A DNA stretch of 64,000 nucleotides from [Leptolyngbya] sp. PCC 7376 (GTDB lineage Bacteria > Cyanobacteriota > Cyanobacteriia > Cyanobacteriales > MRBY01). The notes under the pieces were generated by a model. That model ran no database searches. It was not told where the DNA came from and saw only the letters and a program-made list of their open reading frames with translations. The stretch lies in contig NC_019683.1 in the NCBI RefSeq assembly GCF_000316605.1, forward strand, positions 2,278,036 to 2,342,035, given 5' to 3'. Made by a program: the position numbers and the translations under genes. Numbering within the stretch: position 1 is the stretch's first letter; every line of letters begins with the position of its first letter. Shown here piece by piece: positions 1-64,000 of the stretch.

Positions 1-1
1 C

Positions 2-388
2 ACCCAAGAAATTACGAGTGATTCTCCCCAAACAGCCTTGATCACCGAAACAGTTGAGCCTTTGACTCTGGAAGTGACCAGCCATAGCGATGGTGACACC
101 ATTAGCTCCAATACAGGGTTCACCTTAGAAGGTCAAACCAATCCCGATGCTGACGTGAGAGTGACAGTTGTTTCTGAAGCGCCCAGTATCCTTGGTGGTT
201 TCCTCAGTATTGGTAGTGAAACAACGTTACTAAACCGATCTAGAGCGCAAGTGGATAGCACTGGAAAATTCCAAATCGTTGTGCCCCGCCCTGCCATTGT
301 GAATGAGGGTCAACAGTATTCGATTACTGTGGTGGCTGAGCTAGACGACCAAGAGGAAGAAATCGAATTCGTTGTCGAGCAACAATAG
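2..388 (+). CDS. C-terminal part of an unidentified protein
   Basis: The frame is open from the left edge of the window to the TAA at 386-388, so the gene begins upstream and only its last 128 residues are visible. The TTG near 38 is just an internal codon. The fragment is rich in Thr, Ser, Val and Glu, with alternating hydrophobic residues and Gly/Asn turns, for example the stretch around GFTLEGQTNPDADVRVTV. This pattern is typical of an Ig-like or carboxypeptidase-regulatory-like beta-sandwich. No cysteines or catalytic motifs are visible. I do not recognise the family; an envelope or secreted protein is a guess from the beta-rich composition. Confidence 0.6.
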   Translation, partial: TQEITSDSPQTALITETVEPLTLEVTSHSDGDTISSNTGFTLEGQTNPDADVRVTVVSEAPSILGGFLSIGSETTLLNRSRAQVDSTGKFQIVVPRPAIVNEGQQYSITVVAELDDQEEEIEFVVEQQ

Positions 389-471
389 GATCTCAATTCT
401 TAAATCTCAAGAGCTTTAGCGAGCGCCTCTCTGTTTTTAAATGACATTGGGGCGATCATAATTTCAGTCAA

Positions 472-606
472 ATGCTCACTTTCTTACTACCCCTCGAAGA
501 TGCCCAGCTCCTTTGCGAAACCTTGATTGACTATGCAGTCGATACAAAGATCATCATGTCGGCGATCTGTCTTCTCCAACGACTGCGATTTCGCCAAACT
601 CTTTAA
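472..606 (+). CDS. possible 44-residue ORF, unrecognised
   Basis: An ATG at 472 opens 44 codons ending with TAA at 604-606. The predicted peptide begins MLTFLLPLEDAQLLCETLID and looks helical and amphipathic. There is no clear ribosome binding site. Its stop overlaps the left terminal repeat of the IS1-like element that begins at 605, so it may be the truncated start of a longer gene destroyed by that insertion. The rest of 389-604 shows nothing I can name. Confidence 0.2.
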   Translation: MLTFLLPLEDAQLLCETLIDYAVDTKIIMSAICLLQRLRFRQTL

Positions 607-1420
607 AAATAAGAGAGTTTCAAGTAAGTAATGCTATAGCAAAATGGAGTGAGTCGTTTCCTTGGAAGTCTCGCTATGACAATTCACTGTCCCCAATGTA
701 ATGCTCAAGACATCATCAAAAGTGGATTCGCTAAAAATCGTCAACGATTTAATAAGTGTAAGCAGTGCAATTATCAATTTACAAGCTTTTCTAAAGAGCG
801 GGGCAAGCCTCTCTGGATGAAATTAGAAGCTGTATTGATGTATATGAGTGGTATGTCCATGAATGCGACAGCCAAGATTCTCGGTGTATCAGCTCAATCA
901 GTGCTCAATTGGGTAAGAGATTTCGGTGAAGCCAATTATGAAAAGCCCACTCCTGAGTCTGCTGTCGTGGTGGAGCTAGATGAGCTATGGCATTTTATCC
1001 AAGAGAAAAAAACAAACTTTGGGTCTGGAAAGCATATGACCGTAATACTGGGCGACTCATTGACTGGGAATTGGGAAGTCGTGATAGTCGAACTTTAGGT
1101 CATTTACTAGAGCGGTTATCGCAATGACAAATCACTGTCTATTGCACCGATAATTGGAAACCCTATCAACAGCTATTAGAGAATCACCCAGATGCTTTTC
1201 ATGTCATTAGCAAGAAAGAGACAATAGCAATTGAGAGAAACAACTCAGATAATCGCCATTGGTTTGCTTGGTTTCATCGCAGGACGAAGGTCGTCTCTAA
1301 ATCAAAACACATGGTGGACTTGAGCATGGCACTGTTTGCGAAATTTAGAGTGAATGGAAGTATTGAGCTACTGCGCAATTGGCGTTTAACATTACTCTCT
1401 TGAAACTCTCGTTATTTTTA
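605..1420 (+). mobile_element. IS1-like insertion sequence, nearly intact
   Basis: The element is bounded by inverted repeats: AAAAATAAGAGAGTTTCAAG at 605-624 and its near-perfect inverse at 1399-1420. It holds one InsA/InsB-type transposase in two overlapping frames (676-1403). The length of about 816 bp suits the IS1 family. No direct target duplication is visible: the left flank is AACTCTTT and the right flank is the interior of a different IS1-like fragment. The insertion is therefore either old or has been rearranged. The right end abuts codons of a second IS1-like transposase, so two related copies are joined here. Confidence 0.8.
676..1403 (+). pseudogene. IS1-like transposase InsA-InsB, one internal stop
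   Basis: The N-terminus has a Cys4 zinc ribbon (CPQC ... CKQC) followed by a helix-turn-helix, as in InsA. The DDE catalytic region needs a -1 shift at a run of seven A at 1006-1012, after which the frame reads NKLWVWKAYDR and continues to TGA at 1401. Catalytic residues are visible: Asp in ELDELWHF, Asp in YCTDNW and Glu in IERNNSDNRHW. IS1 elements are known to use -1 slippage at A-rich sites, so the shift may be programmed. The one clear defect is TGA at 1125-1127 where the family has Trp. ATG 676 is preferred because GGAAG lies just upstream. Confidence 0.8.
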
Positions 1421-1421
1421 C

Positions 1422-1917
1422 GTGACCGATGGTTATCCTGTTTACGCTATGTACATTCCTGAGGAAGACCGAATTATCAGCAAGACATATATGACCAGAG
1501 TAGAAGGAGAAAACGGTCGTTTAAGAAACTATCTAACGTGAGTTCGGGATAAGAACAACAGGAAAAAGTCTTTCCTAATCTGGGTTTGAGACTTCTTGAT
1601 TCTTTATTGAGCAGCGATTATTTTATGCAATATTCTACTGATTGAGCTCAATCAATACAATATTTTCAATTAGAATGCTTTATTGCGAATCAGTACATAG
1701 ATGAAATTCCAAACAAACTCTTGATTTATAGGAGTTTCAGGCTAACTTGTCGGGATTTCATCCTAATTCCTTAACCCGAACTCACGTTATCTAGCTCGTT
1801 TACATCGCAAAACACTTTGCTATTCAAGGTCGGTGGAAATGTTAGCTAACTCTCTCAAGTTACTGATTCACTACCTCAAGTTTTAGGATGTACCTGTGCC
1901 GTTGAGAAACATCCCTT
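1422..1917 (+). pseudogene. C-terminal fragment of a second IS1-like transposase, split by a MITE
   Basis: The frame from 1422 reads DGYPVYAMYIPEEDRIISK and on to NGRLRNYL. It is broken at about 1534 and resumes at 1793 with ARLHRKTLCYSRSVEM, ending around LIHYLKF with TAG where the family usually has Trp. This is the catalytic C-terminal part of an InsB-type transposase related to the remnant at 4.7-5.3 kb. The N-terminal half is absent, because the upstream neighbour is the right end of another IS1-like element. It is dead: truncated, interrupted and carrying a stop. Confidence 0.75.
1535..1788. repeat. MITE with IS982-type ends
   Basis: A 254-bp element has terminal inverted repeats AACGTGAGTTCGGGATAAG at 1535-1553 and the inverse with one mismatch at 1770-1788. 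It interrupts the IS1-like fragment. ATCT stands on both sides (1531-1534 and 1789-1792) and is probably the target duplication. The interior is AT-rich and holds no ORF of note. The same terminal repeat bounds the IS982-family elements at 4599-4617, 47664-47682 and 48580-48598, so an IS982 transposase probably moved this element in trans. Confidence 0.8.
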
Positions 1918-3154
1918 AACTCACCAACGCCCCATGACCAGTCTAGAGCCTTTGTTTTGTGCCGTTGATGATTTCGCCAAGTCTTCGAATCTCAATGGCA
2001 ACAACAGCTGCTGGCCTCGAAACAACGGCGGCGACGTCGCTCAAGAAGCTTGAGTTTAAGCGAGATAATGACGATACTGATTGCTTTTGATCAATCTCAC
2101 TATCGTAATTTCAAATATTTCTATCTCATCAATGTGCGTCATCACTGGCGAGGAGCTTTTCCCAGAGCCGTGAGTTACCAACGTTTTGTGGAGTGGATGC
2201 CTTCGACGTTAGTACCTCTCTCTATGTGTCTACCTACAGCACTGTTATGGTCAATGCACAGGTATCAGCTTCAAGTATCAAAGTTTGTCACAATCGCCGC
2301 ATCTCTCAACACCGCGTTTTTGATGGCCATGCCGCTCGAGGTAAAACCTCTGTGGGTTGGTTCTTTGGCCTCAAACTACATCTGGTTATCAATGACCGCG
2401 GAGAATTACTCAATTGACCTCTTGCAAAAGGGGTGAGAGTAGGTAAAAAAGAGGAAAGTATCAGAGCCATAGCGATAAAAAGGCCAACTTACGAACAGCT
2501 CCAACATTTATCTCCAGAACAATTCAGGAGAGCCTGTGGAGTTAAACTTCAGACCTTCAATCGTCTGGTCGAAGTCCTAGCAGAAGCTAAAGCAAAGCAA
2601 AAACCCGGTCGTCCCAGTGTTTTATCCCTGGAAAATCAGTTACTCCTCACCTTGGAATATCTGAGGGAATATCGCACTTATTTTCCTATCGCTCAATCAT
2701 GGGGCATTCATGAATCAACAGTTTGTCGCATGGTGCAAAAAAACAGAGAATACACTCATCAAAGAAACCGATTTCCACTTACCCGGCATGAAACAGCTCC
2801 ATGGTTCAGAAGAGTTATCTCTAACAGTAGTGGTGATGGTCATTGATGCCACAGAACAGGCGATTGAAAAGCCCGAAAAAACAACGTCTTTACTACTCAG
2901 GGAAAAAGAAGCATCATTCCCTTAAAGCCCAAATGGTCATTGCTTGGCAGTGGGCACAGATTATCTGTTGTGACTGTGAGAAAGGTAGCACCCATGACTT
3001 CAAACTACTCAAAAAGAGTAGAGTGCATTTTCAGCAGGGACAACTCTGCCTTGCCGACGCTGGATATCAAGGTCTACACAAGCGACATCAGCGGAGTCAC
3101 ACTCCTCACAAGAAGCCTAAAGGTGCGGAGCAGAAACAGGAGAATCAGCTCTTA

Positions 3155-4051
3155 GAGGATGTTTGAAAAGTAAAAGTTTTAAGCAAGTCTTCTCAGTAAT
3201 AACCGAATAGAAGCAAGATAGAGAAAGGCCTCCGCACTTGCAGTCGTGTATTCATAATCGCGGCTGAGACGACGACACCAATAAAACCATCCAAAGGTAC
3301 GCTCAATCACCCAACGACGAGGGAGTAAGCAGAAGTCTTTGCGTTCAGATGGGCGCAGCACCATCTGCAAAATAACGCCAAAAGTATCCATTACCCAATG
3401 GCAGAGCGCCTGACCTCGATAGCCTCCATCGACATAGAGCAAATACCATCGTTGAAAATTGAATGAACTCTGTCGTAATCTCTCTAATAGCAGTCGTAAT
3501 CCTTGTGTATCACTAACATTAGCGGCAGTGACAACAGCAACCATCAAAAGACCAAGGCTATCTCCTATGATGTGTCGTTTCCTCCCCTTTACCCGTTTAT
3601 TGCCGTCAATCCCAACGTGCTCATGAATCATCGAGGCACTATCCACCGACTGAGAATCCACCACCACATAGCTAGGAGAGGAGGGCGGTCATGATTAGCT
3701 GTACGCTCATACTCGTAGAGGGTCTGATTGATACATTCGAGGGTGCCATCATCGCGCCATTGGGCAAAGTACCAATAGACTGTTTGCCATTTGGGAAAGT
3801 CATAGGGCAAGGAACGCCAGGCAATCCCTCCCATCAGGATATACAGCAGGGCATTCACCACCTGTCTCAAGTCAACGGAGCGAGGTCTTCCTCCAGACTT
3901 TACTGATGACAATAATGGTTTTAGGAGATGCCACTGGTCATCACTGAGATTTGTTGGATATGATTCAGACATGATTTTATTCAGAGATTTCAGTACTTCT
4001 ATAGACTAAATCTCTTTTTTTCTGCTTGCGATACCTTTTTCAAACATCCTC
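3155..4051 (-). mobile_element. IS5-family element (inner), apparently intact
   Basis: Inverted repeats GAGGATGTTTGAAAA (3155-3169) and its inverse ending at 4051 bound 897 bp, with the target duplication TTA at 3152-3154 and 4052-4054. It lies inside the transposase gene of the outer IS5-type element, so it is the youngest insertion in this stack. Both transposase frames are open, making it the element here most likely to remain mobile or to have moved recently. Confidence 0.9.
3179..3972 (-). CDS. IS5-family transposase in two overlapping frames
   Basis: The first frame (3972 down to 3628, 114 residues) has the N-terminal DUF4096-like domain: MSESYPTNLSDDQWHLLKPL, GGRPRSVDLRQVVNALLYIL, GIAWRSLPYDFPKWQTVYWY. 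The second (to 3179) has the DDE domain: VVVDSQSV with the first Asp, YVDGGYRG with the second, RWVIERTFGW with Glu. The frames overlap near 3640-3667 and join by a -1 shift at CCTCCTCTCC. This may be a programmed fusion, as known in some IS5 subgroups, or a one-base mutation; the sequence alone does not decide. All three catalytic residues are present. Confidence 0.85.
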
Positions 4052-4624
4052 TTAGCAGCTCAAAGAATCATCATTGAGATGGTATTCAGAATGCTCAAAA
4101 GATTTCGTATATTATCCAGTCGATATCGTAACCGCCGTCGGAGATGGGGATTAAGACTCAATCTCATTGCTGGTCTCTACAACTTTGAATTGCCATAACC
4201 TTTTGCAAGAGGTCAAATGTGAAAGTCACGCCTGGCAACACTGATGACAGAAAACCAGCCGTGGAGCTTTTGAAAGAGCTATCGGGAAAAGTCTTTGCAG
4301 ATAAAGGTTACGTCTCTCAACCTCTGGCACAGTATTTACAAGAAGAATATGATGTGAGGCTTCTAGCTAAGCCTCGTCGCAATATGAAGAATCACCTGAT
4401 GCTTTGGCGAGACAAAGTGCTGGCTCGTAAGCGAGCTTTGATTGAGACAGTCATTGACCAACTGAAGAAAATTTCTCAGATTGAGCATTCCCGCCATCGC
4501 AGTCCTGCCAACTTTTGTGTCAATCTACTTTGCGGTCTCATCGCCTACTGTCATTAGCCTAAGAAACCTTCTCTTCAGCTTGATTAGAACCTTTATTCCT
4601 TATCCCGAACTCACGTTAAATAGG

Positions 4625-5265
4625 GATATTTGAGAGTTGAGGATATCTTTCTTTTGCGTTGCAGAATAGATGGATGAATGGAGGTTGTTGACTCAATGAA
4701 ATGTCGAGGATGCCAATCTACTCATATCCGTAAGAACGGAAACAAAAGAGGCAAACATAATCACATCTGTGTAGATTATTGAGGCTGTCAGTTTATCGGC
4801 TACTGTAGTTAGTGGTAGATAAACTGACAGCCTCAAAATGTACGTCAATGGCATAGGCTTTCAGGCCATTGAACGGGCGAAAGGAGTGCATCACACTTGT
4901 CATCACTTGGGTCAAACAAGTCGATTGCTACCTGATGCTTATGAACCTGAGCCGGTGCCTCAGGTTAGTGAACTCGATGAACTTCAAACCTTTGTCGGTG
5001 CTAAAAAAATAAGGTCTGGCTCTGGACTGCCGTAGACCACTTCCAACCAGGTATTCTCGCCTGGACTGTTGGTGACAGAAGCGCAGAGACGTTCAAACCA
5101 TTATGGGCAATCGTTAGTCTCTGGAGATGCTTCTTCTACATCGCAGATGGCTGGAATGTTTATCCCATGTTCGTACCCGATGGTGACCAGATTATCAGCA
5201 AAACCTACATGATTCATGTTGGAGGGGAGAATACTCGATTGCGGCACTATTTCGCTTTATATAGC
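4625..5265 (+). pseudogene. IS1-like transposase remnant
   Basis: A zinc-ribbon start (MKCRGCQSTHIRKNG, from 4696) runs into a stop after CVDY near 4780, then a local inverted duplication. Then follow MYVNGIGFQAIERAKGVHH, PVPQVSELDELQTFVGAKK with a catalytic Asp and, after a -1 shift at an A-run near 5008, VWLWTAVDHFQPGILAW and YIADGWNVYPMFVPDGDQII. It ends at GENTRLRHYF near 5254, before the 93-bp repeat. Frameshifts, a stop and a missing C-terminus make it dead. It is the same subfamily as the fragments at 1422-1917 and 47536-47663. Confidence 0.75.
4779..4836. repeat. perfect 19-bp inverted repeat inside the IS1-like remnant
   Basis: TTGAGGCTGTCAGTTTATC at 4779-4797 is repeated inverted at 4818-4836, with a 20-base loop. 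The left arm is normal IS1-like coding sequence (compare GTCAGTTTATCGACC at 47641-47655); the right arm looks like an inverted copy of it inserted into the gene. Without a T-run it is not a classical terminator. Confidence 0.75.
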
Positions 5266-5358
5266 AGTGGTCATTTAGTTTGATACGTCATGTGAACCTC
5301 AATCCTGAGCCTGTCTGCAAAACCATTATGGAGTGTCTTCATCTATCTGGCGACTGCT
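5266..5358 (+). repeat. 93-bp repeat, identical in inverted orientation to 46777-46869
   Basis: Reading base by base, 5266-5358 equals the reverse complement of 46777-46869 without a mismatch. Both copies directly adjoin degraded IS1-like transposase sequence. It contains no obvious gene; the ORF through it has no family resemblance. It may be the non-coding end of an IS1-like element. The following stretch to about 5540 holds nothing else I can name. Confidence 0.85.
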
Positions 5359-5610
5359 ATACAGCTCTAAAACAGGTTATCAGAAAGGCTATGGCCACAA
5401 AATCACAGACTAGGAAGCATTCAAAAGCTTTGTATAACAGCATCCCGACAAAACCTAGGCAGAAATGGCAGAATGATCGCCAAAAATGATCAGCTGCAAG
5501 GCATCTCACAAAGAAACATAACTTTATGTTACGATTTGTATATCAAGCTTGACTTGAAGAACACACAATACTTTTTATCTGTAAATCAGATATCCAAGGA
5601 GTAAATCTTA

Positions 5611-6570
5611 ATGTCTTACACTCTCGATGCAGCACGTAATATTTTTCCAGATACCCTTGCTGCTGACATTGTTCCTGCGACAACCGCTCGTTTCTCTCAG
5701 CTCAGCGCAGAGGATCAGCTGGCTCTAATTTGGTTTGCTTACTTGGAAATGGGTAAGTCAATTACTGTGGCAGCCCCCGGTGCAGCGAACATGCAATTTG
5801 CGGAGTCTACACTAGCGCAAATCCAGCAACTTTCCTTCCGTGATCAAACCCAAGTGATGTGCGACCTCGCGAACCGGATTGATACACCCATCAACCGCAC
5901 CTACGCTACATGGTCTGTCAATATCAAACTCGGCTTTTGGTATCGCCTCGGTCAATTAATGGAGGGAGGTCTTGTTGCACCGATCCCTGCTGGTTATAGA
6001 TTGTCTGCCAATGCCTCCGCAGTACTAGATACTATTCGCAGTGCAGATGCTCCTCAGCAAATTACAATCCTCAGAAATACAGTTGTTGATATGGGCTACT
6101 CCTTCAGTGGGATGGAGACCTATCAAAAAGTTGCAGAACCAGTTGTTGTCCCAACTGCGATGGCTGATCGTGACGAGATTGTCATTGAAGGTATTGAGAA
6201 TCAAACCATTACTAAATATATGGTGAATCTCAACGCTAATGATTTCGATGCCTTAATCCAATTGTTTGCTGAAGATGGTGCCCTACAACCTCCTTTCAAA
6301 CGTCCAATTGTTGGTAAAAACGCTGTTCTAAATTTCTTTAGAGAAGAATGTCAGAATCTAAAATTGAAGCCTGAGTCTGGTGTCGTTGAGCCTAGCAGTG
6401 GTGGATATACAAAAATCAAAGTCACTGGAACATGCCAAACACCTTGGTTTGGTAATGATGTTGGCATGAATGTCGCTTGGCGCTTTTTGCTAAATCCTGA
6501 TGGCAAAATCTTCTTTGTTGCAGTTGATTTACTTGCTTCCGCTAGAGAATTACTGAAGTTCCGTCGCTAA
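5611..6570 (+). CDS. ocp: orange carotenoid protein (OCP)
   Basis: OCP binds a ketocarotenoid, senses strong blue-green light and quenches phycobilisome excitation. The 319 residues cover the helical N-terminal carotenoid domain (1-165), a linker and the NTF2-like C-terminal domain (about 190-319). Functional residues of the Synechocystis protein are seen: Trp41, Tyr44, Trp110, Arg155 (N-terminal side of the domain salt bridge), and Tyr203 and Trp290 matching Tyr201 and Trp288. ATG 5611 follows AAGGAG at 5597-5602. Downstream come the ketolase and FRP genes that supply its pigment and reset it. IS remnants end about 250 bp upstream. It appears full-length and canonical. Confidence 0.98.
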   Translation: MSYTLDAARNIFPDTLAADIVPATTARFSQLSAEDQLALIWFAYLEMGKSITVAAPGAANMQFAESTLAQIQQLSFRDQTQVMCDLANRIDTPINRTYATWSVNIKLGFWYRLGQLMEGGLVAPIPAGYRLSANASAVLDTIRSADAPQQITILRNTVVDMGYSFSGMETYQKVAEPVVVPTAMADRDEIVIEGIENQTITKYMVNLNANDFDALIQLFAEDGALQPPFKRPIVGKNAVLNFFREECQNLKLKPESGVVEPSSGGYTKIKVTGTCQTPWFGNDVGMNVAWRFLLNPDGKIFFVAVDLLASARELLKFRR

Positions 6571-6617
6571 ATTCAGCTTCTCAAGCATGAATTCAGTATC
6601 TACATAACTATTTGATT

Positions 6618-6645
6618 AAGCGTGTCTTTTATGATGCGCTTTTTT
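6618..6645 (+). terminator. intrinsic terminator between OCP and crtW
   Basis: AAGCGTGTC (6618-6626), loop TTTTAT, and GATGCGCTT (6633-6641) form a nine-pair stem with two G-U pairs, running into six T (6640-6645). It lies 48 bp after the OCP stop and 29 bp before the ketolase start. OCP transcripts probably end here with some read-through into crtW. Confidence 0.7.
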
Positions 6646-6673
6646 CAGGCAAATCAACGGATTGGAGAAGAAT

Positions 6674-7399
6674 ATGACAGCCAGAAAACAAGGAGATGAA
6701 TATACAGGCCTAGGTCTGGCGATTATTATCCTTATCTTCTGGTTGTTGAGTACTATTCTGTTGATTGCCACTCCCATTTCAACCCTCGGAATCCCTGGAA
6801 CTTTAAGTGGAATTGGTTTGCGAACCTTTCTACATACTGGGCTATTTATTGTTGCTCACGATGCCATGCACGGTAATTTAGCCCCTGGCAATGTGGCATT
6901 AAACCAACAATTGGGCTGTATAGCGATTACTTTGTATGCTGGCTTACCGTATGAGCACTGCCGCAAAAACCATATCCAACATCATCGATTTCCCGCTCAA
7001 GCAGGTGACCCTGATTTTCATGATGGAATCAACGCAAATCCCTTGATTTGGTTCTGCCATTTTATTAACAATTATCTATCTAGAAAATATCTCACCAGGT
7101 TTTCTAGCATCCTTATCGCTATAGCCGCGGGATTACATTACTCTTGTGGATTCGCTTATCTAAATCTCTTCTATTTTTTATTGCTGCCTCTTTGTTTCAG
7201 TACAGTACAGCTTTTCTTTTTTGGGACTTACCGGCCCCATGGTTGTCAACATCAGCGACGAAGCAAGCAAAGCCTAGACTCGAAATTAATTTACTTTTGG
7301 TCACTTATTAGCTGCTACCATTTCGGGCTTTATCACGAAGAACATCATACATTTCCTCGCAAATCTTGGTTTCAATTACCATCTTGCGAGCACTCTTAA
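6674..7399 (+). CDS. crtW: beta-carotene ketolase CrtW
   Basis: This membrane di-iron oxygenase adds 4-keto groups to beta-carotene, giving echinenone or canthaxanthin, the pigments OCP needs. The family's histidine boxes are visible: VAHDAMHG, NHIQHHRFP and FGLYHEEHHTFP. About four hydrophobic segments alternate with them. ATG 6674 is chosen over an upstream TTG (6662) because GGAGAAG at 6664-6670 is correctly spaced to it. It sits between OCP and FRP on the same strand, a known arrangement. Length, about 241 residues, is normal for CrtW. Confidence 0.95.
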   Translation: MTARKQGDEYTGLGLAIIILIFWLLSTILLIATPISTLGIPGTLSGIGLRTFLHTGLFIVAHDAMHGNLAPGNVALNQQLGCIAITLYAGLPYEHCRKNHIQHHRFPAQAGDPDFHDGINANPLIWFCHFINNYLSRKYLTRFSSILIAIAAGLHYSCGFAYLNLFYFLLLPLCFSTVQLFFFGTYRPHGCQHQRRSKQSLDSKLIYFWSLISCYHFGLYHEEHHTFPRKSWFQLPSCEHS

Positions 7400-7626
7400 C
7401 AATGTTGTAACAAAAAAAAGACAATCGCTGTAATGCAATTCAGGCAAGCTCATGAGTGCTCATGACAAGCATTAATATCAAGAAAATATGAGAATTCATT
7501 ATGGTTTTTATGAGGTCAACTAAATTATAATTTTGCCCACCGTCTGTAGAAAGTCGGAAGAGTGAGTGCCCTTAAGTGCACAAACGCCATTACTTCAAAG
7601 TACTTTAAAGAGTTTTTTTCAATTAA

Positions 7627-7968
7627 ATGCTAACAATGTCCACCACAAAATCAGAATGGTCAACGACTGAAGAATTGATCGCAAAAACAGCTTTTGATAT
7701 GGCTTATCGTCGTGAAGCGGCAGCAATGATGGCAGAGGCAAAAAGACAAGCAGAACTCGCCGCAGATCCTAATGATTTTTGGATTCTGAATGATTTTTTA
7801 AGTGCAAGAAGACATGATTTAGATGGTAAATATGATTTTCGCTCAGAAGCTCGTGTTTTCGTCTTGGCACAACTGGCAAAAGAGGGTTGGCTAGAGATTA
7901 GTGAGCTTGAAGGTTTGAGCATTGATAAGCTCGCGAAAATCGAAGTCTTGATTTCGACTCTGATGTAA
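7627..7968 (+). CDS. frp: fluorescence recovery protein (FRP)
   Basis: FRP binds the C-terminal domain of photoactivated OCP, speeds its return to the dark form and detaches it from phycobilisomes. The all-helical 113-residue protein shares the Synechocystis core pattern W-x-L-x-DFLSA-x-RH-x-x-DGKYD, seen here as FWILNDFLSARRHDLDGKYD. This includes the Trp, Asp and Arg/His area of the dimer and OCP contact. ATG 7627 or ATG 7636 could be the start; neither has a strong binding site. Position after OCP and crtW supports the call. A 102-residue antisense ORF over the same stretch is a shadow. Confidence 0.93.
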   Translation: MLTMSTTKSEWSTTEELIAKTAFDMAYRREAAAMMAEAKRQAELAADPNDFWILNDFLSARRHDLDGKYDFRSEARVFVLAQLAKEGWLEISELEGLSIDKLAKIEVLISTLM

Positions 7969-8018
7969 TCTTCTTCCCAGAGCGAGGAACAAGAAATCAT
8001 ATTTTGTATCAAACCAAC

Positions 8019-8954
8019 TTAGCTAGTACGACGCTGGATTGTATAGCTGAAAAAATCTCTTGCCATTTTTGTATTAGGAAAAATCGCCTTGGCTTCTTCC
8101 AAGAGATCATCCAGGGTAATAGGATTGCCCGGCATATAGCGCGGACTGAAGTGCGTCATAATCAATTGTTTCACTTGGGCAAGTAGCGCCACTTGCGCAG
8201 CCATCGTTGAAGTCGAATGCAGGCGGTCAAATGCCATTTCTGCATCTTTATGGGCAAAGGTCGCTTCATGAATTAAGACATCTGCATCTTGGGATAACTC
8301 CACTGCCGCATCACAGAAGACGGTATCGGTGCAATAAACCATTTTTCTGCCAACTTCGCGATCGCCACAAAGTTCGGCACCATTAATAATGCGCCCATCG
8401 TCTAGAGTGACAACTTTACCTTTTTTCAATTCGCCATAAACTTTGCCGGGAGGAATTCCCAGCTTTTTCGCTTTTTCAACATTAAATCGGCCAGGACGAT
8501 CCTTCTCTTCGACACGATATCCAAACGCAGTTACGCGATGCTTGAGGGGTAAACAACGCACTAAAAAGTGCTCATCCTCAAATATGACACCAGGTTGTGA
8601 TTGATGAATTTGAAGGCGATCGCCGATCCGCATATGAGAATACTGTTCGCAGGCACGCAAATACTCTTTCAATCCAACAGGGCCATAAATATTAATCGGT
8701 TGCGCATTACCTGCCAAGCCCATACTGGCAATTAAACCCATCAACCCAAAAATATGGTCGCCATGCATATGGGTAATAAAAATTCGGCTAATTTGAGATG
8801 ATTTCAGATCGCTGCGAAGCAGTTGATGCTGCGTCCCTTCGCCACAATCAAAGAGCCATGCCTCTGCACGCTGAGGTAACCGCAGAGCAACACTGGAGAC
8901 ATTCCGCGCACGGGTAGGCACGCCCGAACTTGTTCCTAAAAATGTAATGTCCAT
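8019..8954 (-). CDS. rnz: ribonuclease Z
   Basis: tRNA 3'-processing endonuclease of the metallo-beta-lactamase fold, cytoplasmic. The zinc motif [11 protein letters not shown] is at about residues 61-71, preceded by the family start [14 protein letters not shown]. Other zinc ligands lie in VYCTDT and near the C-terminus in MTHFSPRY; the HEATF element is also present. The 311 residues match bacterial long-form RNase Z. It converges on frp, with 50 bp between the stops and no convincing terminator. Confidence 0.96.
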
Positions 8955-9165
8955 CTCTCTGGGGCGATCGCCGCAACTATAACCCCACTATTGTAAATGA
9001 CGCTTCAGATGTCGCCTACCAAGAGCACACAATAATCTCGACGCTTAAATTCTTTCTGAATGAGAGCACTTTTCCCTACGAACAATCTGACCCTTTTGCA
9101 CGGCTCACACAAAGCTAGAATAAAGAGTAATATTCATTTCGTATCGTTTCTTTTTAACTAGTTCT

Positions 9166-10653
9166 ATGGCAGTTGCATCCAGCAAAACCGAGTATGAAGC
9201 CGTGATTGGGTTAGAAACCCACTGTCAGTTAAATACTGCCAGCAAGATTTTTTGTAATTGTTCCACCGAATTTGACAGCGACCCCAACAGCAATGTTTGT
9301 CCCGTCTGCCTAGGCTACCCGGGGGTTTTGCCTGTCCTTAACGAGAAAGTTTTAGAATCCGCTGTAAAAATGGGCTTGGCACTAAAAGCAAAAATTAGCC
9401 CTTATAGCAAGTTTGATCGGAAGCAATATTTTTATCCCGACCTCCCCAAGAATTATCAGATTTCCCAGTTCGACCTTCCCATAGTTGAACATGGCGAACT
9501 CGAAATTGAACTCGTCGATAAGCCAAGCGACACACCTGTCAAAAAGACCATCGGTGTTACCCGCCTCCATATGGAAGAAGATGCAGGTAAACTCGTCCAT
9601 GCTGGGAGCGATCGCCTCGCGGGTTCGACCTACTCAAAAGTAGACTTTAACCGTACCGGTATTCCACTCCTCGAAATCGTCTCCGAGCCAGATCTCCGTA
9701 CCGGCAAAGAAGCTTCCGAATATGCTCAGGAATTACGCCGTTTAGTGCGTTACCTTGGCGTCGGCAATGGCAATATGCAAGAAGGATCATTGCGCTGTGA
9801 CGTCAACATTTCAGTGCGTCCCGTTGGCAGAGAAAAGTTCGGCACGAAAGTGGAGATCAAAAATATGAACTCCTTCAGTGCGATTGAAAAAGCCATCAAC
9901 TACGAAATTTCGCGACAAATTAAAGCAGTCGAAGCAGGTGAACCCATTTACCAAGAAACACGTTTATGGGATGAAGCCAGCCAAAAGACCTTTAGTATGC
10001 GGATGAAGGAAGGAGCCAGCGATTATCGCTATTTCCCCGAACCCGATTTGCCGCCGATGGAAGTTTCTAAAGAACAACTAGAGGCGATCGCCGCAGCCCT
10101 TCCCGAGACCCCAGCCCAGAAACGTGCCCGCTATCTGAGCGAATATGGATTGTCTTCTTATGACACCCGTGTTCTCACCGATGACCGCGATGTCGCCGAA
10201 TACTTTGAAACAGCTGTTGCTTCAGGTGCAGATCCCAAGCAAGTAACCAACTGGGTGACCCAAGACATTGCAGCTCACCTCAATAAAAACGTTGATTTAA
10301 CCATTAACGACTTACCTTTAACTGCGGCCAGTCTCGCGGAATTGGTGAATTTGATTAATGATGGCACCATCAGCGGCAAAATTGCCAAGGAAATCCTTCC
10401 TGAGCTTCTCGAAAAAGGTGGTTCTCCCAAGAAAATTGTCGAAAGCAAAGGCTTAACTCAGATTTCTGACACAGGTGAACTTGAAGCAATGATCGACGAA
10501 TTACTCACCGCGAATCCCGATAAGGTGGAAGCATTCCGGGCGGGCAAGAAAAAATTACAAGGCTTTTTTGTTGGTCAAATGATGAAAAAAACCAGTGGCC
10601 GTGCGGATCCCAAGCTCGTCAACCAACTTCTCGCGAAGAAATTAAACGGTTAA
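9166..10653 (+). CDS. gatB: Asp-tRNA(Asn)/Glu-tRNA(Gln) amidotransferase subunit B
   Basis: GatB, within GatCAB, phosphorylates and amidates Glu-tRNA(Gln), which cyanobacteria need because they lack or do not rely on GlnRS. The 495 residues start with [15 protein letters not shown] and carry the zinc-site cysteines (FCNCS ... CPVCLGYPG), the family signature around [20 protein letters not shown], and a C-terminal YqeY-like tail ending [23 protein letters not shown] 9166 agrees with family length. It is a single gene, followed by a terminator; gatA and gatC are not nearby, usual for cyanobacteria. Confidence 0.98.
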
Positions 10654-10746
10654 TTTATCGAAACTTCACATTTTTTGAGGGTGAGGGGGTTGACCCCCCA
10701 TTGTCATCGAGCTATATTGATTGCAGTAGATGCACCCTGATGATTG

Positions 10747-10776
10747 GGGGAGCCGAGATAGGCTCTCCTTTTTTTT
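10747..10776 (+). terminator. intrinsic terminator of gatB
   Basis: GGGGAGCC (10747-10754) pairs with GGCTCTCC (10761-10768) around a six-base loop, with one G-U pair, followed by eight T (10769-10776). It lies about 95 bp after the gatB stop. Confidence 0.85.
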
Positions 10777-10832
10777 GCCTAATTTTTGGGCAACAGAAAA
10801 ATCAATTGGTGAGCAATAAAATTTTGGCGTAT

Positions 10833-11138
10833 TTAGCTATTTTTTTCTACTAACAAGTTTTGCATGGCTTCCCAGAACATATTTTGCTCAATATAAGTCG
10901 GGTCATTGGGGAGATAGGGACTCTGAAGTCGGTCTAGACAAACGAATTCAGCATTGGCGGTAAAGACAGAGTTATCGGGATTAGAATCAGTAGGGCGCAT
11001 GAGCGAACTGGAAAATCCTTTAAAAATCATCACTTGGTCTTCAATATCAGCCTCGGTTGTGGTGATCAATAAGACTTCCTCAGGGTGATTGCGACTATAA
11101 GCTTCAAGCTGTTGGGCGATCGCCATTGTGATTTTCAT
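10833..11138 (-). CDS. conserved hypothetical protein, 101 residues
   Basis: A soluble acidic protein of mixed alpha/beta character (EEVLLITTTEADIEDQVMIF, then FVCLDRLQSPYLPNDPTYIE). The pattern looks like a compact cyanobacterial protein that I have seen annotated only as a hypothetical. There is no signal peptide or membrane segment. It may start at the second ATG (residue 5); neither start has a clear binding site. It converges on gatB. Function unknown. Confidence 0.75.
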   Translation of the reverse strand: MKITMAIAQQLEAYSRNHPEEVLLITTTEADIEDQVMIFKGFSSSLMRPTDSNPDNSVFTANAEFVCLDRLQSPYLPNDPTYIEQNMFWEAMQNLLVEKNS

Positions 11139-11321
11139 ATAGTAAAAAAGAAACGCGGAGAAAATGTATATTACCTATAATTGGGTATCGCAATATATTT
11201 AAACGCACTGAAACTAACAACTACTCACCCTCTACATCGCCGATACCTGTCTCGAATGCCCTTTAATTCGTGGATCTACCATCGCACCACGCAGCATTTG
11301 TGGGAGTGAGCCTAGGAATAC

Positions 11322-12539
11322 ATGACTGAGCCTAACGTACCACCTGAAATTCCTATCCGTGATTTTAATGCGTCAAAACAGACTAAATTATTTCACACCC
11401 TAAAAAAACCAAGGTTTACAGGTTGTCTAACTCTGACCAATCCCCTTGCAAGGGAATGGCATTTTTATCTTTATCTTGGCCGCCTCGTCTATGCCTCTGG
11501 AGGGAGCCATGCGGTGCGCTGCTGGCGACGGAATCTCACCGCTCATATGCCTGAAATTGCGGCAGATCGCGACCGTTTTCAAAAAGATTTACTGAGTGTT
11601 AGTAGTAAGCCAGCCCAGTTGTATTGGGAATATGATCTATTACGCAAATGGCATGACCAAGGGCGCGTATCACGGGAACAAGTCAGTCAGGTTGTACAAG
11701 CAATTACCACTGAAATTTTCTTCGACGTCAGCCAGAGTACCCAGGTCACTTACCGTTTCACCCAATGTAACTATGGCGATAATCCTTTAATTTTGCTGGA
11801 TGTTGACCAGATGATTTTAAAAGCCTGGAAACTCCTCAAACAGTGGAACACTCTCGATATTTCCCATCTATCCCCCAACTGTGCCCCAAAGATTCAAAAT
11901 GCTGAGCTTTTAAAAACAAGGTCATCAGCTAGTACCTATAATCTCCTCAATACTCTGATCACCGGGCGGGCAACTTTTTGGGATCTCTCAATTCGGATGA
12001 AACGGGATGTCATTCAAGTGGCCCGCTCAATGATGCCTTATATCAAATTAGGGTTTATCGATTTAGCGACCATCGATGATCTCCCAGCTCCAGCAAATCT
12101 TATTACTGTCGCCAGCAAACCCAAATTTACAGGCGAACCGATCAGCCAAGATCTAACTGCAGGCAATCAAAAAATCACAATTGCCTACATCGACATCAAC
12201 GAAGACCAGCTAGAGTATGTTGGCACTCTTTTAAAGGGACTCAAGTATCGTTACTTACCTATTAATGATCCGTTTAAAGCAATGTCTGTTTTGCTTGCTC
12301 AGAAGCCTGATCTAATTTTGTTAGAGCTAGATTTAGGACGAGTCAGTGGGTTGGACATGTGCGCTCAACTCAAAAAATTATCGCTTTTCCGCCAAACGCC
12401 AGTGCTTATTGTTACGGACACTTCGGGGATCTTTGATCGGGTAAAAAGTCGATTAATGGGTGCCACAGACTTTATGTTGAAACCTTTTGATCAAACAGAG
12501 ATCGCGGTAACGCTCCAGAAGTACCTACGACTTTTGTAG
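11322..12539 (+). CDS. PATAN (DUF4388)-receiver response regulator, PatA/PixG type
   Basis: Residues about 10-260 resemble the PATAN/DUF4388 N-terminal region of cyanobacterial PatA, PixG and PilG-type regulators (FHTLKKPRFTGCLTLTNPLA ... FYLYLGRLVYASGG). These control phototaxis and type IV pili. Residues about 280-405 form a CheY-like receiver (ITIAYIDINEDQ, PDLILLELDLGRVSGLDMC, PVLIVTDTSG, TDFMLKPF). The Lys of the active site is present, but the position after LILL that normally holds the phosphoacceptor Asp is Glu, so signalling may not use phosphorylation. There is no partner CheA or CheW gene nearby. ATG 11322 follows GGGAGTGAG loosely. Confidence 0.85.
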   Translation: MTEPNVPPEIPIRDFNASKQTKLFHTLKKPRFTGCLTLTNPLAREWHFYLYLGRLVYASGGSHAVRCWRRNLTAHMPEIAADRDRFQKDLLSVSSKPAQLYWEYDLLRKWHDQGRVSREQVSQVVQAITTEIFFDVSQSTQVTYRFTQCNYGDNPLILLDVDQMILKAWKLLKQWNTLDISHLSPNCAPKIQNAELLKTRSSASTYNLLNTLITGRATFWDLSIRMKRDVIQVARSMMPYIKLGFIDLATIDDLPAPANLITVASKPKFTGEPISQDLTAGNQKITIAYIDINEDQLEYVGTLLKGLKYRYLPINDPFKAMSVLLAQKPDLILLELDLGRVSGLDMCAQLKKLSLFRQTPVLIVTDTSGIFDRVKSRLMGATDFMLKPFDQTEIAVTLQKYLRLL

Positions 12540-12579
12540 TTAGGCGATCGCCCCGAAAAGTTTTGCTCATGGAAATATA

Positions 12580-13536
12580 ATGATTTCTACCAAATCGCCA
12601 CGGATTGTTTCGTTATTACCCAGTGCCACTGAAGTGCTTGACTCGTTAGGGCTAACGCCATTTATTGTTGGTCGTAGCCATGAATGTGATTATCCAGCCG
12701 AGATCCAGAGCCGTCCTATTTGCACCTCAGCCCGGTTAAACTCATCAAAATCTAGTGGCGATATTGATCGAGATGTCCAAGAACTCCTTAAAGCAGCTAT
12801 TGGGATCTACGAAGTAAAGCTAGACGTCCTCAAAGAATTACAGCCGACCCATATTGTGACGCAGGATCAATGTGATGTTTGCGCGGTCACTCTAAATGAT
12901 GTGCAAAAAGCGATTGGGGCGATCGCCGGCACAGATATCCAACTCATTTCCCTCCAGCCCAATACATTGTCAGATGTTTACGCCGACATTGAGCGCGTGG
13001 CAAAACACTTTGATCTCGATCCCCAAACTACTATTAACGGCTTACAAGCACGAGTTAATCTCTGTCGTGAACGCACAGCTTCTCTAACATCATCAAAAAG
13101 ACCTAGAGTTGCAGCGATTGAATGGATTGATCCGCTGATGGGTGGCGGCAACTGGCTGCCAGAACTCATCGAAATTGCAGGCGGCGAAAATATTCTCGGG
13201 CACCAAGGTCAACATTCCCCTTACGTCACCTGGGAAACACTATTAGAAACGGATCCAGACATTGCTGTCATTATGCCCTGTGGTTTTGATTTACAACGTA
13301 CTTATGAGGAAATGCTTAACGATGTAAAGGCTCATCCTCAATGGCAACAACTCCGGGCAGTGCAAGACAACAAACTCTTTATTTGCGACGGTAATGCCTA
13401 CTTCAATCGTCCCGGCCCAAGATTAGTTGATTCGTTAGAAATTTTGGCGGAAATTATGCATCCCAACCTATTTAAGCAGCAATATCCTGACACCGATTGG
13501 CGAGTTTTATCACCAGTAGAATTGAGTAGGTCCTAA
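12580..13536 (+). CDS. BtuF-like cobalamin-binding protein
   Basis: The 318-residue protein has the fold pattern of periplasmic metal-chelate-binding proteins: RIVSLLPSATEVLDSLGL, then VVGRSHECDYP-like text and VTQDQCDVCAV. It is of the BtuF/cobalamin-binding class. It has no signal peptide, so it is probably cytoplasmic, as are many cyanobacterial relatives annotated as cobalamin-binding proteins. The central WIDPLMGGGNWLPELIEIAG segment fits the second lobe. No ABC transporter genes adjoin it. The ligand is not established by sequence alone. Confidence 0.8.
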   Translation: MISTKSPRIVSLLPSATEVLDSLGLTPFIVGRSHECDYPAEIQSRPICTSARLNSSKSSGDIDRDVQELLKAAIGIYEVKLDVLKELQPTHIVTQDQCDVCAVTLNDVQKAIGAIAGTDIQLISLQPNTLSDVYADIERVAKHFDLDPQTTINGLQARVNLCRERTASLTSSKRPRVAAIEWIDPLMGGGNWLPELIEIAGGENILGHQGQHSPYVTWETLLETDPDIAVIMPCGFDLQRTYEEMLNDVKAHPQWQQLRAVQDNKLFICDGNAYFNRPGPRLVDSLEILAEIMHPNLFKQQYPDTDWRVLSPVELSRS

Positions 13537-13542
13537 CCGCTC

Positions 13543-14151
13543 TTAAGCGAATTCAGTGGTTTCTAGAGCAATACTCCCCTGCCGTAAAACAGTCCAAGTC
13601 GAGTCCCGTTGCCATTGAATGACGGTGGAGGGTTGGCCACTTCCAATTTTGCCGAACTGTTCCACATCCCAGCAATCTAAAACAGGTAATGAGGGAAAGG
13701 TTAGGGCGATTTCTTCTGTCCATTCGATCGGAGGTTGCCCTGATAAATTCGCACTTGTGGTTGCCATGGCACCAGTTTGGGATAAGATTTCGCGAGCAAT
13801 ATCCAAATCTGGCACTCTCACACCAATAGTTCCAGATTTGGTGGGATTGATCGCGCTCGACACAAGTTCGGATGCTGGCAAAACAAGGGTTAACGCGCCA
13901 GGTAAATATTTCTGGGCGATCGCCTGCCATTGAGTTTTCTCTGTCTCGCTACCCACAACATAATCCCAAATTTCCTCAAGGGAAGCCGCCATGAGAATTA
14001 GAGGTTTATCGGGCGATCGCCGCTTCAATTCATAAATTTTCTGAGCATAATCCGGTTTAACAGCGACGGCAGGCACCGTATCCGTTGGAAAACTGACAAC
14101 TTCATTCGCCTGAGCTTGGGCAACCAGTTGATCAAGGGTAACGAGAGGCAT
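13543..14151 (-). CDS. tsaC: L-threonylcarbamoyladenylate synthase (TsaC/YrdC/Sua5)
   Basis: Makes threonylcarbamoyl-AMP for t6A37 tRNA modification, cytoplasmic. Family signatures: VVSFPTDTVPAVAV at the start, YELKRRSPDKPLILM (KRP-type substrate site), PGALTLVLPAS, TIGVRVPD and ATTSANLSGQPP. Length 202 fits the short TsaC form without the Sua5 C-terminal domain. It lies three bases downstream of the DUF2301 gene on the same strand, so co-transcription is likely. It converges on the cobalamin-binding protein gene. Confidence 0.95.
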   Translation of the reverse strand: MPLVTLDQLVAQAQANEVVSFPTDTVPAVAVKPDYAQKIYELKRRSPDKPLILMAASLEEIWDYVVGSETEKTQWQAIAQKYLPGALTLVLPASELVSSAINPTKSGTIGVRVPDLDIAREILSQTGAMATTSANLSGQPPIEWTEEIALTFPSLPVLDCWDVEQFGKIGSGQPSTVIQWQRDSTWTVLRQGSIALETTEFA

Positions 14152-14154
14152 AAA

Positions 14155-14802
14155 TTAACTTGCTTTTTGCTGCTTAAGATAATCAAAAACGCTCTTATCA
14201 CCAATATCAGCAGCGGGGGGCTGTGTAAACTTCCGCGCCGCAAAAATGACAAATAAAACACTCCAGGTAATAAAGCCAAACGTTGCAAGATTCATGGATA
14301 GAAGTTGGGTTAAATGGCCGAGCAACAGTAGCGGCACTAAAGGCGTTAACAGCATCGTCTCCACTCGCCGAAAACAAAATCCTTCCTTAAAAAATATGCC
14401 TGTCAGTGCTGCGAAGGTAAAACCAATCCCCCAAATACTCACTGGATGTTCAACAACAAAACGAACAAGAGGTTGACCAGAAAAAAGACTCAAGGCGATC
14501 GCCACAGCACAGCCAATACCCCAGAAAACTTGGAGTAGTCGGTGAAGCGGCACAAGATAAATATGGATCTTCGCTAAACTCACGCCCAATGCGCTACAAA
14601 ATAGACCGTAGAAAATAGTCACCGCATGCTGAGCCCAAACCGCCTCACTCCGCCAAAACATAAGGCTAGTCCCAGCCGAAAAACACAGCGCGGCGATCGC
14701 CAACCCACCACGATAGAGCAACACATCACGGCGATCATCATCCGTAATTGTAAACTCACCGTAGTATCCCTGATAAATCTCTGGCGTTATTGCACTATCC
14801 AC
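14155..14802 (-). CDS. DUF2301-type integral membrane protein
   Basis: A 215-residue protein with about six hydrophobic segments (for example GLAIAALCFSAGTSLMFW, ITWSVLFVIFAARKF), matching my memory of the cyanobacterial DUF2301 family. The N-terminus (ITPEIYQGYYGEFTITDDDR) and the C-terminus (DKSVFDYLKQQKAS) are soluble. The function of the family is unknown. It overlaps nothing and is followed three bases later by tsaC. Confidence 0.8.
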   Translation of the reverse strand: MDSAITPEIYQGYYGEFTITDDDRRDVLLYRGGLAIAALCFSAGTSLMFWRSEAVWAQHAVTIFYGLFCSALGVSLAKIHIYLVPLHRLLQVFWGIGCAVAIALSLFSGQPLVRFVVEHPVSIWGIGFTFAALTGIFFKEGFCFRRVETMLLTPLVPLLLLGHLTQLLSMNLATFGFITWSVLFVIFAARKFTQPPAADIGDKSVFDYLKQQKAS

Positions 14803-14839
14803 TTCTTCACCTCAGTTTGTTCCACAACTCATAACTAAA

Positions 14840-15229
14840 TTATTGCTTTAAATTTTTAAGTTCTTGTTGAAGCTCTTCGAGTTGGCGACGTAGCTCAGCA
14901 GCCTCCTGAGACTTTTGATTCACCGCTGACTCAGGCTCTTCTTCATCCAAAATTTCGATACGACGCGGCTCTTTAGGCTGATCTGAAGCCTCTTCAGGCT
15001 TGGCTTTCGTTGCGTTAGGAATTTTATCCTGAGCCTGCTTCACCATATCGTTCACAAACTTCTTCGCCTCTTCGGCATTCATCTCACCTTTTTGTACCAT
15101 CTCATCAGCAACGCCTTGAGCCTGTTCTCTCAGATCCTGAATCGTCGAGCCTGCTTTTTCTGCTGCAATTGAGGCCGCACCAACCCCTAGATAAAATGCC
15201 TTTTGAACCAGATTACCGAAGTCAGCCAT
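14840..15229 (-). CDS. phasin-like coiled-coil protein
   Basis: The 129 residues start MADFGNLVQKAFYLGVGAAS, a pattern shared with cyanobacterial proteins annotated as phasin family. An amphipathic helix region (to about 75) is followed by an acidic, Pro/Glu-rich linker and a C-terminal coiled coil (AAELRRQLEELQQELKNLKQ). In this family the first helix is thought to lie on membranes or granules; no polymer-synthesis genes are near, so the storage-granule role is unproven. Transcription runs away from the small gene at 15552. Confidence 0.75.
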   Translation of the reverse strand: MADFGNLVQKAFYLGVGAASIAAEKAGSTIQDLREQAQGVADEMVQKGEMNAEEAKKFVNDMVKQAQDKIPNATKAKPEEASDQPKEPRRIEILDEEEPESAVNQKSQEAAELRRQLEELQQELKNLKQ

Positions 15230-15551
15230 GATGACAAATACTCTTTCAATACTTCTTTTCTTAGGATAATCGATACCTCTGAAGATTGGCTCTCCTTCCT
15301 ATAAACCATCAGCATATGGGAGAGTTCGAAGCTTCGTAAATCACCATCGACAACGTTCACACGAATCTTTTGTGATCAAAATCATTCTTTCGACAGACTT
15401 ATACCGATAAAACTCATCGATTTCGATCAAGAGACAAACTGATAAACAACATCTTTACCTAATTGTTAGAGTCACAACACTAAACAGCTTCTCAAGGGAT
15501 ACTTAACCTATAAGCAAAAAAAACTACTTGGTTACCTAAGAGGACGCAACA
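15230..15551. other. intergenic region, divergent promoters expected
   Basis: This 322-bp AT-rich stretch separates two divergent genes and must hold both promoters. I see no RNA gene, strong hairpin or repeat in it. Confidence 0.5.
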
Positions 15552-15728
15552 ATGAGCTTTCAAACTGTCTTAGAAACTGCTTTATTTCAACGAGTGATCA
15601 CACCTGAGATGAAAGCTCTTATCGAAATGTCAGTCGATAAACGTGATCTAAATGAACAAGAGATTAACTGTTTAGCACTTCTCACTTCTCAGCTTGAAGC
15701 TGGTGAAATTCTAGTAATGCCTGTTTAG
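15552..15728 (+). CDS. conserved small cyanobacterial protein, 58 residues
   Basis: ATG 15552 opens 58 codons to TAG 15726-15728. The peptide (MSFQTVLETALFQRVITPEM ... LALLTSQLEAGEILV) is helical, with no cysteine and no membrane segment. A purine stretch AAGAGGAC lies 9-16 bases upstream of the ATG. Similar 55-65 residue proteins occur in my recollection across unicellular cyanobacteria without assigned function. Codon use resembles its neighbours. Too short for many gene finders. Confidence 0.65.
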   Translation: MSFQTVLETALFQRVITPEMKALIEMSVDKRDLNEQEINCLALLTSQLEAGEILVMPV

Positions 15729-15913
15729 TAGGGCGATCACCGATATTTCTGCTCATCACTATTCTGTCTGGCATTTTATAAAACAACTATTTTTCTAAGA
15801 AAAAACTCCTTCGATCAAAATCTAGGAGTCATTTATAAAAATATTGAGTTTTCTGTGGCCACAAAAAATGAGAAGAGATTCAATCGCTTACAAAATCCAA
15901 GCAGTTAGTTCAC

Positions 15914-16867
15914 CTATCCTGCGGTTTGGCTCTTAACCTTAAATGGATCCCAATCTAGCAAAGCAAGCATTGCATAGTAGTGAACTGTGAAAAGAATAGA
16001 GAGAAAGATTTGTCCTCCCCAAAAGCCATGCCAAAATTCAAATGACTCATGTCCCCAGTAAACAGATGCTAAAGTCATCAGCATAATCCGAGGGACATTA
16101 GCAATCAGGCTAAAGACAATACCCATCAAAACAAATAACGTCGTTTTCCACATGGGCTGTTTCCAGAAGATACCGAGCAGCAAACTCGTAACAGCTGCAA
16201 TCGTAGCAAGGTCAAAGCCATTACAGCCCCAATCAACCCGTACAGAACCAGTAGGCAAACTAATAATGTCCCACTGTACAGTGGGAACTTGGCCAATCAC
16301 TCTTAAACCAAAAGCGCCAGCTACAGCCATAAATCGCTCAAGACCAGCTTCAGGTGTAAAGGTTACCCACACCATTTTCCCGAAGGTAGTCGGCTGGGGG
16401 AAGAATCCCATAAAAATCAAAGAGATTGGCAAAGGATATTTGCTAAAAAAGCCAAATCCCCATGTGCTTAGGGCTGCTCCAGTAAGAAAAATATAAAAGA
16501 GAACTTTCTGTTGCCATTCAACGGAAAAACAAAATGGTACAGCTGCGATCGCCGCAAAAATAAGAATATAACCGAGAAGCCGATCCTCATCAGAGGCTTT
16601 TAATGTTGCTAACTGCGCTCGCTTTTGCCAGAGCTGAAAAAAACCAAACCCTGCTAGAGCAACCAGCAATAAACTTGCAGCCCCATTAATCGTGCCATAG
16701 ACGATATCGTAAATCCATAAAGGCATAAATAAGCCCATGGCAATCCAGCCAAGGGCAATGATCCTGTTATGCCAGGATTTATTACTTAGCTGGAATAGGT
16801 ATTGAGCCGAAGTTTTAGCTTTTGTGCCAAGACTTTTGAGATCGATTTTTTTCATTTGATTTTGCAT
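15914..16867 (-). CDS. cyanobacterial exosortase (cyanoexosortase)
   Basis: Predicted transpeptidase or protease of the inner membrane that processes PEP-CTERM-like proteins. It has about eight hydrophobic helices. Catalytic motif candidates are Cys in VDWGCNGFDL, Arg in NVPRIMLMTLA and His in FEFWHGFWGGQIF, the Cys-Arg-His set of exosortases in cyanobacterial dress. An HpsJ-like gene lies 13 bp upstream, and a protein with a PTPA-CTERM tail is the next gene beyond, so enzyme, accessory protein and substrate are together. I think it belongs to the cyanoexosortase C-like branch; the exact subtype is unproven. Confidence 0.88.
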   Translation of the reverse strand: MQNQMKKIDLKSLGTKAKTSAQYLFQLSNKSWHNRIIALGWIAMGLFMPLWIYDIVYGTINGAASLLLVALAGFGFFQLWQKRAQLATLKASDEDRLLGYILIFAAIAAVPFCFSVEWQQKVLFYIFLTGAALSTWGFGFFSKYPLPISLIFMGFFPQPTTFGKMVWVTFTPEAGLERFMAVAGAFGLRVIGQVPTVQWDIISLPTGSVRVDWGCNGFDLATIAAVTSLLLGIFWKQPMWKTTLFVLMGIVFSLIANVPRIMLMTLASVYWGHESFEFWHGFWGGQIFLSILFTVHYYAMLALLDWDPFKVKSQTAG

Positions 16868-16880
16868 CTCTTTGTGCTAA

Positions 16881-17519
16881 TTACCCATTTTTTGAAAGGC
16901 GAGAACCACTCCGACCAACGCCCACTAAGCCAGCACCTACTAAAAACAAGTTACCGACATTAGAAACCGCAGTCTTCACCGCTTGTCTTCGTGCTAAATT
17001 CCGGCGTTCTTCAGCTTGCCTTGTCAGTTCATCTGAAATACGCTCTAGATCCTCAAGGTTCACACCTTCACGGAGATTCTCTGGATTTTTCTCAGCATCC
17101 CTGAGTTGTTGCTGAATTTCGCTTTCTCTTGTGTCGATATTCCCCAAAGCTTGATTTTGAAGTTGGATCGCATCGGCGATCGCCAACAAACTAATCAAGA
17201 AAAAAGCAACCCCTGCCACAAGAGCCGTACGGGAAGCGAGTAGTAAACGACCCTTTCCTTTCGCAATACCAACACTGCTAAACACAAGAAGTGCCATCCC
17301 GAATAAGAAAATCACACTACGATTAGCAAATTGTTGCTCCATACCAATCCGCCAAGACACATTACCGAGCTGGGGTGGCAAGAAGAGGATCAACATGTCG
17401 AAAATAAAGCCAACAGTGCAGACCAATCCAACAATTTTGGCAATATTCTTGGCGCTATAACTACCACCACCGCCTCCTGAAGCAGCTGGCTGTTCTTTTT
17501 TATCAATGTTATAAGTCAT
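16881..17519 (-). CDS. HpsJ-like exosortase-associated membrane protein
   Basis: The 212-residue protein has a Gly/Ser-rich N-terminus, three or four membrane segments (IVGLVCTVGFIFDMLILFLP; SVIFLFGMALLVFSSVGIA; ALVAGVAFFLISLLAIADAI), a charged coiled coil (about 130-180) and a C-terminal hydrophobic stretch. The layout matches HpsJ-type proteins that accompany cyanobacterial exosortases. A role in surface polysaccharide or protein export is inferred from context. It is 13 bp upstream of the exosortase gene and surely in one transcript. Confidence 0.75.
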   Translation of the reverse strand: MTYNIDKKEQPAASGGGGGSYSAKNIAKIVGLVCTVGFIFDMLILFLPPQLGNVSWRIGMEQQFANRSVIFLFGMALLVFSSVGIAKGKGRLLLASRTALVAGVAFFLISLLAIADAIQLQNQALGNIDTRESEIQQQLRDAEKNPENLREGVNLEDLERISDELTRQAEERRNLARRQAVKTAVSNVGNLFLVGAGLVGVGRSGSRLSKNG

Positions 17520-17644
17520 TTTTTATAAGCAAAAATTGATGCGACAGTAGCAAAGAATGAAAGAAGTTCAGTGTCTTATCTACTGTTACGATTGTACATC
17601 TTCAAAATCAGAGCTAGACATACTTTACAAACAAAACAAGAATC

Positions 17645-17682
17645 AAAAAGCGTTTCACGAAAGTAACCTTCCATAAAACGCT
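17645..17682 (-). terminator. intrinsic terminator downstream of the PTPA-CTERM gene
   Basis: On the minus strand AGCGTTT (17682-17676) pairs with AAACGCT (17655-17649) around a 20-base loop, followed by a T-run (17649-17645). It lies about 100 bp past the stop of the PTPA-CTERM gene and separates it from the HpsJ-exosortase pair. Confidence 0.6.
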
Positions 17683-17783
17683 CTTCTAATTAAATAAATG
17701 CATGCAACTCTACGATTTCTTTCTAGACCGCCTACTCTCTACATAAGAAATTAGAGAATCTCAGCAAAATCCAAAAAGCAAAT

Positions 17784-18386
17784 TTAAGCTTCTTCCTCTT
17801 GCTTCTTACGAGATGCTACGCCGAAAAGACCAGTAAGGACAGGAAGAACAGCTGCAGGTGTAGGAACTGGAGTCAATGAAATGGAGAATGAAGTTGCCAC
17901 GTCACCAACAGACTGACTAGTGAGGTGAGCGCCAGCAAAGATTGAAGATACACCTGTTGCATCAGTAAAGATCAAGTCACCCAATAAGCCTGCTTCAAGA
18001 GGAGCCAAGGACTGGATACTTACTGGACTTGTCAAATCAAACTCTAATGTCGAACCGTCACCGAATGTAAATGCGAATACATCGTCAGTAAGAGCTCCAG
18101 CACTAACATCAGTCAAAGAACCAACACTATTTAAAGCACCACCAACCACATAAGGAGACCATGCGGCAATATCAACACCATCTTCATCTTGGACAGCACC
18201 AAGAATTGCGAGTTCTAATCCAACAAAATCTAGACCACCTGCACCATCAGATACTACTTCAAATCCACTAATTTCAACTTGTCCAACACCAGAAAAATCT
18301 AAAGCTTGAGCAGGAGCGGAGATTGCGAAGGAAGCTGTAGCTGCGAAGAGAGTTGCAGGAATTACTTTGTTGCCGATAAAGTTCAT
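17784..18386 (-). CDS. secreted PTPA-CTERM protein, putative exosortase substrate
   Basis: A signal peptide (to APAQA at about residue 28) precedes a beta-rich, Cys-free passenger of about 145 residues with many Gly, Ser, Asp and Val. The tail reads VPTPAAVLPVLTGLFG followed by ASRKKQEEEA. This is the sorting-signal architecture: a PTPA motif, a hydrophobic segment and a basic cluster. The mature protein probably ends near PTPA and is attached to or released from the envelope by the neighbouring exosortase. The Lys/Glu-rich tail after the basic residues is longer than usual. The passenger function is unknown. Confidence 0.85.
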   Translation of the reverse strand: MNFIGNKVIPATLFAATASFAISAPAQALDFSGVGQVEISGFEVVSDGAGGLDFVGLELAILGAVQDEDGVDIAAWSPYVVGGALNSVGSLTDVSAGALTDDVFAFTFGDGSTLEFDLTSPVSIQSLAPLEAGLLGDLIFTDATGVSSIFAGAHLTSQSVGDVATSFSISLTPVPTPAAVLPVLTGLFGVASRKKQEEEA

Positions 18387-18633
18387 TGTTTTGAATAACC
18401 TCGTAATTGTCGAAAGATATCTTTAAATGCTCTAACCAAGAGTCACTTAATTTCTTTTTCGTTTCTTGCCCTCATTATACGTACGAAATTCTAAGAAGGC
18501 AACACTTATTTCCCATCTTTACCGTATTTTCACATAACTCCTTTTTGGTTGGCGAGGCATTTTACAATTACTTAATGGTTTGCATTTAAGTGATTTTTTC
18601 GAGATTAAAGAAAATCAGATACATACACATAAC

Positions 18634-18662
18634 AAAAAAGTCCTAGTTTGAACCTAGGACTT
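18634..18662 (-). terminator. intrinsic terminator of the glycosyltransferase gene
   Basis: AAGTCCTAG (18638-18646) and CTAGGACTT (18654-18662) form a perfect nine-pair stem. On the minus strand it is followed by six T (A-run 18634-18639 on the plus strand). It lies 82 bp after the stop of the minus-strand glycosyltransferase. Confidence 0.85.
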
Positions 18663-18743
18663 AAGTGATGAAGGCAGTCAATCTAATATTTATTTGTACT
18701 TCTAATTCATGTAATTTCCAGATTTAGGGTCTTCTAACTATCT

Positions 18744-20102
18744 CTACATAATGAAAGGACTAAAATCAAATCTTGGAAAAATAACAGGTCCTTCTTTCTG
18801 TAGTACAGTATTGTACTGACTGGCGATCGCCTCGGGAGAGAAATTATTTTCGAGATAGTTTCTCGCAGATTGACCTAGTTGCTTTGTTTTTTCAGTGTCT
18901 TGACTTAGACCAAGAATATAATCCGCTAACCCTTGTGCATCACCGTTTTTAAAGCCTGCACCACAATCACCTTCCTCAAGCATATTGTTGAGATAAGTAG
19001 ATTCCGGACAAATCGCAGCGATGGGACGACCACTTGCTAAGTAACCATAAACTTTACTAGGAGCAACCAATCCTTCCATTCCTTCGCTAACACTAACGAG
19101 GGTTACATCACAGGCAGTTAAGGAATAAGTTAAATCTTTTTTATCTTGGTAAGGAAGAAAAACAAAATTATTTAAACCGTGCTCTTTAATCTTTGCTTTT
19201 AAATTTTCTTGCTTCGCACCTTTACCGATACAAACAAATTGAATGGGTTCGTCTTTTAGTTTCAGCGCGGCTTTGAACATTGTGTCAATGTCGTGACAGC
19301 GACCCATATTACCAGAATAGAGAACAGTGAATTTTTCAACTAAATCATGCTTCTGAGCAAACCAATTTTCTTCTTTCTCAATTGGGTAAATCTTTTGAGG
19401 ATCTGCCCAGCTATGAATGATTGTGATTTTGTTTTCAACTTCGGGGCAGTGAGCAACAATTCTGTCTTTCATATTGCTGCTTAGAACAATAATTTCTTTA
19501 GATCTACGCCATACTTGCTTATTAATCCAAGTCCAAGCTTTTACGATTGGATTGTCACGACTAATCATTCCAAGTTCAACAGAAATATCTGGGTGAATAT
19601 CATAAATCAAGCAGATATAAGGAGTCTTGAAAAAGAAGTTGAGGAGATAACCGATTACTGGAAGAAAAGGAGGAGCAGTTGTAACAAGTAGAAGATTATA
19701 TTTTCTGTAGTTAGCTGCAATGTGGAGGATTGCTCTGAAAGCAAATAGCAAACCACCAAGTAGAGCGCCTCTCAATCTCTTAGAGCTGAACTTAGTGATA
19801 TTGGAACGACGTACTGTCACACCGTTTAGTAATTCTTCTTCTTTAGGAGCGACTTGGTCTTGGTTAGCATAACCAGGTTGACCAGTGAAGATGTCAATGT
19901 TTAGACCATTGCGACCTAGGTGCTTGACTAACTCCTCGATGAGTTGGCCAGTCGCTGCATAATCTGGGGGAAAAAACTGGGTGACAACTGAGAGCTTGGT
20001 GGAACTGTCAGTAACAACATCCTGGGAGCGATACCTTTCGAAAGGGCGACTCAAGGATGTACTGAAAAACTTTTTGGAAGAAATGTTGCGGCTAACAGTC
20101 AC
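18744..20102 (-). CDS. family 4 glycosyltransferase (WcaI-like)
   Basis: A retaining GT-B enzyme transferring sugars to a lipid or oligosaccharide acceptor. The N-lobe starts after a 38-residue extension with LSVVTQFFPPDYAATGQLIE, and the C-lobe has the nucleotide-sugar site with YSGNMGRCHD and the EX7E-like region SEGMEGLVAPSKVYGYLASG. A hydrophobic patch (LLFAFRAILHIA, FLPVIGYLLNFFF) suggests membrane association. Relatives are annotated as colanic-acid-type WcaI transferases. It lies close to the exosortase cluster, so it may build a surface glycan that goes with it; that link is inference. Length 452 is normal. Confidence 0.9.
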   Translation of the reverse strand: MTVSRNISSKKFFSTSLSRPFERYRSQDVVTDSSTKLSVVTQFFPPDYAATGQLIEELVKHLGRNGLNIDIFTGQPGYANQDQVAPKEEELLNGVTVRRSNITKFSSKRLRGALLGGLLFAFRAILHIAANYRKYNLLLVTTAPPFLPVIGYLLNFFFKTPYICLIYDIHPDISVELGMISRDNPIVKAWTWINKQVWRRSKEIIVLSSNMKDRIVAHCPEVENKITIIHSWADPQKIYPIEKEENWFAQKHDLVEKFTVLYSGNMGRCHDIDTMFKAALKLKDEPIQFVCIGKGAKQENLKAKIKEHGLNNFVFLPYQDKKDLTYSLTACDVTLVSVSEGMEGLVAPSKVYGYLASGRPIAAICPESTYLNNMLEEGDCGAGFKNGDAQGLADYILGLSQDTEKTKQLGQSARNYLENNFSPEAIASQYNTVLQKEGPVIFPRFDFSPFIM

Positions 20103-20801
20103 GGCTCAATCTCTCTACTTCGAATCAACTTGCTGAACTTACAAACTTGGTTTGCTCGTTTCGTTAGTACGAGTCTAACAACGTAGCACTGGCGGCGATC
20201 GCCTCGAAACCCCACTTTATTTAAAGCTTGTGTGAAGCTTGTTTTTTTGTGTGAAGGGGCAATAAAGGATCAACAAAATTCCATTACAAAACGCTTGATT
20301 CAATGTGATGGGGTAGACCCATATACGCTATATAAAGCGTGTAGCTTGGGACAAGGCACTATAAGTAGAACAATTTGTTATTTTCTTTTGTTCAGTATTA
20401 TTTTTGCGGAAATTGAGTACGTATATCCTTAAGTAGACTCCAATGAAGTCTTCATATTTATCATTAGATATATCCAACTAAGTCCTTCTTCTCTTCACAC
20501 ATTTGAAGAGAAAATTAGCAGCTTACATGGTGAAACCTATAAGGCTATGAGTTTCTAGTCCTTGAAATGTTCAGAGCTCCTCAGAGGAAGGTTATGGAGA
20601 ACTCAAAAGATGGCTTATGTAGCTGAAGTGTACAAACCAAGTCATCCTGTGATGAGCAAGAAGATGATGCGAGATTTCGTTGCAGACCATCCCTATAGAT
20701 TTTATTGCTAGTCCAGATAAGAGAATATTGTGAGGTTCTTTCATGACTTACCGTACACCTTCAAATGCTTGCCAGACAAGGTTTAGGACAAGAAACAAAA
20801 G
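20103..20801. other. 700-bp intergenic region, no supported gene
   Basis: Several short ORFs exist here (for example 20232-20432 and a 33-codon one at 20610-20711), but none has a recognisable product or convincing binding site. The small palindrome CGCTATATAAAGCG stands near 20327. The region is AT-rich and may be decayed sequence; no transposase text was recognised in it. Confidence 0.5.
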
Positions 20802-20827
20802 AAAAAAGGTGAGATAAATCCCACCTT
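20802..20827 (-). terminator. intrinsic terminator of ilvC
   Basis: On the minus strand AAGGTG (20827-20822) pairs with CACCTT (20811-20806), with further pairing GATTTATC in the loop region, followed by six T (20807-20802). It lies about 40 bp after the ilvC stop. Confidence 0.75.
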
Positions 20828-20868
20828 GTTGTCATCAATATCAAATTGTTTTAAAGTTCAGCAGGTTG

Positions 20869-22190
<1,322 letters not shown>

Positions 22191-22961
22191 ATGGGTAAAG
22201 GAATCGTTCTGCTTTCAAAACGAGAAATAGAAAAGATGCGTAATGCGGGGCGTTTAGCATCACAATTACTTGATTACCTAACTCCCCTGGTTAAACCTGG
22301 CGTAAGTACTTTAGAACTGAATGATGCGGCGGAGGCCTGGACGCAAGAACATGGCGCGAAAAGTGCTCCCCTTGGCTATGGCAAAAGCAATCCTTATCCA
22401 AAGTCGATCTGTACCAGTGTTAATGAGGTCATTTGCCATGGCATTCCCAACAAAAAAGATGTCTTAAAAAATGGTGACATTATTAATATTGATGTGACCC
22501 CAATTCTCGAGGGTTATCACGGCGACACATCTCGTACTTTTCTCGTCGGAACACCCAAGCCTGAAGTTGAGCATCTGGTTGAGGTCACAAAAAAATGTCT
22601 TTACCTTGGTATCGAAGCAGCTCAACCCAATGGACGTATCGGTGATATTGGTGCTGCTATTCAGGAATATGCTGAGGCTGAAGGTTATTCAGTTGTACGT
22701 GATTTTGTCGGCCACGGTGTAAGCAATATTTTCCATACCGAACCCCAAGTCCCTCACTATGGCACTCGTGGCAAAGGCAAAAAGATTCGTCCCGGTATGG
22801 TATTCACGATTGAGCCGATGATCAATCAAGGTACCTATGAAGCGGAATTACTAAAGGATGGTTGGACTGCAGTCACCAAAGATCGCAAGTTATCTGCCCA
22901 GTTTGAACACACGATCGCCATCACTCCTAACGGCCCTGAAATTATGACTCTATCGGAATAA
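22191..22961 (+). CDS. map: methionine aminopeptidase type I
   Basis: Removes the initiator Met from nascent proteins. It has the pita-bread fold with metal ligands: Asp in NIDVTPILEGYHGDTSRTF (two Asp), His in VGHGVSNIFH, Glu in FTIEPMIN and Glu in QFEHTIAIT. The substrate-site His is in ICHGIPN. At 256 residues without an N-terminal zinc domain this is the type Ia form. The stop TAA shares its last base with the ATG of the next gene (TAATG), suggesting translational coupling. Confidence 0.97.
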   Translation: MGKGIVLLSKREIEKMRNAGRLASQLLDYLTPLVKPGVSTLELNDAAEAWTQEHGAKSAPLGYGKSNPYPKSICTSVNEVICHGIPNKKDVLKNGDIINIDVTPILEGYHGDTSRTFLVGTPKPEVEHLVEVTKKCLYLGIEAAQPNGRIGDIGAAIQEYAEAEGYSVVRDFVGHGVSNIFHTEPQVPHYGTRGKGKKIRPGMVFTIEPMINQGTYEAELLKDGWTAVTKDRKLSAQFEHTIAITPNGPEIMTLSE

Positions 22962-23320
22962 TGACGGATCAAGCACCAAATTTTAATAACACGCCTATCG
23001 GTCAATGTGCTCTACAGTTTGCTCAAGCATTAGTCGATTTGGATTTTGAGAAAGCGGCTTCTTATCTGGCATCTGAGTTACAAGGAGAGAATGCAGCGGA
23101 GCAATTGCGTCAGCAGTATTTAACGATGATTGATTATTGGGATACGCCTGCTGTGGACATGATTGAAGCTTTAGAGCTGCTCGACGATTGGCCAAACAAA
23201 CAGCCCAATGATTGGGGTTGGGTTTATGTGGCGGTGGATGGTGATGGTTTCGGCGAGGCAGTTGCTGTCGTAATCACAATGGATCGGAAAATACGGGAAA
23301 TCGAATGGGGACGACCCTAA
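22961..23320 (+). CDS. conserved hypothetical protein coupled to map
   Basis: The 119-residue soluble protein is acidic and Trp-rich at the C-terminus (DDWPNKQPNDWGWVYVAVDG, ending IREIEWGRP). The pattern of a helical first half followed by beta strands could fit an NTF2/SnoaL-like fold, but I cannot prove it. The start ATG overlaps the map stop by one base, so the two are probably one operon. Its 3' end overlaps the convergent gene at 23317-23544 by four bases. Confidence 0.75.
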   Translation: MTDQAPNFNNTPIGQCALQFAQALVDLDFEKAASYLASELQGENAAEQLRQQYLTMIDYWDTPAVDMIEALELLDDWPNKQPNDWGWVYVAVDGDGFGEAVAVVITMDRKIREIEWGRP

Positions 23321-23544
23321 CGACGATATTCTCGGATGATGCGGGGTTGGGATTCCGATTGTTGGACTTGTTGGAGTTGATTACCAACAGCTAGGGCGAT
23401 CGCCAAGCCACTAATAAATAAAACAACCCGCAAGAAGAACGAATTACCGCGAGTGTGACGGCTTGAACTTTTAGGTAGCGGGGATTGACCACGAACCCGT
23501 CTGATTTTCTCGGGCCATTCGGCTAATTCACGTTCGGTTGTCAT
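23317..23544 (-). CDS. small single-pass membrane protein
   Basis: 75 residues: a basic, hydrophilic N-terminus (PEKIRRVRGQSPLPKSSSRH), one membrane segment (FFLRVVLFISGLAIALAVG) and a short polar C-terminus. The positive-inside rule puts the N-terminus in the cytoplasm. The family is not recognised beyond a general likeness to small cyanobacterial membrane proteins. It converges on the map operon with a four-base overlap of stops. Confidence 0.7.
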   Translation of the reverse strand: MTTERELAEWPEKIRRVRGQSPLPKSSSRHTRGNSFFLRVVLFISGLAIALAVGNQLQQVQQSESQPRIIREYRR

Positions 23545-23726
23545 GGTAGTGATTCGATATAGATGTCAAAAATTCGGATTTCCATCTTAGCGAATCACTG
23601 TTGCTCCCTTGGTACGGCGATCGCCACCATTTAACGGCTATCTCAACAAGATTTGTAAATCATTGTTATCCACTCGACAGTTGAATAGGTGAGTCAATCT
23701 GTCCAGCAATCCACAAAGTTTAAGCG

Positions 23727-24455
23727 TTAAAACCAAGTCTTAATTTTACTAATGATCATAAAACGATTATCGGAATTGGTTTTGGTATTAGGCGGTATTG
23801 TGCTTTTCTTGGGCATCGTCGATTTTTCTAAAATCTCTTGATCCTCATTTTCAAAGGAATCGAGCCAATGGAGTAATTCGGGATTGGTACTATAGCCACG
23901 AATTTCAACGCGATTGAAAAATGCCGAGCGAATTTTGGCGATCAGACGGGTAGCCAAAGTCACTGCTGCATCTGAATCGGGAGCCGTTTCACCATGAATA
24001 TCAATCTTTAAACAACCGTCTTTAATTTCGACGATAGCGTTCCATTGTTTATGGCTAATCGCATCATTGAGCAATAAGGCGATCGCCTCTAAATCTCCTT
24101 GGCGAGCCAACTGTTTGACATCATCTGGCGTCACATCCAAATCAGTTAACTTAGGTGGATTGTCCGAGAGGGTAAAACAATCATGCCAGCAGAAAAAAGA
24201 CTCACCTTTACGTCTGCCATAAACCCGCACCAGACGCACCCCATTAACATCGAGACGCTTTAGCCCTTCGCGGATAAATCGCATGAGGGAGGCACGCCGC
24301 ATCATCTCCTGCCCTTCTAAACAAATCTGTAGATAGCCCAACTCGTATTTAACGATGGCAAAAATCCCTTTCGGATGGAGATTCCGATTGATTAAAGTGG
24401 CGATCGCCTGTGCTTCACCATTACGAGCCAACTCCAAAAAATGACGCTTAGCCAT
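23727..24455 (-). CDS. two-repeat cyanobacterial protein of unknown function
   Basis: Two copies of a unit of about 110 residues follow each other. Copy 1 has ELARNGEAQAIATLINRNLH, then GIFAIVKYELGYLQICLEG; copy 2 has QLARQGDLEAIALLLNDAIS, then WNAIVEIKDGCLKIDIHG. Each unit is a short helix pair plus a beta-alpha-beta part. A low-complexity Lys/Thr/Pro/Asn tail ends in a short hydrophobic stretch. ATG 24455 is preferred to TTG 24464. I recall similar cyanobacterial proteins only as hypothetical. Confidence 0.75.
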   Translation of the reverse strand: MAKRHFLELARNGEAQAIATLINRNLHPKGIFAIVKYELGYLQICLEGQEMMRRASLMRFIREGLKRLDVNGVRLVRVYGRRKGESFFCWHDCFTLSDNPPKLTDLDVTPDDVKQLARQGDLEAIALLLNDAISHKQWNAIVEIKDGCLKIDIHGETAPDSDAAVTLATRLIAKIRSAFFNRVEIRGYSTNPELLHWLDSFENEDQEILEKSTMPKKSTIPPNTKTNSDNRFMIISKIKTWF

Positions 24456-24773
24456 AATACTCAAATGCCTTTAATGATCTTCAATAAAGCGTGAATAGAA
24501 TTTTGGTAGCCATTAGTCTTTGCGCACGATCTGAAATCAAAATTAAGTCTTAGCTAGTTACCGATCATGACCGCAACTTTTCTGTCAAACTCAGCAGTCA
24601 ATCGACTCAAACATTAATGATGTAAGTTGATAAACTAGAGTTCCTTAACTTTATTATTCCCATTCCATCACAAAAACTTTCAGGCCAAGTATGACAAGCC
24701 TTTCAGCCTGATTTATGAGCATTTTCTGTACGTCACTGATGATCAATTAACACCATTCTTTCTGAGTCTATAT
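24456..24773. other. intergenic region between divergent genes
   Basis: 318 bp, AT-rich. No repeat, RNA gene or clear hairpin was recognised. It presumably carries promoters for both flanking genes. Confidence 0.45.
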
Positions 24774-25274
24774 ATGTTTTTTCGCCCCGAACCTCTCCCA
24801 GCTGCTCCCGATCAAGAATCCGTTTGGGATTATCCACGTCCTCCTCGTCTCGAACCTTGCGATAAGCCAATCAAAATTATTTTTAATGGCGTGGCGATCG
24901 CCGAAACCAAGGAAAGTTATCGCGTTCTAGAAACAAGCCATCCCCCCGTTTATTACTTACCACCAAACTCTATCCAACAAAAATATCTTAAAGAAGCTCC
25001 CGGACAATCCTTTTGCGAATGGAAAGGCATCGCTCGCTATTACAGCGTCATCGTTAACGATAAAACCTTAGAAAAAGTCGCTTGGTATTATCCCGAACCC
25101 ACTGCGACTTTTACCGAGCTCAAAAACTATGTCGCCTTCTATGCCCAACCAATGGATGCATGTTACGTCGATGACGAAAAAGTAACGCCTCAACCCGGTG
25201 GATTTTACGGCGGCTGGATTACCAAAGATATCGTTGGCCCTTTCAAAGGAGAACCTGGCAGTTTTGGTTGGTGA
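24774..25274 (+). CDS. DUF427 domain protein
   Basis: 166 residues with the DUF427 core: IKIIFNGVAIAETKESYRVL, then SHPPVYYLPPNSI, FCEWKGIARYYSVIV, VAWYYPEPTATFTELKNYVA and FYAQPMDACYVDDE. The Pro/Tyr/Trp pattern is diagnostic. The fold is a small beta barrel; biochemical function is not established. An N-terminal stretch of about 25 Pro-rich residues precedes the domain, and a Gly-rich tail ends GGFYGGWITKDIVGPFKG. The gene stands alone. About 290 bp follow it without a gene. Confidence 0.88.
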   Translation: MFFRPEPLPAAPDQESVWDYPRPPRLEPCDKPIKIIFNGVAIAETKESYRVLETSHPPVYYLPPNSIQQKYLKEAPGQSFCEWKGIARYYSVIVNDKTLEKVAWYYPEPTATFTELKNYVAFYAQPMDACYVDDEKVTPQPGGFYGGWITKDIVGPFKGEPGSFGW

Positions 25275-25566
25275 AACCTGACAAGCAAAACTTTAATATC
25301 CCTCAGTTTTGTGGCGCAGAGCCTTAGAATAGTGTCAACACAAGGCAGTCTCAAAGTATGTTGCTAACCCAATTGAGTTGGTTATGGCGAGAATATAGCT
25401 TTTGTCCATACAACAAACTTCTTCTTGTCATCTGGCGGCCCCCTATTAAGCAATGCCCTTAACGAGCAGAGTATGCTCGAAGCTTGCAATTGAGATGTTA
25501 TTTTGCTGTTAGTTTGGCCCAATCAATTCACAATCAAGACATTTAGAGTGCAGAAGGAGTTCAGTT

Positions 25567-26730
25567 ATTCTTCCCAACGAATTAGCTATTTTGTTAGTCG
25601 AAGATGATCTAGCAGAAGCTGACTTATTACAGCAACTGTTGCTTGATCTAACGGAACAAGACTGTCAAATTTCCCATGAACTCGATCTACAAAAGGCGTT
25701 AGATGCACTCAGTCAAAATCACTTTGATGTGGTGTTACTCGATTTGAGTTTGCCAGATAACCCAGATTTGGAATCTCTCTCAGTCATTATTGAAGCGGCT
25801 CCCCACACCCCTGTAGTAGTCCTGACAAATACAAATAATTCAGACATTGCCCTAGAAGCAGTACAAAAAGGCGCTCAAGATTATTTAGTCAAAAAAAATA
25901 TTGCGCGAGATCAAGAAAGTTTATGGCGATCGCTCCTCTATGCCATCGAGCGTAAAAAGAACCAAGAGGATTTGCGGATTGCCAACGAACGATTACGGCA
26001 AGAGATACTAATGCATGAGCGTACTCAGCTCAAATTTCAACAATCAAATCAAGAGTTAGAGCAATTTGCCTACATTGCCTCTCACGATCTGAAACAGCCT
26101 CTCTCCAGCATTTATTCTTGGTCACAGCTTTTACAAGTGCGTTACGGCGATCGCCTTGATGCAAAAGGGCAGCAATATATCAGATCAGTGCAAAGCTCCG
26201 TCAAACAAATGACCCAACTGATCGAAGACCTCTTGACCTATTCTCGAGTTGATCGAGCAAACAGCGAGTTTGTAGAAGTAAATTGCAAGATTATTGTCCA
26301 TCAAGTCTTAAATCGCCTCAGCTCGGCGATCGCCACCACCAATGCAAAAATCACAGTTGGTTGTCTCCCGGAAGTCTATGGCAATCCTTTACAACTCGGC
26401 CAACTCTTTCAAAATTTGATCGAAAATGCCCTTAAGTACCATAGAGAAGACATAAGACCAGATATCCATATCAGCGCCCAAAAGACTCACCAACAGTGGA
26501 TTTTCAGGTGCCAAGACAATGGCATCGGCATCGAAGAACACTACTTTGAAGAAATATTTTATGCTTTCAGACGACTCCACTCCCAAACTCAGTACACAGG
26601 TACAGGTATCGGCTTAGCAGTTTGTAAAAAAATAGTACAGCGCCATGGTGGCAAAATCTGGCTAGAATCGATTCATGGCAAAGGCTCTACCTTCTTTTTT
26701 TCCTTACCTATACCACCCGAATCTGACTAA
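25567..26730 (+). CDS. receiver-histidine kinase hybrid
   Basis: The N-terminal receiver (about 1-130) has ILLVEDD, VVLLDLSLPD with the phospho-Asp, VVVLTN and YLVKK. A coiled coil (about 130-160) leads to a HisKA domain with FAYIASHDLKQPLSSIYSW, and an HATPase with NLIENALKYH (N box), DNGIGI (G1) and GTGIGLAVCKKIV (G2). There is no membrane segment, so it is cytoplasmic and probably takes its input through the receiver. If translation began at TTG 25591 the first receiver strand would be cut. An ATT at 25567, seven bases after AAGGAG, gives the complete domain and is my preferred start; TTG is the conventional alternative. Confidence 0.85.
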   Translation: MLPNELAILLVEDDLAEADLLQQLLLDLTEQDCQISHELDLQKALDALSQNHFDVVLLDLSLPDNPDLESLSVIIEAAPHTPVVVLTNTNNSDIALEAVQKGAQDYLVKKNIARDQESLWRSLLYAIERKKNQEDLRIANERLRQEILMHERTQLKFQQSNQELEQFAYIASHDLKQPLSSIYSWSQLLQVRYGDRLDAKGQQYIRSVQSSVKQMTQLIEDLLTYSRVDRANSEFVEVNCKIIVHQVLNRLSSAIATTNAKITVGCLPEVYGNPLQLGQLFQNLIENALKYHREDIRPDIHISAQKTHQQWIFRCQDNGIGIEEHYFEEIFYAFRRLHSQTQYTGTGIGLAVCKKIVQRHGGKIWLESIHGKGSTFFFSLPIPPESD

Positions 26731-26882
26731 CTCTCTTGAAGATCAACCAAAGGAGTGATCTAGATCTTTGCCCTCATTGAATTACCTTTGCTAAATTTAG
26801 AGCATCTATACCTTTGATATCACACACGTAAGTATCAACTGCCACACTACCAATATTTTTGGCGCAATTAGGGGAGGTTCCC

Positions 26883-28268
26883 GTGAGTTTTGAAAACGAT
26901 CACCAACAATGTCTACAAAAACTCATCTGGGCAATGGAAGAACTTCACATTGACTTTGAGATGACTCAGCTAAATAAAATAGCGAATCTCATCGTGCAGA
27001 CCATGACAGGTCCTTGGCGCTCTTTCCATACACCAGAGCACATTTTTGAAGTTGGAGGTTCGGATCATCCCATCGAGCTCCTTGCAGCCCTCTTCCATGA
27101 TGTTGTCTACGTTCAGGTGGACAAGAGTGTCAATTTCAACCTCAGCTATTACATCGTTCCTTTTGTTAAGGAAGTCCGCGAACAGTTATTTATTCGTGAA
27201 GTAGACGAACTCCCCGATGACCCGCTATTCCGAATTATCCTTGATTTGTTTGGGTTTCAGCCAGGACAACCCTTGTCTTCCTTTGGTGGGCAGAACGAAT
27301 TTTTGAGCGCTGTCGTTGGTGCCAAGGTTTTAGAACCATTCTTATCTCCTGCACAGCTTGTTGAAGTAATTTGCTGCATCGAGACAACGATTCCTTTCCG
27401 TCCCGATAATGAAGCAGGTGTTAGCGCTGCGATGGCGCTGTTCCATCGCCTAGAGGTCGTTAATCAAAAATATGATGTGCATCTCTCCAAAGCGCAAATG
27501 GAGGATACGATTCGCCGTGCGGTTAGATTGTCAAACCGTGATGTCGGTAGCTTTGCCCATCCGAAAGCTGCACGTTTCCTAGATGGGACATGGGATCTAC
27601 TGCCTGAAACCAATCATAATCTCCACAATCGCTCTTCCTATACAGTCGTGGAATATCGTCAAGCTCTCCAAAAAATGGAAGGGTTTATGAACTTCCTTAG
27701 ACCTAATATTATTTTCCAAGAATTTATGGGTGAGCCAGACAAAGCTATTTATGACGAATTAGTGGCGCAGTCTGAGCATAATTTGCAGGTTGGTCGTTTA
27801 TACCTCGGTTGCAAGTTATTTACGATTGGTTTTCTTGAGGCTATTTCTCGTCGACTTGGTCGTGATATTCCGCTCTCCAGCATGATGGGTGAATTACCGT
27901 CGCAGGGAGAAGACGATATTCAGTCCAAGTTAATTGATTACATCCCTGCAATTGATAGTGCATTCCCGCTTAGAAATGAGGTGGAGAAAGAAGTTCTTGA
28001 TCTACTTGAAAAGGGCCGTTATCAAAGCGCATCCTATGATCTAAAGAATTCGCCATTGGCAACCTATATTGTGAAATCGATTGGTTTTGATGCAGTGCGG
28101 GAACAGTGCGATCGCGCCAAACTCTTTTTCCGGGGTGAGCTATCCCAAGAAGAATTCCTCGAAAGTATTAATCCAGAAATCACTCTAACTGTCGTTAAGG
28201 GCATTAATAAGTTGTTTGAACAGCGCCAAGCTTCTTTGATGAAAATCATGCCAGTAGTGACTGCATAG
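26883..28268 (+). CDS. HD-like domain protein, cyanobacterial
   Basis: A soluble protein of 461 residues. It carries an H...HD...D set: FHTPEHIFEV (His49, His53), LAALFHDVVY (His72-Asp73) and LSNRDVGSF (Asp), which is the metal-site pattern of HD-superfamily phosphohydrolases. The C-terminal 200 residues are helical and unassigned. GTG 26883 is chosen because GGGGAGG ends five bases before it; a TTG at 26859 lacks such a site. The substrate is unknown; nucleotide phosphodiesterase activity is only an inference from the HD residues. The trpB gene follows within 90 bp. Confidence 0.75.
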   Translation: MSFENDHQQCLQKLIWAMEELHIDFEMTQLNKIANLIVQTMTGPWRSFHTPEHIFEVGGSDHPIELLAALFHDVVYVQVDKSVNFNLSYYIVPFVKEVREQLFIREVDELPDDPLFRIILDLFGFQPGQPLSSFGGQNEFLSAVVGAKVLEPFLSPAQLVEVICCIETTIPFRPDNEAGVSAAMALFHRLEVVNQKYDVHLSKAQMEDTIRRAVRLSNRDVGSFAHPKAARFLDGTWDLLPETNHNLHNRSSYTVVEYRQALQKMEGFMNFLRPNIIFQEFMGEPDKAIYDELVAQSEHNLQVGRLYLGCKLFTIGFLEAISRRLGRDIPLSSMMGELPSQGEDDIQSKLIDYIPAIDSAFPLRNEVEKEVLDLLEKGRYQSASYDLKNSPLATYIVKSIGFDAVREQCDRAKLFFRGELSQEEFLESINPEITLTVVKGINKLFEQRQASLMKIMPVVTA

Positions 28269-28357
28269 GCAAGTTCGGGAGATGATTACAAATCTACTTG
28301 GATGAAGGGGTTACAATATCCCTACTTAGAATTGTTGTCTTCATCTATACGTACATC

Positions 28358-29611
28358 GTGACTATTTCTCCGATCTCTCCTAGCAGTCAAACTTTTGATG
28401 CCAATCAGCCCGATGCCCTCGGTCGTTTTGGTCAGTATGGCGGCAAGTATGTGCCCGAAACCTTGATGCCTGCACTAGCTGAGCTGGAATCTGCCTATGC
28501 TCAATATCGCAACGATTCAGAATTTAAGGCTGAATTAGAGCTTTTGCTAAAGGATTATGTGGGTCGTCCTAGCCCGTTATATTTTGCGGAACGGTTAACT
28601 GAACGTTATGCACGCCCAGATGGTTCTGGCCCTCAGATTTATCTCAAGCGTGAGGATCTCAATCATACTGGTGCTCACAAAATTAATAATGCGATCGCCC
28701 AAGCTCTTTTAGCGAAGCGGATGGGTAAAAAGCGGATTATTGCAGAGACTGGCGCAGGGCAGCACGGTGTGGCAACAGCAACTGTTTGCGCACGTTTCGG
28801 ATTGGAATGCATCATCTACATGGGTGTGCAGGACATGGAGCGTCAAGCTCTTAATGTTTTCCGAATGAAGCTACTCGGTGCAACAGTTCAACCTGTAGCA
28901 GCGGGAACAGGTACGCTCAAAGATGCGACTTCTGAAGCCATTCGAGATTGGGTAACGAACGTCGAAAATACTCACTACATTCTGGGTTCTGTGGCTGGCC
29001 CTCACCCTTATCCAATGATGGTACGGGATTTCCACGCGATTATTGGGGAAGAAACTCGCGCTCAATGCGAAGAGAAATGGGGAGGCTTACCTGACATTCT
29101 CATGGCTTGTGTGGGTGGTGGCTCAAATGCAATGGGCTTATTTCACGAGTTTGTAAAAGATAGTTCTGTTCGTTTAATTGGTGTCGAGGCTGAAGGTTCT
29201 GGTGTAGCAAGTGGTCACCATGCAGCAACTCTAACCCAAGGGCAACCGGGTGTTTTGCACGGCGCGATGAGTTATTTGTTACAGGATACAGAAGGTCAGG
29301 TGGTTGAGGCGCATTCAATTAGTGCGGGCCTTGATTATCCCGGTGTTGGCCCTGAGCACAGTTATCTCAAGGATACGAGTCGCGCAGAATATTACAGTGT
29401 GACTGATGAGGATGCGGTAAAGGCTTTCCGATTTGTATCTGAGCTTGAGGGTATTATTCCTGCTCTAGAAACATCGCACGCGTTCGCTTACCTCGAAACT
29501 CTTTGTCCTCAACTAGAAGGCAGTCCTCGCATCGTGATTAACAGTTCTGGTCGTGGCGATAAGGACGTGCAAACTGTCGCGAAATACCTTGATAAAAATG
29601 GTTGGGATTAA
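28358..29611 (+). CDS. trpB: tryptophan synthase beta subunit
   Basis: PLP-dependent condensation of indole with serine, last step of tryptophan synthesis. Signatures: [38 protein letters not shown] with the PLP lysine, [13 protein letters not shown] for the phosphate, and [13 protein letters not shown] at the end. GTG 28358 (V-T-I-S-P-I) is the likely start; a longer frame from 28298 has no matching family sequence. 417 residues is normal. trpA is not adjacent, common in cyanobacteria. Confidence 0.97.
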
Positions 29612-29642
29612 TCGTTGACAAATAATGCAGTCAAATATTTAA

Positions 29643-29686
29643 GCGATCGCCATCCTGATTTTTCACATGGGGCGATCGCCTTTTTT
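29643..29686. terminator. hairpin terminator built from two HIP1 octamers
   Basis: GCGATCGCC (29643-29651) pairs with GGCGATCGC (29671-29679) around a 19-base loop, followed by C and six T (29681-29686) on the plus strand. It lies 32 bp after trpB and also 17 bp past the stop of the convergent minus-strand gene. Because each HIP1 octamer is itself palindromic, the arms could also pair internally. Confidence 0.7.
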
Positions 29687-29702
29687 ATTGAGTTCGATTC
29701 AA

Positions 29703-30362
29703 TTACCAATGAATTTGGCTCAGGATGTAACGCAACCGATCATAGTCATCCTTGAGCAAAGTACTGATCATTCGTCCGACATTTACTAGCCATTGGCGAT
29801 CGCCTTTCCGTAGTCGATAAACTTCTCGCACAGATGCCGCGATGAGTGATTCTGGTGGAACCCAATTCACTTGTAATAAAACCCGCAAAAATTCGAGCTT
29901 GTCGGTAAAGTGAATAATTTCTTCCGGTTCGCAATGGTAAACCGATTGGTGAATTTGGGGTGGGCGAGGCGGCAAATATTGAAACACTTCGCCATGCTTG
30001 CCATTTTTACGTTTGGGTGGAGCTTCAAACCCAACAATTGCAGCTCGAAATTCTGTCTTGAGCATCGCAAAAATCTGAGGCTGCTGCTCTCGCAATTCTT
30101 CCAAACTCATGCCCAATGCCCTTGCCCGATGAACAGAATCAATCGGCGAGGTCGTCACATAGGTCACGATGCCATAGACAACATTGCCGGATTCTTCGTC
30201 ATAGGATTTCACCCAACTACCAAAAGGCGGCATCACCGGGAAGCTTAAATCTTCTGGTTCCAAGCATTGTGCCGTGAACTCTGTGGTGGTTGTCTCGATG
30301 ACCTCCGCAATATGATCCGGGTGGCGATCGCCAAGACTAAATTGAGGCAAGGGCAAACGCAT
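29703..30362 (-). CDS. HAS-barrel domain protein
   Basis: 219 residues. The N-terminal region (about 20-75: TTEFTAQCLEPEDLSFPVMP, FGSWVKSYDEESGNVVYGIV) resembles the HAS barrel found in HerA-type ATPases and ATP synthases. The rest is mixed alpha/beta and ends in a helical tail. There is no membrane segment. It lies five bases downstream of ndhS on the same strand and is probably co-transcribed. The function is unknown; a link to the NDH-1 or photosynthetic membrane is only suggested by the neighbour. Confidence 0.7.
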   Translation of the reverse strand: MRLPLPQFSLGDRHPDHIAEVIETTTTEFTAQCLEPEDLSFPVMPPFGSWVKSYDEESGNVVYGIVTYVTTSPIDSVHRARALGMSLEELREQQPQIFAMLKTEFRAAIVGFEAPPKRKNGKHGEVFQYLPPRPPQIHQSVYHCEPEEIIHFTDKLEFLRVLLQVNWVPPESLIAASVREVYRLRKGDRQWLVNVGRMISTLLKDDYDRLRYILSQIHW

Positions 30363-30367
30363 ATCGT

Positions 30368-30538
30368 CTACTTGCTCTCTTCGAGTTCAGAGAGATTAAA
30401 CGTAATAATTTTGTCCCAGTTACCGCCCTCAAACAAAACTGCTGCGCGACCATCCGTCACCCGTTGCACCAAACCTTTAAAACGATAAAATGTATCGTCG
30501 GGATTAGTTACTCGTACTGTGCTGCCGGGAAGAATCAT
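30368..30538 (-). CDS. ndhS: NAD(P)H-quinone oxidoreductase subunit S (NdhS)
   Basis: This 56-residue protein, [20 protein letters not shown] and onward, has the SH3-like NdhS/CRR31 pattern, with G-x-VQRVTDG and [12 protein letters not shown] close to Synechocystis Ssl0352. NdhS sits on the peripheral arm of cyanobacterial NDH-1 and helps dock ferredoxin for cyclic electron flow; conserved basic residues (Arg9, Arg19, Lys21) may contribute. The start ATG 30538 lies about 60 bases upstream of the family core end, with no alternative. It is too short for many ORF filters. The HAS-domain gene follows after five bases. Confidence 0.92.
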
Positions 30539-30631
30539 AAGAATATGACCTCTGAAAAAATACTCAATTTATGATAGCTGTTTACCGTAGTTGTATGTCA
30601 GCGCTAGCCGAATAGTTCCATCCATAGAAAC

Positions 30632-30937
30632 TTAGCTATTTCTCAAGTCCACTTTAGATTGCAAGATGATTGCAAACTCCGAACCGATTCGGATGTCATT
30701 TTTGCTAATTCCAGAGCTGAGTGAGAATGCAAATGGAGTTCGATCATTCAAAGGTGTAGGCATTTCAACCCCATGAACAGTTGCCACATTATTTATCACT
30801 CCGTGAATTCTAAATTCAATTTGACTGCCCGAGATTGCTTGTGCATTACAAGGAAGTTCGTTCAAAAGTATGTCAGTAGCGACAACAAGACCTCGACCAG
30901 TAATTTCAAATGTAGCTAGAACTCTCCCTATTAACAT
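30632..30937 (-). CDS. small beta-barrel protein, EF-Tu domain 2-like pattern
   Basis: The 101-residue protein begins MLIGRVLATFEITGRGLVVA, reminiscent of the second domain of translational GTPases (beta strand, GRG, VV), and continues with strands around SQIEFRIHGVI and IRIGSEFAIILQ. There is no GTPase domain, signal peptide or membrane segment. The likeness is from pattern only; the role is unknown. It starts 23 bp downstream of the sigma-like gene on the same strand and may be co-transcribed with it. Confidence 0.65.
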   Translation of the reverse strand: MLIGRVLATFEITGRGLVVATDILLNELPCNAQAISGSQIEFRIHGVINNVATVHGVEMPTPLNDRTPFAFSLSSGISKNDIRIGSEFAIILQSKVDLRNS

Positions 30938-30960
30938 TCAACGCTCTTCTCTAAACGAAT

Positions 30961-31608
30961 CTAGACTGCATCCAGTAAATCTTCGCGGGATTCAAGAGAT
31001 TCAGGGAAATATAGCTCACAAATATCCTGTGGCAACTCATTAATCACGAATTGACGACCCTGCTGAATCCAATATTCGACATCTTCAGTAGAGAGATTTT
31101 CTCCCTCTGCCTGAAGGTATGCTGAAATTCGAGTGGGACTCCAGTGATAATTATCAGCCATCACCAAAATCAGTCGCGCCAAAGGTGGAATGAGTTCTAG
31201 AGCCTGTTCGAGGTAGCACCACAGTGGGGGGGTTGCTTCGTTAATGTCGTAATTAATGGATTCGACAGGCGGCATTTCCGTGCCATTGATGCACATCGCT
31301 GTCGTATTAATAAGCCAATTTTGAAGAGTATCAGCGTTCGTATTTTCGTCTCGTAAATTCAGGCCGCGCATTTCATGAAAAATATGTCGCCATGTCAGTG
31401 CAAAAATATAGTCTGCTTGCACCGGCGATCGCGCAGAATTCCCAATTAGCGAATAAACGATGGGTGCATAGCGACAAAAAAGCCCAGTAAAATATTTCCC
31501 CTGCTCCGGATAACGCTGGAAAAGGGTGAGCATATCCAAATCGCTATAATGGTTAAGGGATTGAATCAAGGGATGATTCGCTTCGGGAAAACTCGGAATC
31601 TGAACCAT
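30961..31608 (-). CDS. sigma-70 family-like protein
   Basis: The 215 residues follow the outline of cyanobacterial sigma-like proteins: DLDMLTLFQRYPEQGKYFTG, then CRYAPIVYSLIGNSARSPVQ and WRHIFHEMRGL for region 2, and a C-terminal helix-turn-helix (WSPTRISAYLQAEGENLSTE) for region 4. The region 2 to region 4 distance is typical of ECF-size factors. The -10 recognition residues cannot be judged by eye, so it may be a divergent factor or a regulator with a sigma fold. No anti-sigma gene is adjacent. Confidence 0.65.
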   Translation of the reverse strand: MVQIPSFPEANHPLIQSLNHYSDLDMLTLFQRYPEQGKYFTGLFCRYAPIVYSLIGNSARSPVQADYIFALTWRHIFHEMRGLNLRDENTNADTLQNWLINTTAMCINGTEMPPVESINYDINEATPPLWCYLEQALELIPPLARLILVMADNYHWSPTRISAYLQAEGENLSTEDVEYWIQQGRQFVINELPQDICELYFPESLESREDLLDAV

Positions 31609-31693
31609 GTCCTACAATATAATGCCTACAAAATCACCTAAACAGACTATTTAGACTTTCATCATAGTCGATTTACCCATAAACGCTTGATCT

Positions 31694-32278
31694 ATGATTG
31701 CAGCCGCCCCAATCCTTACTCATCTTTACCTCGGCGCATTTTTCCCAGTTTTTGATTCGCTGTTCTCCACCCAAGGCATTATGGTCATTCTGCTCTGTGC
31801 TTATGGGGTGGCGATGTGGATGTTTCTAACTAGTGCCCCGAAAGTTCACACGATAATGGTTTCGGATTTGGATGTGGCACAACGGTTTTATGAGGGGATT
31901 CTGCAATTACCAACGGCAGATGTGCCGATGCATTATTACTACAACTACGAGCAAACCCTCGGTGGCGCAGGCGGTATTGACCCAATGTATATGAGCGCAG
32001 CATCGCCCTCGGCAATGGGAATGTCTCCGGTGAAAGATCGTGAGGGACTTTGGTATCAACTCAAAAAAGATACTCAGCTCCATGTTGTTTCGGGTGCAAG
32101 TTTAGGCAAGAAAAATCAGCAACGCCACGTTTGTTTTGATAAGGAATGCTTAGAGTCAGTTCTATTACGTGTGCAATCTCGTCGTTTGAAATATAAAATT
32201 CGCCAAGAAAAACCACTAAATTTCCTCGTGAAAGATTGGGAAGATCAAGTCATCGAAATTGCGGAAGTAATGTCCTAG
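31694..32278 (+). CDS. membrane-anchored glyoxalase/VOC-fold protein
   Basis: The 194-residue protein has a hydrophobic N-terminal segment (about 20-47, STQGIMVILLCAYGVAMWMF), followed by a vicinal-oxygen-chelate-type domain: KVHTIMVSDLDVAQRFYEGI, and near the C-terminus RHVCFDKECLESVLLRVQ. The metal ligands of active glyoxalase are not clear. Similar cyanobacterial proteins are annotated as glyoxalase-like. The substrate is unknown. It stands alone between divergent and convergent neighbours. Confidence 0.75.
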   Translation: MIAAAPILTHLYLGAFFPVFDSLFSTQGIMVILLCAYGVAMWMFLTSAPKVHTIMVSDLDVAQRFYEGILQLPTADVPMHYYYNYEQTLGGAGGIDPMYMSAASPSAMGMSPVKDREGLWYQLKKDTQLHVVSGASLGKKNQQRHVCFDKECLESVLLRVQSRRLKYKIRQEKPLNFLVKDWEDQVIEIAEVMS

Positions 32279-32339
32279 AGGTTGGATATTGAGGTGAGCG
32301 CTCGACTCATCACAAGATCAATCACACTGGGATTTTTTC

Positions 32340-32861
32340 ATGAAAAACGCACCACTTCAAAGTCTGATGGCAGCTGTAATACTTTGGGCTAGTCCATTGC
32401 TGCCAATGCAAGAGAATCAAGTGAATGCACAGGAAATGACTTGCCAAGAAACAGTGAATTCGGTCATGGCAGATATTCGAAAGCAAGGGGCAAAGGTCAC
32501 GTTTCGGGTTTATGACAACGCTGATTATCAAAGTTTTGTGGGAGCGAGATTTGAGAATAAAAAAAGAGTGAATGGTCTTTTTCTCGGGTTGGGAGAAACT
32601 GGCAAATCTGATGCGATCGCCAAAACAATCTGGCAGTCAGACGACTTGATTAAGGATTACCTCACCCAAATATTTCCCCGCTGTGGTGGTACTGGAATTA
32701 TTGACATTGGCTTGTTTGAAACAGAGGCGATCGCCAGTTTTGGGATGGACGATGAGAATCGCTTAGGCACTGAACAATGTTATGACCCTGAAGAACAGAT
32801 TCCTGGGCGCATCTCGGAAATTTATCGGGAATGGGATTGGTATTGTGCCTATGTTTTATGA
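32340..32861 (+). CDS. exported hypothetical protein
   Basis: A signal peptide (MKNAPLQSLMAAVILWASPL, with a probable cut after VNAQ near residue 31) precedes a mature part of about 140 residues with four cysteines (CQETV, RCGG, EQCYD, WYCAYVL), enough for two disulfides in the periplasm. No known domain is recognised. Its 3' end overlaps miaA on the other strand by six bases. Confidence 0.7.
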   Translation: MKNAPLQSLMAAVILWASPLLPMQENQVNAQEMTCQETVNSVMADIRKQGAKVTFRVYDNADYQSFVGARFENKKRVNGLFLGLGETGKSDAIAKTIWQSDDLIKDYLTQIFPRCGGTGIIDIGLFETEAIASFGMDDENRLGTEQCYDPEEQIPGRISEIYREWDWYCAYVL

Positions 32862-33758
32862 TTCGGAATTCTGGATGAGGGTGATCGCCTGATCAAATAA
32901 ATCGGAGGCTTCGTTATTCAACCAATTAATTTCTTTGACAGCTCGAAACCAAGTGCGTTGGCGCTTTGCAAATTGACGCGTGTGTAAAACCGTTGCGGCG
33001 ATCGCCCCCTGAACTGTCGTTTCGTTTCTGACATATTCCCCAAACTCTTGATAACCAAGGGTTTTCAGTAACGGTAAATCCCAGCCATATTTCTTCCCAA
33101 GAGTTTTCACTTCTGAGGCAAAGCCTAGTTCTACCATTTGGTGAGTGCGACGACGAATCCGATCTTCGAGATGGTCAAGATCACAATCTAAGCCAATTTG
33201 AATAATCGGATAGTCTGGTGGATTTTCGCCCTGCTGCTCCGTAATCGGTTTACCCGTCACATAAAAAACTTCCAAAGCCCGCAAAGTACGAACTTGATCG
33301 TTGGGATGAATTTTCTCGCAGGCCACCGGGTCAAGTTGCTGCAATAGTTGATAGCTATATTTCTGGCCCAACTCGGCAAATTGTTTTCGTAAGTCAGGCT
33401 GGGGAGCCACGCGCGGAATTTTCAAGCCTTTGGCGATCGCCTTGACGTAAAGACCTGTCCCACCGACTAAAAGAATATGGCGATTTTCGGCCTGAAATTT
33501 TGCAATTAATTCTTGAGCTTGAGCTTGATATTCTGCCAAAGTTAACGTTTCAGTTGGTTCACAAATATCAATTAAATAGTGAGGTGCTTGAGCTAATTCT
33601 TTTCGGCTCGGCTTAGCTGTACCAATATCAAATTCTCGATATATTTGCCGCGAATCTGCACTGAGAATGACCGCATTTAATTCTTCTGCCAGCTTCAAAG
33701 CTAAACCTGACTTTCCCGTCGCTGTTGCACCACAAATTACGATTAGAGGCAGAGTCAT
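32856..33758 (-). CDS. miaA: tRNA dimethylallyltransferase
   Basis: Transfers the dimethylallyl group to N6 of A37 in tRNAs reading UNN codons. The P-loop ICGATATGKSGLALKLAEEL starts the protein, followed by ILSADSRQIYREFDIGTAKP, HYLIDICEPTETLTLAEYQ, LVGGTGLYVKAIAKGL and the C-terminal KRQRTWFR. 300 residues, normal. Its ATG overlaps the stop of the thioredoxin-like gene by one base (TGATG), so the two are probably translated from one transcript. Confidence 0.97.
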   Translation of the reverse strand: MTLPLIVICGATATGKSGLALKLAEELNAVILSADSRQIYREFDIGTAKPSRKELAQAPHYLIDICEPTETLTLAEYQAQAQELIAKFQAENRHILLVGGTGLYVKAIAKGLKIPRVAPQPDLRKQFAELGQKYSYQLLQQLDPVACEKIHPNDQVRTLRALEVFYVTGKPITEQQGENPPDYPIIQIGLDCDLDHLEDRIRRRTHQMVELGFASEVKTLGKKYGWDLPLLKTLGYQEFGEYVRNETTVQGAIAATVLHTRQFAKRQRTWFRAVKEINWLNNEASDLFDQAITLIQNSES

Positions 33759-34096
33759 CAGTTCGGGATCACGACGCCCTGCAATAGTTGTTCGAGCTGA
33801 GCATGAAGGCGATCGCGATCTTGAAAATTATCAACACGTTCAACAATTTTGCCATTATTAAACAAAATCACAGTAGGCAAAGTCTTGAGACGATAAGTAT
33901 TTGCCAGCTTAAGATTGTCATCAGCATTCACGTCAACGAGCAAAAAACGCCCATGCCATTCTCGTTGCATTTTAATCAGGAAAGGGTGTAATAAATGGCA
34001 AAGACCACACCAAGGAGCCCAAAAATTCACCAAGACGGGTTGGTCTGCTTCTAAAACAGTTTGCTTGAAATTTTCCTCGGTGATCGACAGAACCAT
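33758..34096 (-). CDS. thioredoxin with atypical WCGLC site
   Basis: The 112-residue thioredoxin fold has active site WAPWCGLCHLLHPFL, in which the usual Pro between the cysteines is Leu. The cis-Pro loop is TLPTVILF. Such a site occurs in the cyanobacterial TrxC-type thioredoxins. ATG 34096 follows GGGAG (34101-34105) and matches the family start; the frame upstream of it is unconserved. It lies directly upstream of miaA with a one-base overlap. The target proteins are unknown. Confidence 0.9.
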   Translation of the reverse strand: MVLSITEENFKQTVLEADQPVLVNFWAPWCGLCHLLHPFLIKMQREWHGRFLLVDVNADDNLKLANTYRLKTLPTVILFNNGKIVERVDNFQDRDRLHAQLEQLLQGVVIPN

Positions 34097-34240
34097 GATC
34101 TCCCGTTGTTTTCGTTCTATGTACACATTTTATCTTGGTCTCTTATCTTACCTGTATCGGTCGTGGGGATCATATTTTTTCCATGAATTGATGACCATGC
34201 TTTTTTGATCCCCATCAACACTAAATTTAGTTATGCATAT

Positions 34241-34957
34241 TTACCAAGGCACTTTCGCTGTCATCACCATTAGCCATGGATGTCCCCACCATAGCAGCGC
34301 AATAAAACCACTAACACCAATATAGGCAGGCTTTAGAAATTCCCCTAATTTAAAAGTTTGTCGTCCTTGCAAAATTGCGACAAATGGAATAACGGATGTG
34401 CGTTCTTTTACCGCGAGAAATGTTTTGCCATAACGAGATTCGAGGCGGCGATCGCCATGCCAAACTGCAAACAAATGATGCGCTACCAATCCAGTACAGG
34501 TGAGTAACATAAACGAACTACCAATCCAGAGCAAATGCCCCACACACCAAATCACCTGACCTACCATTTGTGGGTGGCGAGTGACACGGGTAATCCCTTT
34601 TTCATAGAGATGTACCTGGGGCTTTTGCACTGCAGCGATTTCAAGGAGATTAAAGGTAGAGGGATAAAGAAAGAAAAACGAGATTGCGGAAAGCCACCAT
34701 ACCGTTGGTTTTACCCAGGCTTCCCCTTGCAGTTGCCAAAGCACTGCTCCGTCATAACGATGATTGAAAAAATAAATAATTAGACAAGTCGCAAACGGAA
34801 TACTGACTAGCGCAAAAATCACCCGATATAACCGCGAGCCAATCTTATTTTCTGCCCAAGGACGCAATGCAGCTAAACCACTATGGGCGATCGCAAACCC
34901 CAACAAAAGCCCGAATATCACCCAGTGACTCGTCGTAAACCAGCTCATTTCCGCCAT
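34241..34957 (-). CDS. NnrU / zeta-carotene isomerase (Z-ISO)-like membrane protein
   Basis: The 238 residues include six or seven membrane helices with conserved His: FAIAHSGLAALRPWAE, GITRVTRHPQMVGQVIWCVG, and VAHHLFAVWHGDRRLE. The latter resemble the haem-binding and isomerase motifs of NnrU and plant Z-ISO, which isomerises 9,15,9'-tri-cis-zeta-carotene. Cyanobacterial members have been proposed to do the same in the desaturase pathway. The genome makes carotenoids (OCP, CrtW), so this role is plausible but is inferred. Confidence 0.8.
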   Translation of the reverse strand: MAEMSWFTTSHWVIFGLLLGFAIAHSGLAALRPWAENKIGSRLYRVIFALVSIPFATCLIIYFFNHRYDGAVLWQLQGEAWVKPTVWWLSAISFFFLYPSTFNLLEIAAVQKPQVHLYEKGITRVTRHPQMVGQVIWCVGHLLWIGSSFMLLTCTGLVAHHLFAVWHGDRRLESRYGKTFLAVKERTSVIPFVAILQGRQTFKLGEFLKPAYIGVSGFIALLWWGHPWLMVMTAKVPW

Positions 34958-35101
34958 AATTCAGCCAATAGAAGTATTTTTAAACGAATTAGTACAGGCT
35001 ATATTATGTCTCAAAAGAGATACGATCCCCTTATTGTGGTACTGTCAATCATGAAACCAGCATCGATACCTCTTTAAATCGTTTTCCCTCGCCGAGGCTG
35101 T

Positions 35102-36082
35102 ATGTCTGACATCCCATTTACTCTGGATCAACTGCGTATCCTTAAAGCAATTTCTACCGAAGGTAGTTTTAAACGAGCCGCAGATAGTCTCTACGTTTCC
35201 CAGCCTGCTGTCAGTCTACAGGTTCAGAATTTAGAAAAACAGCTCAGCGTTCCCCTATTTGATCGAGGCGGGAGAAGAGCACAACTCACAGAAGCTGGTT
35301 ATTTACTACTTGATTACGGCGAGAAAATTATTACCCTCTGCCAAGAAACTTGCCGGGCGATCGAAGATTTACAGAATTTACAAGGCGGTACCTTAATCGT
35401 TGGCGCATCTCAAACCACAGGTACATATCTAATCCCCAGAATGATCGGATTATTTCGCCAGAAGTATCCTGATGTAGCAGTACAACTGCAAGTCCATTCA
35501 ACACGGCGAACCTCTTGGGGTGTAGCAAATGGACAAGTAGATCTCGCAATTATCGGCGGGGAAGTTCCGTCTGAGCTACAAGACACCCTCAAAATTGTGC
35601 CCTATGCAGAGGATGAATTATCTCTAATTTTGCCAGTTAATCATCCCTTGGCAAAAGCAGAAACCATTCACCGCGATGATCTATATAAACTCAAATTTAT
35701 TGCGCTGGATTCTCAGTCAACGATCCGAAAAGTAATTGACCAAGTTCTCACGCGTTGCGATATCGACACCAAGCGGCTTCGCATTGAAATGGAGCTCAAT
35801 TCCATTGAAGCAATTAAAAATGCGGTTCAATCCGGCTTAGGAGCATCTTTTGTTTCTGTAACAGCGATTGAAAAGGAATTACGGATGGGTGCATTACACC
35901 GCGCCCATATTGAAGAGGTCGAAGTCCGTCGTATCCTCAGCGTTATCATTAATCCAAATCGTTATCGCTCCAAGGCAGCAGAAGCATTTTGCCAAGAAAT
36001 TTTGCCTCATTTTGCCAATCAACTTAAAAAGTTTGACCTGAGTGAATTGATGCCGAGCGAGTCTGATTCAAAATCGAAATAG
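35102..36082 (+). CDS. rbcR: RbcR-type LysR regulator
   Basis: The 326-residue regulator has a winged helix at the N-terminus ([36 protein letters not shown]) and a periplasmic-binding-protein-like effector domain ([31 protein letters not shown]). Together with LQNLQGG these match the cyanobacterial/plastid RbcR (Ycf30), which controls rubisco and carbon-fixation genes. It is autonomous; the ATG follows the short divergent region shared with the Z-ISO-like gene. DNA targets cannot be read from this window. Confidence 0.9.
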
Positions 36083-36145
36083 ACTTTTTCAAAATTAAAT
36101 TAATACAGTTAAGTTGCGGCGATCGCCTACATTCATGCCATTTCG

Positions 36146-36682
36146 TTATTCGCGTAACAGATAGTGATAAGGATAACGGTGGGGCACACCTGGCTCAGTT
36201 TCTAGCTCGAAATTAACAATTTGCCACTTTGCATCGAGATTATTATGCTCACTAAAAGTGACTGGTAACCCATACAAGACAGGAACATGGGATTGTTGTG
36301 GCTGCGGGTCTGACTTACTTGGGATATGCGTCTGCGCTGCACGTAGCTCGAGAGAGCGACTCACTAACATTTCATAACGGTTTGCAATCGTTAGCTTTGT
36401 GGCACGAAATCCTTTTGTATATAGGCGATCTAGCGCCTCATGGATCTCGAAGCGAATACCATCGGGATGAGTATGTTGGCGATACCATTTGCCTTCCCAG
36501 CGTTTCCATTGGCGGCTTGACTGGAGATGAACGAGCTCTTCGGTGTCGGGGTTAGCCTCAAAAGCTCCGTGGCGATCGCAGAGATAGCTATCTGTCAGAG
36601 TCAGAGCTTGAATTGTTTGACGGCAATGCGGACAAAGAATTTCTGCGCCGAAAATAGGGTAATGTAAGCTGGGTTCAAGCAT
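36146..36682 (-). CDS. TIGR02652-type conserved cyanobacterial protein
   Basis: 178 residues starting [24 protein letters not shown] ... CDRHG forms a zinc-ribbon-like Cys set at residues about 17-35. The start at 36682 is chosen because the ORF upstream of it is unconserved. The rest is basic and Tyr/His-rich, ending [12 protein letters not shown]. This matches my memory of a cyanobacterial signature family without a known role. It diverges from queA: the true starts are about 93 bp apart. Confidence 0.75.
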
Positions 36683-36775
36683 TACGACTTTAAATTTACA
36701 CCGATAGTAGTGACGCTGTATCGTCAACGGATTCTACTTATTATACTCAGAGATTTTTGTTCACCTGCCCATCCT

Positions 36776-37858
36776 ATGCTTAACGCTGACCAAAACCTCG
36801 CCAGTTACGACTACATTCTTCCGCCAGAGCGTATCGCCCAAACCCCCGTAACACCGCGCGATCATTCTCGGTTATTGGTACTGGATTCTCCGACAACTCA
36901 CCATCATCAACAGTTTTATCAGCTCGGCGATTGGCTACAGCCCAATGATCTTCTGGTGATGAACAATACGAAAGTGATTCCGGCGCGACTCTACGGACGT
37001 AAGGTAACAGGTGCTCCGGTTGAGGTGTTATTACTCGAAGAACGTTCAGCCAATACATGGCTTGCCCTCGTTAAACCTGGCAAACGTTTTACGATTGGCG
37101 CAGAAATTGTTTTCACCTCACCTCATGATTTAGAGCAAACCCTAACAGCAACAGTCATTGCGCGTGATCCAGAGACTGGTGGGCGCATTCTCGAATTTGA
37201 TTTACCTGCCAACAAAAATCTTTGGTCTGTTTTGGATGATTTTGGAGAAATCCCTTTTCCGCCCTACGTCACCGATTCTGAAGCAAATCCTGATCAGTAT
37301 CAAACGATTTACGCTGATACACCCGGGGCAGTGGCTGCACCGACTGCAGGATTACATTTTACGCCGGAGCTATTCGAGCAACTGGAACAAAAAGGAATAG
37401 AACGGACTTTTATCACGCTTCATGTGGGGGTTGGTACATTTCGGCCTGTGGAAGTTGATGATATTACCACCCACGATATGCACTATGAATGGATCGATGT
37501 GCCGGGGAGTACAGTCGAGAAAATTCGTGAAACCAAGGCGAAAGGGGGACGGGTCATTGCTGTAGGGACGACGGCTGTGCGATCGCTGGAAGGGATGGCG
37601 GTGGCATCGGGCAAAAAACTACAAGGGTTCCAAGGGAAAACAAATTTATTTATTTACCCTGGCTATGAGTGGCAAGTAGTAGACGGTTTAATCACGAATT
37701 TCCATTTACCGAAATCAAGTTTGCTGATGCTGGTCAGTGCGCTCATCGGACGGGAGAGATTATTGAGTCTCTACGAAGAGGCGATCGCCGAGAAGTATCG
37801 ATTTTATTCATTTGGCGATGCGATGGCTATCTTGCCACAAGCTAAGGGTATGATGTGA
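36776..37858 (+). CDS. queA: S-adenosylmethionine:tRNA ribosyltransferase-isomerase
   Basis: QueA makes epoxyqueuosine in tRNA. Family text: [96 protein letters not shown] and [22 protein letters not shown] 36776 gives 360 residues and the normal start; earlier codons read a non-family leader. The TPR gene follows within 12 bp. Confidence 0.97.
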
Positions 37859-37870
37859 AACATAGGGAAA

Positions 37871-39196
37871 ATGGTGGAGGTTACCCCTGTGTTATTTGGC
37901 TCAAAACAAAAACGTATTACCCTCGGTTTAATGGTTGCCCTGAGTGGCAGTATTTTTTTGCAGCAGGGAGCGATCGCCGAAAAAGCTGGCAGCTCAGTTG
38001 GCAATAAACAGGTTCTCAATGGCATTTATACCGAAAATTTAGATGCGGGTAATGCCTTCCAGCAGGCAATCGATTTTTACCAGCGGGGCGAATTTCCACG
38101 AGCCAACAAATATGTTGAAGTGGCCCTAACCTTCGATCCTTGGATGCCGATGGCGCACTATCTCCAAGGCCATCTTTTCCTCGAGGCAGAGAAGCCGAAA
38201 AAAGCTCAGGAAGCTTATGCAAACGCGACTCAATTCGATCCAACTTTTGTTGAAGCTTATTACAATCTCGGTTTAGTTTCCTACGATCTCGGTGACATTA
38301 ACTCGGCGATCGCCGCTTTTGGGGAAGCAATTAGACTCGAGCCAGAATTTGTCGATGCTTATTTTCAATTAGCGTTAGCCTACGATGTGCAAGGACAATC
38401 CAGCCTCGCTCAGACGAACTACATTAAGACGTTAGAGCTAGATAATACCTATGTTGCTGCCCACAACAACCTAGGTATTTTGCTCGCAGCGGATGAACGC
38501 ACAGCCGAAGCGATCGCCACCTTTGAAGAAGCCATCGAACTTGACCCAGATTATGCGCCAGCGCATTATCAACTTGGATTGCTCTACCTTAAACAAAATG
38601 AATTTGAGCTGGCCCTAGAGGCCATTGGCAGTGCCGCATCCCTCGACCCAGACAATGCCCTCGCCCAATATCATTACGGTTTACTGTTGGCTGAGGCGGA
38701 AAACTATGATGGTGCCGCAAAACGCTTCGAGCGCAGCATCGATATTAATCCCACTAATGTCAGTGCTTACCGCCAGCTTGGCGTTGCTGAACTGGCGAAT
38801 GGTGATCTTGATGATGCTCTAGTGGCCTTCCAAGAAGCGCTAAATTTAGACCCCTCGGATCCGCTATCTCACTACAACCTCGGTGTGGTTTATCAAAAGC
38901 AAGCTCAATATACATTGGCGATCGCCGCCTATGAACAGGCCTTAATCTACGACCCAGCACTCAGCGAAGCTGTTTTTAATATCGGTGTGTCCTATCAAGC
39001 CCTTGGCGATTCCCGACAGGCGACCACATTTATTGTGCAGGCACGGGAATTATTCGCCCAAGAAGGTCGGGACTTTAAGGTGCAAGAAGCTGACCGTTTT
39101 TTACAGCAGCAAATCCTTAATCCCCCCACATCCGGCACAACTCCTCCAGCAGAACCTGTGGAACAAAAAGCCAGTCCGACCGAAGTACAGGCCTAG
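37871..39196 (+). CDS. exported TPR-repeat protein
   Basis: 441 residues: an N-terminal signal or anchor sequence (LGLMVALSGSIFLQQGAIA) then about ten tetratricopeptide repeats of 34 residues (for example VEAYYNLGLVSYDLGDINSA, YAPAHYQLGLLYLKQNEFEL, PLSHYNLGVVYQKQAQYTLA), then a Pro/Thr/Glu-rich tail. It probably works as a periplasmic or thylakoid-lumen scaffold. The repeats are too regular to suggest a function. It lies 12 bp after queA and 12 bp before the PmbA-like gene, so all three may be one operon. Confidence 0.85.
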   Translation: MVEVTPVLFGSKQKRITLGLMVALSGSIFLQQGAIAEKAGSSVGNKQVLNGIYTENLDAGNAFQQAIDFYQRGEFPRANKYVEVALTFDPWMPMAHYLQGHLFLEAEKPKKAQEAYANATQFDPTFVEAYYNLGLVSYDLGDINSAIAAFGEAIRLEPEFVDAYFQLALAYDVQGQSSLAQTNYIKTLELDNTYVAAHNNLGILLAADERTAEAIATFEEAIELDPDYAPAHYQLGLLYLKQNEFELALEAIGSAASLDPDNALAQYHYGLLLAEAENYDGAAKRFERSIDINPTNVSAYRQLGVAELANGDLDDALVAFQEALNLDPSDPLSHYNLGVVYQKQAQYTLAIAAYEQALIYDPALSEAVFNIGVSYQALGDSRQATTFIVQARELFAQEGRDFKVQEADRFLQQQILNPPTSGTTPPAEPVEQKASPTEVQA

Positions 39197-39208
39197 CGAT
39201 AAATAGCC

Positions 39209-40501
39209 ATGCAATTAAAAGCCGAGTTTGCCCAAGAGCTGATCGACACAGCTTTAAAATGTGGGGCACAGGATGCGGATGTTTACCAATCGTCGTCTTT
39301 TTCACGCCCCGTTACTTTCGAGTCTAATCGCCTCAAACAACTGGAAAGCTCTGAATCCACAGGCACAGCCCTCCGAATCTGGCGGGATGGTCGGCCGGGA
39401 TTAGCGGTGGCCTATGGTGCGTTTGAAGCCCAAACTCTTGTCGATAAGGCGATCGCCCTAAGCCAGCTCAACGAAGTTAACCCGCCAGATTTTTGTAAGG
39501 CACGCAAGGATATCAACCCTCCCATTGGGACAGAAATTTCTGTCGAAACGTTTATCGAGATGGGAAAAGTGGCGATCGCCCAATTGCGAGAAGCTTATCC
39601 AGATCTAATTTGCCATGGCAGTTTTGAGTGCGACCATTCAGAAACACTATTGCTAAATTCTAAGGGATTATATTGCGAGGCTGCAGACATTTCCCTGAGC
39701 TATTTTCTAGAGACAGAATGGGTGCGAGGCGATGATTTTCTCGCGGTTTATGACGGTGAGGTTGCTCAGGATAAATTACAGCCCCAGGCAACGATTCAGT
39801 CTATTTTGCAACGTTTACAATGGGCCACGAAAAATACAATGCCTAGTACAGGTCAAGTGCCTGTGTTATTCACGAGTAACGCAGCGTCGATGCTGTGGTC
39901 AACGGTCGCCTCGGCCCTAAACGGCAAGTTGATTTTAGAGGGGTCATCCCCTTGGAGTCGAGCCGCAGGCAAGCAGATTATTTCTCCTGAAATTTCGTTA
40001 TATCAAGACCCCACGGCAAAACCTTATATTTGCCACTTCGATGACGAAGGCACCCAAGCACGTTCTCTGTCGCTCATTCGTGAAGGCACAGTCCAAGAAT
40101 TTTATGGCGATCGCCACACTTCAAAAGAATTAAACATACGTCCCACAGGCAATGGGTTTCGACCAAGCCTAGGCCGCTATCCCACACCAGAACTGATTAA
40201 TTTAATCGTTGCCCCCGGCAAAAAACAGCTTTCGGAAATGATTGCAGAGCTTCAGGATGCAATTATTGTTGACCAAATTTTAGGCGGTGGCGCAGATTTA
40301 TCTGGTGATTTCTCAGTAAATATCGACCTCGGCTACCAAGTCAAAAATGGCGAAGTGATCGGCAGAGTAAAAGACACAATGGTTTCTGGGAATGTCTACG
40401 AAGCACTCAAAAATGTAGTGGAAGTAGGGGGCGATCGCCACTGGCAAGGTTCCTGTTTAACCCCATCTATTTTGTTAGAATCTCTCTCGATTACAGGCTA
40501 A
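39209..40501 (+). CDS. TldD/PmbA-family metalloprotease-like protein
   Basis: The 430-residue protein follows the PmbA/TldE pattern: LIDTALKCGAQDADVYQSSS at the start, RLKQLESSESTGTALRIWRD, then GVR-type positions in the middle and GGADLSGDFSVNIDLGYQVK and GRVKDTMVSGNVYEALKNVV near the end. TldD carries the HExxxH zinc site, which I do not see here, so this is the TldE/PmbA-type partner. TldD is not in this window. The role in peptide processing is known only from the family. Confidence 0.88.
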   Translation: MQLKAEFAQELIDTALKCGAQDADVYQSSSFSRPVTFESNRLKQLESSESTGTALRIWRDGRPGLAVAYGAFEAQTLVDKAIALSQLNEVNPPDFCKARKDINPPIGTEISVETFIEMGKVAIAQLREAYPDLICHGSFECDHSETLLLNSKGLYCEAADISLSYFLETEWVRGDDFLAVYDGEVAQDKLQPQATIQSILQRLQWATKNTMPSTGQVPVLFTSNAASMLWSTVASALNGKLILEGSSPWSRAAGKQIISPEISLYQDPTAKPYICHFDDEGTQARSLSLIREGTVQEFYGDRHTSKELNIRPTGNGFRPSLGRYPTPELINLIVAPGKKQLSEMIAELQDAIIVDQILGGGADLSGDFSVNIDLGYQVKNGEVIGRVKDTMVSGNVYEALKNVVEVGGDRHWQGSCLTPSILLESLSITG

Positions 40502-40519
40502 CCATTACAGGCTAAAACA

Positions 40520-41752
40520 TCATTGCACAAGATCAAGTTCAGCAAAAAGCTCTTCCGCTTTCATTTGCATCTCTTCGGCAATATCTCGCAAATCTTCGCG
40601 GTTATTGAGATAGGCATCAAGAGCATTCAGTGGGTCGATTGATTGGCCAGCACCCAGTTCCGGCAAACGAGGCCGCGCCAACTGACTGACAAGTTCTGGC
40701 TGAATAGCCATTTGGTGGGCCTCGATAAGAGCTTCCCGCAAATTTTTGAGATTAACCAGCTCAATTTGCTCTGAACGTAACTTATAAAGCAGCCGCACTA
40801 CCGCATCTTTAATCTTTGCCTTTTTAATCTTTTTCAAGATTGTCGCTTCGGGCTCTGCTTCCTCGCTAACATCAATTTTGAGCGTGAGAAACTTACGCAC
40901 AGGTAACGGTACAAATTCCCAATCAGCTTTGCCTTTTTCGAGATGTACCATCACATAGCCTTTGTCTTCTTTCTCCTCACTAAAATCCACCCGCTCAATA
41001 CTGCCAGGATAAATAATCGGCGGATTATTATCTTTGTTTAAATTCTGGTGGCGATGGACATGACCGAGAGCCACATAATCCAGCTCTTGGCGGTTGAGAA
41101 AGGCAATGGGAATATTAAATCCTTTACCCACAGCGAGAAAACGTTCGGCACCAAGGTTGGCGCGATCAGCCATCAGATGACCGACTAGAATCGCGGGAAT
41201 ATTTGGGTCAAGGCGGCGAATTTCAGCTTCAAGAACCGGTTTTAATTTTTCGAGCAAAATATCATGAATTTCAGCCAGGGTTTTGCCTTCTGTTTGTTGG
41301 CGCGTGAGCAATGTAGATTGATTAATCCAAGGCAGCGTAATAATTTGCAGTTCACCTTTTGCCAGTTCCACACGATGGGTTTTCAGGCTTTCACCAACAA
41401 TAAAACCTGGAACCGCAAGGGTGCGATAAATACTTAAACTCGCGCCACCACTCCCTTGGGAATATTGATCATGGTTCCCCACCAGCAAAACAGTCGGAAT
41501 TTTCGCATCGGCAAGGCGACGAAATTGGGCAGCAAAGGCTTCTTGCACATAGGGTGCAGGGGTCGCATCGGGAAAAGCATCCCCCGCAAAAATCACTAAA
41601 TCTACCGGTTCAGCGATCGCCCGATCCATGCAAAGACTAAGGGTCTGTTCAAAATCTTCAAGGCGGCTATTAATACCGGTTTCAGGGTTAACTTGCCCAT
41701 GGGAAAAGCCGCTCCCCATATGAATATCTGAAAGATGGAGAATTTTAAACAT
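40520..41752 (-). CDS. sbcD: SbcD/Mre11-type DNA exonuclease
   Basis: The calcineurin-like phosphoesterase motifs are in order: FKILHLSDIHMG, VIFAGDAFPD, LVGNHDQYS, VGHLMAD and ALGHVHRHQ, followed by PIIYPGSIERVDF. The 410 residues continue into a C-terminal domain with a helical tail. The Mre11-like nuclease usually partners SbcC/Rad50, which is not adjacent here, a separation also seen in other cyanobacteria. It converges on the PmbA-like gene with 18 bp between stops. Confidence 0.93.
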   Translation of the reverse strand: MFKILHLSDIHMGSGFSHGQVNPETGINSRLEDFEQTLSLCMDRAIAEPVDLVIFAGDAFPDATPAPYVQEAFAAQFRRLADAKIPTVLLVGNHDQYSQGSGGASLSIYRTLAVPGFIVGESLKTHRVELAKGELQIITLPWINQSTLLTRQQTEGKTLAEIHDILLEKLKPVLEAEIRRLDPNIPAILVGHLMADRANLGAERFLAVGKGFNIPIAFLNRQELDYVALGHVHRHQNLNKDNNPPIIYPGSIERVDFSEEKEDKGYVMVHLEKGKADWEFVPLPVRKFLTLKIDVSEEAEPEATILKKIKKAKIKDAVVRLLYKLRSEQIELVNLKNLREALIEAHQMAIQPELVSQLARPRLPELGAGQSIDPLNALDAYLNNREDLRDIAEEMQMKAEELFAELDLVQ

Positions 41753-41761
41753 CTAACTCGA

Positions 41762-41847
41762 AAGGCGATCGCCCAAGCTCAATGATTTAACATTAGCTCG
41801 GTTCTGACATTTTGAATCCAGTGGCATCTCAGAAGGGCGATCGCCTT
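41762..41847. repeat. 13-bp inverted repeat containing two HIP1 octamers
   Basis: AAGGCGATCGCCC (41762-41774) and GGGCGATCGCCTT (41835-41847) are perfect inverses, 60 bases apart, in the gap between sbcD and the AarF-like gene. The arms contain HIP1 and flanking bases. The sequence resembles a protein-binding or structural site; no T-run follows either arm, so it is not a typical terminator. Confidence 0.6.
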
Positions 41848-41870
41848 AATCTCAAAACCAATTAACGAAC

Positions 41871-43844
41871 TTAGCGCAGAGCTGCCTTCGGAGCTGAAAT
41901 CGTCGAAGGATAACGAATTACATCAGCATTAACTGTTTTCGGTTCTGTCGCAGGCTTATTATCTGCCAACAACACATTACGAATAAATCGTGCTGCGACT
42001 TTTTGAAGCAAACCTTCCGCAATTTTTTGACCAAGTTGCTGTGTTTCTCGCTTCATTAAAACGCGGGGAACTAATGGCAACAAAAATGTTGGGTCAAAGT
42101 TAGGCGTATCTTGCAGAATCTGCCAGATCGTTTGAATATGCTCTAAATTTGCGGCATTATCTTTCACATTGACGGTTTTAGAACGCGCTGGCGTATCTTT
42201 TTGACCAAAACGCTGTTGTACTAAATTCGTGAAATTTTGCAGCGTATTCAGGCCAAAAGCATCCACTGACTGCACAATTTCCGAAGCGAGCTGCTCACGA
42301 ATATAATCACCGCGTTCCGAAAAAATATAATCAACCGCCTGATTAACAGCCCCTTCTAAATCATAATCCTGGGATGTTTTCGCATTCTGCAAGAGATTTT
42401 CGAGACGATTCCAACGGAAACTGCCATCTTTAAACAACAGATCTTTCAGAGAATTACGCAGCTCCTCAGATTCGTCAGTTAATAGACGTTTCGCAACGTA
42501 AGGATAGGCTTTACTGAGTACTTTAAATTCTGGATCAACACCAATCGCAATCCCTTCTAGCGTCACCATCGAACGAATAATCAACGCATAATAGGCAGGC
42601 ACTTGGAATGGAAATTCGTACATAATGCCGGACATCTGATCCGTGATGCTCTTAAAATTCAGCTCCGCCACACTTGCACCAAGGGCATTACCAAAGACCG
42701 TACTAAGAGCTGGAATAATCGGCGTCAAATCGGTGTCTGGCGTCAAAAAATCGAGCTTCACATAGTCATGGGCAAGGGAATCAAAGTCACGATTGACGAG
42801 ATGAACAACCGCTTCAATCAAGCCATACCGCTGATAAGGCTTAATCGTACTCATCATGCCAAAGTCAAGATAGGCAAGGCGTCCGTCCTCTAGAGCGAGC
42901 AAATTACCGGGGTGAGGGTCGGCATGGAAAAAGCCATGTTCGAGAAGTTGTCGGAGGGAGCATTCCACGCCCACTTCCACAAGATGGGTAGCATCAATTC
43001 CTAATGCAGCAATTTCTTTAAGGTTCGTGAGCTTAATACCATCCAACCATTCCATTGTAAGCACGCGCCGCCCTGTGTAATCCCAGTAAATACTAGGTAC
43101 ATAGATTTCTTCCATACCGCCGTAGTATTTTTTGAAACGCTCAGCATTACGACCTTCTTGGGAATAGTTCATTTCCTCAAAGATCCGACCAGCAAACTCA
43201 TCGGTAATGCCGATCAAATCAGAACGGACTCGTTTCACATTAGTTTGCAACCACCGCGCAATTTTCCGCATGATTGCAATATCAAGGTTAATACGATTTT
43301 CTAAGTCTGGCCGCTGTACTTTAACAGCAACTTTTTCACCTGTTTTTAGACGAGCCTGGTAAACCTGCCCGAGGGACGCTGCAGCGAGAGGTTCAGGAGA
43401 AATTTCAGCGTAGATCTCTTCAGGAGGACGGCCGAGTTCTTCTTCAATAAATTTAAAGGCGATCGCCGTTGGGAAAGACGGTAGCTGATCCTGTAAATCC
43501 GTTAATTCTGCAAGATAAGTCGGCGGTACAAGATCCGGGCGTGTAGAGAGTGCTTGACCAATTTTGATATAGGTCGGCCCGAGATCTGTCAAGATCTGCT
43601 TGAGGTGATTAGCTTGAGACTTCTGCGCTTGGGGAGATTTGGTCTTACCTCGAAAACTATCCCACCAGACATGAATAGCTAGACCCACAAAACTAGTAAC
43701 AATAGTGCTCAGTCGCCCAAAAACAGCAAAAGGCTTCTCTTTAGCTAATTTATCGACTTTCTCAGGGTTATAACGCCAGTCTTCAGAGTCGACCATAGTT
43801 ACCGGACTGGTTGTAGTTTCAGGAGTCTGAGTCTGTTCGGGCAT
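41871..43844 (-). CDS. AarF/UbiB/ABC1 atypical kinase family protein
   Basis: 657 residues with family signatures: YIKIGQALSTRPDLVPPTYL (KxGQ motif), AAASLGQVYQARLKTGEKVA (A-rich nucleotide loop), VAVKVQRPDL with the catalytic Lys, HADPHPGNLLALEDGRLAYL and DFGMMS. Cyanobacterial ABC1 kinases act in quinone and lipid metabolism and in plastoglobule-like membranes. It has a hydrophilic Thr-rich N-terminus and a longer C-terminal region than the minimal domain. The gene stands alone. Confidence 0.93.
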   Translation of the reverse strand: MPEQTQTPETTTSPVTMVDSEDWRYNPEKVDKLAKEKPFAVFGRLSTIVTSFVGLAIHVWWDSFRGKTKSPQAQKSQANHLKQILTDLGPTYIKIGQALSTRPDLVPPTYLAELTDLQDQLPSFPTAIAFKFIEEELGRPPEEIYAEISPEPLAAASLGQVYQARLKTGEKVAVKVQRPDLENRINLDIAIMRKIARWLQTNVKRVRSDLIGITDEFAGRIFEEMNYSQEGRNAERFKKYYGGMEEIYVPSIYWDYTGRRVLTMEWLDGIKLTNLKEIAALGIDATHLVEVGVECSLRQLLEHGFFHADPHPGNLLALEDGRLAYLDFGMMSTIKPYQRYGLIEAVVHLVNRDFDSLAHDYVKLDFLTPDTDLTPIIPALSTVFGNALGASVAELNFKSITDQMSGIMYEFPFQVPAYYALIIRSMVTLEGIAIGVDPEFKVLSKAYPYVAKRLLTDESEELRNSLKDLLFKDGSFRWNRLENLLQNAKTSQDYDLEGAVNQAVDYIFSERGDYIREQLASEIVQSVDAFGLNTLQNFTNLVQQRFGQKDTPARSKTVNVKDNAANLEHIQTIWQILQDTPNFDPTFLLPLVPRVLMKRETQQLGQKIAEGLLQKVAARFIRNVLLADNKPATEPKTVNADVIRYPSTISAPKAALR

Positions 43845-43952
43845 AACCTATCTGAAGCGATCGCCTACTTGAATACTTTCAATGTAAACGATTGTAACAA
43901 ATGTTTCTCAGACTCTTATGACAATTCTGGGGGGCGATCGCTGATCCCCGCC

Positions 43953-45275
43953 TTAGGGCGTGCGTGCATTCAAGGGATTTTCCTCAAGAGATTGCTCACT
44001 CAGACGCTGGTTACGCAAAATATTAATCGCTTTAGAATATTGCGGATCCGCATTAGTCGCAATCAAGCCAGGGTCACTATTGAGCTCAACAAACTGCTCT
44101 CGACTCAATTCCACAGTAATGTCTGGGTTAACCCCATTCATGTTGATGCTGATGCCACTGGGAGGATAATACCGAGAGATTGTCACAGCTAGTCCTGCAC
44201 CGTTAGAGAGTTCATGAACAGACTGCACAGTGCCTTTACCATAAGTGCGCGTTCCAACAAGAGTGGCACGATTATTATCTTTTAACGCTGCGGCCAAAAT
44301 TTCGCTGGCACTAGCCGAGTTTTCATTCACAAGCACAACCAAGGGTAAATCTGTAATGGCAGTTTGGTTCGCACTAAATTCGCGATCGCCACCTTTCCTG
44401 TCAACAGTACGAACAATTGCCCCTTCTTCCATCCACATCCGAGCAATATCAACACTCGAATACAATAGACCGCCAGGATTGCCTCGTAGATCTAAAACAA
44501 AACCTTCAACAGCTTGGGATTCCAAATCCTGAATCGCCTTATACATCTGCTCAGCTGCATGGGAGCTAAATTCATCCAGACGAATATAACCAACGCTTTC
44601 ACCATCAACTTGCTTCATGCGATGGGTTACTGCGGGCAACTCAATCGTCGCACGGACAAGCTCTAGGTCAAACTCCGGACGCTCTGGACGGCTCACTTTC
44701 AAAAGCACAGCAGAACCTTCTTGACCACGAATCAAATTAGAAGATTGCTCCAGAGTGAGCAGAGCGGTGATCTGACCATCAATCTGCACGATTTGGTCAT
44801 CGACCTTTAGTCCACCAGCTTCAGCAGGAGAACTATCTAAAACATCAACAACAGTTAAAAGACCTGTTTCTTCATCAATCGCCAACCGAATACCAATCCC
44901 AGAAAGCTCGCCAGTTGTCTGACTGGTTAAATCTTCAAATTGCTCTGGATCGAGGAAACGAGTGTAGGGATCACCCAATGTGTCGAGGGCATCACGGATA
45001 GTACTGTAGGCTGTATCGTAGCTATCATACTGCTGCTCCAACAGCTCACTACGAAGTTTTAACCATTCCTCTGCATCATAATTTTTGGCAACGGATTCAG
45101 CATGGATGATCTGCCAGATTTCGTCCACAACCACCTTCGGACTATCTTCCATTGCGGCGATCGCCGGACGCATTATGGGAGTTGTCGTCAGTAAGGTTAA
45201 AAGAGAAATTGTTCCAAGGGCACCATTAAAAATAGCTTTGGGGGAAATCGCTAGGAATGGAGCAGTTTGTGTCAT
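43953..45275 (-). CDS. carboxyl-terminal processing protease (S41, Ctp family)
   Basis: 440 residues: a signal or anchor (GALGTISLLTLLTTTPIMRP), a region around TLGDPYTRFLDPEQFEDLTS, a PDZ domain (SSPAEAGGLKVDDQIVQIDG) and the S41 catalytic part with VGYIRLDEFSSH, DLRGNPGGLLYSSV, NSASASEILAAAL with the catalytic Ser, and TYGKGTVQSVHELS with Lys. Ctp enzymes mature the D1 protein and other luminal proteins in cyanobacteria. Which of CtpA, B or C this is cannot be decided from sequence alone. Confidence 0.94.
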   Translation of the reverse strand: MTQTAPFLAISPKAIFNGALGTISLLTLLTTTPIMRPAIAAMEDSPKVVVDEIWQIIHAESVAKNYDAEEWLKLRSELLEQQYDSYDTAYSTIRDALDTLGDPYTRFLDPEQFEDLTSQTTGELSGIGIRLAIDEETGLLTVVDVLDSSPAEAGGLKVDDQIVQIDGQITALLTLEQSSNLIRGQEGSAVLLKVSRPERPEFDLELVRATIELPAVTHRMKQVDGESVGYIRLDEFSSHAAEQMYKAIQDLESQAVEGFVLDLRGNPGGLLYSSVDIARMWMEEGAIVRTVDRKGGDREFSANQTAITDLPLVVLVNENSASASEILAAALKDNNRATLVGTRTYGKGTVQSVHELSNGAGLAVTISRYYPPSGISINMNGVNPDITVELSREQFVELNSDPGLIATNADPQYSKAINILRNQRLSEQSLEENPLNARTP

Positions 45276-45570
45276 AGGATTTAGATGCCAAGAGATTAGC
45301 GAATAAGTTAGGCGGAAGAGCGACCAGACAGCCTATTTATCGAAGTCAGGACTTTACTAAATATTGTTCCCGCTGGGGTATCTCGAACAAACTCACTTTT
45401 CGGGAAATTTAGTCATCCCAGAGGAGTACTTGTCTAAGGAGAAGAGCAGTGGCTAACAAATTTGGTGTGAGACAGAGGGCAAATAGATGCAGAAATCGGG
45501 AGTTTGACTTCGTCTCAGCTGCTTACCAAACTATTGTAATCAATAAATTTCACTTCTTGGGAAATAAAAT

Positions 45571-46035
45571 TCATTCCTTATATTGTTTATAGAAATCCAA
45601 AAGGATTTGCTGATGGATAGCTGGCATGGGTCGCCATTTTTTTGCTTTTTCGGAGTAGGCGCCGCCATCCTGGGCAGCTTGTTGGTTTAGTAATCTCATA
45701 TCCCATCCTTCATTAAGAATTAGATCACGAAGGAAAACAGTCAACGGCACCTGAAAAACATGGCGATGCACACTTTTTAAAGTCTCCGATTGGAGTTCGT
45801 CGCTATATACACCAAATTTTTGTATCTTAGTCCGAGGAATTTGATAAGCAATCTCTTCTAAAATTTCGCGTTCTAAAGCTTCTTCAGGAGTTTCACTGGG
45901 TTCGAGATGTCCTCCAAAAAAGCCCCAACATCCCGGATAAATAATCCCAGGAATATCGTCACGTAGCTGCATTAAAACGCTATCGCCTTGGGTTAGGATG
46001 GCGATCGCCACCAAGATAGAATTGTTCATGCCCAT
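45571..46035 (-). CDS. Nudix hydrolase
   Basis: The Nudix box is complete: G-GHLEPSETPEEALEREILEEI, with GX5E-X7-REUXEEXGU spacing. The protein is 154 residues, otherwise unremarkable. The start is ATG 46035 or, with M at residue 3, 46029. It probably hydrolyses a nucleoside diphosphate derivative; the substrate is not evident. It diverges from the glycosyltransferase gene; the 295-bp gap to the Ctp gene holds nothing I recognise. Confidence 0.9.
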   Translation of the reverse strand: MGMNNSILVAIAILTQGDSVLMQLRDDIPGIIYPGCWGFFGGHLEPSETPEEALEREILEEIAYQIPRTKIQKFGVYSDELQSETLKSVHRHVFQVPLTVFLRDLILNEGWDMRLLNQQAAQDGGAYSEKAKKWRPMPAIHQQILLDFYKQYKE

Positions 46036-46119
46036 TAACCTCTACATGGTGCATCAAAACAGATTGCCGTCTTTATAGGCCAATCCACTACATCATAATT
46101 TTCAGCGCAAGTCTCCTAC

Positions 46120-46773
46120 ATGGCCTCCATCAACTTTTCATATACACCAGAAGTTTCAATCATTCTCTGTACTTACAACCGCGCTCACTGCCTACTAGAC
46201 TGCCTCCAGAGCGTATTGGCGCAGGATTTTCAGAATTGGGAATTAATTGTTGTTGATGATGGAAGCAGCGACGAGACTTTTAACGTTATTAATCCCCTGC
46301 TGCAAAAAGATCAAAGAATTCGTTACATCAAACATCAAAATCGCAAGGTTGGATTTTCTCGTAACGCAGGTATTCAAGCCTCCTTCGGTAAATACATTAC
46401 CTTTATCGATAGTGATGATCTGTACTTACCCCATCACATCAGCTCCCGAGTCGACTATATGCACAGCCATGAAGATATTGATATCCTCTCAGGCGGCCTA
46501 GAAGTCAAAGGAGATGTCTGGGTCAGCGATTATTATCAGCGAGACAAGAAAATCAGTATTTATGATTGTGTTGCTGGCGGCACATTTTTCGGCAAAAGAG
46601 AAGTTTATTTCGAGCTAAAAGGCTTTCAACCAAAAGAATATGGCGATGATACCGACTTTTGGGCCAGAGCAGAAGAAGCCTTTAATGTCGCAAAAATCAC
46701 TGAGCCACCAACCTACATTTATATCCGCACAGCAGATAGCATCACAGGGAAAGCAACGCTAAATCTCATATGA
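46120..46773 (+). CDS. family 2 glycosyltransferase, possibly truncated
   Basis: A GT-A enzyme: VSIILCTYNRAHCLLDCLQS, ELIVVDDGSSDETFNVI, VGFSRNAGIQ, ITFIDSDDLYLPHH (DxD-like DSD), and YGDDTDFWARAEEAFN with the acidic catalytic base. The last residues TADSITGKATLNLI end at a TGA just before the 93-bp repeat at 46777. The family core is complete, but the normal C-terminus may have been cut when the repeat and IS remnant arrived. There is no membrane segment. Confidence 0.88.
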   Translation: MASINFSYTPEVSIILCTYNRAHCLLDCLQSVLAQDFQNWELIVVDDGSSDETFNVINPLLQKDQRIRYIKHQNRKVGFSRNAGIQASFGKYITFIDSDDLYLPHHISSRVDYMHSHEDIDILSGGLEVKGDVWVSDYYQRDKKISIYDCVAGGTFFGKREVYFELKGFQPKEYGDDTDFWARAEEAFNVAKITEPPTYIYIRTADSITGKATLNLI

Positions 46774-46776
46774 GTA

Positions 46777-46869
46777 AGCAGTCGCCAGATAGATGAAGAC
46801 ACTCCATAATGGTTTTGCAGACAGGCTCAGGATTGAGGTTCACATGACGTATCAAACTAAATGACCACT
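46777..46869 (-). repeat. 93-bp repeat, inverted partner of 5266-5358
   Basis: The reverse complement of this stretch equals 5266-5358 over all 93 bases. It lies four bases after the glycosyltransferase stop and directly before an IS1-like remnant. The two copies are 41.4 kb apart and oppositely oriented. Confidence 0.85.
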
Positions 46870-47393
46870 ACTATATTGCTCGGTTCTGTGATGTTTCTGA
46901 ACCTTGGCTACAAAGCTATGTCAACCAGCAATATGAGGCCGTACCGCAAAAAGTGCATGTTTCCTCAAAAAAAGGGCGACTCACAATTCAATGTGATGAG
47001 ATGTAGTCTTTTGTGGACAATAAACAGCAACAATACTGGATTTGGTTTGCTCTAGATGTCGATGCTCGTGAGATTGTTGGGCTTTATGTAGGAGACCGCT
47101 CTGAGTTAGGAGCAAAGCATTTGTGAGAATCTTTACCTGGGGTCTATTGTCAATGCGCTGTGGCTTATACTGATTTTTGGTCAGCTTATAGCACTGTCTT
47201 CCCTCGTAAATATCATCAAGCTGTAGGCAAAGAGACCGGCAAAATCAGCTACATTGAGCGTTTTAACTGCACTGTACGCTAGAGGGTTTCACCTCTAGTC
47301 CGAAAGACTCTATCCTTCTCCAAGAAGTTAGAGAATCGCATCGGAGCTATCTGGCTTTTTGTCCATCACTACAATGCATCCTTAAACCTTTAG
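46863..47393 (+). pseudogene. IS1-like transposase remnant with three internal stops
   Basis: One frame reads YYIARFCDVSEPWLQSYVNQ, then KKGRLTIQCDEM, WFALDVDAREIVGLYVGDRS, AYTDFWSAYSTVFPRKYHQA, SYIERFNCTVR and FSKKLENRIGAIWLFVHHYN. Asp, Asp and Glu of the DDE site are present, but TAG or TGA replaces the expected Trp, Trp and Gln codons (near 47000, 47125 and 47279). The N-terminal zinc ribbon is missing. A dead IS1-family copy, not the same subgroup as the 605-1420 element. Confidence 0.75.
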
Positions 47394-47395
47394 GA

Positions 47396-47521
47396 CTACC
47401 CAATCTTGTTTAAATCTGGTGAATAGGGAGGCAGATACCACACCTTACATTTCGCCTTTGCCAAGATTTCTGCAATCCTTCCTCCTTTGTGGAAAGTGGC
47501 ATTATCCAAAATCGACATTGC
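47396..47521 (-). pseudogene. IS630-family transposase fragment
   Basis: On the minus strand the frame reads SILDNATFHKGGRIAEILAK, then CKVWYLPPYSPDLNKIG and stop. This is the second-Asp block and the PPYSPDLN signature of IS630/Tc1-type DDE transposases. Only about 42 residues remain; the rest of the reported frame runs into unrelated IS1-like sequence. Confidence 0.7.
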
Positions 47522-47535
47522 AGAATAGAGGTATG

Positions 47536-47663
47536 GATGGAGGATGCTGACCCAATGCAATGTCCAGGATGCCAATCTACTCATATCCGTAAGAACGGAA
47601 AAAAGAGGCAAACACAATCACATCTGTGTAGATTGTGGCCGTCAGTTTATCGACCACTACAGT
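47536..47663 (+). pseudogene. N-terminal fragment of an IS1-like transposase
   Basis: MQCPGCQSTHIRKNG begins the zinc ribbon, and the next segment (AGATTGTGGCCGTCAG) supplies the second Cys pair in another frame after a small deletion. The copy is cut by the IS982 element at 47664. It is close to the start of the remnant at 4.7 kb. Confidence 0.65.
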
Positions 47664-48598
47664 AACGTGAGTTCGGGATAAGGAATAAAGGTTCTAATCA
47701 AGCTGAAGAGAAGGTTTCTTAGGCTGATGACAGTAGGCAATGAGACCGCAAAGCAAGTTGACACAAAAGTTCGCTGGACTGCGATGGCGAGAGTGTTCAA
47801 TCTGAGAAATATTCTTCAGTTGGTCAATGACGGTCTCAATTAAAGCTCGCTTACGAGCCAGCACTTTGTCACGCCAAAGCATCAGGTGATTCTTCATATT
47901 GCGACGAGGCTTAGCTAGAAGCCTCACATCATATTCTTCTTGTAAATACTGTGCCAGAGCTTGAGAGACGTAACCTTTATCGGCAAAGACTTTTCCCGAT
48001 AACCCTTTCAAAAGCTCCACTACCGGCTTTCTATCATTGGTGTTGCCAGGCGTGATTTTAACATTGAGTAATTCGCCATGGTCATTGATAACCAGATGTA
48101 GTTTGAAACCAAAGAACCAACCCACAGAGGTTTTACCTCGAGCGGCATGGCCATCAAAAACGTGATGTTGAGAGATGCGGCGATTGTGACAAACTTTGAT
48201 ACTTGAAGCTGATACCTGTGCATTGACCATAACAGTGCTGTAGGTAGACACATAGAGAGAGGTACTAACGTCGAAGGCATCCACTCCACAAAACGTTGGT
48301 CACTCACTGCTCTGGGAAAAGCTCCTCGCCAGTGATGACGCACATTGATGAGATAGAAATACTTGAAGTGACGATAATGAGATTGATCAAATGCAATCAA
48401 TATCGTCATTATCTCGCTTAAACTCAAGCTTCTTGAGCGACGTCGCCGCCGTTGTTTCGAGGCCAGCAGCTGTTGTTGCCATTGAGGTTCGAAGACTTGG
48501 CAGAAATCATCAACGGCACAAAACAAAGGCTCTAGACTGGTCATCAACTTCCACAATATGCACTTTCTCCTTTTTCTTTCTTATCCCGAACTCACGTT
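47664..48598 (-). mobile_element. IS982-family element copy 2
   Basis: Ends AACGTGAGTTCGGGATAAG (47664-47682) and CTTATCCCGAACTCACGTT (48580-48598) are perfect inverses; the length is 935 bp. It carries a transposase gene with the same frame defects as copy 1. No target duplication is apparent: the left flank ends CTACAGT and the right flank begins TATTAG. The right end lies two bases after the stop of the LRR-TPR-CHAT gene. It cuts an IS1-like fragment on its left. Confidence 0.88.
47694..48544 (-). pseudogene. IS982-family transposase with shared frameshifts
   Basis: On the minus strand [20 protein letters not shown] starts one frame and runs to about 48262. The family sequence [17 protein letters not shown] continues in a second frame, and [20 protein letters not shown] onward in a third, to TAG near 47694. 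The two shifts (CT-repeat expansion at about 48255-48262, and a deletion near 48205 that removes the expected D-S-T) also occur in copy 1. The N-terminal shift of copy 1 is absent here. With the first catalytic Asp missing, the product should be inactive. Confidence 0.85.
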
Positions 48599-48600
48599 TA

Positions 48601-51345
48601 TTAGAGTGATTCACCAATAAGAGTTGGTGCTGCCCAGAGATTTGGGGTTGCCCAGAGTGCTGGGTCATCGGGGTCTTCGGCAAATTCGAGTAGGGTTGCA
48701 AGCATTGCCTGTCGGAGAGCGATCGCCTTATCTCCAGATTGGTCGAGTTGTTGATAAAACTCTTGCATCAGAAAAGCAGTGGAATCGTCAGGGATTTTCC
48801 AAAGAGTAACAATAATGCTGGGAGTTCCAGCGGCAATGAAGGAGCGAGACAGGCCAATAACACCGTCACTTTTAATGTCTCCTTGGGCAGTATCACAGGC
48901 GCTGAGCACCACGAGATCGGCGACCAGTTTTAAGTCGAGAATTTCGTTGGAAGTAAGGTAACCCAAGTCGGTTTCGGTAGGGGCTAAGGCCAAAGCTCCG
49001 GGGGTTCCTAATCCGGCAACATCTTCCAATAATCCATGGGTGGCAATGTGCACAATTCGGGCACTAGAAATGTCTGTCAGAATTTGTTCCTTCGTCGCTT
49101 GTTTTCCGGTGATGGCATTACTTTTAAGGAAATCGGCAATATCCAAGGCTTCCTGTTCTGCGCCGGATAATGGCGATAAGGTTGTGCCCGTTTGCAAGTT
49201 GATTGGCATCTCGGGATTGCCTAACACTAAATCCTTGGCAGCTTCTGGATTACGAGGAAAACCTGCAATCAGATTATGTTCTGGTTTTTTGGCGGCATTG
49301 GCTAGTTTTTGTTGGCGGGTCAGTTCCAAGGCCTGAATTGATGGCGAGGTAAGAATTGTATGGTCTTGGATGAGGTAATGCTCTTCAGCATCTAGGAGCG
49401 CCACAAAGGGAACAAGAAATAGCGAACCTTGGGGGATGAAAACAACCTTTTGATTTTCGTCGGAGGGTAAAAATTCAGCGATCGGTGCAATCAGTATTTC
49501 ATGGAGGGCTTGTAGTTCATCAACGGGATAATACGGCTCGATAAACATCCCATCGCGGCTAGCTTGTACTAAGTCATCAATATCTTGGTTGGCGATATCA
49601 ACCTGTCGAAAATCAATTTCTCCCGTGGGATTAATGACCCAAATATTGAGGTCATCACCAATGATGGAATATTCCACCAAAGTTGAGTCTTGCTCGGCAG
49701 CGATCGCCTTCAATTGCTCAACAGTCGGTGGCTCGGTAGATGGAGGATTATCTTTGAAATTCGTAGCAAGTAATTCGATAAAGGCTCTGGCTCGACCCCG
49801 CTCGGCGATCGCCAAAGCTTCGGATGTTTTCCCTTGGGCAATTAAAACTTGTTGGAGTGTTTTGAAAGTTTCGTTTTGTAGCTCGGATAGAGATACTTTG
49901 TATTCGTCTTGGAGGCCGGGACGCAGAGCTTCCCAAGTTTCAATGGCTTCTAATAAAACAGTTTCTGATGCAGATAATTTTTCTTGGGATAATAAGCTAG
50001 TTCCCATGGAATTGAGAGTGCTACCAACCCCTTTTTTATTGCCAATGTTTGCGTGAATTTCTAAGGCTTTTTCATAGGTGGCGATCGCCTGATCATGGTG
50101 TTCTAATGCTTGCTGGGCATTGCCAATATAGGTAAGAGAGCTAGCGATCGCCGACTGATCACCGAGTTCTTCGGCAAGGGTTAAAGCAGTTTGAAAATAG
50201 GTGAGGGCTTCTGCTGCACTATTTTGTTTTAGGCGAGCATCTCCAATAATGCTCAGGGATAGACGAGTGCCTGCAATACGTCGTTTATCTCCGAGTAAAC
50301 CAGCCTCAAATACGCCTTTAGTTTTTTCAAATCGCTCTAATGCTGAACTCGCACTGGCGATCGCCGCATCATAATTCCCGAGCTGGATTTCCACCAAGGC
50401 CAAATTATTTTCTAAATCTCCTTGGTCGAGAAAGGCGAATAAAGGATTCGTATCAAAATCAAAACCCCCCGTACCAGAGTTATATTCTTCTTGTTTCACC
50501 AAAGCCATTTCAATTGCTTCTTTAGCGGCATTAAGTTGACCAATTTGTTGATAAAGATTACTCAAATTGCCATAGGAAATAATTAGTCCGCCAGTATCTC
50601 CTAGATTCTCCCGGAGCTGAATACTTTTTCTGTAAGTCAGGGTCGCATTAGCATAATTCCCAAGGTTGGTATGGGTATCAGCAATACGGGTTAACATCCG
50701 CGCCATTCTGACTTGATCACCATTCTGAGTATAAATTTCTAATGCATCTTGAAAATGACCTAAAGCACTGGGGAAATCACCATCTTTGTAAGCTGCTTCA
50801 CCGAGAGAAAAAACATCCGTATCTCCGCCAGCGAGCCCTGTAATATCATCACTAAAAACACAAACTCTTGCATTCGGTAACGGGCAAATTTTCTGTTTAA
50901 TCGGATTATCTAAAAAGCTTGCCATGCTCAAATTTGTGAGCGGTGCTAGGGCACGAATATCAGTAATTTGATTCATCCCCAAATCCAAACTAGTGAGATT
51001 CGTGAGTTTGGCGATCGCCGACACATCAGAAATGTCGTTATCCAACAACAGCAACATCTGCAACTGCGTTAAAGTCCCAATCGGCCGCACATCGCGAATA
51101 TTTTGACCGGGCAAGGCAAGTAACGGTACTCCGCTGAGTAGCGTTTGAGCAGTGTCGCAATCCGTCGTTCCCACCTGTCCCAGAAGCACCTGCACCGTAT
51201 GGCGGGCATCCTCTGAAATCTGGTCTTGGTTTTGGCACCATTCCGCAAAGGTTTGGTAGTCAGGAGTCGCATTCGTCGGAGCAGTAACACTCACACAGGC
51301 GATCGCACTTAAACACAGACTAGCGGCGGAGAACTTAGAATTCAT
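48601..51345 (-). CDS. exported LRR-TPR-CHAT protease-like protein
   Basis: 914 residues: a signal peptide (to about 27, ending APTNA); leucine-rich repeats at about 75-150 (LTQLQMLLLLDNDISDVSAI, NLTSLDLGMNQITDIRAL); at least seven TPRs at about 180-480; and a CHAT caspase-like domain at about 590-910. Catalytic candidates are His770 in IVHIATHG and Cys817 in VVLSACDTAQG. An LRR-TPR-CHAT order with a secretion signal is unusual. DUF928 lies 62 bp upstream and is probably co-transcribed. CHAT proteins are peptidases in several conflict systems; here an extracytoplasmic role is inferred. Confidence 0.9.
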   Translation of the reverse strand: MNSKFSAASLCLSAIACVSVTAPTNATPDYQTFAEWCQNQDQISEDARHTVQVLLGQVGTTDCDTAQTLLSGVPLLALPGQNIRDVRPIGTLTQLQMLLLLDNDISDVSAIAKLTNLTSLDLGMNQITDIRALAPLTNLSMASFLDNPIKQKICPLPNARVCVFSDDITGLAGGDTDVFSLGEAAYKDGDFPSALGHFQDALEIYTQNGDQVRMARMLTRIADTHTNLGNYANATLTYRKSIQLRENLGDTGGLIISYGNLSNLYQQIGQLNAAKEAIEMALVKQEEYNSGTGGFDFDTNPLFAFLDQGDLENNLALVEIQLGNYDAAIASASSALERFEKTKGVFEAGLLGDKRRIAGTRLSLSIIGDARLKQNSAAEALTYFQTALTLAEELGDQSAIASSLTYIGNAQQALEHHDQAIATYEKALEIHANIGNKKGVGSTLNSMGTSLLSQEKLSASETVLLEAIETWEALRPGLQDEYKVSLSELQNETFKTLQQVLIAQGKTSEALAIAERGRARAFIELLATNFKDNPPSTEPPTVEQLKAIAAEQDSTLVEYSIIGDDLNIWVINPTGEIDFRQVDIANQDIDDLVQASRDGMFIEPYYPVDELQALHEILIAPIAEFLPSDENQKVVFIPQGSLFLVPFVALLDAEEHYLIQDHTILTSPSIQALELTRQQKLANAAKKPEHNLIAGFPRNPEAAKDLVLGNPEMPINLQTGTTLSPLSGAEQEALDIADFLKSNAITGKQATKEQILTDISSARIVHIATHGLLEDVAGLGTPGALALAPTETDLGYLTSNEILDLKLVADLVVLSACDTAQGDIKSDGVIGLSRSFIAAGTPSIIVTLWKIPDDSTAFLMQEFYQQLDQSGDKAIALRQAMLATLLEFAEDPDDPALWATPNLWAAPTLIGESL

Positions 51346-51407
51346 AAGAAAAATAGGTAAAGAAAAAGGCGCAAACTTCTTATCTACGCCCTCAATGTTG
51401 AATTGGA

Positions 51408-52139
51408 TTATTCCGGAAGTATTGCAGTATCAGGTTCCATCGGCATCAGCTCTGGCAGCAACGGAACACCCACAAAATCATTTAATTCCACTGATTCGAG
51501 CAGATTGTCCACTGCAGTTTGACCTTCGTTATATGCGGCATTAAGAGCGTCATACCATAGCCCCATATCGGCCAGCTCAGTGGCGCTTTGCTCTGAAATA
51601 TCAATATCCGTTAAACGATGAATCCAACCATTGGTTTTGAGATCAGTGCTGCGATCCTCTGCATCACACACCACGTTGAAATACCACTGATACGCAATCG
51701 GTTTACCTGTCGTATTTGTGCCAGCTTCGAGGGCAATATCTTCTGGGAGAGCGATCGCCACGACACCCGCTTCAGTTGGTGCTGCAAATTGCGCTTTGTG
51801 AATTGATTTACGGCCTTTAAAAATCGAAAACTCTACATAATCAGCGCTTACTTCTGGCAGGTAAACATAAAATTCAGGATTTGCGCTACCTGTGAGGGGC
51901 ATTCCAAACGCTTCACCGGGAAGCAAAGAAGCGAGTTTGATGTCTCCTGTCGAACAGTCACCACTGGCACGAGGGGGAGGCAGACGACGACGATCAGGAA
52001 CGGCAGCACCAAAGGGTGCTCTAAAGGCTTGTGCTATCAGTTGTGGCGGTGTTGTCCTAGCTTGAGCTGGCATCATGCCAATTACCTGAGCGAACACGAG
52101 CAGAGAAAGAGGTAGAGATTTCACAATGGCATTCAACAT
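51408..52139 (-). CDS. DUF928 domain protein, exported
   Basis: 243 residues from ATG 52139, with a signal peptide (MLNAIVKSLPLSLLVFAQVI to about ARTT) and a mature part with FYVYLPEVSADYVEFSIFKG, AIALPEDIALEAGTNTTGKP and YQWYFNVVCDAEDRS. This is the DUF928 pattern, with two cysteines in the mature protein. DUF928 genes often neighbour CHAT and secretion genes in cyanobacteria. It lies 62 bp upstream of the CHAT gene. An earlier start at 52187 would give a hydrophobic but atypical leader. Confidence 0.88.
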   Translation of the reverse strand: MLNAIVKSLPLSLLVFAQVIGMMPAQARTTPPQLIAQAFRAPFGAAVPDRRRLPPPRASGDCSTGDIKLASLLPGEAFGMPLTGSANPEFYVYLPEVSADYVEFSIFKGRKSIHKAQFAAPTEAGVVAIALPEDIALEAGTNTTGKPIAYQWYFNVVCDAEDRSTDLKTNGWIHRLTDIDISEQSATELADMGLWYDALNAAYNEGQTAVDNLLESVELNDFVGVPLLPELMPMEPDTAILPE

Positions 52140-52196
52140 AGTCACAACAAAAAGCACAATATTTAATACAACAAACGGGGCAAGCAATCCGGCGAG

Positions 52197-52301
52197 TTAA
52201 TTGGGCATAAAGAGCCACCAAGGGGTCGGCTGGGTTCTCCAGAGCTTGATGGTACGGTCATAACTCCCGCTGGCTATAGTCTTCCCATAGAGGTTGGTCA
52301 T
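52197..52301 (-). pseudogene. fragment duplicating the 3' end of the WD40 gene
   Basis: The minus strand reads GKTIASGSYDRTIKLWRTQP and TPWWLFMPN, then TAA. This is the last WD repeat and tail of the gene at 55410-57431, which has GSYDRTIKLWETQPTPWWLF. DNA identity is roughly 85 percent over about 90 bp, in the same orientation. No other WD40 sequence remains. It marks one edge of the plus-strand cassette. Confidence 0.8.
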
Positions 52302-52413
52302 TCTTCCAGTGTAGGTTCAATTTTTGAAGCAGCCAGATTCTAAAAAGGTACTTTAAAATTTGAGTAATACTACAAATCAGCACACCAAGTTCATAGGAAT
52401 TTAGAGCCGAATT

Positions 52414-52878
52414 ATGATTGAACCTGTTACTGCAACTATTGCGACGTCAGTCGCCACCATTTTGTTCACGAAAGCGCTCGAAAAGACTGGTGAAAATCTG
52501 GGGGATATGGCTTCTGAGCAAATAGGGAAACTCTGGGATGCGGTGCGGGCAAAGTTTCAGGCGGAAGATGTAGCGGGGAAAATCACAAAAGCAGAAGCTG
52601 ATCCTTCTGAGAAAAATGTTGGGCGTTTTCAAAGTGAACTGGAGGAATTGCTGGAAGATGATGGAGAATTTCTCGCGGAACTCCAAGGGATTTTGGCGGC
52701 ATTAGAAGGGGACGCTCAGGTGAAACAGGTGTTGCTAAAAAATATCGATGTGGCTGGGGATGCGGAAATTGGTGATATGAGCCAATCCAGTTCTGGGGGC
52801 AATGTCAGTCAGGAAGCGATTACAGATGTGAAGGTGGGCGGCAATCTCAAAATTGGCAATGTCGATCAGCAAGGCTAA
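52414..52878 (+). CDS. putative NLR-paired effector with hydrophobic N-terminal helix and two amyloid-like motifs
   Basis: 154 residues. The first 25 (IEPVTATIATSVATILFTKA) form a hydrophobic, weakly amphipathic helix without a cleavage site. The acidic middle (55-105) is helical. The C-terminus has two 12-residue motifs, VAGDAEIGDMSQ (113-124) and VGGNLKIGNVDQ (141-152), separated by a Ser/Gly linker. The next gene's product starts with VHGNLTVGDITQ. This layout (membrane-targeting helix domain plus C-terminal amyloid motif shared with an NLR) matches the Bell-type effectors described with bacterial amyloid signalling sequences. Membrane-permeabilising action is therefore inferred. The start ATG 52414 has no strong binding site. 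Confidence 0.75.
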   Translation: MIEPVTATIATSVATILFTKALEKTGENLGDMASEQIGKLWDAVRAKFQAEDVAGKITKAEADPSEKNVGRFQSELEELLEDDGEFLAELQGILAALEGDAQVKQVLLKNIDVAGDAEIGDMSQSSSGGNVSQEAITDVKVGGNLKIGNVDQQG

Positions 52879-52884
52879 TCAAAA

Positions 52885-52982
52885 ATCCTTCCCTAGGGAA
52901 GGTGCCCGAAGGGTGGAAGGGGTTCGATCAGTTATGTAACCCACGGAGAACCCACCCCTAACCCCTCCCAAGAGGGGATTTG
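52885..52982. repeat. intergenic palindromic repeat between effector and NLR genes
   Basis: The stretch holds TCCTTCCCTAGGGAAGG near its left end and ACCCCTCCCAAGAGGGGAT near its right. Both are palindromic, the latter typical of dispersed cyanobacterial intergenic repeats. The middle contains GTGCCCGAAGGGTGG. The hairpins could lower expression of the downstream gene or stabilise mRNA. A terminator role is unlikely, because no T-run follows. Confidence 0.6.
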
Positions 52983-52991
52983 GAGCAAAGG

Positions 52992-55355
52992 ATGACAGAA
53001 TTTGACGCGCAGAAAAAGATAATTCAAAAGGCGATTAGTGACATTGTTGTTCACGGTAATCTGACGGTGGGGGACATCACCCAGATTATTAATCTGCCGC
53101 AGCCAGAACGGTTTATCCCAGAGGAAACCCCTGCCAATTTGCTGACCAGCAACACCGTAAAGTTTGTGGGTCGAGAAAAGAAACTCATCGAACTTCATGA
53201 TCTGCTGCGCTCACGTAATGCGGTGATGGTGACAGCTTTGGCGGGGATGGGCGGTGTCGGAAAAACGGAACTGGCAACGCAATATGCTTGGCTCTATTAC
53301 CTCACGGAAGCTTATCCGGGGGGGATCTGTTGGGTGCGATCGCGGAATGAAGATATTGGTCTACAGATTACGGGATTTGCGCGGGAAAAGTTTGGGCTGA
53401 ATATTCCTGATGCGCTCACTGATCCAGTAGCGCGGGTAAAACATTGCTGGAATCGTTGGTTGGCAGGAAATGTGCTGGTCGTGTTTGATGATGCGGCAGA
53501 TTATCAGAAGATTATCCCCTATCTGCCTCAAGAGCCTCGGTTTAAGGTGCTGGTGACGACGCGGCTAGATTTGGATTTGCCGAAACTGAACCTGAATGTG
53601 CTGGACGAAGACGAAGCATTGCAATTGCTAGGGGAATGGATCGGGGCGGCTCAGCTAGCGGAACAGAAAGAAGACGGGAAAGAATTGGCATTGCGGTTGG
53701 GCTATTTGCCGTTAGCCTTGAACTTGGTTGGGCGCTATGTGCGAAAACGAAGAATTTCTTTGGCAGAAATGCTCGATAGGTTGGCAAAAAAAGGCTTAGA
53801 GCATCCAGCATTGGATGTAGACAAAAACGATAAAACTTGGACGTTACAGATTGAACGGGGAGTCAAGGCGGCGTTTGAGTTGAGTTGGGCGGAATTGTCG
53901 GACAGTGCGAAGGTACTGGGGATGCTGTTGGGAATTTTTGCACAGGCTGTGATTCCGTGGGAACTGCCAGAAAAGATATTAGTCTCGCTCGATCAGGCAG
54001 TTGAAGATATTGAAGATGCACGATTAGAGCTAACAAATTTACATTTACTTCAACAACAACAGAATTGCTTTCTATTGCATCAATTAATCCGAGAATTCAT
54101 GCAGAGAAAGTTGACTACACCGAATTATCAAGATTGGAGATCTCAATTAAGACGAAAAGTTGTCATGTTAATGGTTGAACAAAGTAGAGAGAACATTTAT
54201 GCAACATTAACGTTACAACAATTAAAACATATAGAAAAGCTTATCCCTCATCTCAAAGAAGTAGCAAGAGAATATTTAGACTTATTTCTTGATGAAGATC
54301 ATGGAATCATGTGGATTCATGTAGGATTAGCTAGATTTTACAAAAATCAAACCCAGTACGTAGATACAGAATATTGGTATGAAAAATGTTTAGAGATAGT
54401 AACAGAAAGATTTGGAGAGAGTCATATTGATGTAGCAACTAGTCTAAATAACTTAGCTGATTTTTGCCGATTAAAAGGCGATTATCACAAAGCTGAAGCT
54501 CTTCATTTACGCTCATTAGAGATTACTGTGAAAATATTAGGAGAAGAGGATTTAGAGACAGCTAAAAGTACGCATAATCTAGCATTGACTTATCGAGCTC
54601 AAGGCCATTTTCAGAAAGCAGAATTTTATTTTTTGCGCTCACTTTCTATCTTTGAAAGACAATTAGACTCCGAACATCTTTTGATAGCAACAAACCTATC
54701 TAATTTATCTGAACTATATCTCTACCGAAAACTCTATATGAAAGCAAGACCTTATGTGTTGCGCTCACTTGAAATTAGAGAAAAAAAGCTAGTAAAAAAC
54801 CATCCTGATATAGCTATTAGCTTAAACTCCTTAGGAAACATATATCATTTCCAGAGGAAATATGCACAAGCAGAAGAGTTATTATTGCATTCTTTATTAA
54901 TCTTGGAAGAAAATTTTGGCAAAGAGCACCTTTATAATGCAGCAATTCATGTTAGTTTGGGAGCTTTATATACTACGCAAAAGCGTTACTCTGAAGCAGA
55001 GTCACACATACTAAACTCACTACTCATTAGGCAAAAGAAACTGGGGGGTAGTCACCCCGATATTGCTAATAGCTTAATCAATCTAGGAACTATTTATTAT
55101 TCTCAAGGAAATAAAAAGAAAGCATTGGATTCATATCATCAAGCTTTGTCTATATTAAAAACTTCTCTGGGGAATAGTAATCCTGAAACACTCACAGCTC
55201 AGAAGAATATAAGCAGATTACAAAGATTAGATTCTGTAGGAGGAAAAGTTTTTATATTTCTCATCACTCTCCCGATAGTTCCTTTGTATTTATGTTGGCA
55301 GTTACTTCGCGTAATACTTCAGGCTTTATTTTCTTTACTAAGGCTCAGGATTTAA
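52992..55355 (+). CDS. NB-ARC/TPR NLR-like STAND ATPase
   Basis: 787 residues from ATG 52992. Residues 1-36 hold the shared motif VHGNLTVGDITQ (20-31). NB-ARC: P-loop GMGGVGKT (85-92), Walker B VLVVFDD (161-167), RNBS-B-like KVLVTTR (185-191), GLPL-like GYLPLAL (237-243). Residues about 440-740 are Tpr_12-type repeats, each about 42 residues (for example DVATSLNNLADFCRLKGDYH). The last 35 residues are hydrophobic (KVFIFLITLPIVPLYLCWQL) and may anchor in a membrane. ATG 52992 is favoured over TTG 52980. From about 54,000 the DNA becomes distinctly AT-rich. The trigger sensed by the TPRs is unknown. Confidence 0.9.
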   Translation: MTEFDAQKKIIQKAISDIVVHGNLTVGDITQIINLPQPERFIPEETPANLLTSNTVKFVGREKKLIELHDLLRSRNAVMVTALAGMGGVGKTELATQYAWLYYLTEAYPGGICWVRSRNEDIGLQITGFAREKFGLNIPDALTDPVARVKHCWNRWLAGNVLVVFDDAADYQKIIPYLPQEPRFKVLVTTRLDLDLPKLNLNVLDEDEALQLLGEWIGAAQLAEQKEDGKELALRLGYLPLALNLVGRYVRKRRISLAEMLDRLAKKGLEHPALDVDKNDKTWTLQIERGVKAAFELSWAELSDSAKVLGMLLGIFAQAVIPWELPEKILVSLDQAVEDIEDARLELTNLHLLQQQQNCFLLHQLIREFMQRKLTTPNYQDWRSQLRRKVVMLMVEQSRENIYATLTLQQLKHIEKLIPHLKEVAREYLDLFLDEDHGIMWIHVGLARFYKNQTQYVDTEYWYEKCLEIVTERFGESHIDVATSLNNLADFCRLKGDYHKAEALHLRSLEITVKILGEEDLETAKSTHNLALTYRAQGHFQKAEFYFLRSLSIFERQLDSEHLLIATNLSNLSELYLYRKLYMKARPYVLRSLEIREKKLVKNHPDIAISLNSLGNIYHFQRKYAQAEELLLHSLLILEENFGKEHLYNAAIHVSLGALYTTQKRYSEAESHILNSLLIRQKKLGGSHPDIANSLINLGTIYYSQGNKKKALDSYHQALSILKTSLGNSNPETLTAQKNISRLQRLDSVGGKVFIFLITLPIVPLYLCWQLLRVILQALFSLLRLRI

Positions 55356-55409
55356 TAAAATCCTATTGAATTTATTTCATGATGTCATCACAGTTGATAG
55401 CTTAGACGC

Positions 55410-57431
55410 TTAATGACCAGGCATAAAGAGCCACCAAGGAGTCGGTTGAGTTTCCCAAAGTTTGATTGTGCGGTCATAACTCCCGCTGGCAATAGTCTTC
55501 CCATCAGGGCTAAATTTCACAACCATGACCGGCGCGGCATGACCTCGGAGAGTTTTTAATTCTTCGGCGGTTTTAACATCCCAGAGTTTAATGGTGTGGT
55601 CATAGGCACTACTCGCCAAGAGTTCACCATCAGGACTATAGTCCAAGCCATAAATCGGTTGGTTATGCCCTAGTAAAGTCTTCTTCACCGAGCCACTACG
55701 CCAATCCCAAAGTTTGATGGATAAATCGTAGCTACTACTGGCGATCGCCTTGCCATCTGGACTAAATGCGAGGTTCAAAACAGAATCACGATGGTCTGCT
55801 AGCTCAACTTCTAATTCGCCATTGTTCACCCGCCAGAGTTTAACGAGGGTATCAGCGCCACCACTTGCCACAAAGTTCCCACTGGGATGGAAGGCGATCG
55901 CCCGAATGCCCTGTTCATGACCGACGAAATTTGTGGGTAATTCGTTTCCGGTGGCAGCATCCCAAAGTTTTAATTGGCCGTCATCGCTGCCACTAGCAAG
56001 GGTTTGGCTGTCTGGACTAAAAACCAAACTGGTAACTTCTGCGCCATGGCCTGTCAAAACTTGAGGTGTTGTACCCGGTGGTTGGTTGGCATCCCAGAGA
56101 TAAATGGAATTGTTCGCTCCGACTGTGGCAATCGCCCGACCGTTAGGACTGTAGGCCACCGCGCTAAATTGGGTGATATCGCTGGGTTCATAGGGGAATT
56201 CTTCTTCTCGCGCCACAATATTCCAAGCGGATACGACAAAATCATCGCCGCCACTGGCCACAAATTGATTATCGGGACTTAGGGCAATGGAACGGACTTC
56301 GGCGATGCCCCCGGTATCTTTTTCTTTCCTGAGCGTAAGGGTTTCGCGGCCCGTTTCGGGACTCCATAATTTCACCGTGTAATCGCCGCTGGCTGTTGCT
56401 AAAGTTTTGCCATCGGGCGTAAAGGCCACCTCAAAAACTTCGTCATAATGTCCCAAAAATGTGTGGATTAATTTATCGGTTTCGAGGCTCCATAGTTTGG
56501 CAGTATTGTCAGCGCTTGCCGTTGCTAAGGTGGTGCCATCGGGACTGAAAGAAAGGCTGGCGATCGCCCCAAAATGCCCTTCGATATCGGTGGGGATTTC
56601 CTGAAAGGTTTCAAGATTCCAAAGTTTAACGATGCCCTGTTCATCACCACTAGCAAGCTGCGACCCGTCGGGACTGAAATCCAAACCACGCAGACCATAG
56701 TAATGACCTTGCAGATCAGCAATTTTGCCCCCAGACTCTAAATCCCAAAGTTGAATATCTGGAATTAGAGTTGTGCTGCTGGCAATGGTTGCACCGTCGG
56801 GACTAACGCTAATGCGAAAGACGAGGAATCCGGTATCAATTACTTGTTTTTCCGTTGCCGTCGCCACATCCCACACCCGCACCGTGCCATCGACGCTACC
56901 ACTCACCAAACTTTGACCATCAGCGGTAAATTCCAGATCTAAAATCTCATTGCCATGTCCCACCAATGTCTGCACAATTTGCCGGGTGCGCGTATCCCAC
57001 AACGCAATCTGATAATCTCTCGTCACACTGGCTAAAAGCTGACCATCTGGACTGTAGGCGATCGCCCAAACCTCATCAAAGCCTTCGTGGATAGTCGCGT
57101 TTTCCCCAGTTGGCAAATCCCATGTTTTATAGGTCAGATCATCACTCCCCGTAAATAGCGTCTGACTATCAGGACCAAAATCTAGGGACAAAATATCGTC
57201 GTTGTGACCCATCAAAATATTCGGCACTTCCGCAACATTCACCGTGTTATCTGGCTGAATAATACGACGAGACTCTTCGCGATCTTCTAGTCGACCAACC
57301 AGACTAATCAATCCCGCAAAAAAGGCGATCGCCCCACAGGAAACCAACAAAATCCTCAGTGGAAATTTTGAGTTGGAATCCGTTGAATTTTGGTTTTCCG
57401 TTGCCACATTAACCATAAGAAAATTGAGCAA
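55410..57431 (-). CDS. membrane-anchored protein with 14 WD40 repeats
   Basis: 673 residues: one membrane segment near residues 25-46 (LRILLVSCGAIAFFAGLISL), a charged linker, then 14 WD40 repeats (pattern GH...FSPDG..LASGS.D..IKLW), enough for two seven-bladed propellers. Signal-anchor topology would place the propellers outside the cytoplasm. The start may be ATG 57416 instead of 57431. The stop at 55410 is 54 bp from the stop of the convergent NLR gene. Propellers are scaffolds; the partner is not visible, but the WWW-repeat gene upstream ends 49 bp before its start. Confidence 0.9.
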   Translation of the reverse strand: MLNFLMVNVATENQNSTDSNSKFPLRILLVSCGAIAFFAGLISLVGRLEDREESRRIIQPDNTVNVAEVPNILMGHNDDILSLDFGPDSQTLFTGSDDLTYKTWDLPTGENATIHEGFDEVWAIAYSPDGQLLASVTRDYQIALWDTRTRQIVQTLVGHGNEILDLEFTADGQSLVSGSVDGTVRVWDVATATEKQVIDTGFLVFRISVSPDGATIASSTTLIPDIQLWDLESGGKIADLQGHYYGLRGLDFSPDGSQLASGDEQGIVKLWNLETFQEIPTDIEGHFGAIASLSFSPDGTTLATASADNTAKLWSLETDKLIHTFLGHYDEVFEVAFTPDGKTLATASGDYTVKLWSPETGRETLTLRKEKDTGGIAEVRSIALSPDNQFVASGGDDFVVSAWNIVAREEEFPYEPSDITQFSAVAYSPNGRAIATVGANNSIYLWDANQPPGTTPQVLTGHGAEVTSLVFSPDSQTLASGSDDGQLKLWDAATGNELPTNFVGHEQGIRAIAFHPSGNFVASGGADTLVKLWRVNNGELEVELADHRDSVLNLAFSPDGKAIASSSYDLSIKLWDWRSGSVKKTLLGHNQPIYGLDYSPDGELLASSAYDHTIKLWDVKTAEELKTLRGHAAPVMVVKFSPDGKTIASGSYDRTIKLWETQPTPWWLFMPGH

Positions 57432-57480
57432 AATTGTGCGTTAAATAATGCGTAAAAGTAGAGTGCTTGTGATGGGAAAA

Positions 57481-60156
57481 TTATTCTTCGGACAGATAAA
57501 CATTGGGGGAACCATCCTCCGCCAAAACTGCCGGTATCTCGATATGAATGGTGTGCCACATAATTGTTGCGTCATGGAGATTGTGCTCCGGTTCTTGAAC
57601 TAGCCGTTCATAGCAAACCTCATAGGGTGGCTTCGACGTATATTGCCGCGCTTGACCCCGCAGATTTTCCTCTACATGGCTGGCTAATTCCAAATAACAT
57701 TGCGCCGTTCCGCCATCGGCTTCTGTGGGTAAAGTGGCTTCAATTTCTGCCGCTTTTAAAAAGGCTTCATAGGCACTAAAAGAGAAATGCAACGCCCGTT
57801 CATCGAGTAATGGCTCTGGAATTTCATCAACTCCAACTTCATACTGAGCCACCGGGTAATATTGCTCAAGATTTGGAACCCAGGGATGTTCGGCATCCAG
57901 TTGCGCCCAGAAAAAGAGACCATAGTTAATGTAGGCATCTCGCAATAATTGTCGTTCTTCCGCGAGATAAAAATTGTCGGGGTTCGCCGCAGTAAAGTCA
58001 CGCAGTTGATTGAGTGCCGAATCGAGATAAATCCCCGCTTGGTGCAATGCTGTGGTGTCTTCCATCAGCTCTGTCCAACTGGCATCCTGCAATCCTTGCA
58101 ATAACATCACCCGCGCCAAACGAATGGTTGCCTCAGTATTTTCCGTTTCTACGCCAGTTTCGTATTGTTCTTGGGCTTTTTCCAGTTGACCCAGTTGCTC
58201 ATAAACTTTACCGAGGGATAAACTCAAAGCGGCTTTCGGAGCGGCTTTACGGTAAAACTTCGTGGCTTGGCGATATTCCCGTAACGCTTGGAGATAATCC
58301 CCTTGGCGGGCAAACTGATCACCCCGCGATTGATACCAAATCCCTAATTTCGGCAGGTTCACATTGGTACCGTAGGCTCCGAGAAAAATCACCGCAGAGA
58401 AACCGAACGCAAACCGCGAATTCCAGTTTGGCGGTAACCGCAAAGAAGCCAAAACATTTTCGATTGCCTTTTGGCCGTTTTTCGTTAAGGCTCCACCAGC
58501 TCCGGCGATTAGTGCTGCACCTTGGGCAATGAGTGTTCCATTCTGCACCGCATCGGAAATCACTGCACCATTCACCGGTTGTACCAATGCTTGGGTGGTC
58601 GTAGTCATAAAGGTTGCAGCCAATCCCAACAAACCTACTGCCGCTGCTGTCCAAACCCAATCAAAGAGAGAAACATTATCGTCGTCTCCTCCCAATAACG
58701 TTGGCTTGAGATGCCACCACCATTCGCCACCACCGCCTTTGAGACTTTTACGCCAGGATGCGAGTTGATTACCTTTGGCGATCGCCACCCGTTGTCTTTT
58801 TAACCTTTGATCTAGATCAATAATCTGGCGGGCGATCGCCTCTGGTACAGCGCTACTGTTATATTCCTCGACAATATCGCGAGCGAGCAAAACCTCTAGG
58901 ATCATTTCCCACGACGGACGAATCGTACTTTCGAGGGTTGTGATCGCCTTGTTGTAACGGTCAAGTGCTTGGGCAACTGGAGTTTCCGCTTCGGTGAGTC
59001 GCCACCACCAATTATCTTTAGGCTGGAGACTGTTTTTCCATTCATCGAGAATATCGTCGTCAGCAATCAGTTTTCCCTGTTGGCGCAGGCGATTATCCAG
59101 CTCAATAATTTGCGTCAATCGTTCAATAGGTGGCTGTTTTTGACCACTTTCGGCAGATTCGACCGCATCCCGCGCAAGTAAAACTTCCAGCAGTTCAGCG
59201 GAGGTGGGGGAAGGGGGTTCTTCGAGTTTACGGAGAGCCTGTTCATAACGATCAATTGCCTGATTCGGTAGCGGAATCGGATCGGTCAGTTGCCACCACC
59301 AATAGGTGCCGGGAATGTTTAACGACTGCTTCCATTCATCGAGGGTATTATCGACGGCGATCGCCTTGGCATGGGCTTTGAGACGATCATCGAGACGAAT
59401 AATTTTGGTGATATTTTCCGTGGGGAGGGGATTTTGACCTAACTTTGCCCGTTCCACCGAATCCCGCGCTTGCAACATTTCGAGGAGCTGCTCACTCTGG
59501 GGATTGGCTGTCGCATCCACCGCATTAATTGCCTGTTCATAGCGATCAATAGTTTGCAGCAGTAACGGTAATGGATTTGTAAATTCCCACCACCAATGAC
59601 TTTCCGGCGGCTTTAAATTTTCCTTCCAATCTTCTAACTTGCGATCATAGGAAATCGCCAGACCCAACGTTTTTAGTTGTTCATCAAGGTCAATAATTTC
59701 GGCGATCGCCTGCTTTGGTTTGCGGCGAATCTTGCCTAAAGCTTGCTCAATCTGATCGCGACTGGTGAGTACTTCTAATAAGGTGTTCGTAGTCGAGTTA
59801 GCCTGAGCAGTGACGATACTAACTCGATAGTTTTCGATAGCTTCTTCGAGAGAATGATCCGCATAATTTTCGAGAAACCACCACCAATATTGCGCTGGGA
59901 TATCGAGCGTTTGTCGCCATTGGCTGAGGTCTTCACACTGGGCGATCGCCGCCCGCTGATTTTTCAGAGCTTTATCTGCAACCACCAGCTCCCCAAAAAC
60001 AGCATCACTGCGATCACCACAATCCTGTTTCAATTGTTCAATTTCATTCCGTTGACGGAGAAGGGACAAGACAATATCAGGGTCTTCTGCCAAACGGTTA
60101 ACGGCTTCGGTATAGGCGGCGATCGCGGTGCGTAATGCTGCGGGAACTTCTGCCAT
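57481..60156 (-). CDS. five-WWW-repeat, membrane and TPR protein, new repeat family
   Basis: 891 residues. Five units of about 97 residues repeat from residue 20 to 490, each ending in a triple tryptophan: YWWWFL (91-93), HWWWEF (188-190), YWWWQL (286-288), NWWWRL (383-385) and EWWWHL (479-481). Other conserved parts are AIDRYEQAI, LLEVLLARDAVE and II-LD-RL. Three hydrophobic segments follow (about 503-520, 541-556 and 582-597), with TPRs at about 605-690 and a C-terminal unknown region. I do not recognise the repeat. The WD40 gene is next in the same direction, so it begins a probable operon; a scaffold role for the helical repeats is inference. Confidence 0.85.
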   Translation of the reverse strand: MAEVPAALRTAIAAYTEAVNRLAEDPDIVLSLLRQRNEIEQLKQDCGDRSDAVFGELVVADKALKNQRAAIAQCEDLSQWRQTLDIPAQYWWWFLENYADHSLEEAIENYRVSIVTAQANSTTNTLLEVLTSRDQIEQALGKIRRKPKQAIAEIIDLDEQLKTLGLAISYDRKLEDWKENLKPPESHWWWEFTNPLPLLLQTIDRYEQAINAVDATANPQSEQLLEMLQARDSVERAKLGQNPLPTENITKIIRLDDRLKAHAKAIAVDNTLDEWKQSLNIPGTYWWWQLTDPIPLPNQAIDRYEQALRKLEEPPSPTSAELLEVLLARDAVESAESGQKQPPIERLTQIIELDNRLRQQGKLIADDDILDEWKNSLQPKDNWWWRLTEAETPVAQALDRYNKAITTLESTIRPSWEMILEVLLARDIVEEYNSSAVPEAIARQIIDLDQRLKRQRVAIAKGNQLASWRKSLKGGGGEWWWHLKPTLLGGDDDNVSLFDWVWTAAAVGLLGLAATFMTTTTQALVQPVNGAVISDAVQNGTLIAQGAALIAGAGGALTKNGQKAIENVLASLRLPPNWNSRFAFGFSAVIFLGAYGTNVNLPKLGIWYQSRGDQFARQGDYLQALREYRQATKFYRKAAPKAALSLSLGKVYEQLGQLEKAQEQYETGVETENTEATIRLARVMLLQGLQDASWTELMEDTTALHQAGIYLDSALNQLRDFTAANPDNFYLAEERQLLRDAYINYGLFFWAQLDAEHPWVPNLEQYYPVAQYEVGVDEIPEPLLDERALHFSFSAYEAFLKAAEIEATLPTEADGGTAQCYLELASHVEENLRGQARQYTSKPPYEVCYERLVQEPEHNLHDATIMWHTIHIEIPAVLAEDGSPNVYLSEE

Positions 60157-60383
60157 GGCTTTTTGCGGTAAATTCTATGACGCTTGTTCCAAGTCTATGT
60201 CGCAATTTCAGGAGGAAATATTACATTTTCTATGGATGTGAAGCTAATGAATGTGCCAACTCAATTGAGAGTGTAATTGCTTTACGTTGGGTGATCGCTC
60301 CCAAAATCACCAGTAGAATAAAATGACCGGACACAAATGGTTACACCGAGAATAACTCTTAGATGAGTGTGGAGAAAACCGAC

Positions 60384-61268
60384 ATGAAGCGTCAATGGAT
60401 TGCAGCAGGACTTACTATTCTTGGTTTAGGAGTGCAATCTAATGCGGCGATCGCCCACACTCTGAGTATGCGGGCTGCCAATCTCGAACTGCGCACAGCC
60501 CTCTGCTCCCAAAACTGGGCTGCTGGAATTCGGGCGATTGACCACCTAAAAAAAATCACCACAGCCAATCGCCAAGAACTAAACTATTTCCGCGCTCGAC
60601 TCGTGATTATGCGAGATCAAGGCTCAGTGATTCCTGATTGGCCAGCAGCGGACTATTGCGCAGGAAGTACAGGAGATATTTTGCCCGGTGGAAATAATAC
60701 CCAAGTTGGTAACTTTACTCCGCCTTCTGATCAGCCAGCCATTCCAGCAGCGGCTCTGTCTCCTTTCACTAGCGACACCACAACTATCAGCCAAGACCAA
60801 CTCAAAGGCATCTGGTATGCCCAAGTCGTCTGCCAAGAAAGTGCACCAGAAGAGGGCGTGCAAAATGTCAAAGTTGATATGAGAGGAACAACTGACTATG
60901 GTGCTAACCAGCAGTACAGCAGCAAATCATACTTTGAATTTACGACCACAATGACCGATGGCCAGGCAGTATCCTTTAGTGGGCGGGGGACTGAATCCGG
61001 GACTTATTCACTGAACAACAATCTTTTGACCCGCACTGCCCAAAATACAAGCGCTTCCTATGACACCGTATTGATTAATGGTCAGCCAATTCCCACCGAG
61101 CTGAATCAACAAATGGATCAGTTATTTGACCAGGTATATGCAGATGGAACAATTGGTACAGTAAGCGAGTTTCAGTTAAAACCAACACCTGATGGCAAGC
61201 TAGATCTCGGTGAAGCACCAGGGTGCAATATTCCACCAGCATTCAAAGTGGTTGAACCTTTGTTTTAA
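60384..61268 (+). CDS. exported hypothetical protein
   Basis: 294 residues from ATG 60384, which follows GGAGAAAACCGAC; an ATG at 60363 is possible but lacks a binding site. A signal peptide (MKRQWIAAGLTILGLGVQSN, cut after AIA) is followed by a helical part (about 30-80), a low-complexity Pro/Thr/Gly region and a beta-rich domain with GIWYAQVVCQES and FEFTTTMTDGQAVSFSGRGT. Four cysteines lie in the mature part. No known family. It starts divergently from the WWW-repeat gene, so the two may share a promoter region. Confidence 0.75.
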   Translation: MKRQWIAAGLTILGLGVQSNAAIAHTLSMRAANLELRTALCSQNWAAGIRAIDHLKKITTANRQELNYFRARLVIMRDQGSVIPDWPAADYCAGSTGDILPGGNNTQVGNFTPPSDQPAIPAAALSPFTSDTTTISQDQLKGIWYAQVVCQESAPEEGVQNVKVDMRGTTDYGANQQYSSKSYFEFTTTMTDGQAVSFSGRGTESGTYSLNNNLLTRTAQNTSASYDTVLINGQPIPTELNQQMDQLFDQVYADGTIGTVSEFQLKPTPDGKLDLGEAPGCNIPPAFKVVEPLF

Positions 61269-61488
61269 AATGCTTTCCTCGACATAACCTACTGTTTAAT
61301 TAGGCCAATTCAAGCTTTTTTATTCAGCAGCAAATAGGAGGCGATCGCCATCCTCAGCTCAGTCTAATTTTCATGAAGACCTATTCTCGAAAAATCGATG
61401 CTAGAAATGTACGGTAATGTTCTACGTGAATTGAAGAGTTACACTGTACTTGCGGCATAGCTCGTAGTTACGTGTCAGTGGAGAACCA

Positions 61489-61722
61489 ATGATTGACTCA
61501 AAAGACAGAGTTGTTGTTGCAAGCGACGTTAACACTAGAGATGGTATTGGTGTCGAAATATACCGAAATAACGAATTAGTTGTAGAAATCTTCCGCGACG
61601 ATACAGATAGGACTCGCACTGTAACCGTATTTAAGGAATCTGTTTCTCTTGAATTGGTGGAAGAGTGCATTGAGATATTTAAAAGAGAAATTCCTTGGGA
61701 CTTTATCAAGGACGATGAATAG
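61489..61722 (+). CDS. small hypothetical protein, 77 residues
   Basis: A compact acidic protein (VVVASDVNTRDGIGVEIYRN, VSLELVEECIEIFKREIPWD). The pattern is beta strands then a C-terminal helix. ATG 61489 follows GGAGAACC. It resembles small immunity-like or regulatory proteins in size only. The function is unknown. The 220 bp before it show nothing recognisable. Confidence 0.7.
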   Translation: MIDSKDRVVVASDVNTRDGIGVEIYRNNELVVEIFRDDTDRTRTVTVFKESVSLELVEECIEIFKREIPWDFIKDDE

Positions 61723-61768
61723 ACACCGAACAGCTGAAATTGTCTACGAAACCTACGGGGAACTCGCA

Positions 61769-61809
61769 GGCGATCACTCTACCTCAAAAAAGAGACAATA
61801 GTGATCGCC
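61769..61809. repeat. 10-bp perfect inverted repeat
   Basis: GGCGATCACT (61769-61778) and AGTGATCGCC (61800-61809) are inverses with 21 bases between them. It lies after the small ORF and may act as a weak transcription stop; no T-run follows. Confidence 0.45.
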
Positions 61810-61840
61810 CATCTCCCTATTAAAACGATTTCAGCAGGAT

Positions 61841-62056
61841 TTACAACCCAAACTGTGTTTTGATATCAGCCACAAAGGTTGCATCACCTTGCCTTTCACG
61901 ATTCATCACCCAAAGTTTGGCATCCTCCTCGGCAATATAGCGAAGCGTACTCGTGACATCAGTTATCGCCGTCAAAATGAAACGACGTCTTCTACAACTT
62001 TGGCTGTACCACCCAACAGAAAATACTATTGACATCCATCGAGGTTGCATATACAA
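61841..62056 (-). pseudogene. possible decayed coding remnant
   Basis: On the minus strand the C-terminal half reads DVTSTLRYIAEEDAKLWVMN and RERQGDATFVADIKTQFGL, which looks like real protein text, while upstream codons in this frame do not. An alternative frame just upstream (GGTAKVVEDVVSF) also looks coding, which suggests a frameshift. I cannot name the parent family. The frame overlaps the operator upstream of the MarR gene, so it is unlikely to be expressed as an intact gene. Confidence 0.35.
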
Positions 62057-62057
62057 C
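62044..62057 (+). promoter_or_regulatory. operator-like palindrome upstream of the MarR gene
   Basis: GTTGCATATACAAC is palindromic with one mismatch and ends seven bases before the ATG at 62064. The same sequence with one base changed stands before the NmrA-like gene, so both are probably bound by the MarR protein, which would then repress itself. Confidence 0.75.
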
Positions 62058-62063
62058 TAATGT

Positions 62064-62528
62064 ATGAGAAAAAAAGACAATCCCCAAGAAGCAATCCAGT
62101 TTGCCCAGGTGATTGCATCAGATTGCATTGGTGCGAGAGTTCGTATCCTTAGTCGAGCTATCTCTCGCATCTACGATGACAGGATCCGACCCCATGGCAT
62201 TAAGTTCTCTCAGATGAACATTCTGACCGTAGTCACCTTGCACGAACCCATTCAGCAAGTAGAAGTTGGACGGATGCTCTCGCTCGAAAAATCCACGCTT
62301 AGTCGCAATGTCAACCTGATGAAATCCAAAGGTTGGCTCCAAAGTCAGTCTGACGAAGGCAGCAATCGCTTTTTAGTGGCGACACAAAAGGGGCATGAAC
62401 TATTGGTAAAAGCAGCACCAGATTGGGTTAAAGCCCAAGAACAAGTGACTGCCATTCTTGGGGAACAAACTGCGATAGAGCTAAGGCAAGCAGCAGACCA
62501 GCTCCAGCCAAAGGATGCCGGGGATTAA
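62064..62528 (+). CDS. MarR-family transcriptional regulator
   Basis: 154 residues with a winged helix-turn-helix: KFSQMNILTVVTLHEPIQQV, then VGRMLSLEKSTLSRNVNLMK (recognition helix) and the wing LQSQSDEGSNRFLVATQKGH. Dimer helices lie at both ends. MarR proteins bind palindromes and release on binding small phenolic or electrophilic compounds. The palindromes at 62044-62057 and 62549-62562 fit. The NmrA-like reductase gene follows after 52 bp and is the likely target. No Cys is placed to suggest redox control. Confidence 0.93.
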   Translation: MRKKDNPQEAIQFAQVIASDCIGARVRILSRAISRIYDDRIRPHGIKFSQMNILTVVTLHEPIQQVEVGRMLSLEKSTLSRNVNLMKSKGWLQSQSDEGSNRFLVATQKGHELLVKAAPDWVKAQEQVTAILGEQTAIELRQAADQLQPKDAGD

Positions 62529-62548
62529 GAATTTTTTTTGCACTCAAA

Positions 62549-62562
62549 GTTGTATATACAAC
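62549..62562 (+). promoter_or_regulatory. operator-like palindrome upstream of the NmrA-like gene
   Basis: GTTGTATATACAAC is a perfect 14-bp palindrome 18 bases before the ATG at 62581. It matches 62044-62057 at 13 of 14 bases. A bound regulator here would cover the promoter or ribosome binding region of the NmrA-like gene. Confidence 0.78.
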
Positions 62563-62580
62563 ATAAAATCACGGGGAATT

Positions 62581-63684
62581 ATGAAACCACGAATTCTTGT
62601 TACTTCCGCTGTTGGTCATACAGGTTCAGTTGTTGTGAAACAGCTGCTAGAAAAAGGCTTCAAAGTTCGTGCCTTTGTGCGTCGTCAAGATGGTCGCTCT
62701 AAAAAACTCAAGCAACTCGGTGCTGAAATTTTCGTTGGTGATTTGTTCGATTTTCGAGATCTCCAAAAGGCGCTGATTGGTGTGCAGCGTGCTTACTATT
62801 GTTTCCCTTTTGCCCCAAATCTTTTGCATGGGTCGATGCTCTTTGCCCTTGCTGCGGAGGAAGCAAAGCTTGAGATGATGGTCGCTTTAACGGCTTGGAA
62901 TCCACATCCAACCCACCCTTCGATTCACCAACGAGAACATTGGCTCGCGAACAATATCCATCAATGGATGCCGACGGTGGATGTGGTGCATATCAATCCG
63001 GGCATGTTCGCCTTTACCTATTTCTTTGGTCTGCCGCAAATCGTTCACTTTGGACAGTTGATGCTGCCATTTGGCGATGGATTGAATGCTCCGCCGTCCA
63101 ATGAAGATATTGCGGCGATCGCCGCTGGTGTTTTAGCGCAACCGGACAAGCATATCGGTAAGGTGTACCGTCCTACAGGCCCTCAGCTAATTTCTGGGTA
63201 CGATGTGGCGGATATTATGGGACGCATTCTCGATCGCCCTGTAACGTATCAGTCAGTCTCTATAGCAATGTTTGCGAAGGCCGCAAAAGCATTGGGGTTT
63301 TCTAATTTTGAGATCGCTCAAGTGCGCCATTATGCTCGGGAAGTTCGCCATGGTACTTATGCCATTAGCGCACCGACAGACCATATTCAACAGGTGTGCG
63401 ATCGCCCCCCAGAAGATTTTGAAACCACAGCCCGTCGCTATATCCAGAATCCCGCGTTGGTTTTTCCGAGACTACAGATTGGGAATCGCTGGTACGCACT
63501 TCAGCTTTTAGTGAAAACTATATTGACTCGTGTGCCGGATCTAGATCGCTGGGAATCAAAGCGTGATTATCCACTGCTGTCTAATTCGGCCTTAGCCCAT
63601 GAGAGTGATGAGTGGCGCGAAGTTGCCCAACAGAAGCAATTAGCCCTGATTCACTCAGGACATTTGTCGGGAAATTTGCGGTAA
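62581..63684 (+). CDS. NmrA-like NAD(P)-binding oxidoreductase/regulator
   Basis: 367 residues. Rossmann start ILVTSAVGHTGSVVVKQLLE, then VRAFVRRQDGRSKKLKQLGA, VGDLFDFRDLQKALIGVQRA and YYCFPFAP; the Tyr-x3-Lys of SDR enzymes is absent, as in NmrA and triphenylmethane reductase relatives. The C-terminal half (LIS-GYDVADIMGRILDRPVT) matches the substrate side of this group. ATG 62581 follows GGGGAATT; a longer frame from 62515 would run through the operator. Under MarR control, it probably reduces quinones or related compounds; that is inferred from the family. Confidence 0.88.
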   Translation: MKPRILVTSAVGHTGSVVVKQLLEKGFKVRAFVRRQDGRSKKLKQLGAEIFVGDLFDFRDLQKALIGVQRAYYCFPFAPNLLHGSMLFALAAEEAKLEMMVALTAWNPHPTHPSIHQREHWLANNIHQWMPTVDVVHINPGMFAFTYFFGLPQIVHFGQLMLPFGDGLNAPPSNEDIAAIAAGVLAQPDKHIGKVYRPTGPQLISGYDVADIMGRILDRPVTYQSVSIAMFAKAAKALGFSNFEIAQVRHYAREVRHGTYAISAPTDHIQQVCDRPPEDFETTARRYIQNPALVFPRLQIGNRWYALQLLVKTILTRVPDLDRWESKRDYPLLSNSALAHESDEWREVAQQKQLALIHSGHLSGNLR

Positions 63685-63783
63685 CAATCTGTCTGAAACT
63701 CCGTATCTCGGCGATCGCTGTGACAGTAAAAGAAGTATTTTCCAACATTAATTTTTTAATCTTTATTCAATGAGGTCATACCT

Positions 63784-64000
63784 ATGGATACGCTCACGAT
63801 TTTTGGTCTTCAATTCATCTTGAGCCTGATGGTTTTTAGCTTGCTCGCTAAGTGGTATCTCTTACCTCGATTGGCTCAATATTCAACGCCACAGGCACTC
63901 CTGCTACTCCTCATTCCCCATACCTTGCGCCATCTTGGTTTGGTTTTCTTGGTGCCAGGGTTAGTTGTGCAGCCGTTGCCCAGTAGTTTTGCCAATGCAG
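63784..64000 (+). CDS. membrane protein, truncated by the window end
   Basis: The ATG at 63784 opens a frame still open at 64000. The visible 72 residues contain hydrophobic segments (TIFGLQFILSLMVFSLLAKW, LLLLLIPHTLRHLGLVFLVP), so it is an integral membrane protein. It follows the NmrA-like gene by 99 bp in the same direction and may belong to the MarR-controlled group. No family is recognised from this part. Confidence 0.75.
   Translation, partial: MDTLTIFGLQFILSLMVFSLLAKWYLLPRLAQYSTPQALLLLLIPHTLRHLGLVFLVPGLVVQPLPSSFANA

Follow-up and report, generated by a model that had tools for sequence, protein, structure and literature searches.

Gene content of the locus

On the minus strand of the window (the whole 64-kb stretch of DNA analysed) lies a gene for an 891-aa protein in which five homologous units of about 97 residues apiece, each closed by a tryptophan triplet (WWW), precede three predicted membrane helices and a TPR domain. 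The features used below are the following.

57481..60156, minus strand: whole gene of the five-unit WWW - three membrane helices - TPR protein (ATG ORF, 891 aa plus stop)
59869..60150, minus strand: WWW unit 1, residues 3-96, the most diverged (unit profile; WWW codons 59878-59886)
59578..59865, minus strand: WWW unit 2, residues 98-193 (unit profile; WWW codons 59587-59595; pairs with unit 2 of locus L076, 100/99)
59284..59577, minus strand: WWW unit 3, residues 194-291 (unit profile; WWW codons 59293-59301; pairs with L076 unit 3, 100/99)
58993..59283, minus strand: WWW unit 4, residues 292-388 (unit profile; WWW codons 59002-59010; pairs with L076 unit 4, 80% identical, 100/97)
58705..58992, minus strand: WWW unit 5, residues 389-484, membrane-adjacent (unit profile; WWW codons 58714-58722; pairs with L076 unit 5, 100/95)
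58357..58668, minus strand: three-helix membrane module, residues ~497-600, with a basic loop beginning LTKNGQ (predicted helices, hydropathy, family charge pattern)
57547..58356, minus strand: TPR domain, residues ~601-870, predicted extracytoplasmic, with conserved Cys820 and Cys848 (Pfam TPR_12, E 4.4e-5, below cut-off; predicted helices; Cys pair)
55410..57431, minus strand: WD40 protein with 13 stretches matched to WD40 and, at its N-terminus, a hydrophobic segment that is possibly a membrane anchor (Pfam WD40)
51408..52187, minus strand: DUF928 protein with a signal-like N-terminus (Pfam, E 9.6e-25)
48601..51345, minus strand: TPR-CHAT protein, N-terminus signal-like by eye, paired with the DUF928 gene (Pfam CHAT, E 3e-63)

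The triplets start exactly at the residues given by the sequence-only reading (91, 188, 286, 383 and 479, with spacings of 97, 98, 97 and 96). At least one WWW appeared in only 139 of 5000 shuffled copies of the protein. In the DNA, TGGTGGTGG occurs seven times in the window, five of them in the WWW gene, against a mean of 0.35 and a maximum of 3 in 100 dinucleotide shuffles. Helices resembling AIDRYEQAI and LLEVLLARDAVE, pointed out in the same reading, are present across the units and weakest in unit 1. The protein shows the features by which we define the family (ARD, LD, WWW, three membrane helices and a TPR domain with a Cys pair). WWW, the Arg and the Cys pair are all present, with RD and LD in units 2-5 and RN and AD in unit 1. 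A relative in genome G008 also has five units and is 61% identical across residues 71-881.

The WD40 gene lies directly downstream on the same strand, as it also does at L076 and L071, and its product is a probable operon partner of the five-unit protein. Three DUF928 genes follow the WD40 gene at L076 (Pfam was run on one of them, and all four DUF928 sequences, including that of the window, were aligned). In the window, the WD40 gene and two opposite-strand genes separate the WWW gene from the DUF928 and TPR-CHAT genes, which are possible members of its cluster. The translation of the TPR-CHAT gene contains, as read by eye, HIATHG and LSACDT, which we take to be the His and Cys motifs of a CHAT protein. 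The window also contains an NB-ARC/TPR gene (Pfam).

The WWW unit as a conserved domain

The WWW unit is a real domain, widely conserved and mostly cyanobacterial. Run against 386 genomes of the phylum, a profile built without the WWW recovered 61 places, which are spread over 38 genomes; one of the 38 (G229) is a false match, by eye a plain TPR protein. WWW was present in 96 of the 99 distinct units of the fetched loci; the three lacking it are at a contig end (L069), in a broken frame that stops within the Trp run (L065), and in L128, a genuine family member that has lost WWW but whose unit is otherwise mostly kept. Another count gave 4 of 97 without WWW, namely these three and a protein of L113 that is ParB-like by eye. 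In the 93 aligned WWW units the Arg of ARD and the Asp of LD were identical throughout, and these two residues and the triplet are the five most conserved positions.

The earlier statement that no named domain has this signature was borne out, as the unit has no convincing Pfam, NCBIfam, PHROGs or PDB-sequence family. In scans of 25 units the best E values were 0.0024 in Pfam (one member), 0.0045 in NCBIfam (Cis13, two members) and 0.009 in PHROGs (one member), and the best match of the unit profile to PDB sequences had an E value of 1. The profile search proposed with that statement has been run, with the tryptophans kept in relatives and the unit outside the families of the libraries searched. 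Cis13 is described as the membrane anchor of thylakoid-anchored contractile injection systems of cyanobacteria (PMC8894136), and so would resemble our protein, as far as that description goes, in being the membrane anchor of a cyanobacterial machine. The match to its family (NF053767) is weak, covers about 35 residues and occurs in two relatives, which score 11.2 and 15.0 bits where the cut-off is 370, and we rejected this identity; the window protein had no listed match and the genome of the window none above the cut-off. We also rejected a phage origin: eight pattern matches in viral contigs, from a search limited to the LEV..ARD motif, included no relative. One relative lies on a plasmid. 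Among the matches listed in a literature search, judged by title and abstract opening and with subscription journals mostly outside its scope, no paper concerned the WWW repeat or the WWW gene cluster.

Architectures and array expansion

The commonest form of the family is a single unit followed by three membrane helices and a TPR domain, and 35 single-unit relatives could be aligned from the unit through the TPR domain. Copy number ranges from one to five, and the array of the window is part of a mainly single expansion (2-5 units) whose units retain position-specific sequences. Stand-alone WWW proteins also exist; the eight that we found are mostly of about 105-125 aa, with top 19-residue hydropathy values of 0.62-1.04. 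WWW is retained in all three forms, including 29 inner array units, the farthest of which are about 400 residues away from the membrane helices.

The triplet could be a structural cap, the tryptophans packing on the invariant Arg and Asp in a helical bundle and the array serving passively, as a spacer or ruler between the membrane and the cytoplasm, with no docking of its own. Because the invariant Arg and Asp accompany WWW, such a role fits as well as docking. The five residues concerned are the top-conserved positions of the 93 units, three successive Trps in a short helical turn presumably cannot share one face, and WWW persists in the single, array and stand-alone forms. However, three invariant Trps exceed, in our judgement, what a small bundle core usually needs, a copy number of one to five with position-specific sequences would be needless in a plain spacer, and L128 retains most of the unit without WWW. 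We regard a purely structural triplet as a real possibility, at well under even odds.

A second alternative, which we consider improbable, is an aromatic belt that would hold the units at the membrane surface, next to membrane helix 1. In a single-unit model WWW (residues 94-96) ends eight residues ahead of the helix 104-136, which is membrane helix 1; F or Y directly follows WWW in 24 of 44 single-unit proteins, and in some stand-alone proteins WWW is followed by a tail that is mildly hydrophobic. In arrays, however, a polar residue usually comes next after WWW, 11 of the 12 membrane-adjacent units having E, N, H or D there, and WWW is kept in the 29 membrane-distant inner units and the eight stand-alone proteins. 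Because of these last two groups we rejected a membrane belt as the main reading, that is as the sole reason for WWW, and the earlier suggestion that WWW binds lipid heads is weakened insofar as it is tied to the adjoining membrane helices.

Structure models and membrane topology

The arrangement proposed from the sequence, three membrane helices and then TPRs, was seen in the predicted model of the window protein, with helices at 497-525, 536-556 and 576-599 and low pLDDT at 534-541 and 547-557. Kyte-Doolittle values over 19 residues were 1.59 for the first helix and 1.28 and 1.23 for the others, so that hydropathy alone supports helices 2 and 3 moderately. The model of a single-unit relative (pLDDT 89.5) shows the unit domain, clearer three membrane helices and the TPR domain. 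In Pfam, the best TPR score of the window protein was 24.0 bits (cut-off 30.1) and that of the relative L074 was 43.9 (cut-off 26.8).

In the full-length window model, the ten-residue blocks bearing the Trps had mean pLDDT values of 53-68, and fold searches gave partial matches only, for example to the TPR protein CTPR4E4 (TMt 0.77). The searches used whole models and their lists were filled by TPR and other helical-repeat proteins, matches that do not bear on the fold of the unit itself. The TPR part of the single-unit relative L082 superposes on PilW and PilF (Z 16.4/16.2, rmsd 3.0/2.9, 190 residues aligned), the aligned ranges beginning at model residues 206/203 and barely covering the WWW unit and the membrane module.

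In the family, loop 1 carries on average 0.03 K+R and loop 2 carries 4.09, with 2.37 before membrane helix 1 and 2.23 after helix 3. The Cys pair of the TPR domain is present in 18 of 20 members of A3 and 34 of 35 of A5. This charge bias and the Cys pair together suggest that the WWW units are cytoplasmic and the TPR domain outside. The reverse orientation, with the WWW units outside and the TPR domain cytoplasmic, draws on the near-equal flanks of helices 1 and 3 (2.37 vs 2.23 K+R) and on the indirect assignment of the N-in orientation. The strong difference between the two loops, the TPR Cys pair and the signal-like partners described below argue against it, and we consider it very unlikely.

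Gene neighbourhood across the family

Gene-neighbour links of WWW genes to c1 and to CHAT genes were observed directly in the computed neighbourhoods. We call c1 an unnamed Cys-pair/TPR protein. Of the 44 single-unit genes, 20 have a c1 gene as their immediate downstream neighbour in the same orientation, and in 13 of these 20 pairs the frames overlap in our gene calls. The other 24 have no c1 directly downstream, one of them (L067) having no downstream gene in its locus, and the WWW gene of the window has no c1. A gene of the CHAT cluster lies at most four genes away in 16 of the 44. Neighbour clusters were defined by BLAST linkage, and because cluster c2 mixes CHAT-TPR with plain TPR proteins (its 829-aa member at L075 has no CHAT among its best 25 Pfam matches), we checked each of the 16 loci; a CHAT domain was confirmed in all of them, by Pfam and by profile matches at the same places. 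The gene caller gave no unit at L097 and L127; L097 carries one but is absent from the neighbour counts. L125 and L126, which come from two genomes, are almost the same locus and do not count as independent cases. The gene order CHAT-WWW-c1, with the CHAT domain confirmed, is found on a contig labelled as Acidobacteria.

In 11 genomes, which were picked for their WWW loci and 10 of which have WWW-c1 loci, 14 of 16 c1 genes sit at WWW loci and another lies behind a family gene that is truncated where its contig ends; a CHAT gene lies within 10 kb of at least 13 of the 16, against 1.05 expected. Each of the 11 genomes counted has between 4 and 36 CHAT genes at E<=1e-15. The window's genome has 36 at this threshold and 40 above the Pfam cut-off; one of its three WWW genes is 55 kb from the nearest CHAT. 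Around the 12 multi-unit genes, we found WD40 directly downstream in three, c1 in one and a CHAT-cluster gene within four genes in none.

By a hydropathy rule of thumb, N-termini are signal-like in 15 of 24 c1, 15 of 25 CHAT-cluster and 4 of 4 DUF928 proteins; the nine c1 and ten CHAT-cluster proteins that fail the rule may include some with wrong start codons. A homology of c1 with DUF928 was hinted at by HMMER in 3 of 18 members (best E 0.0027) and was rejected, as a profile-profile comparison, with four sequences on the DUF928 side, found no similarity.

Bacterial defence systems are described as having caspase-like and CHAT domains among their effectors (PMC10907252), and the WWW domain might accordingly be imagined as an adaptor in a conflict or cell-death system, linking a cytoplasmic sensor to caspase-like CHAT or C14 effectors. 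In line with this, besides CHAT near 16 of the 44 single-unit genes, a C14 caspase gene occurs near three, the C14 domains being confirmed, that of L096 among them; the L106 C14 protein matches PADLOC 'caspase', the window has its NB-ARC/TPR gene, and PADLOC matches were obtained for the window's WD40 (HEAT-ARM_XIII, E 4.5e-38) and NB-ARC/TPR (TPR, E 1.4e-14) proteins. These two matches may, however, reflect mere repeat similarity. Many partners look exported and hence outside the cytoplasm, and relatives are missing from viral contigs (in the LEV..ARD-motif search), with one on a plasmid. PADLOC-DB 2.0.0 gave no family for the window protein, L082, c1, two CHAT proteins or the stand-alone pair of L119. 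We find such a defence role unlikely.

Among known systems, HetF of Anabaena has a CHAT-TM-TPR layout (PMC8406250). As there described, it shares with the WWW protein a membrane segment with TPR, a cyanobacterial origin and a link to CHAT, but it has one membrane helix where three are predicted here, and the WWW protein has no CHAT of its own, those of its loci being separate genes; in Pfam the window protein gave no CHAT or C14 match at E up to 0.5. The DUF928 and CHAT genes of the window are one of the DUF928 + TPR-CHAT pairs of cyanobacteria. In its genome, 6 of 15 DUF928 places have a CHAT match no more than 5 kb away (1.07 expected), although of the three WWW genes only that of the window adjoins such a pair. 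Five closely arrayed genes of Nostoc NOSP7, for two WD40 proteins, a hypothetical protein, a CHASE2 sensor and a DUF928 protein (PMC5587647), resemble by their description the surroundings of the WWW gene in bringing WD40 and DUF928 genes together.

Discussion

Since relatives often lie beside CHAT genes, the WWW protein may serve as membrane scaffold in a protease system that is so far undescribed. The reading that we prefer, with a probability of about 0.5, is a transmembrane scaffold coupling cytoplasmic WWW docking domains to a TPR/CHAT assembly outside. The domain itself, its conservation, its architectures and its expansion were obtained by direct computation; we infer the topology, the TPR disulfide, the export of the partners and the formation of a complex. 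Each unit would be a small all-helical cytoplasmic domain built around the invariant Arg, Asp and C-terminal Trp triplet. After one to five of these domains would come three membrane helices and then, in the periplasm or the thylakoid lumen, a TPR domain that a disulfide probably closes. At many single-unit loci this outer domain may cooperate with exported c1 and with TPR-CHAT caspase-like proteases; for the five-unit gene the candidate partners are the WD40 protein, with its probable membrane anchor, and, less surely, the DUF928 and CHAT proteins. The WWW domains would dock a putative cytoplasmic partner and thereby position or gate the outside assembly, an array offering several putative binding sites per scaffold.

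More tentatively, the family may represent an undescribed envelope-spanning system of protease control, in cyanobacteria and perhaps Acidobacteria, in which WWW would dock a cytoplasmic signal protein and the membrane helices would pass the state of this protein on to the outside TPR domain and through this to exported c1 and CHAT; arrays of 2-5 units could be a multivalent form that has switched to WD40 or other partners.

Marked by a Trp triplet that is unusual and invariant, the WWW domain would be new among named domains, and its stand-alone, single and array forms permit a direct search for its ligand. We know of no general account of how cyanobacterial CHAT products are controlled, and a membrane scaffold with a nearly dedicated partner beside some of the CHAT genes gives a testable entry point.

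A repeated unit outside the named domains

The ORF translation of the window gene places triple tryptophans (WWW) at residues 91, 188, 286, 383 and 479, identical to the positions in the sequence-only reading. At least one WWW occurred in 139 of 5000 shuffled proteins of equal composition, and the DNA word encoding it was found seven times in the window versus 0.35 expected, five of the seven lying inside the gene. The five units are homologous, as judged from their match to a unit profile built in part from those same units.

WWW gene and its units
57481-60156, minus strand: WWW gene, ORF of 891 codons
Residues 3-96, 98-193, 194-291, 292-388 and 389-484, minus strand: WWW units 1 to 5 (unit profile)

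The view that the unit lies outside any named domain held: 25 units scanned against Pfam, NCBIfam and PHROGs gave no convincing match, and the best E-value of the unit profile against all PDB sequences was 1. No description of the WWW repeat was found in literature searches covering the titles and abstract openings of the papers listed.

Distribution and conservation

The profile search of cyanobacterial genomes proposed in the sequence-only reading recovered the unit in at least 37 of the 386 genomes searched across the phylum (the window's own counted) and at least 28 of 142 genera. A profile from which the Trps had been removed, to avoid circularity, matched at least 61 places in at least 38 of 386 genomes, its one extra place being a false TPR hit; these counts are lower bounds because the first pass of both searches was limited to 13 scored candidates per genome. 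The full-length window protein had some match at E ≤ 1e-3 in 16 of 40 genomes, its own counted, several of them through TPR matches or fragments only. The named carriers were Calothrix, Nostoc, Spirulina and Coleofasciculus, joined by unnamed cyanobacterial MAGs, one Nostoc plasmid and a 7-kb contig filed under an Acidobacteria MAG, an assignment resting on MAG binning as filed. The window's genome also holds two single-unit paralogues.

WWW was present in 96 of the 99 distinct units of all fetched loci, in line with the expected conservation in relatives, although this figure is not wholly selection-free because some loci were first found by WWW-bearing queries. Two of the three WWW-less units were truncated or broken and one was a genuine loss. 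Among 93 aligned WWW units, the Arg of ARD and the Asp of LD were as invariant as the Trps. By these sequence comparisons, the window protein is one member of a domain family that is real, widespread in cyanobacteria and without a name.

Broken copies were also seen. Of the window gene, locus L127 (contig C6 of the same-genus genome G005, about 25.6 kb) shows just C-terminal fragments, one of 39 aa (79% identity) and one of 23 aa (78% identity) in differing frames, apparently a decayed copy. An array-kind WWW gene in Nostoc sp. LEGE 06077 (L065) is broken into short frames.

Architecture and predicted topology

Forty-four of 56 WWW genes were single-unit and 12 carried two to five units, the usual layout being one unit, three membrane helices, then TPR. 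In the alignment of 35 single-unit proteins (after removal of one row), WWW, R39, D64 and C366 were invariant. The predicted model of the single-unit relative L082 (mean pLDDT 89.5) had unit helices at 2-22, 29-48, 54-69, 71-77 and 80-87 with WWW in a short turn, then membrane helices starting at 104, 141 and 181, and TPR helices at 226-417; its TPR part superposed on PilW and PilF. The full-length window model was weaker (mean pLDDT 76.5, pTM 0.44). The predicted models show the order of units, three membrane helices and TPRs first read from the sequence. In the window protein, hydropathy gives moderate support to membrane helices 2 and 3 (1.28 and 1.23), and Pfam and NCBIfam gave weak TPR matches near residues 611-690 and other weak matches scattered along the protein.

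Mean K+R content was 0.03 in loop 1 versus 4.09 in loop 2 of the 35 relatives, a charge pattern that predicts a cytoplasmic location for loop 2 and the N-terminal unit and an extracytoplasmic one for the TPR. A TPR Cys pair was present in 34 of the 35 relatives and in 18 of 20 aligned family sequences (C820/C848 in the window protein), and would fit a disulfide outside the cytoplasm.

Four WWW-TPR proteins (L077, L078, L098 and L105) had extended C-termini; L098 and L105 (about 775 aa) formed a separate branch, and in L098 Pfam found TPR-like repeats only.

Array and stand-alone forms

In the tree of 93 units, based on a short alignment with bootstrap not fully converged, 37 of the 41 units of multi-unit proteins fell in one set (support 99/99), and window units 2, 3, 4 and 5 each paired with the same-numbered unit of the relative L076. 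These two results indicate that the array is mainly a single expansion with position-specific units. Outside this set were both L079 units, L109 unit 1 and window unit 1, a long branch of unsure placement. Three multi-unit WWW genes of 3, 3 and 2 units, the last reaching the locus end, lie near each other in L066 (MAG SBLK), a sign of gene duplication.

A stand-alone form, mostly of about 105-125 aa, occurred in 8 genomes and made a clade of its own (100/100), with top 19-residue hydropathy of 0.62-1.04.

Stand-alone loci
L116-L123: genomes G013, G280, G354, G009, G153, G011, G104 and G002

Taken over L116-L123, sizes were mostly about 100-125 aa and most proteins stopped shortly past WWWYLDVL-like letters. 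L119, L120 and L122 each have an unnamed same-strand gene of 127-130 aa immediately upstream, a possible two-gene unit.

A WWW acting as a membrane belt is disfavoured because inner array units and stand-alone units keep it. The two candidate roles still live are a docking surface and a structural cap.

Gene context

Context was compared over 66 fetched loci and the window. The unnamed family c1 (about 360 aa, two invariant Cys in 18 sequences, C-terminal TPRs) lay immediately downstream of, and in the same orientation as, 20 of the 44 single-unit genes, the two frames overlapping in 13 of these 20 pairs. A CHAT-cluster member lay at most four genes away from 16 of the 44 and a C14 caspase gene from 3; the domains were confirmed at every locus counted (16 CHAT, 3 C14). 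A signal-like N-terminus, as called by a simple hydropathy rule of thumb, was present in 15 of 24 c1 and 15 of 25 CHAT-cluster proteins. The reverse search gave 16 c1 genes in 11 genomes, 14 at WWW loci and a fifteenth behind a WWW-family gene cut by a contig end; around the sixteenth, in the window's genome, no unit was found within the surrounding 19 kb. CHAT lay within 10 kb of at least 13 of these 16 versus 1.05 expected for random places (0 of 200000 simulations as high), in genomes selected for holding WWW loci. The single-unit branch of the WWW family has gene-neighbour links to CHAT proteases.

In the genomes counted, a c1 gene (examples are L101:6146-7237, L106:8725-9876 and L074:5320-6471) nearly always has a WWW gene beside it; beyond TPR, Pfam gave weak hints only, e.g., fn3 and DUF928.

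Multi-unit genes were followed by c1 in 1 of 12 cases and by WD40 in 3 (window, L076 and L071), with no CHAT cluster within four genes in any of the 12. In L076, three DUF928 genes come next downstream of WD40; in the window, WD40 is separated from the DUF928/CHAT pair by two plus-strand genes (52414-55355).

Neighbouring features in the window
47694-48556, minus strand: two overlapping ORFs with a split-transposase look (by eye), beside the CHAT gene
52414-52878, plus strand: ORF, 154-aa protein, no Pfam match
52980-55355, plus strand: NB-ARC/TPR protein (Pfam)

Because none of the 12 arrays has a near CHAT cluster and these two plus-strand genes intervene, the window gene is linked less strongly to DUF928 and CHAT than single-unit genes are to c1 and CHAT. 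DUF928 genes pair with CHAT genes in the window's genome, where 6 of 15 DUF928 places had a CHAT match no more than 5 kb away versus 1.07 expected at random. A near-copy of the 47694-48556 ORFs was seen by eye in locus L175.

Discussion

Earlier papers describe a WD40/DUF928 gene cluster (PMC5587647), Cis13 (PMC8894136), CHAT as effector (PMC10907252) and HetF domains (PMC8406250). The WWW protein may be a scaffold, with its WWW modules in the cytoplasm, followed by three membrane helices and then by a TPR on the outer side, which would work with exported partners. As a new named domain, and as a subject for experiment, the WWW unit is a good candidate.
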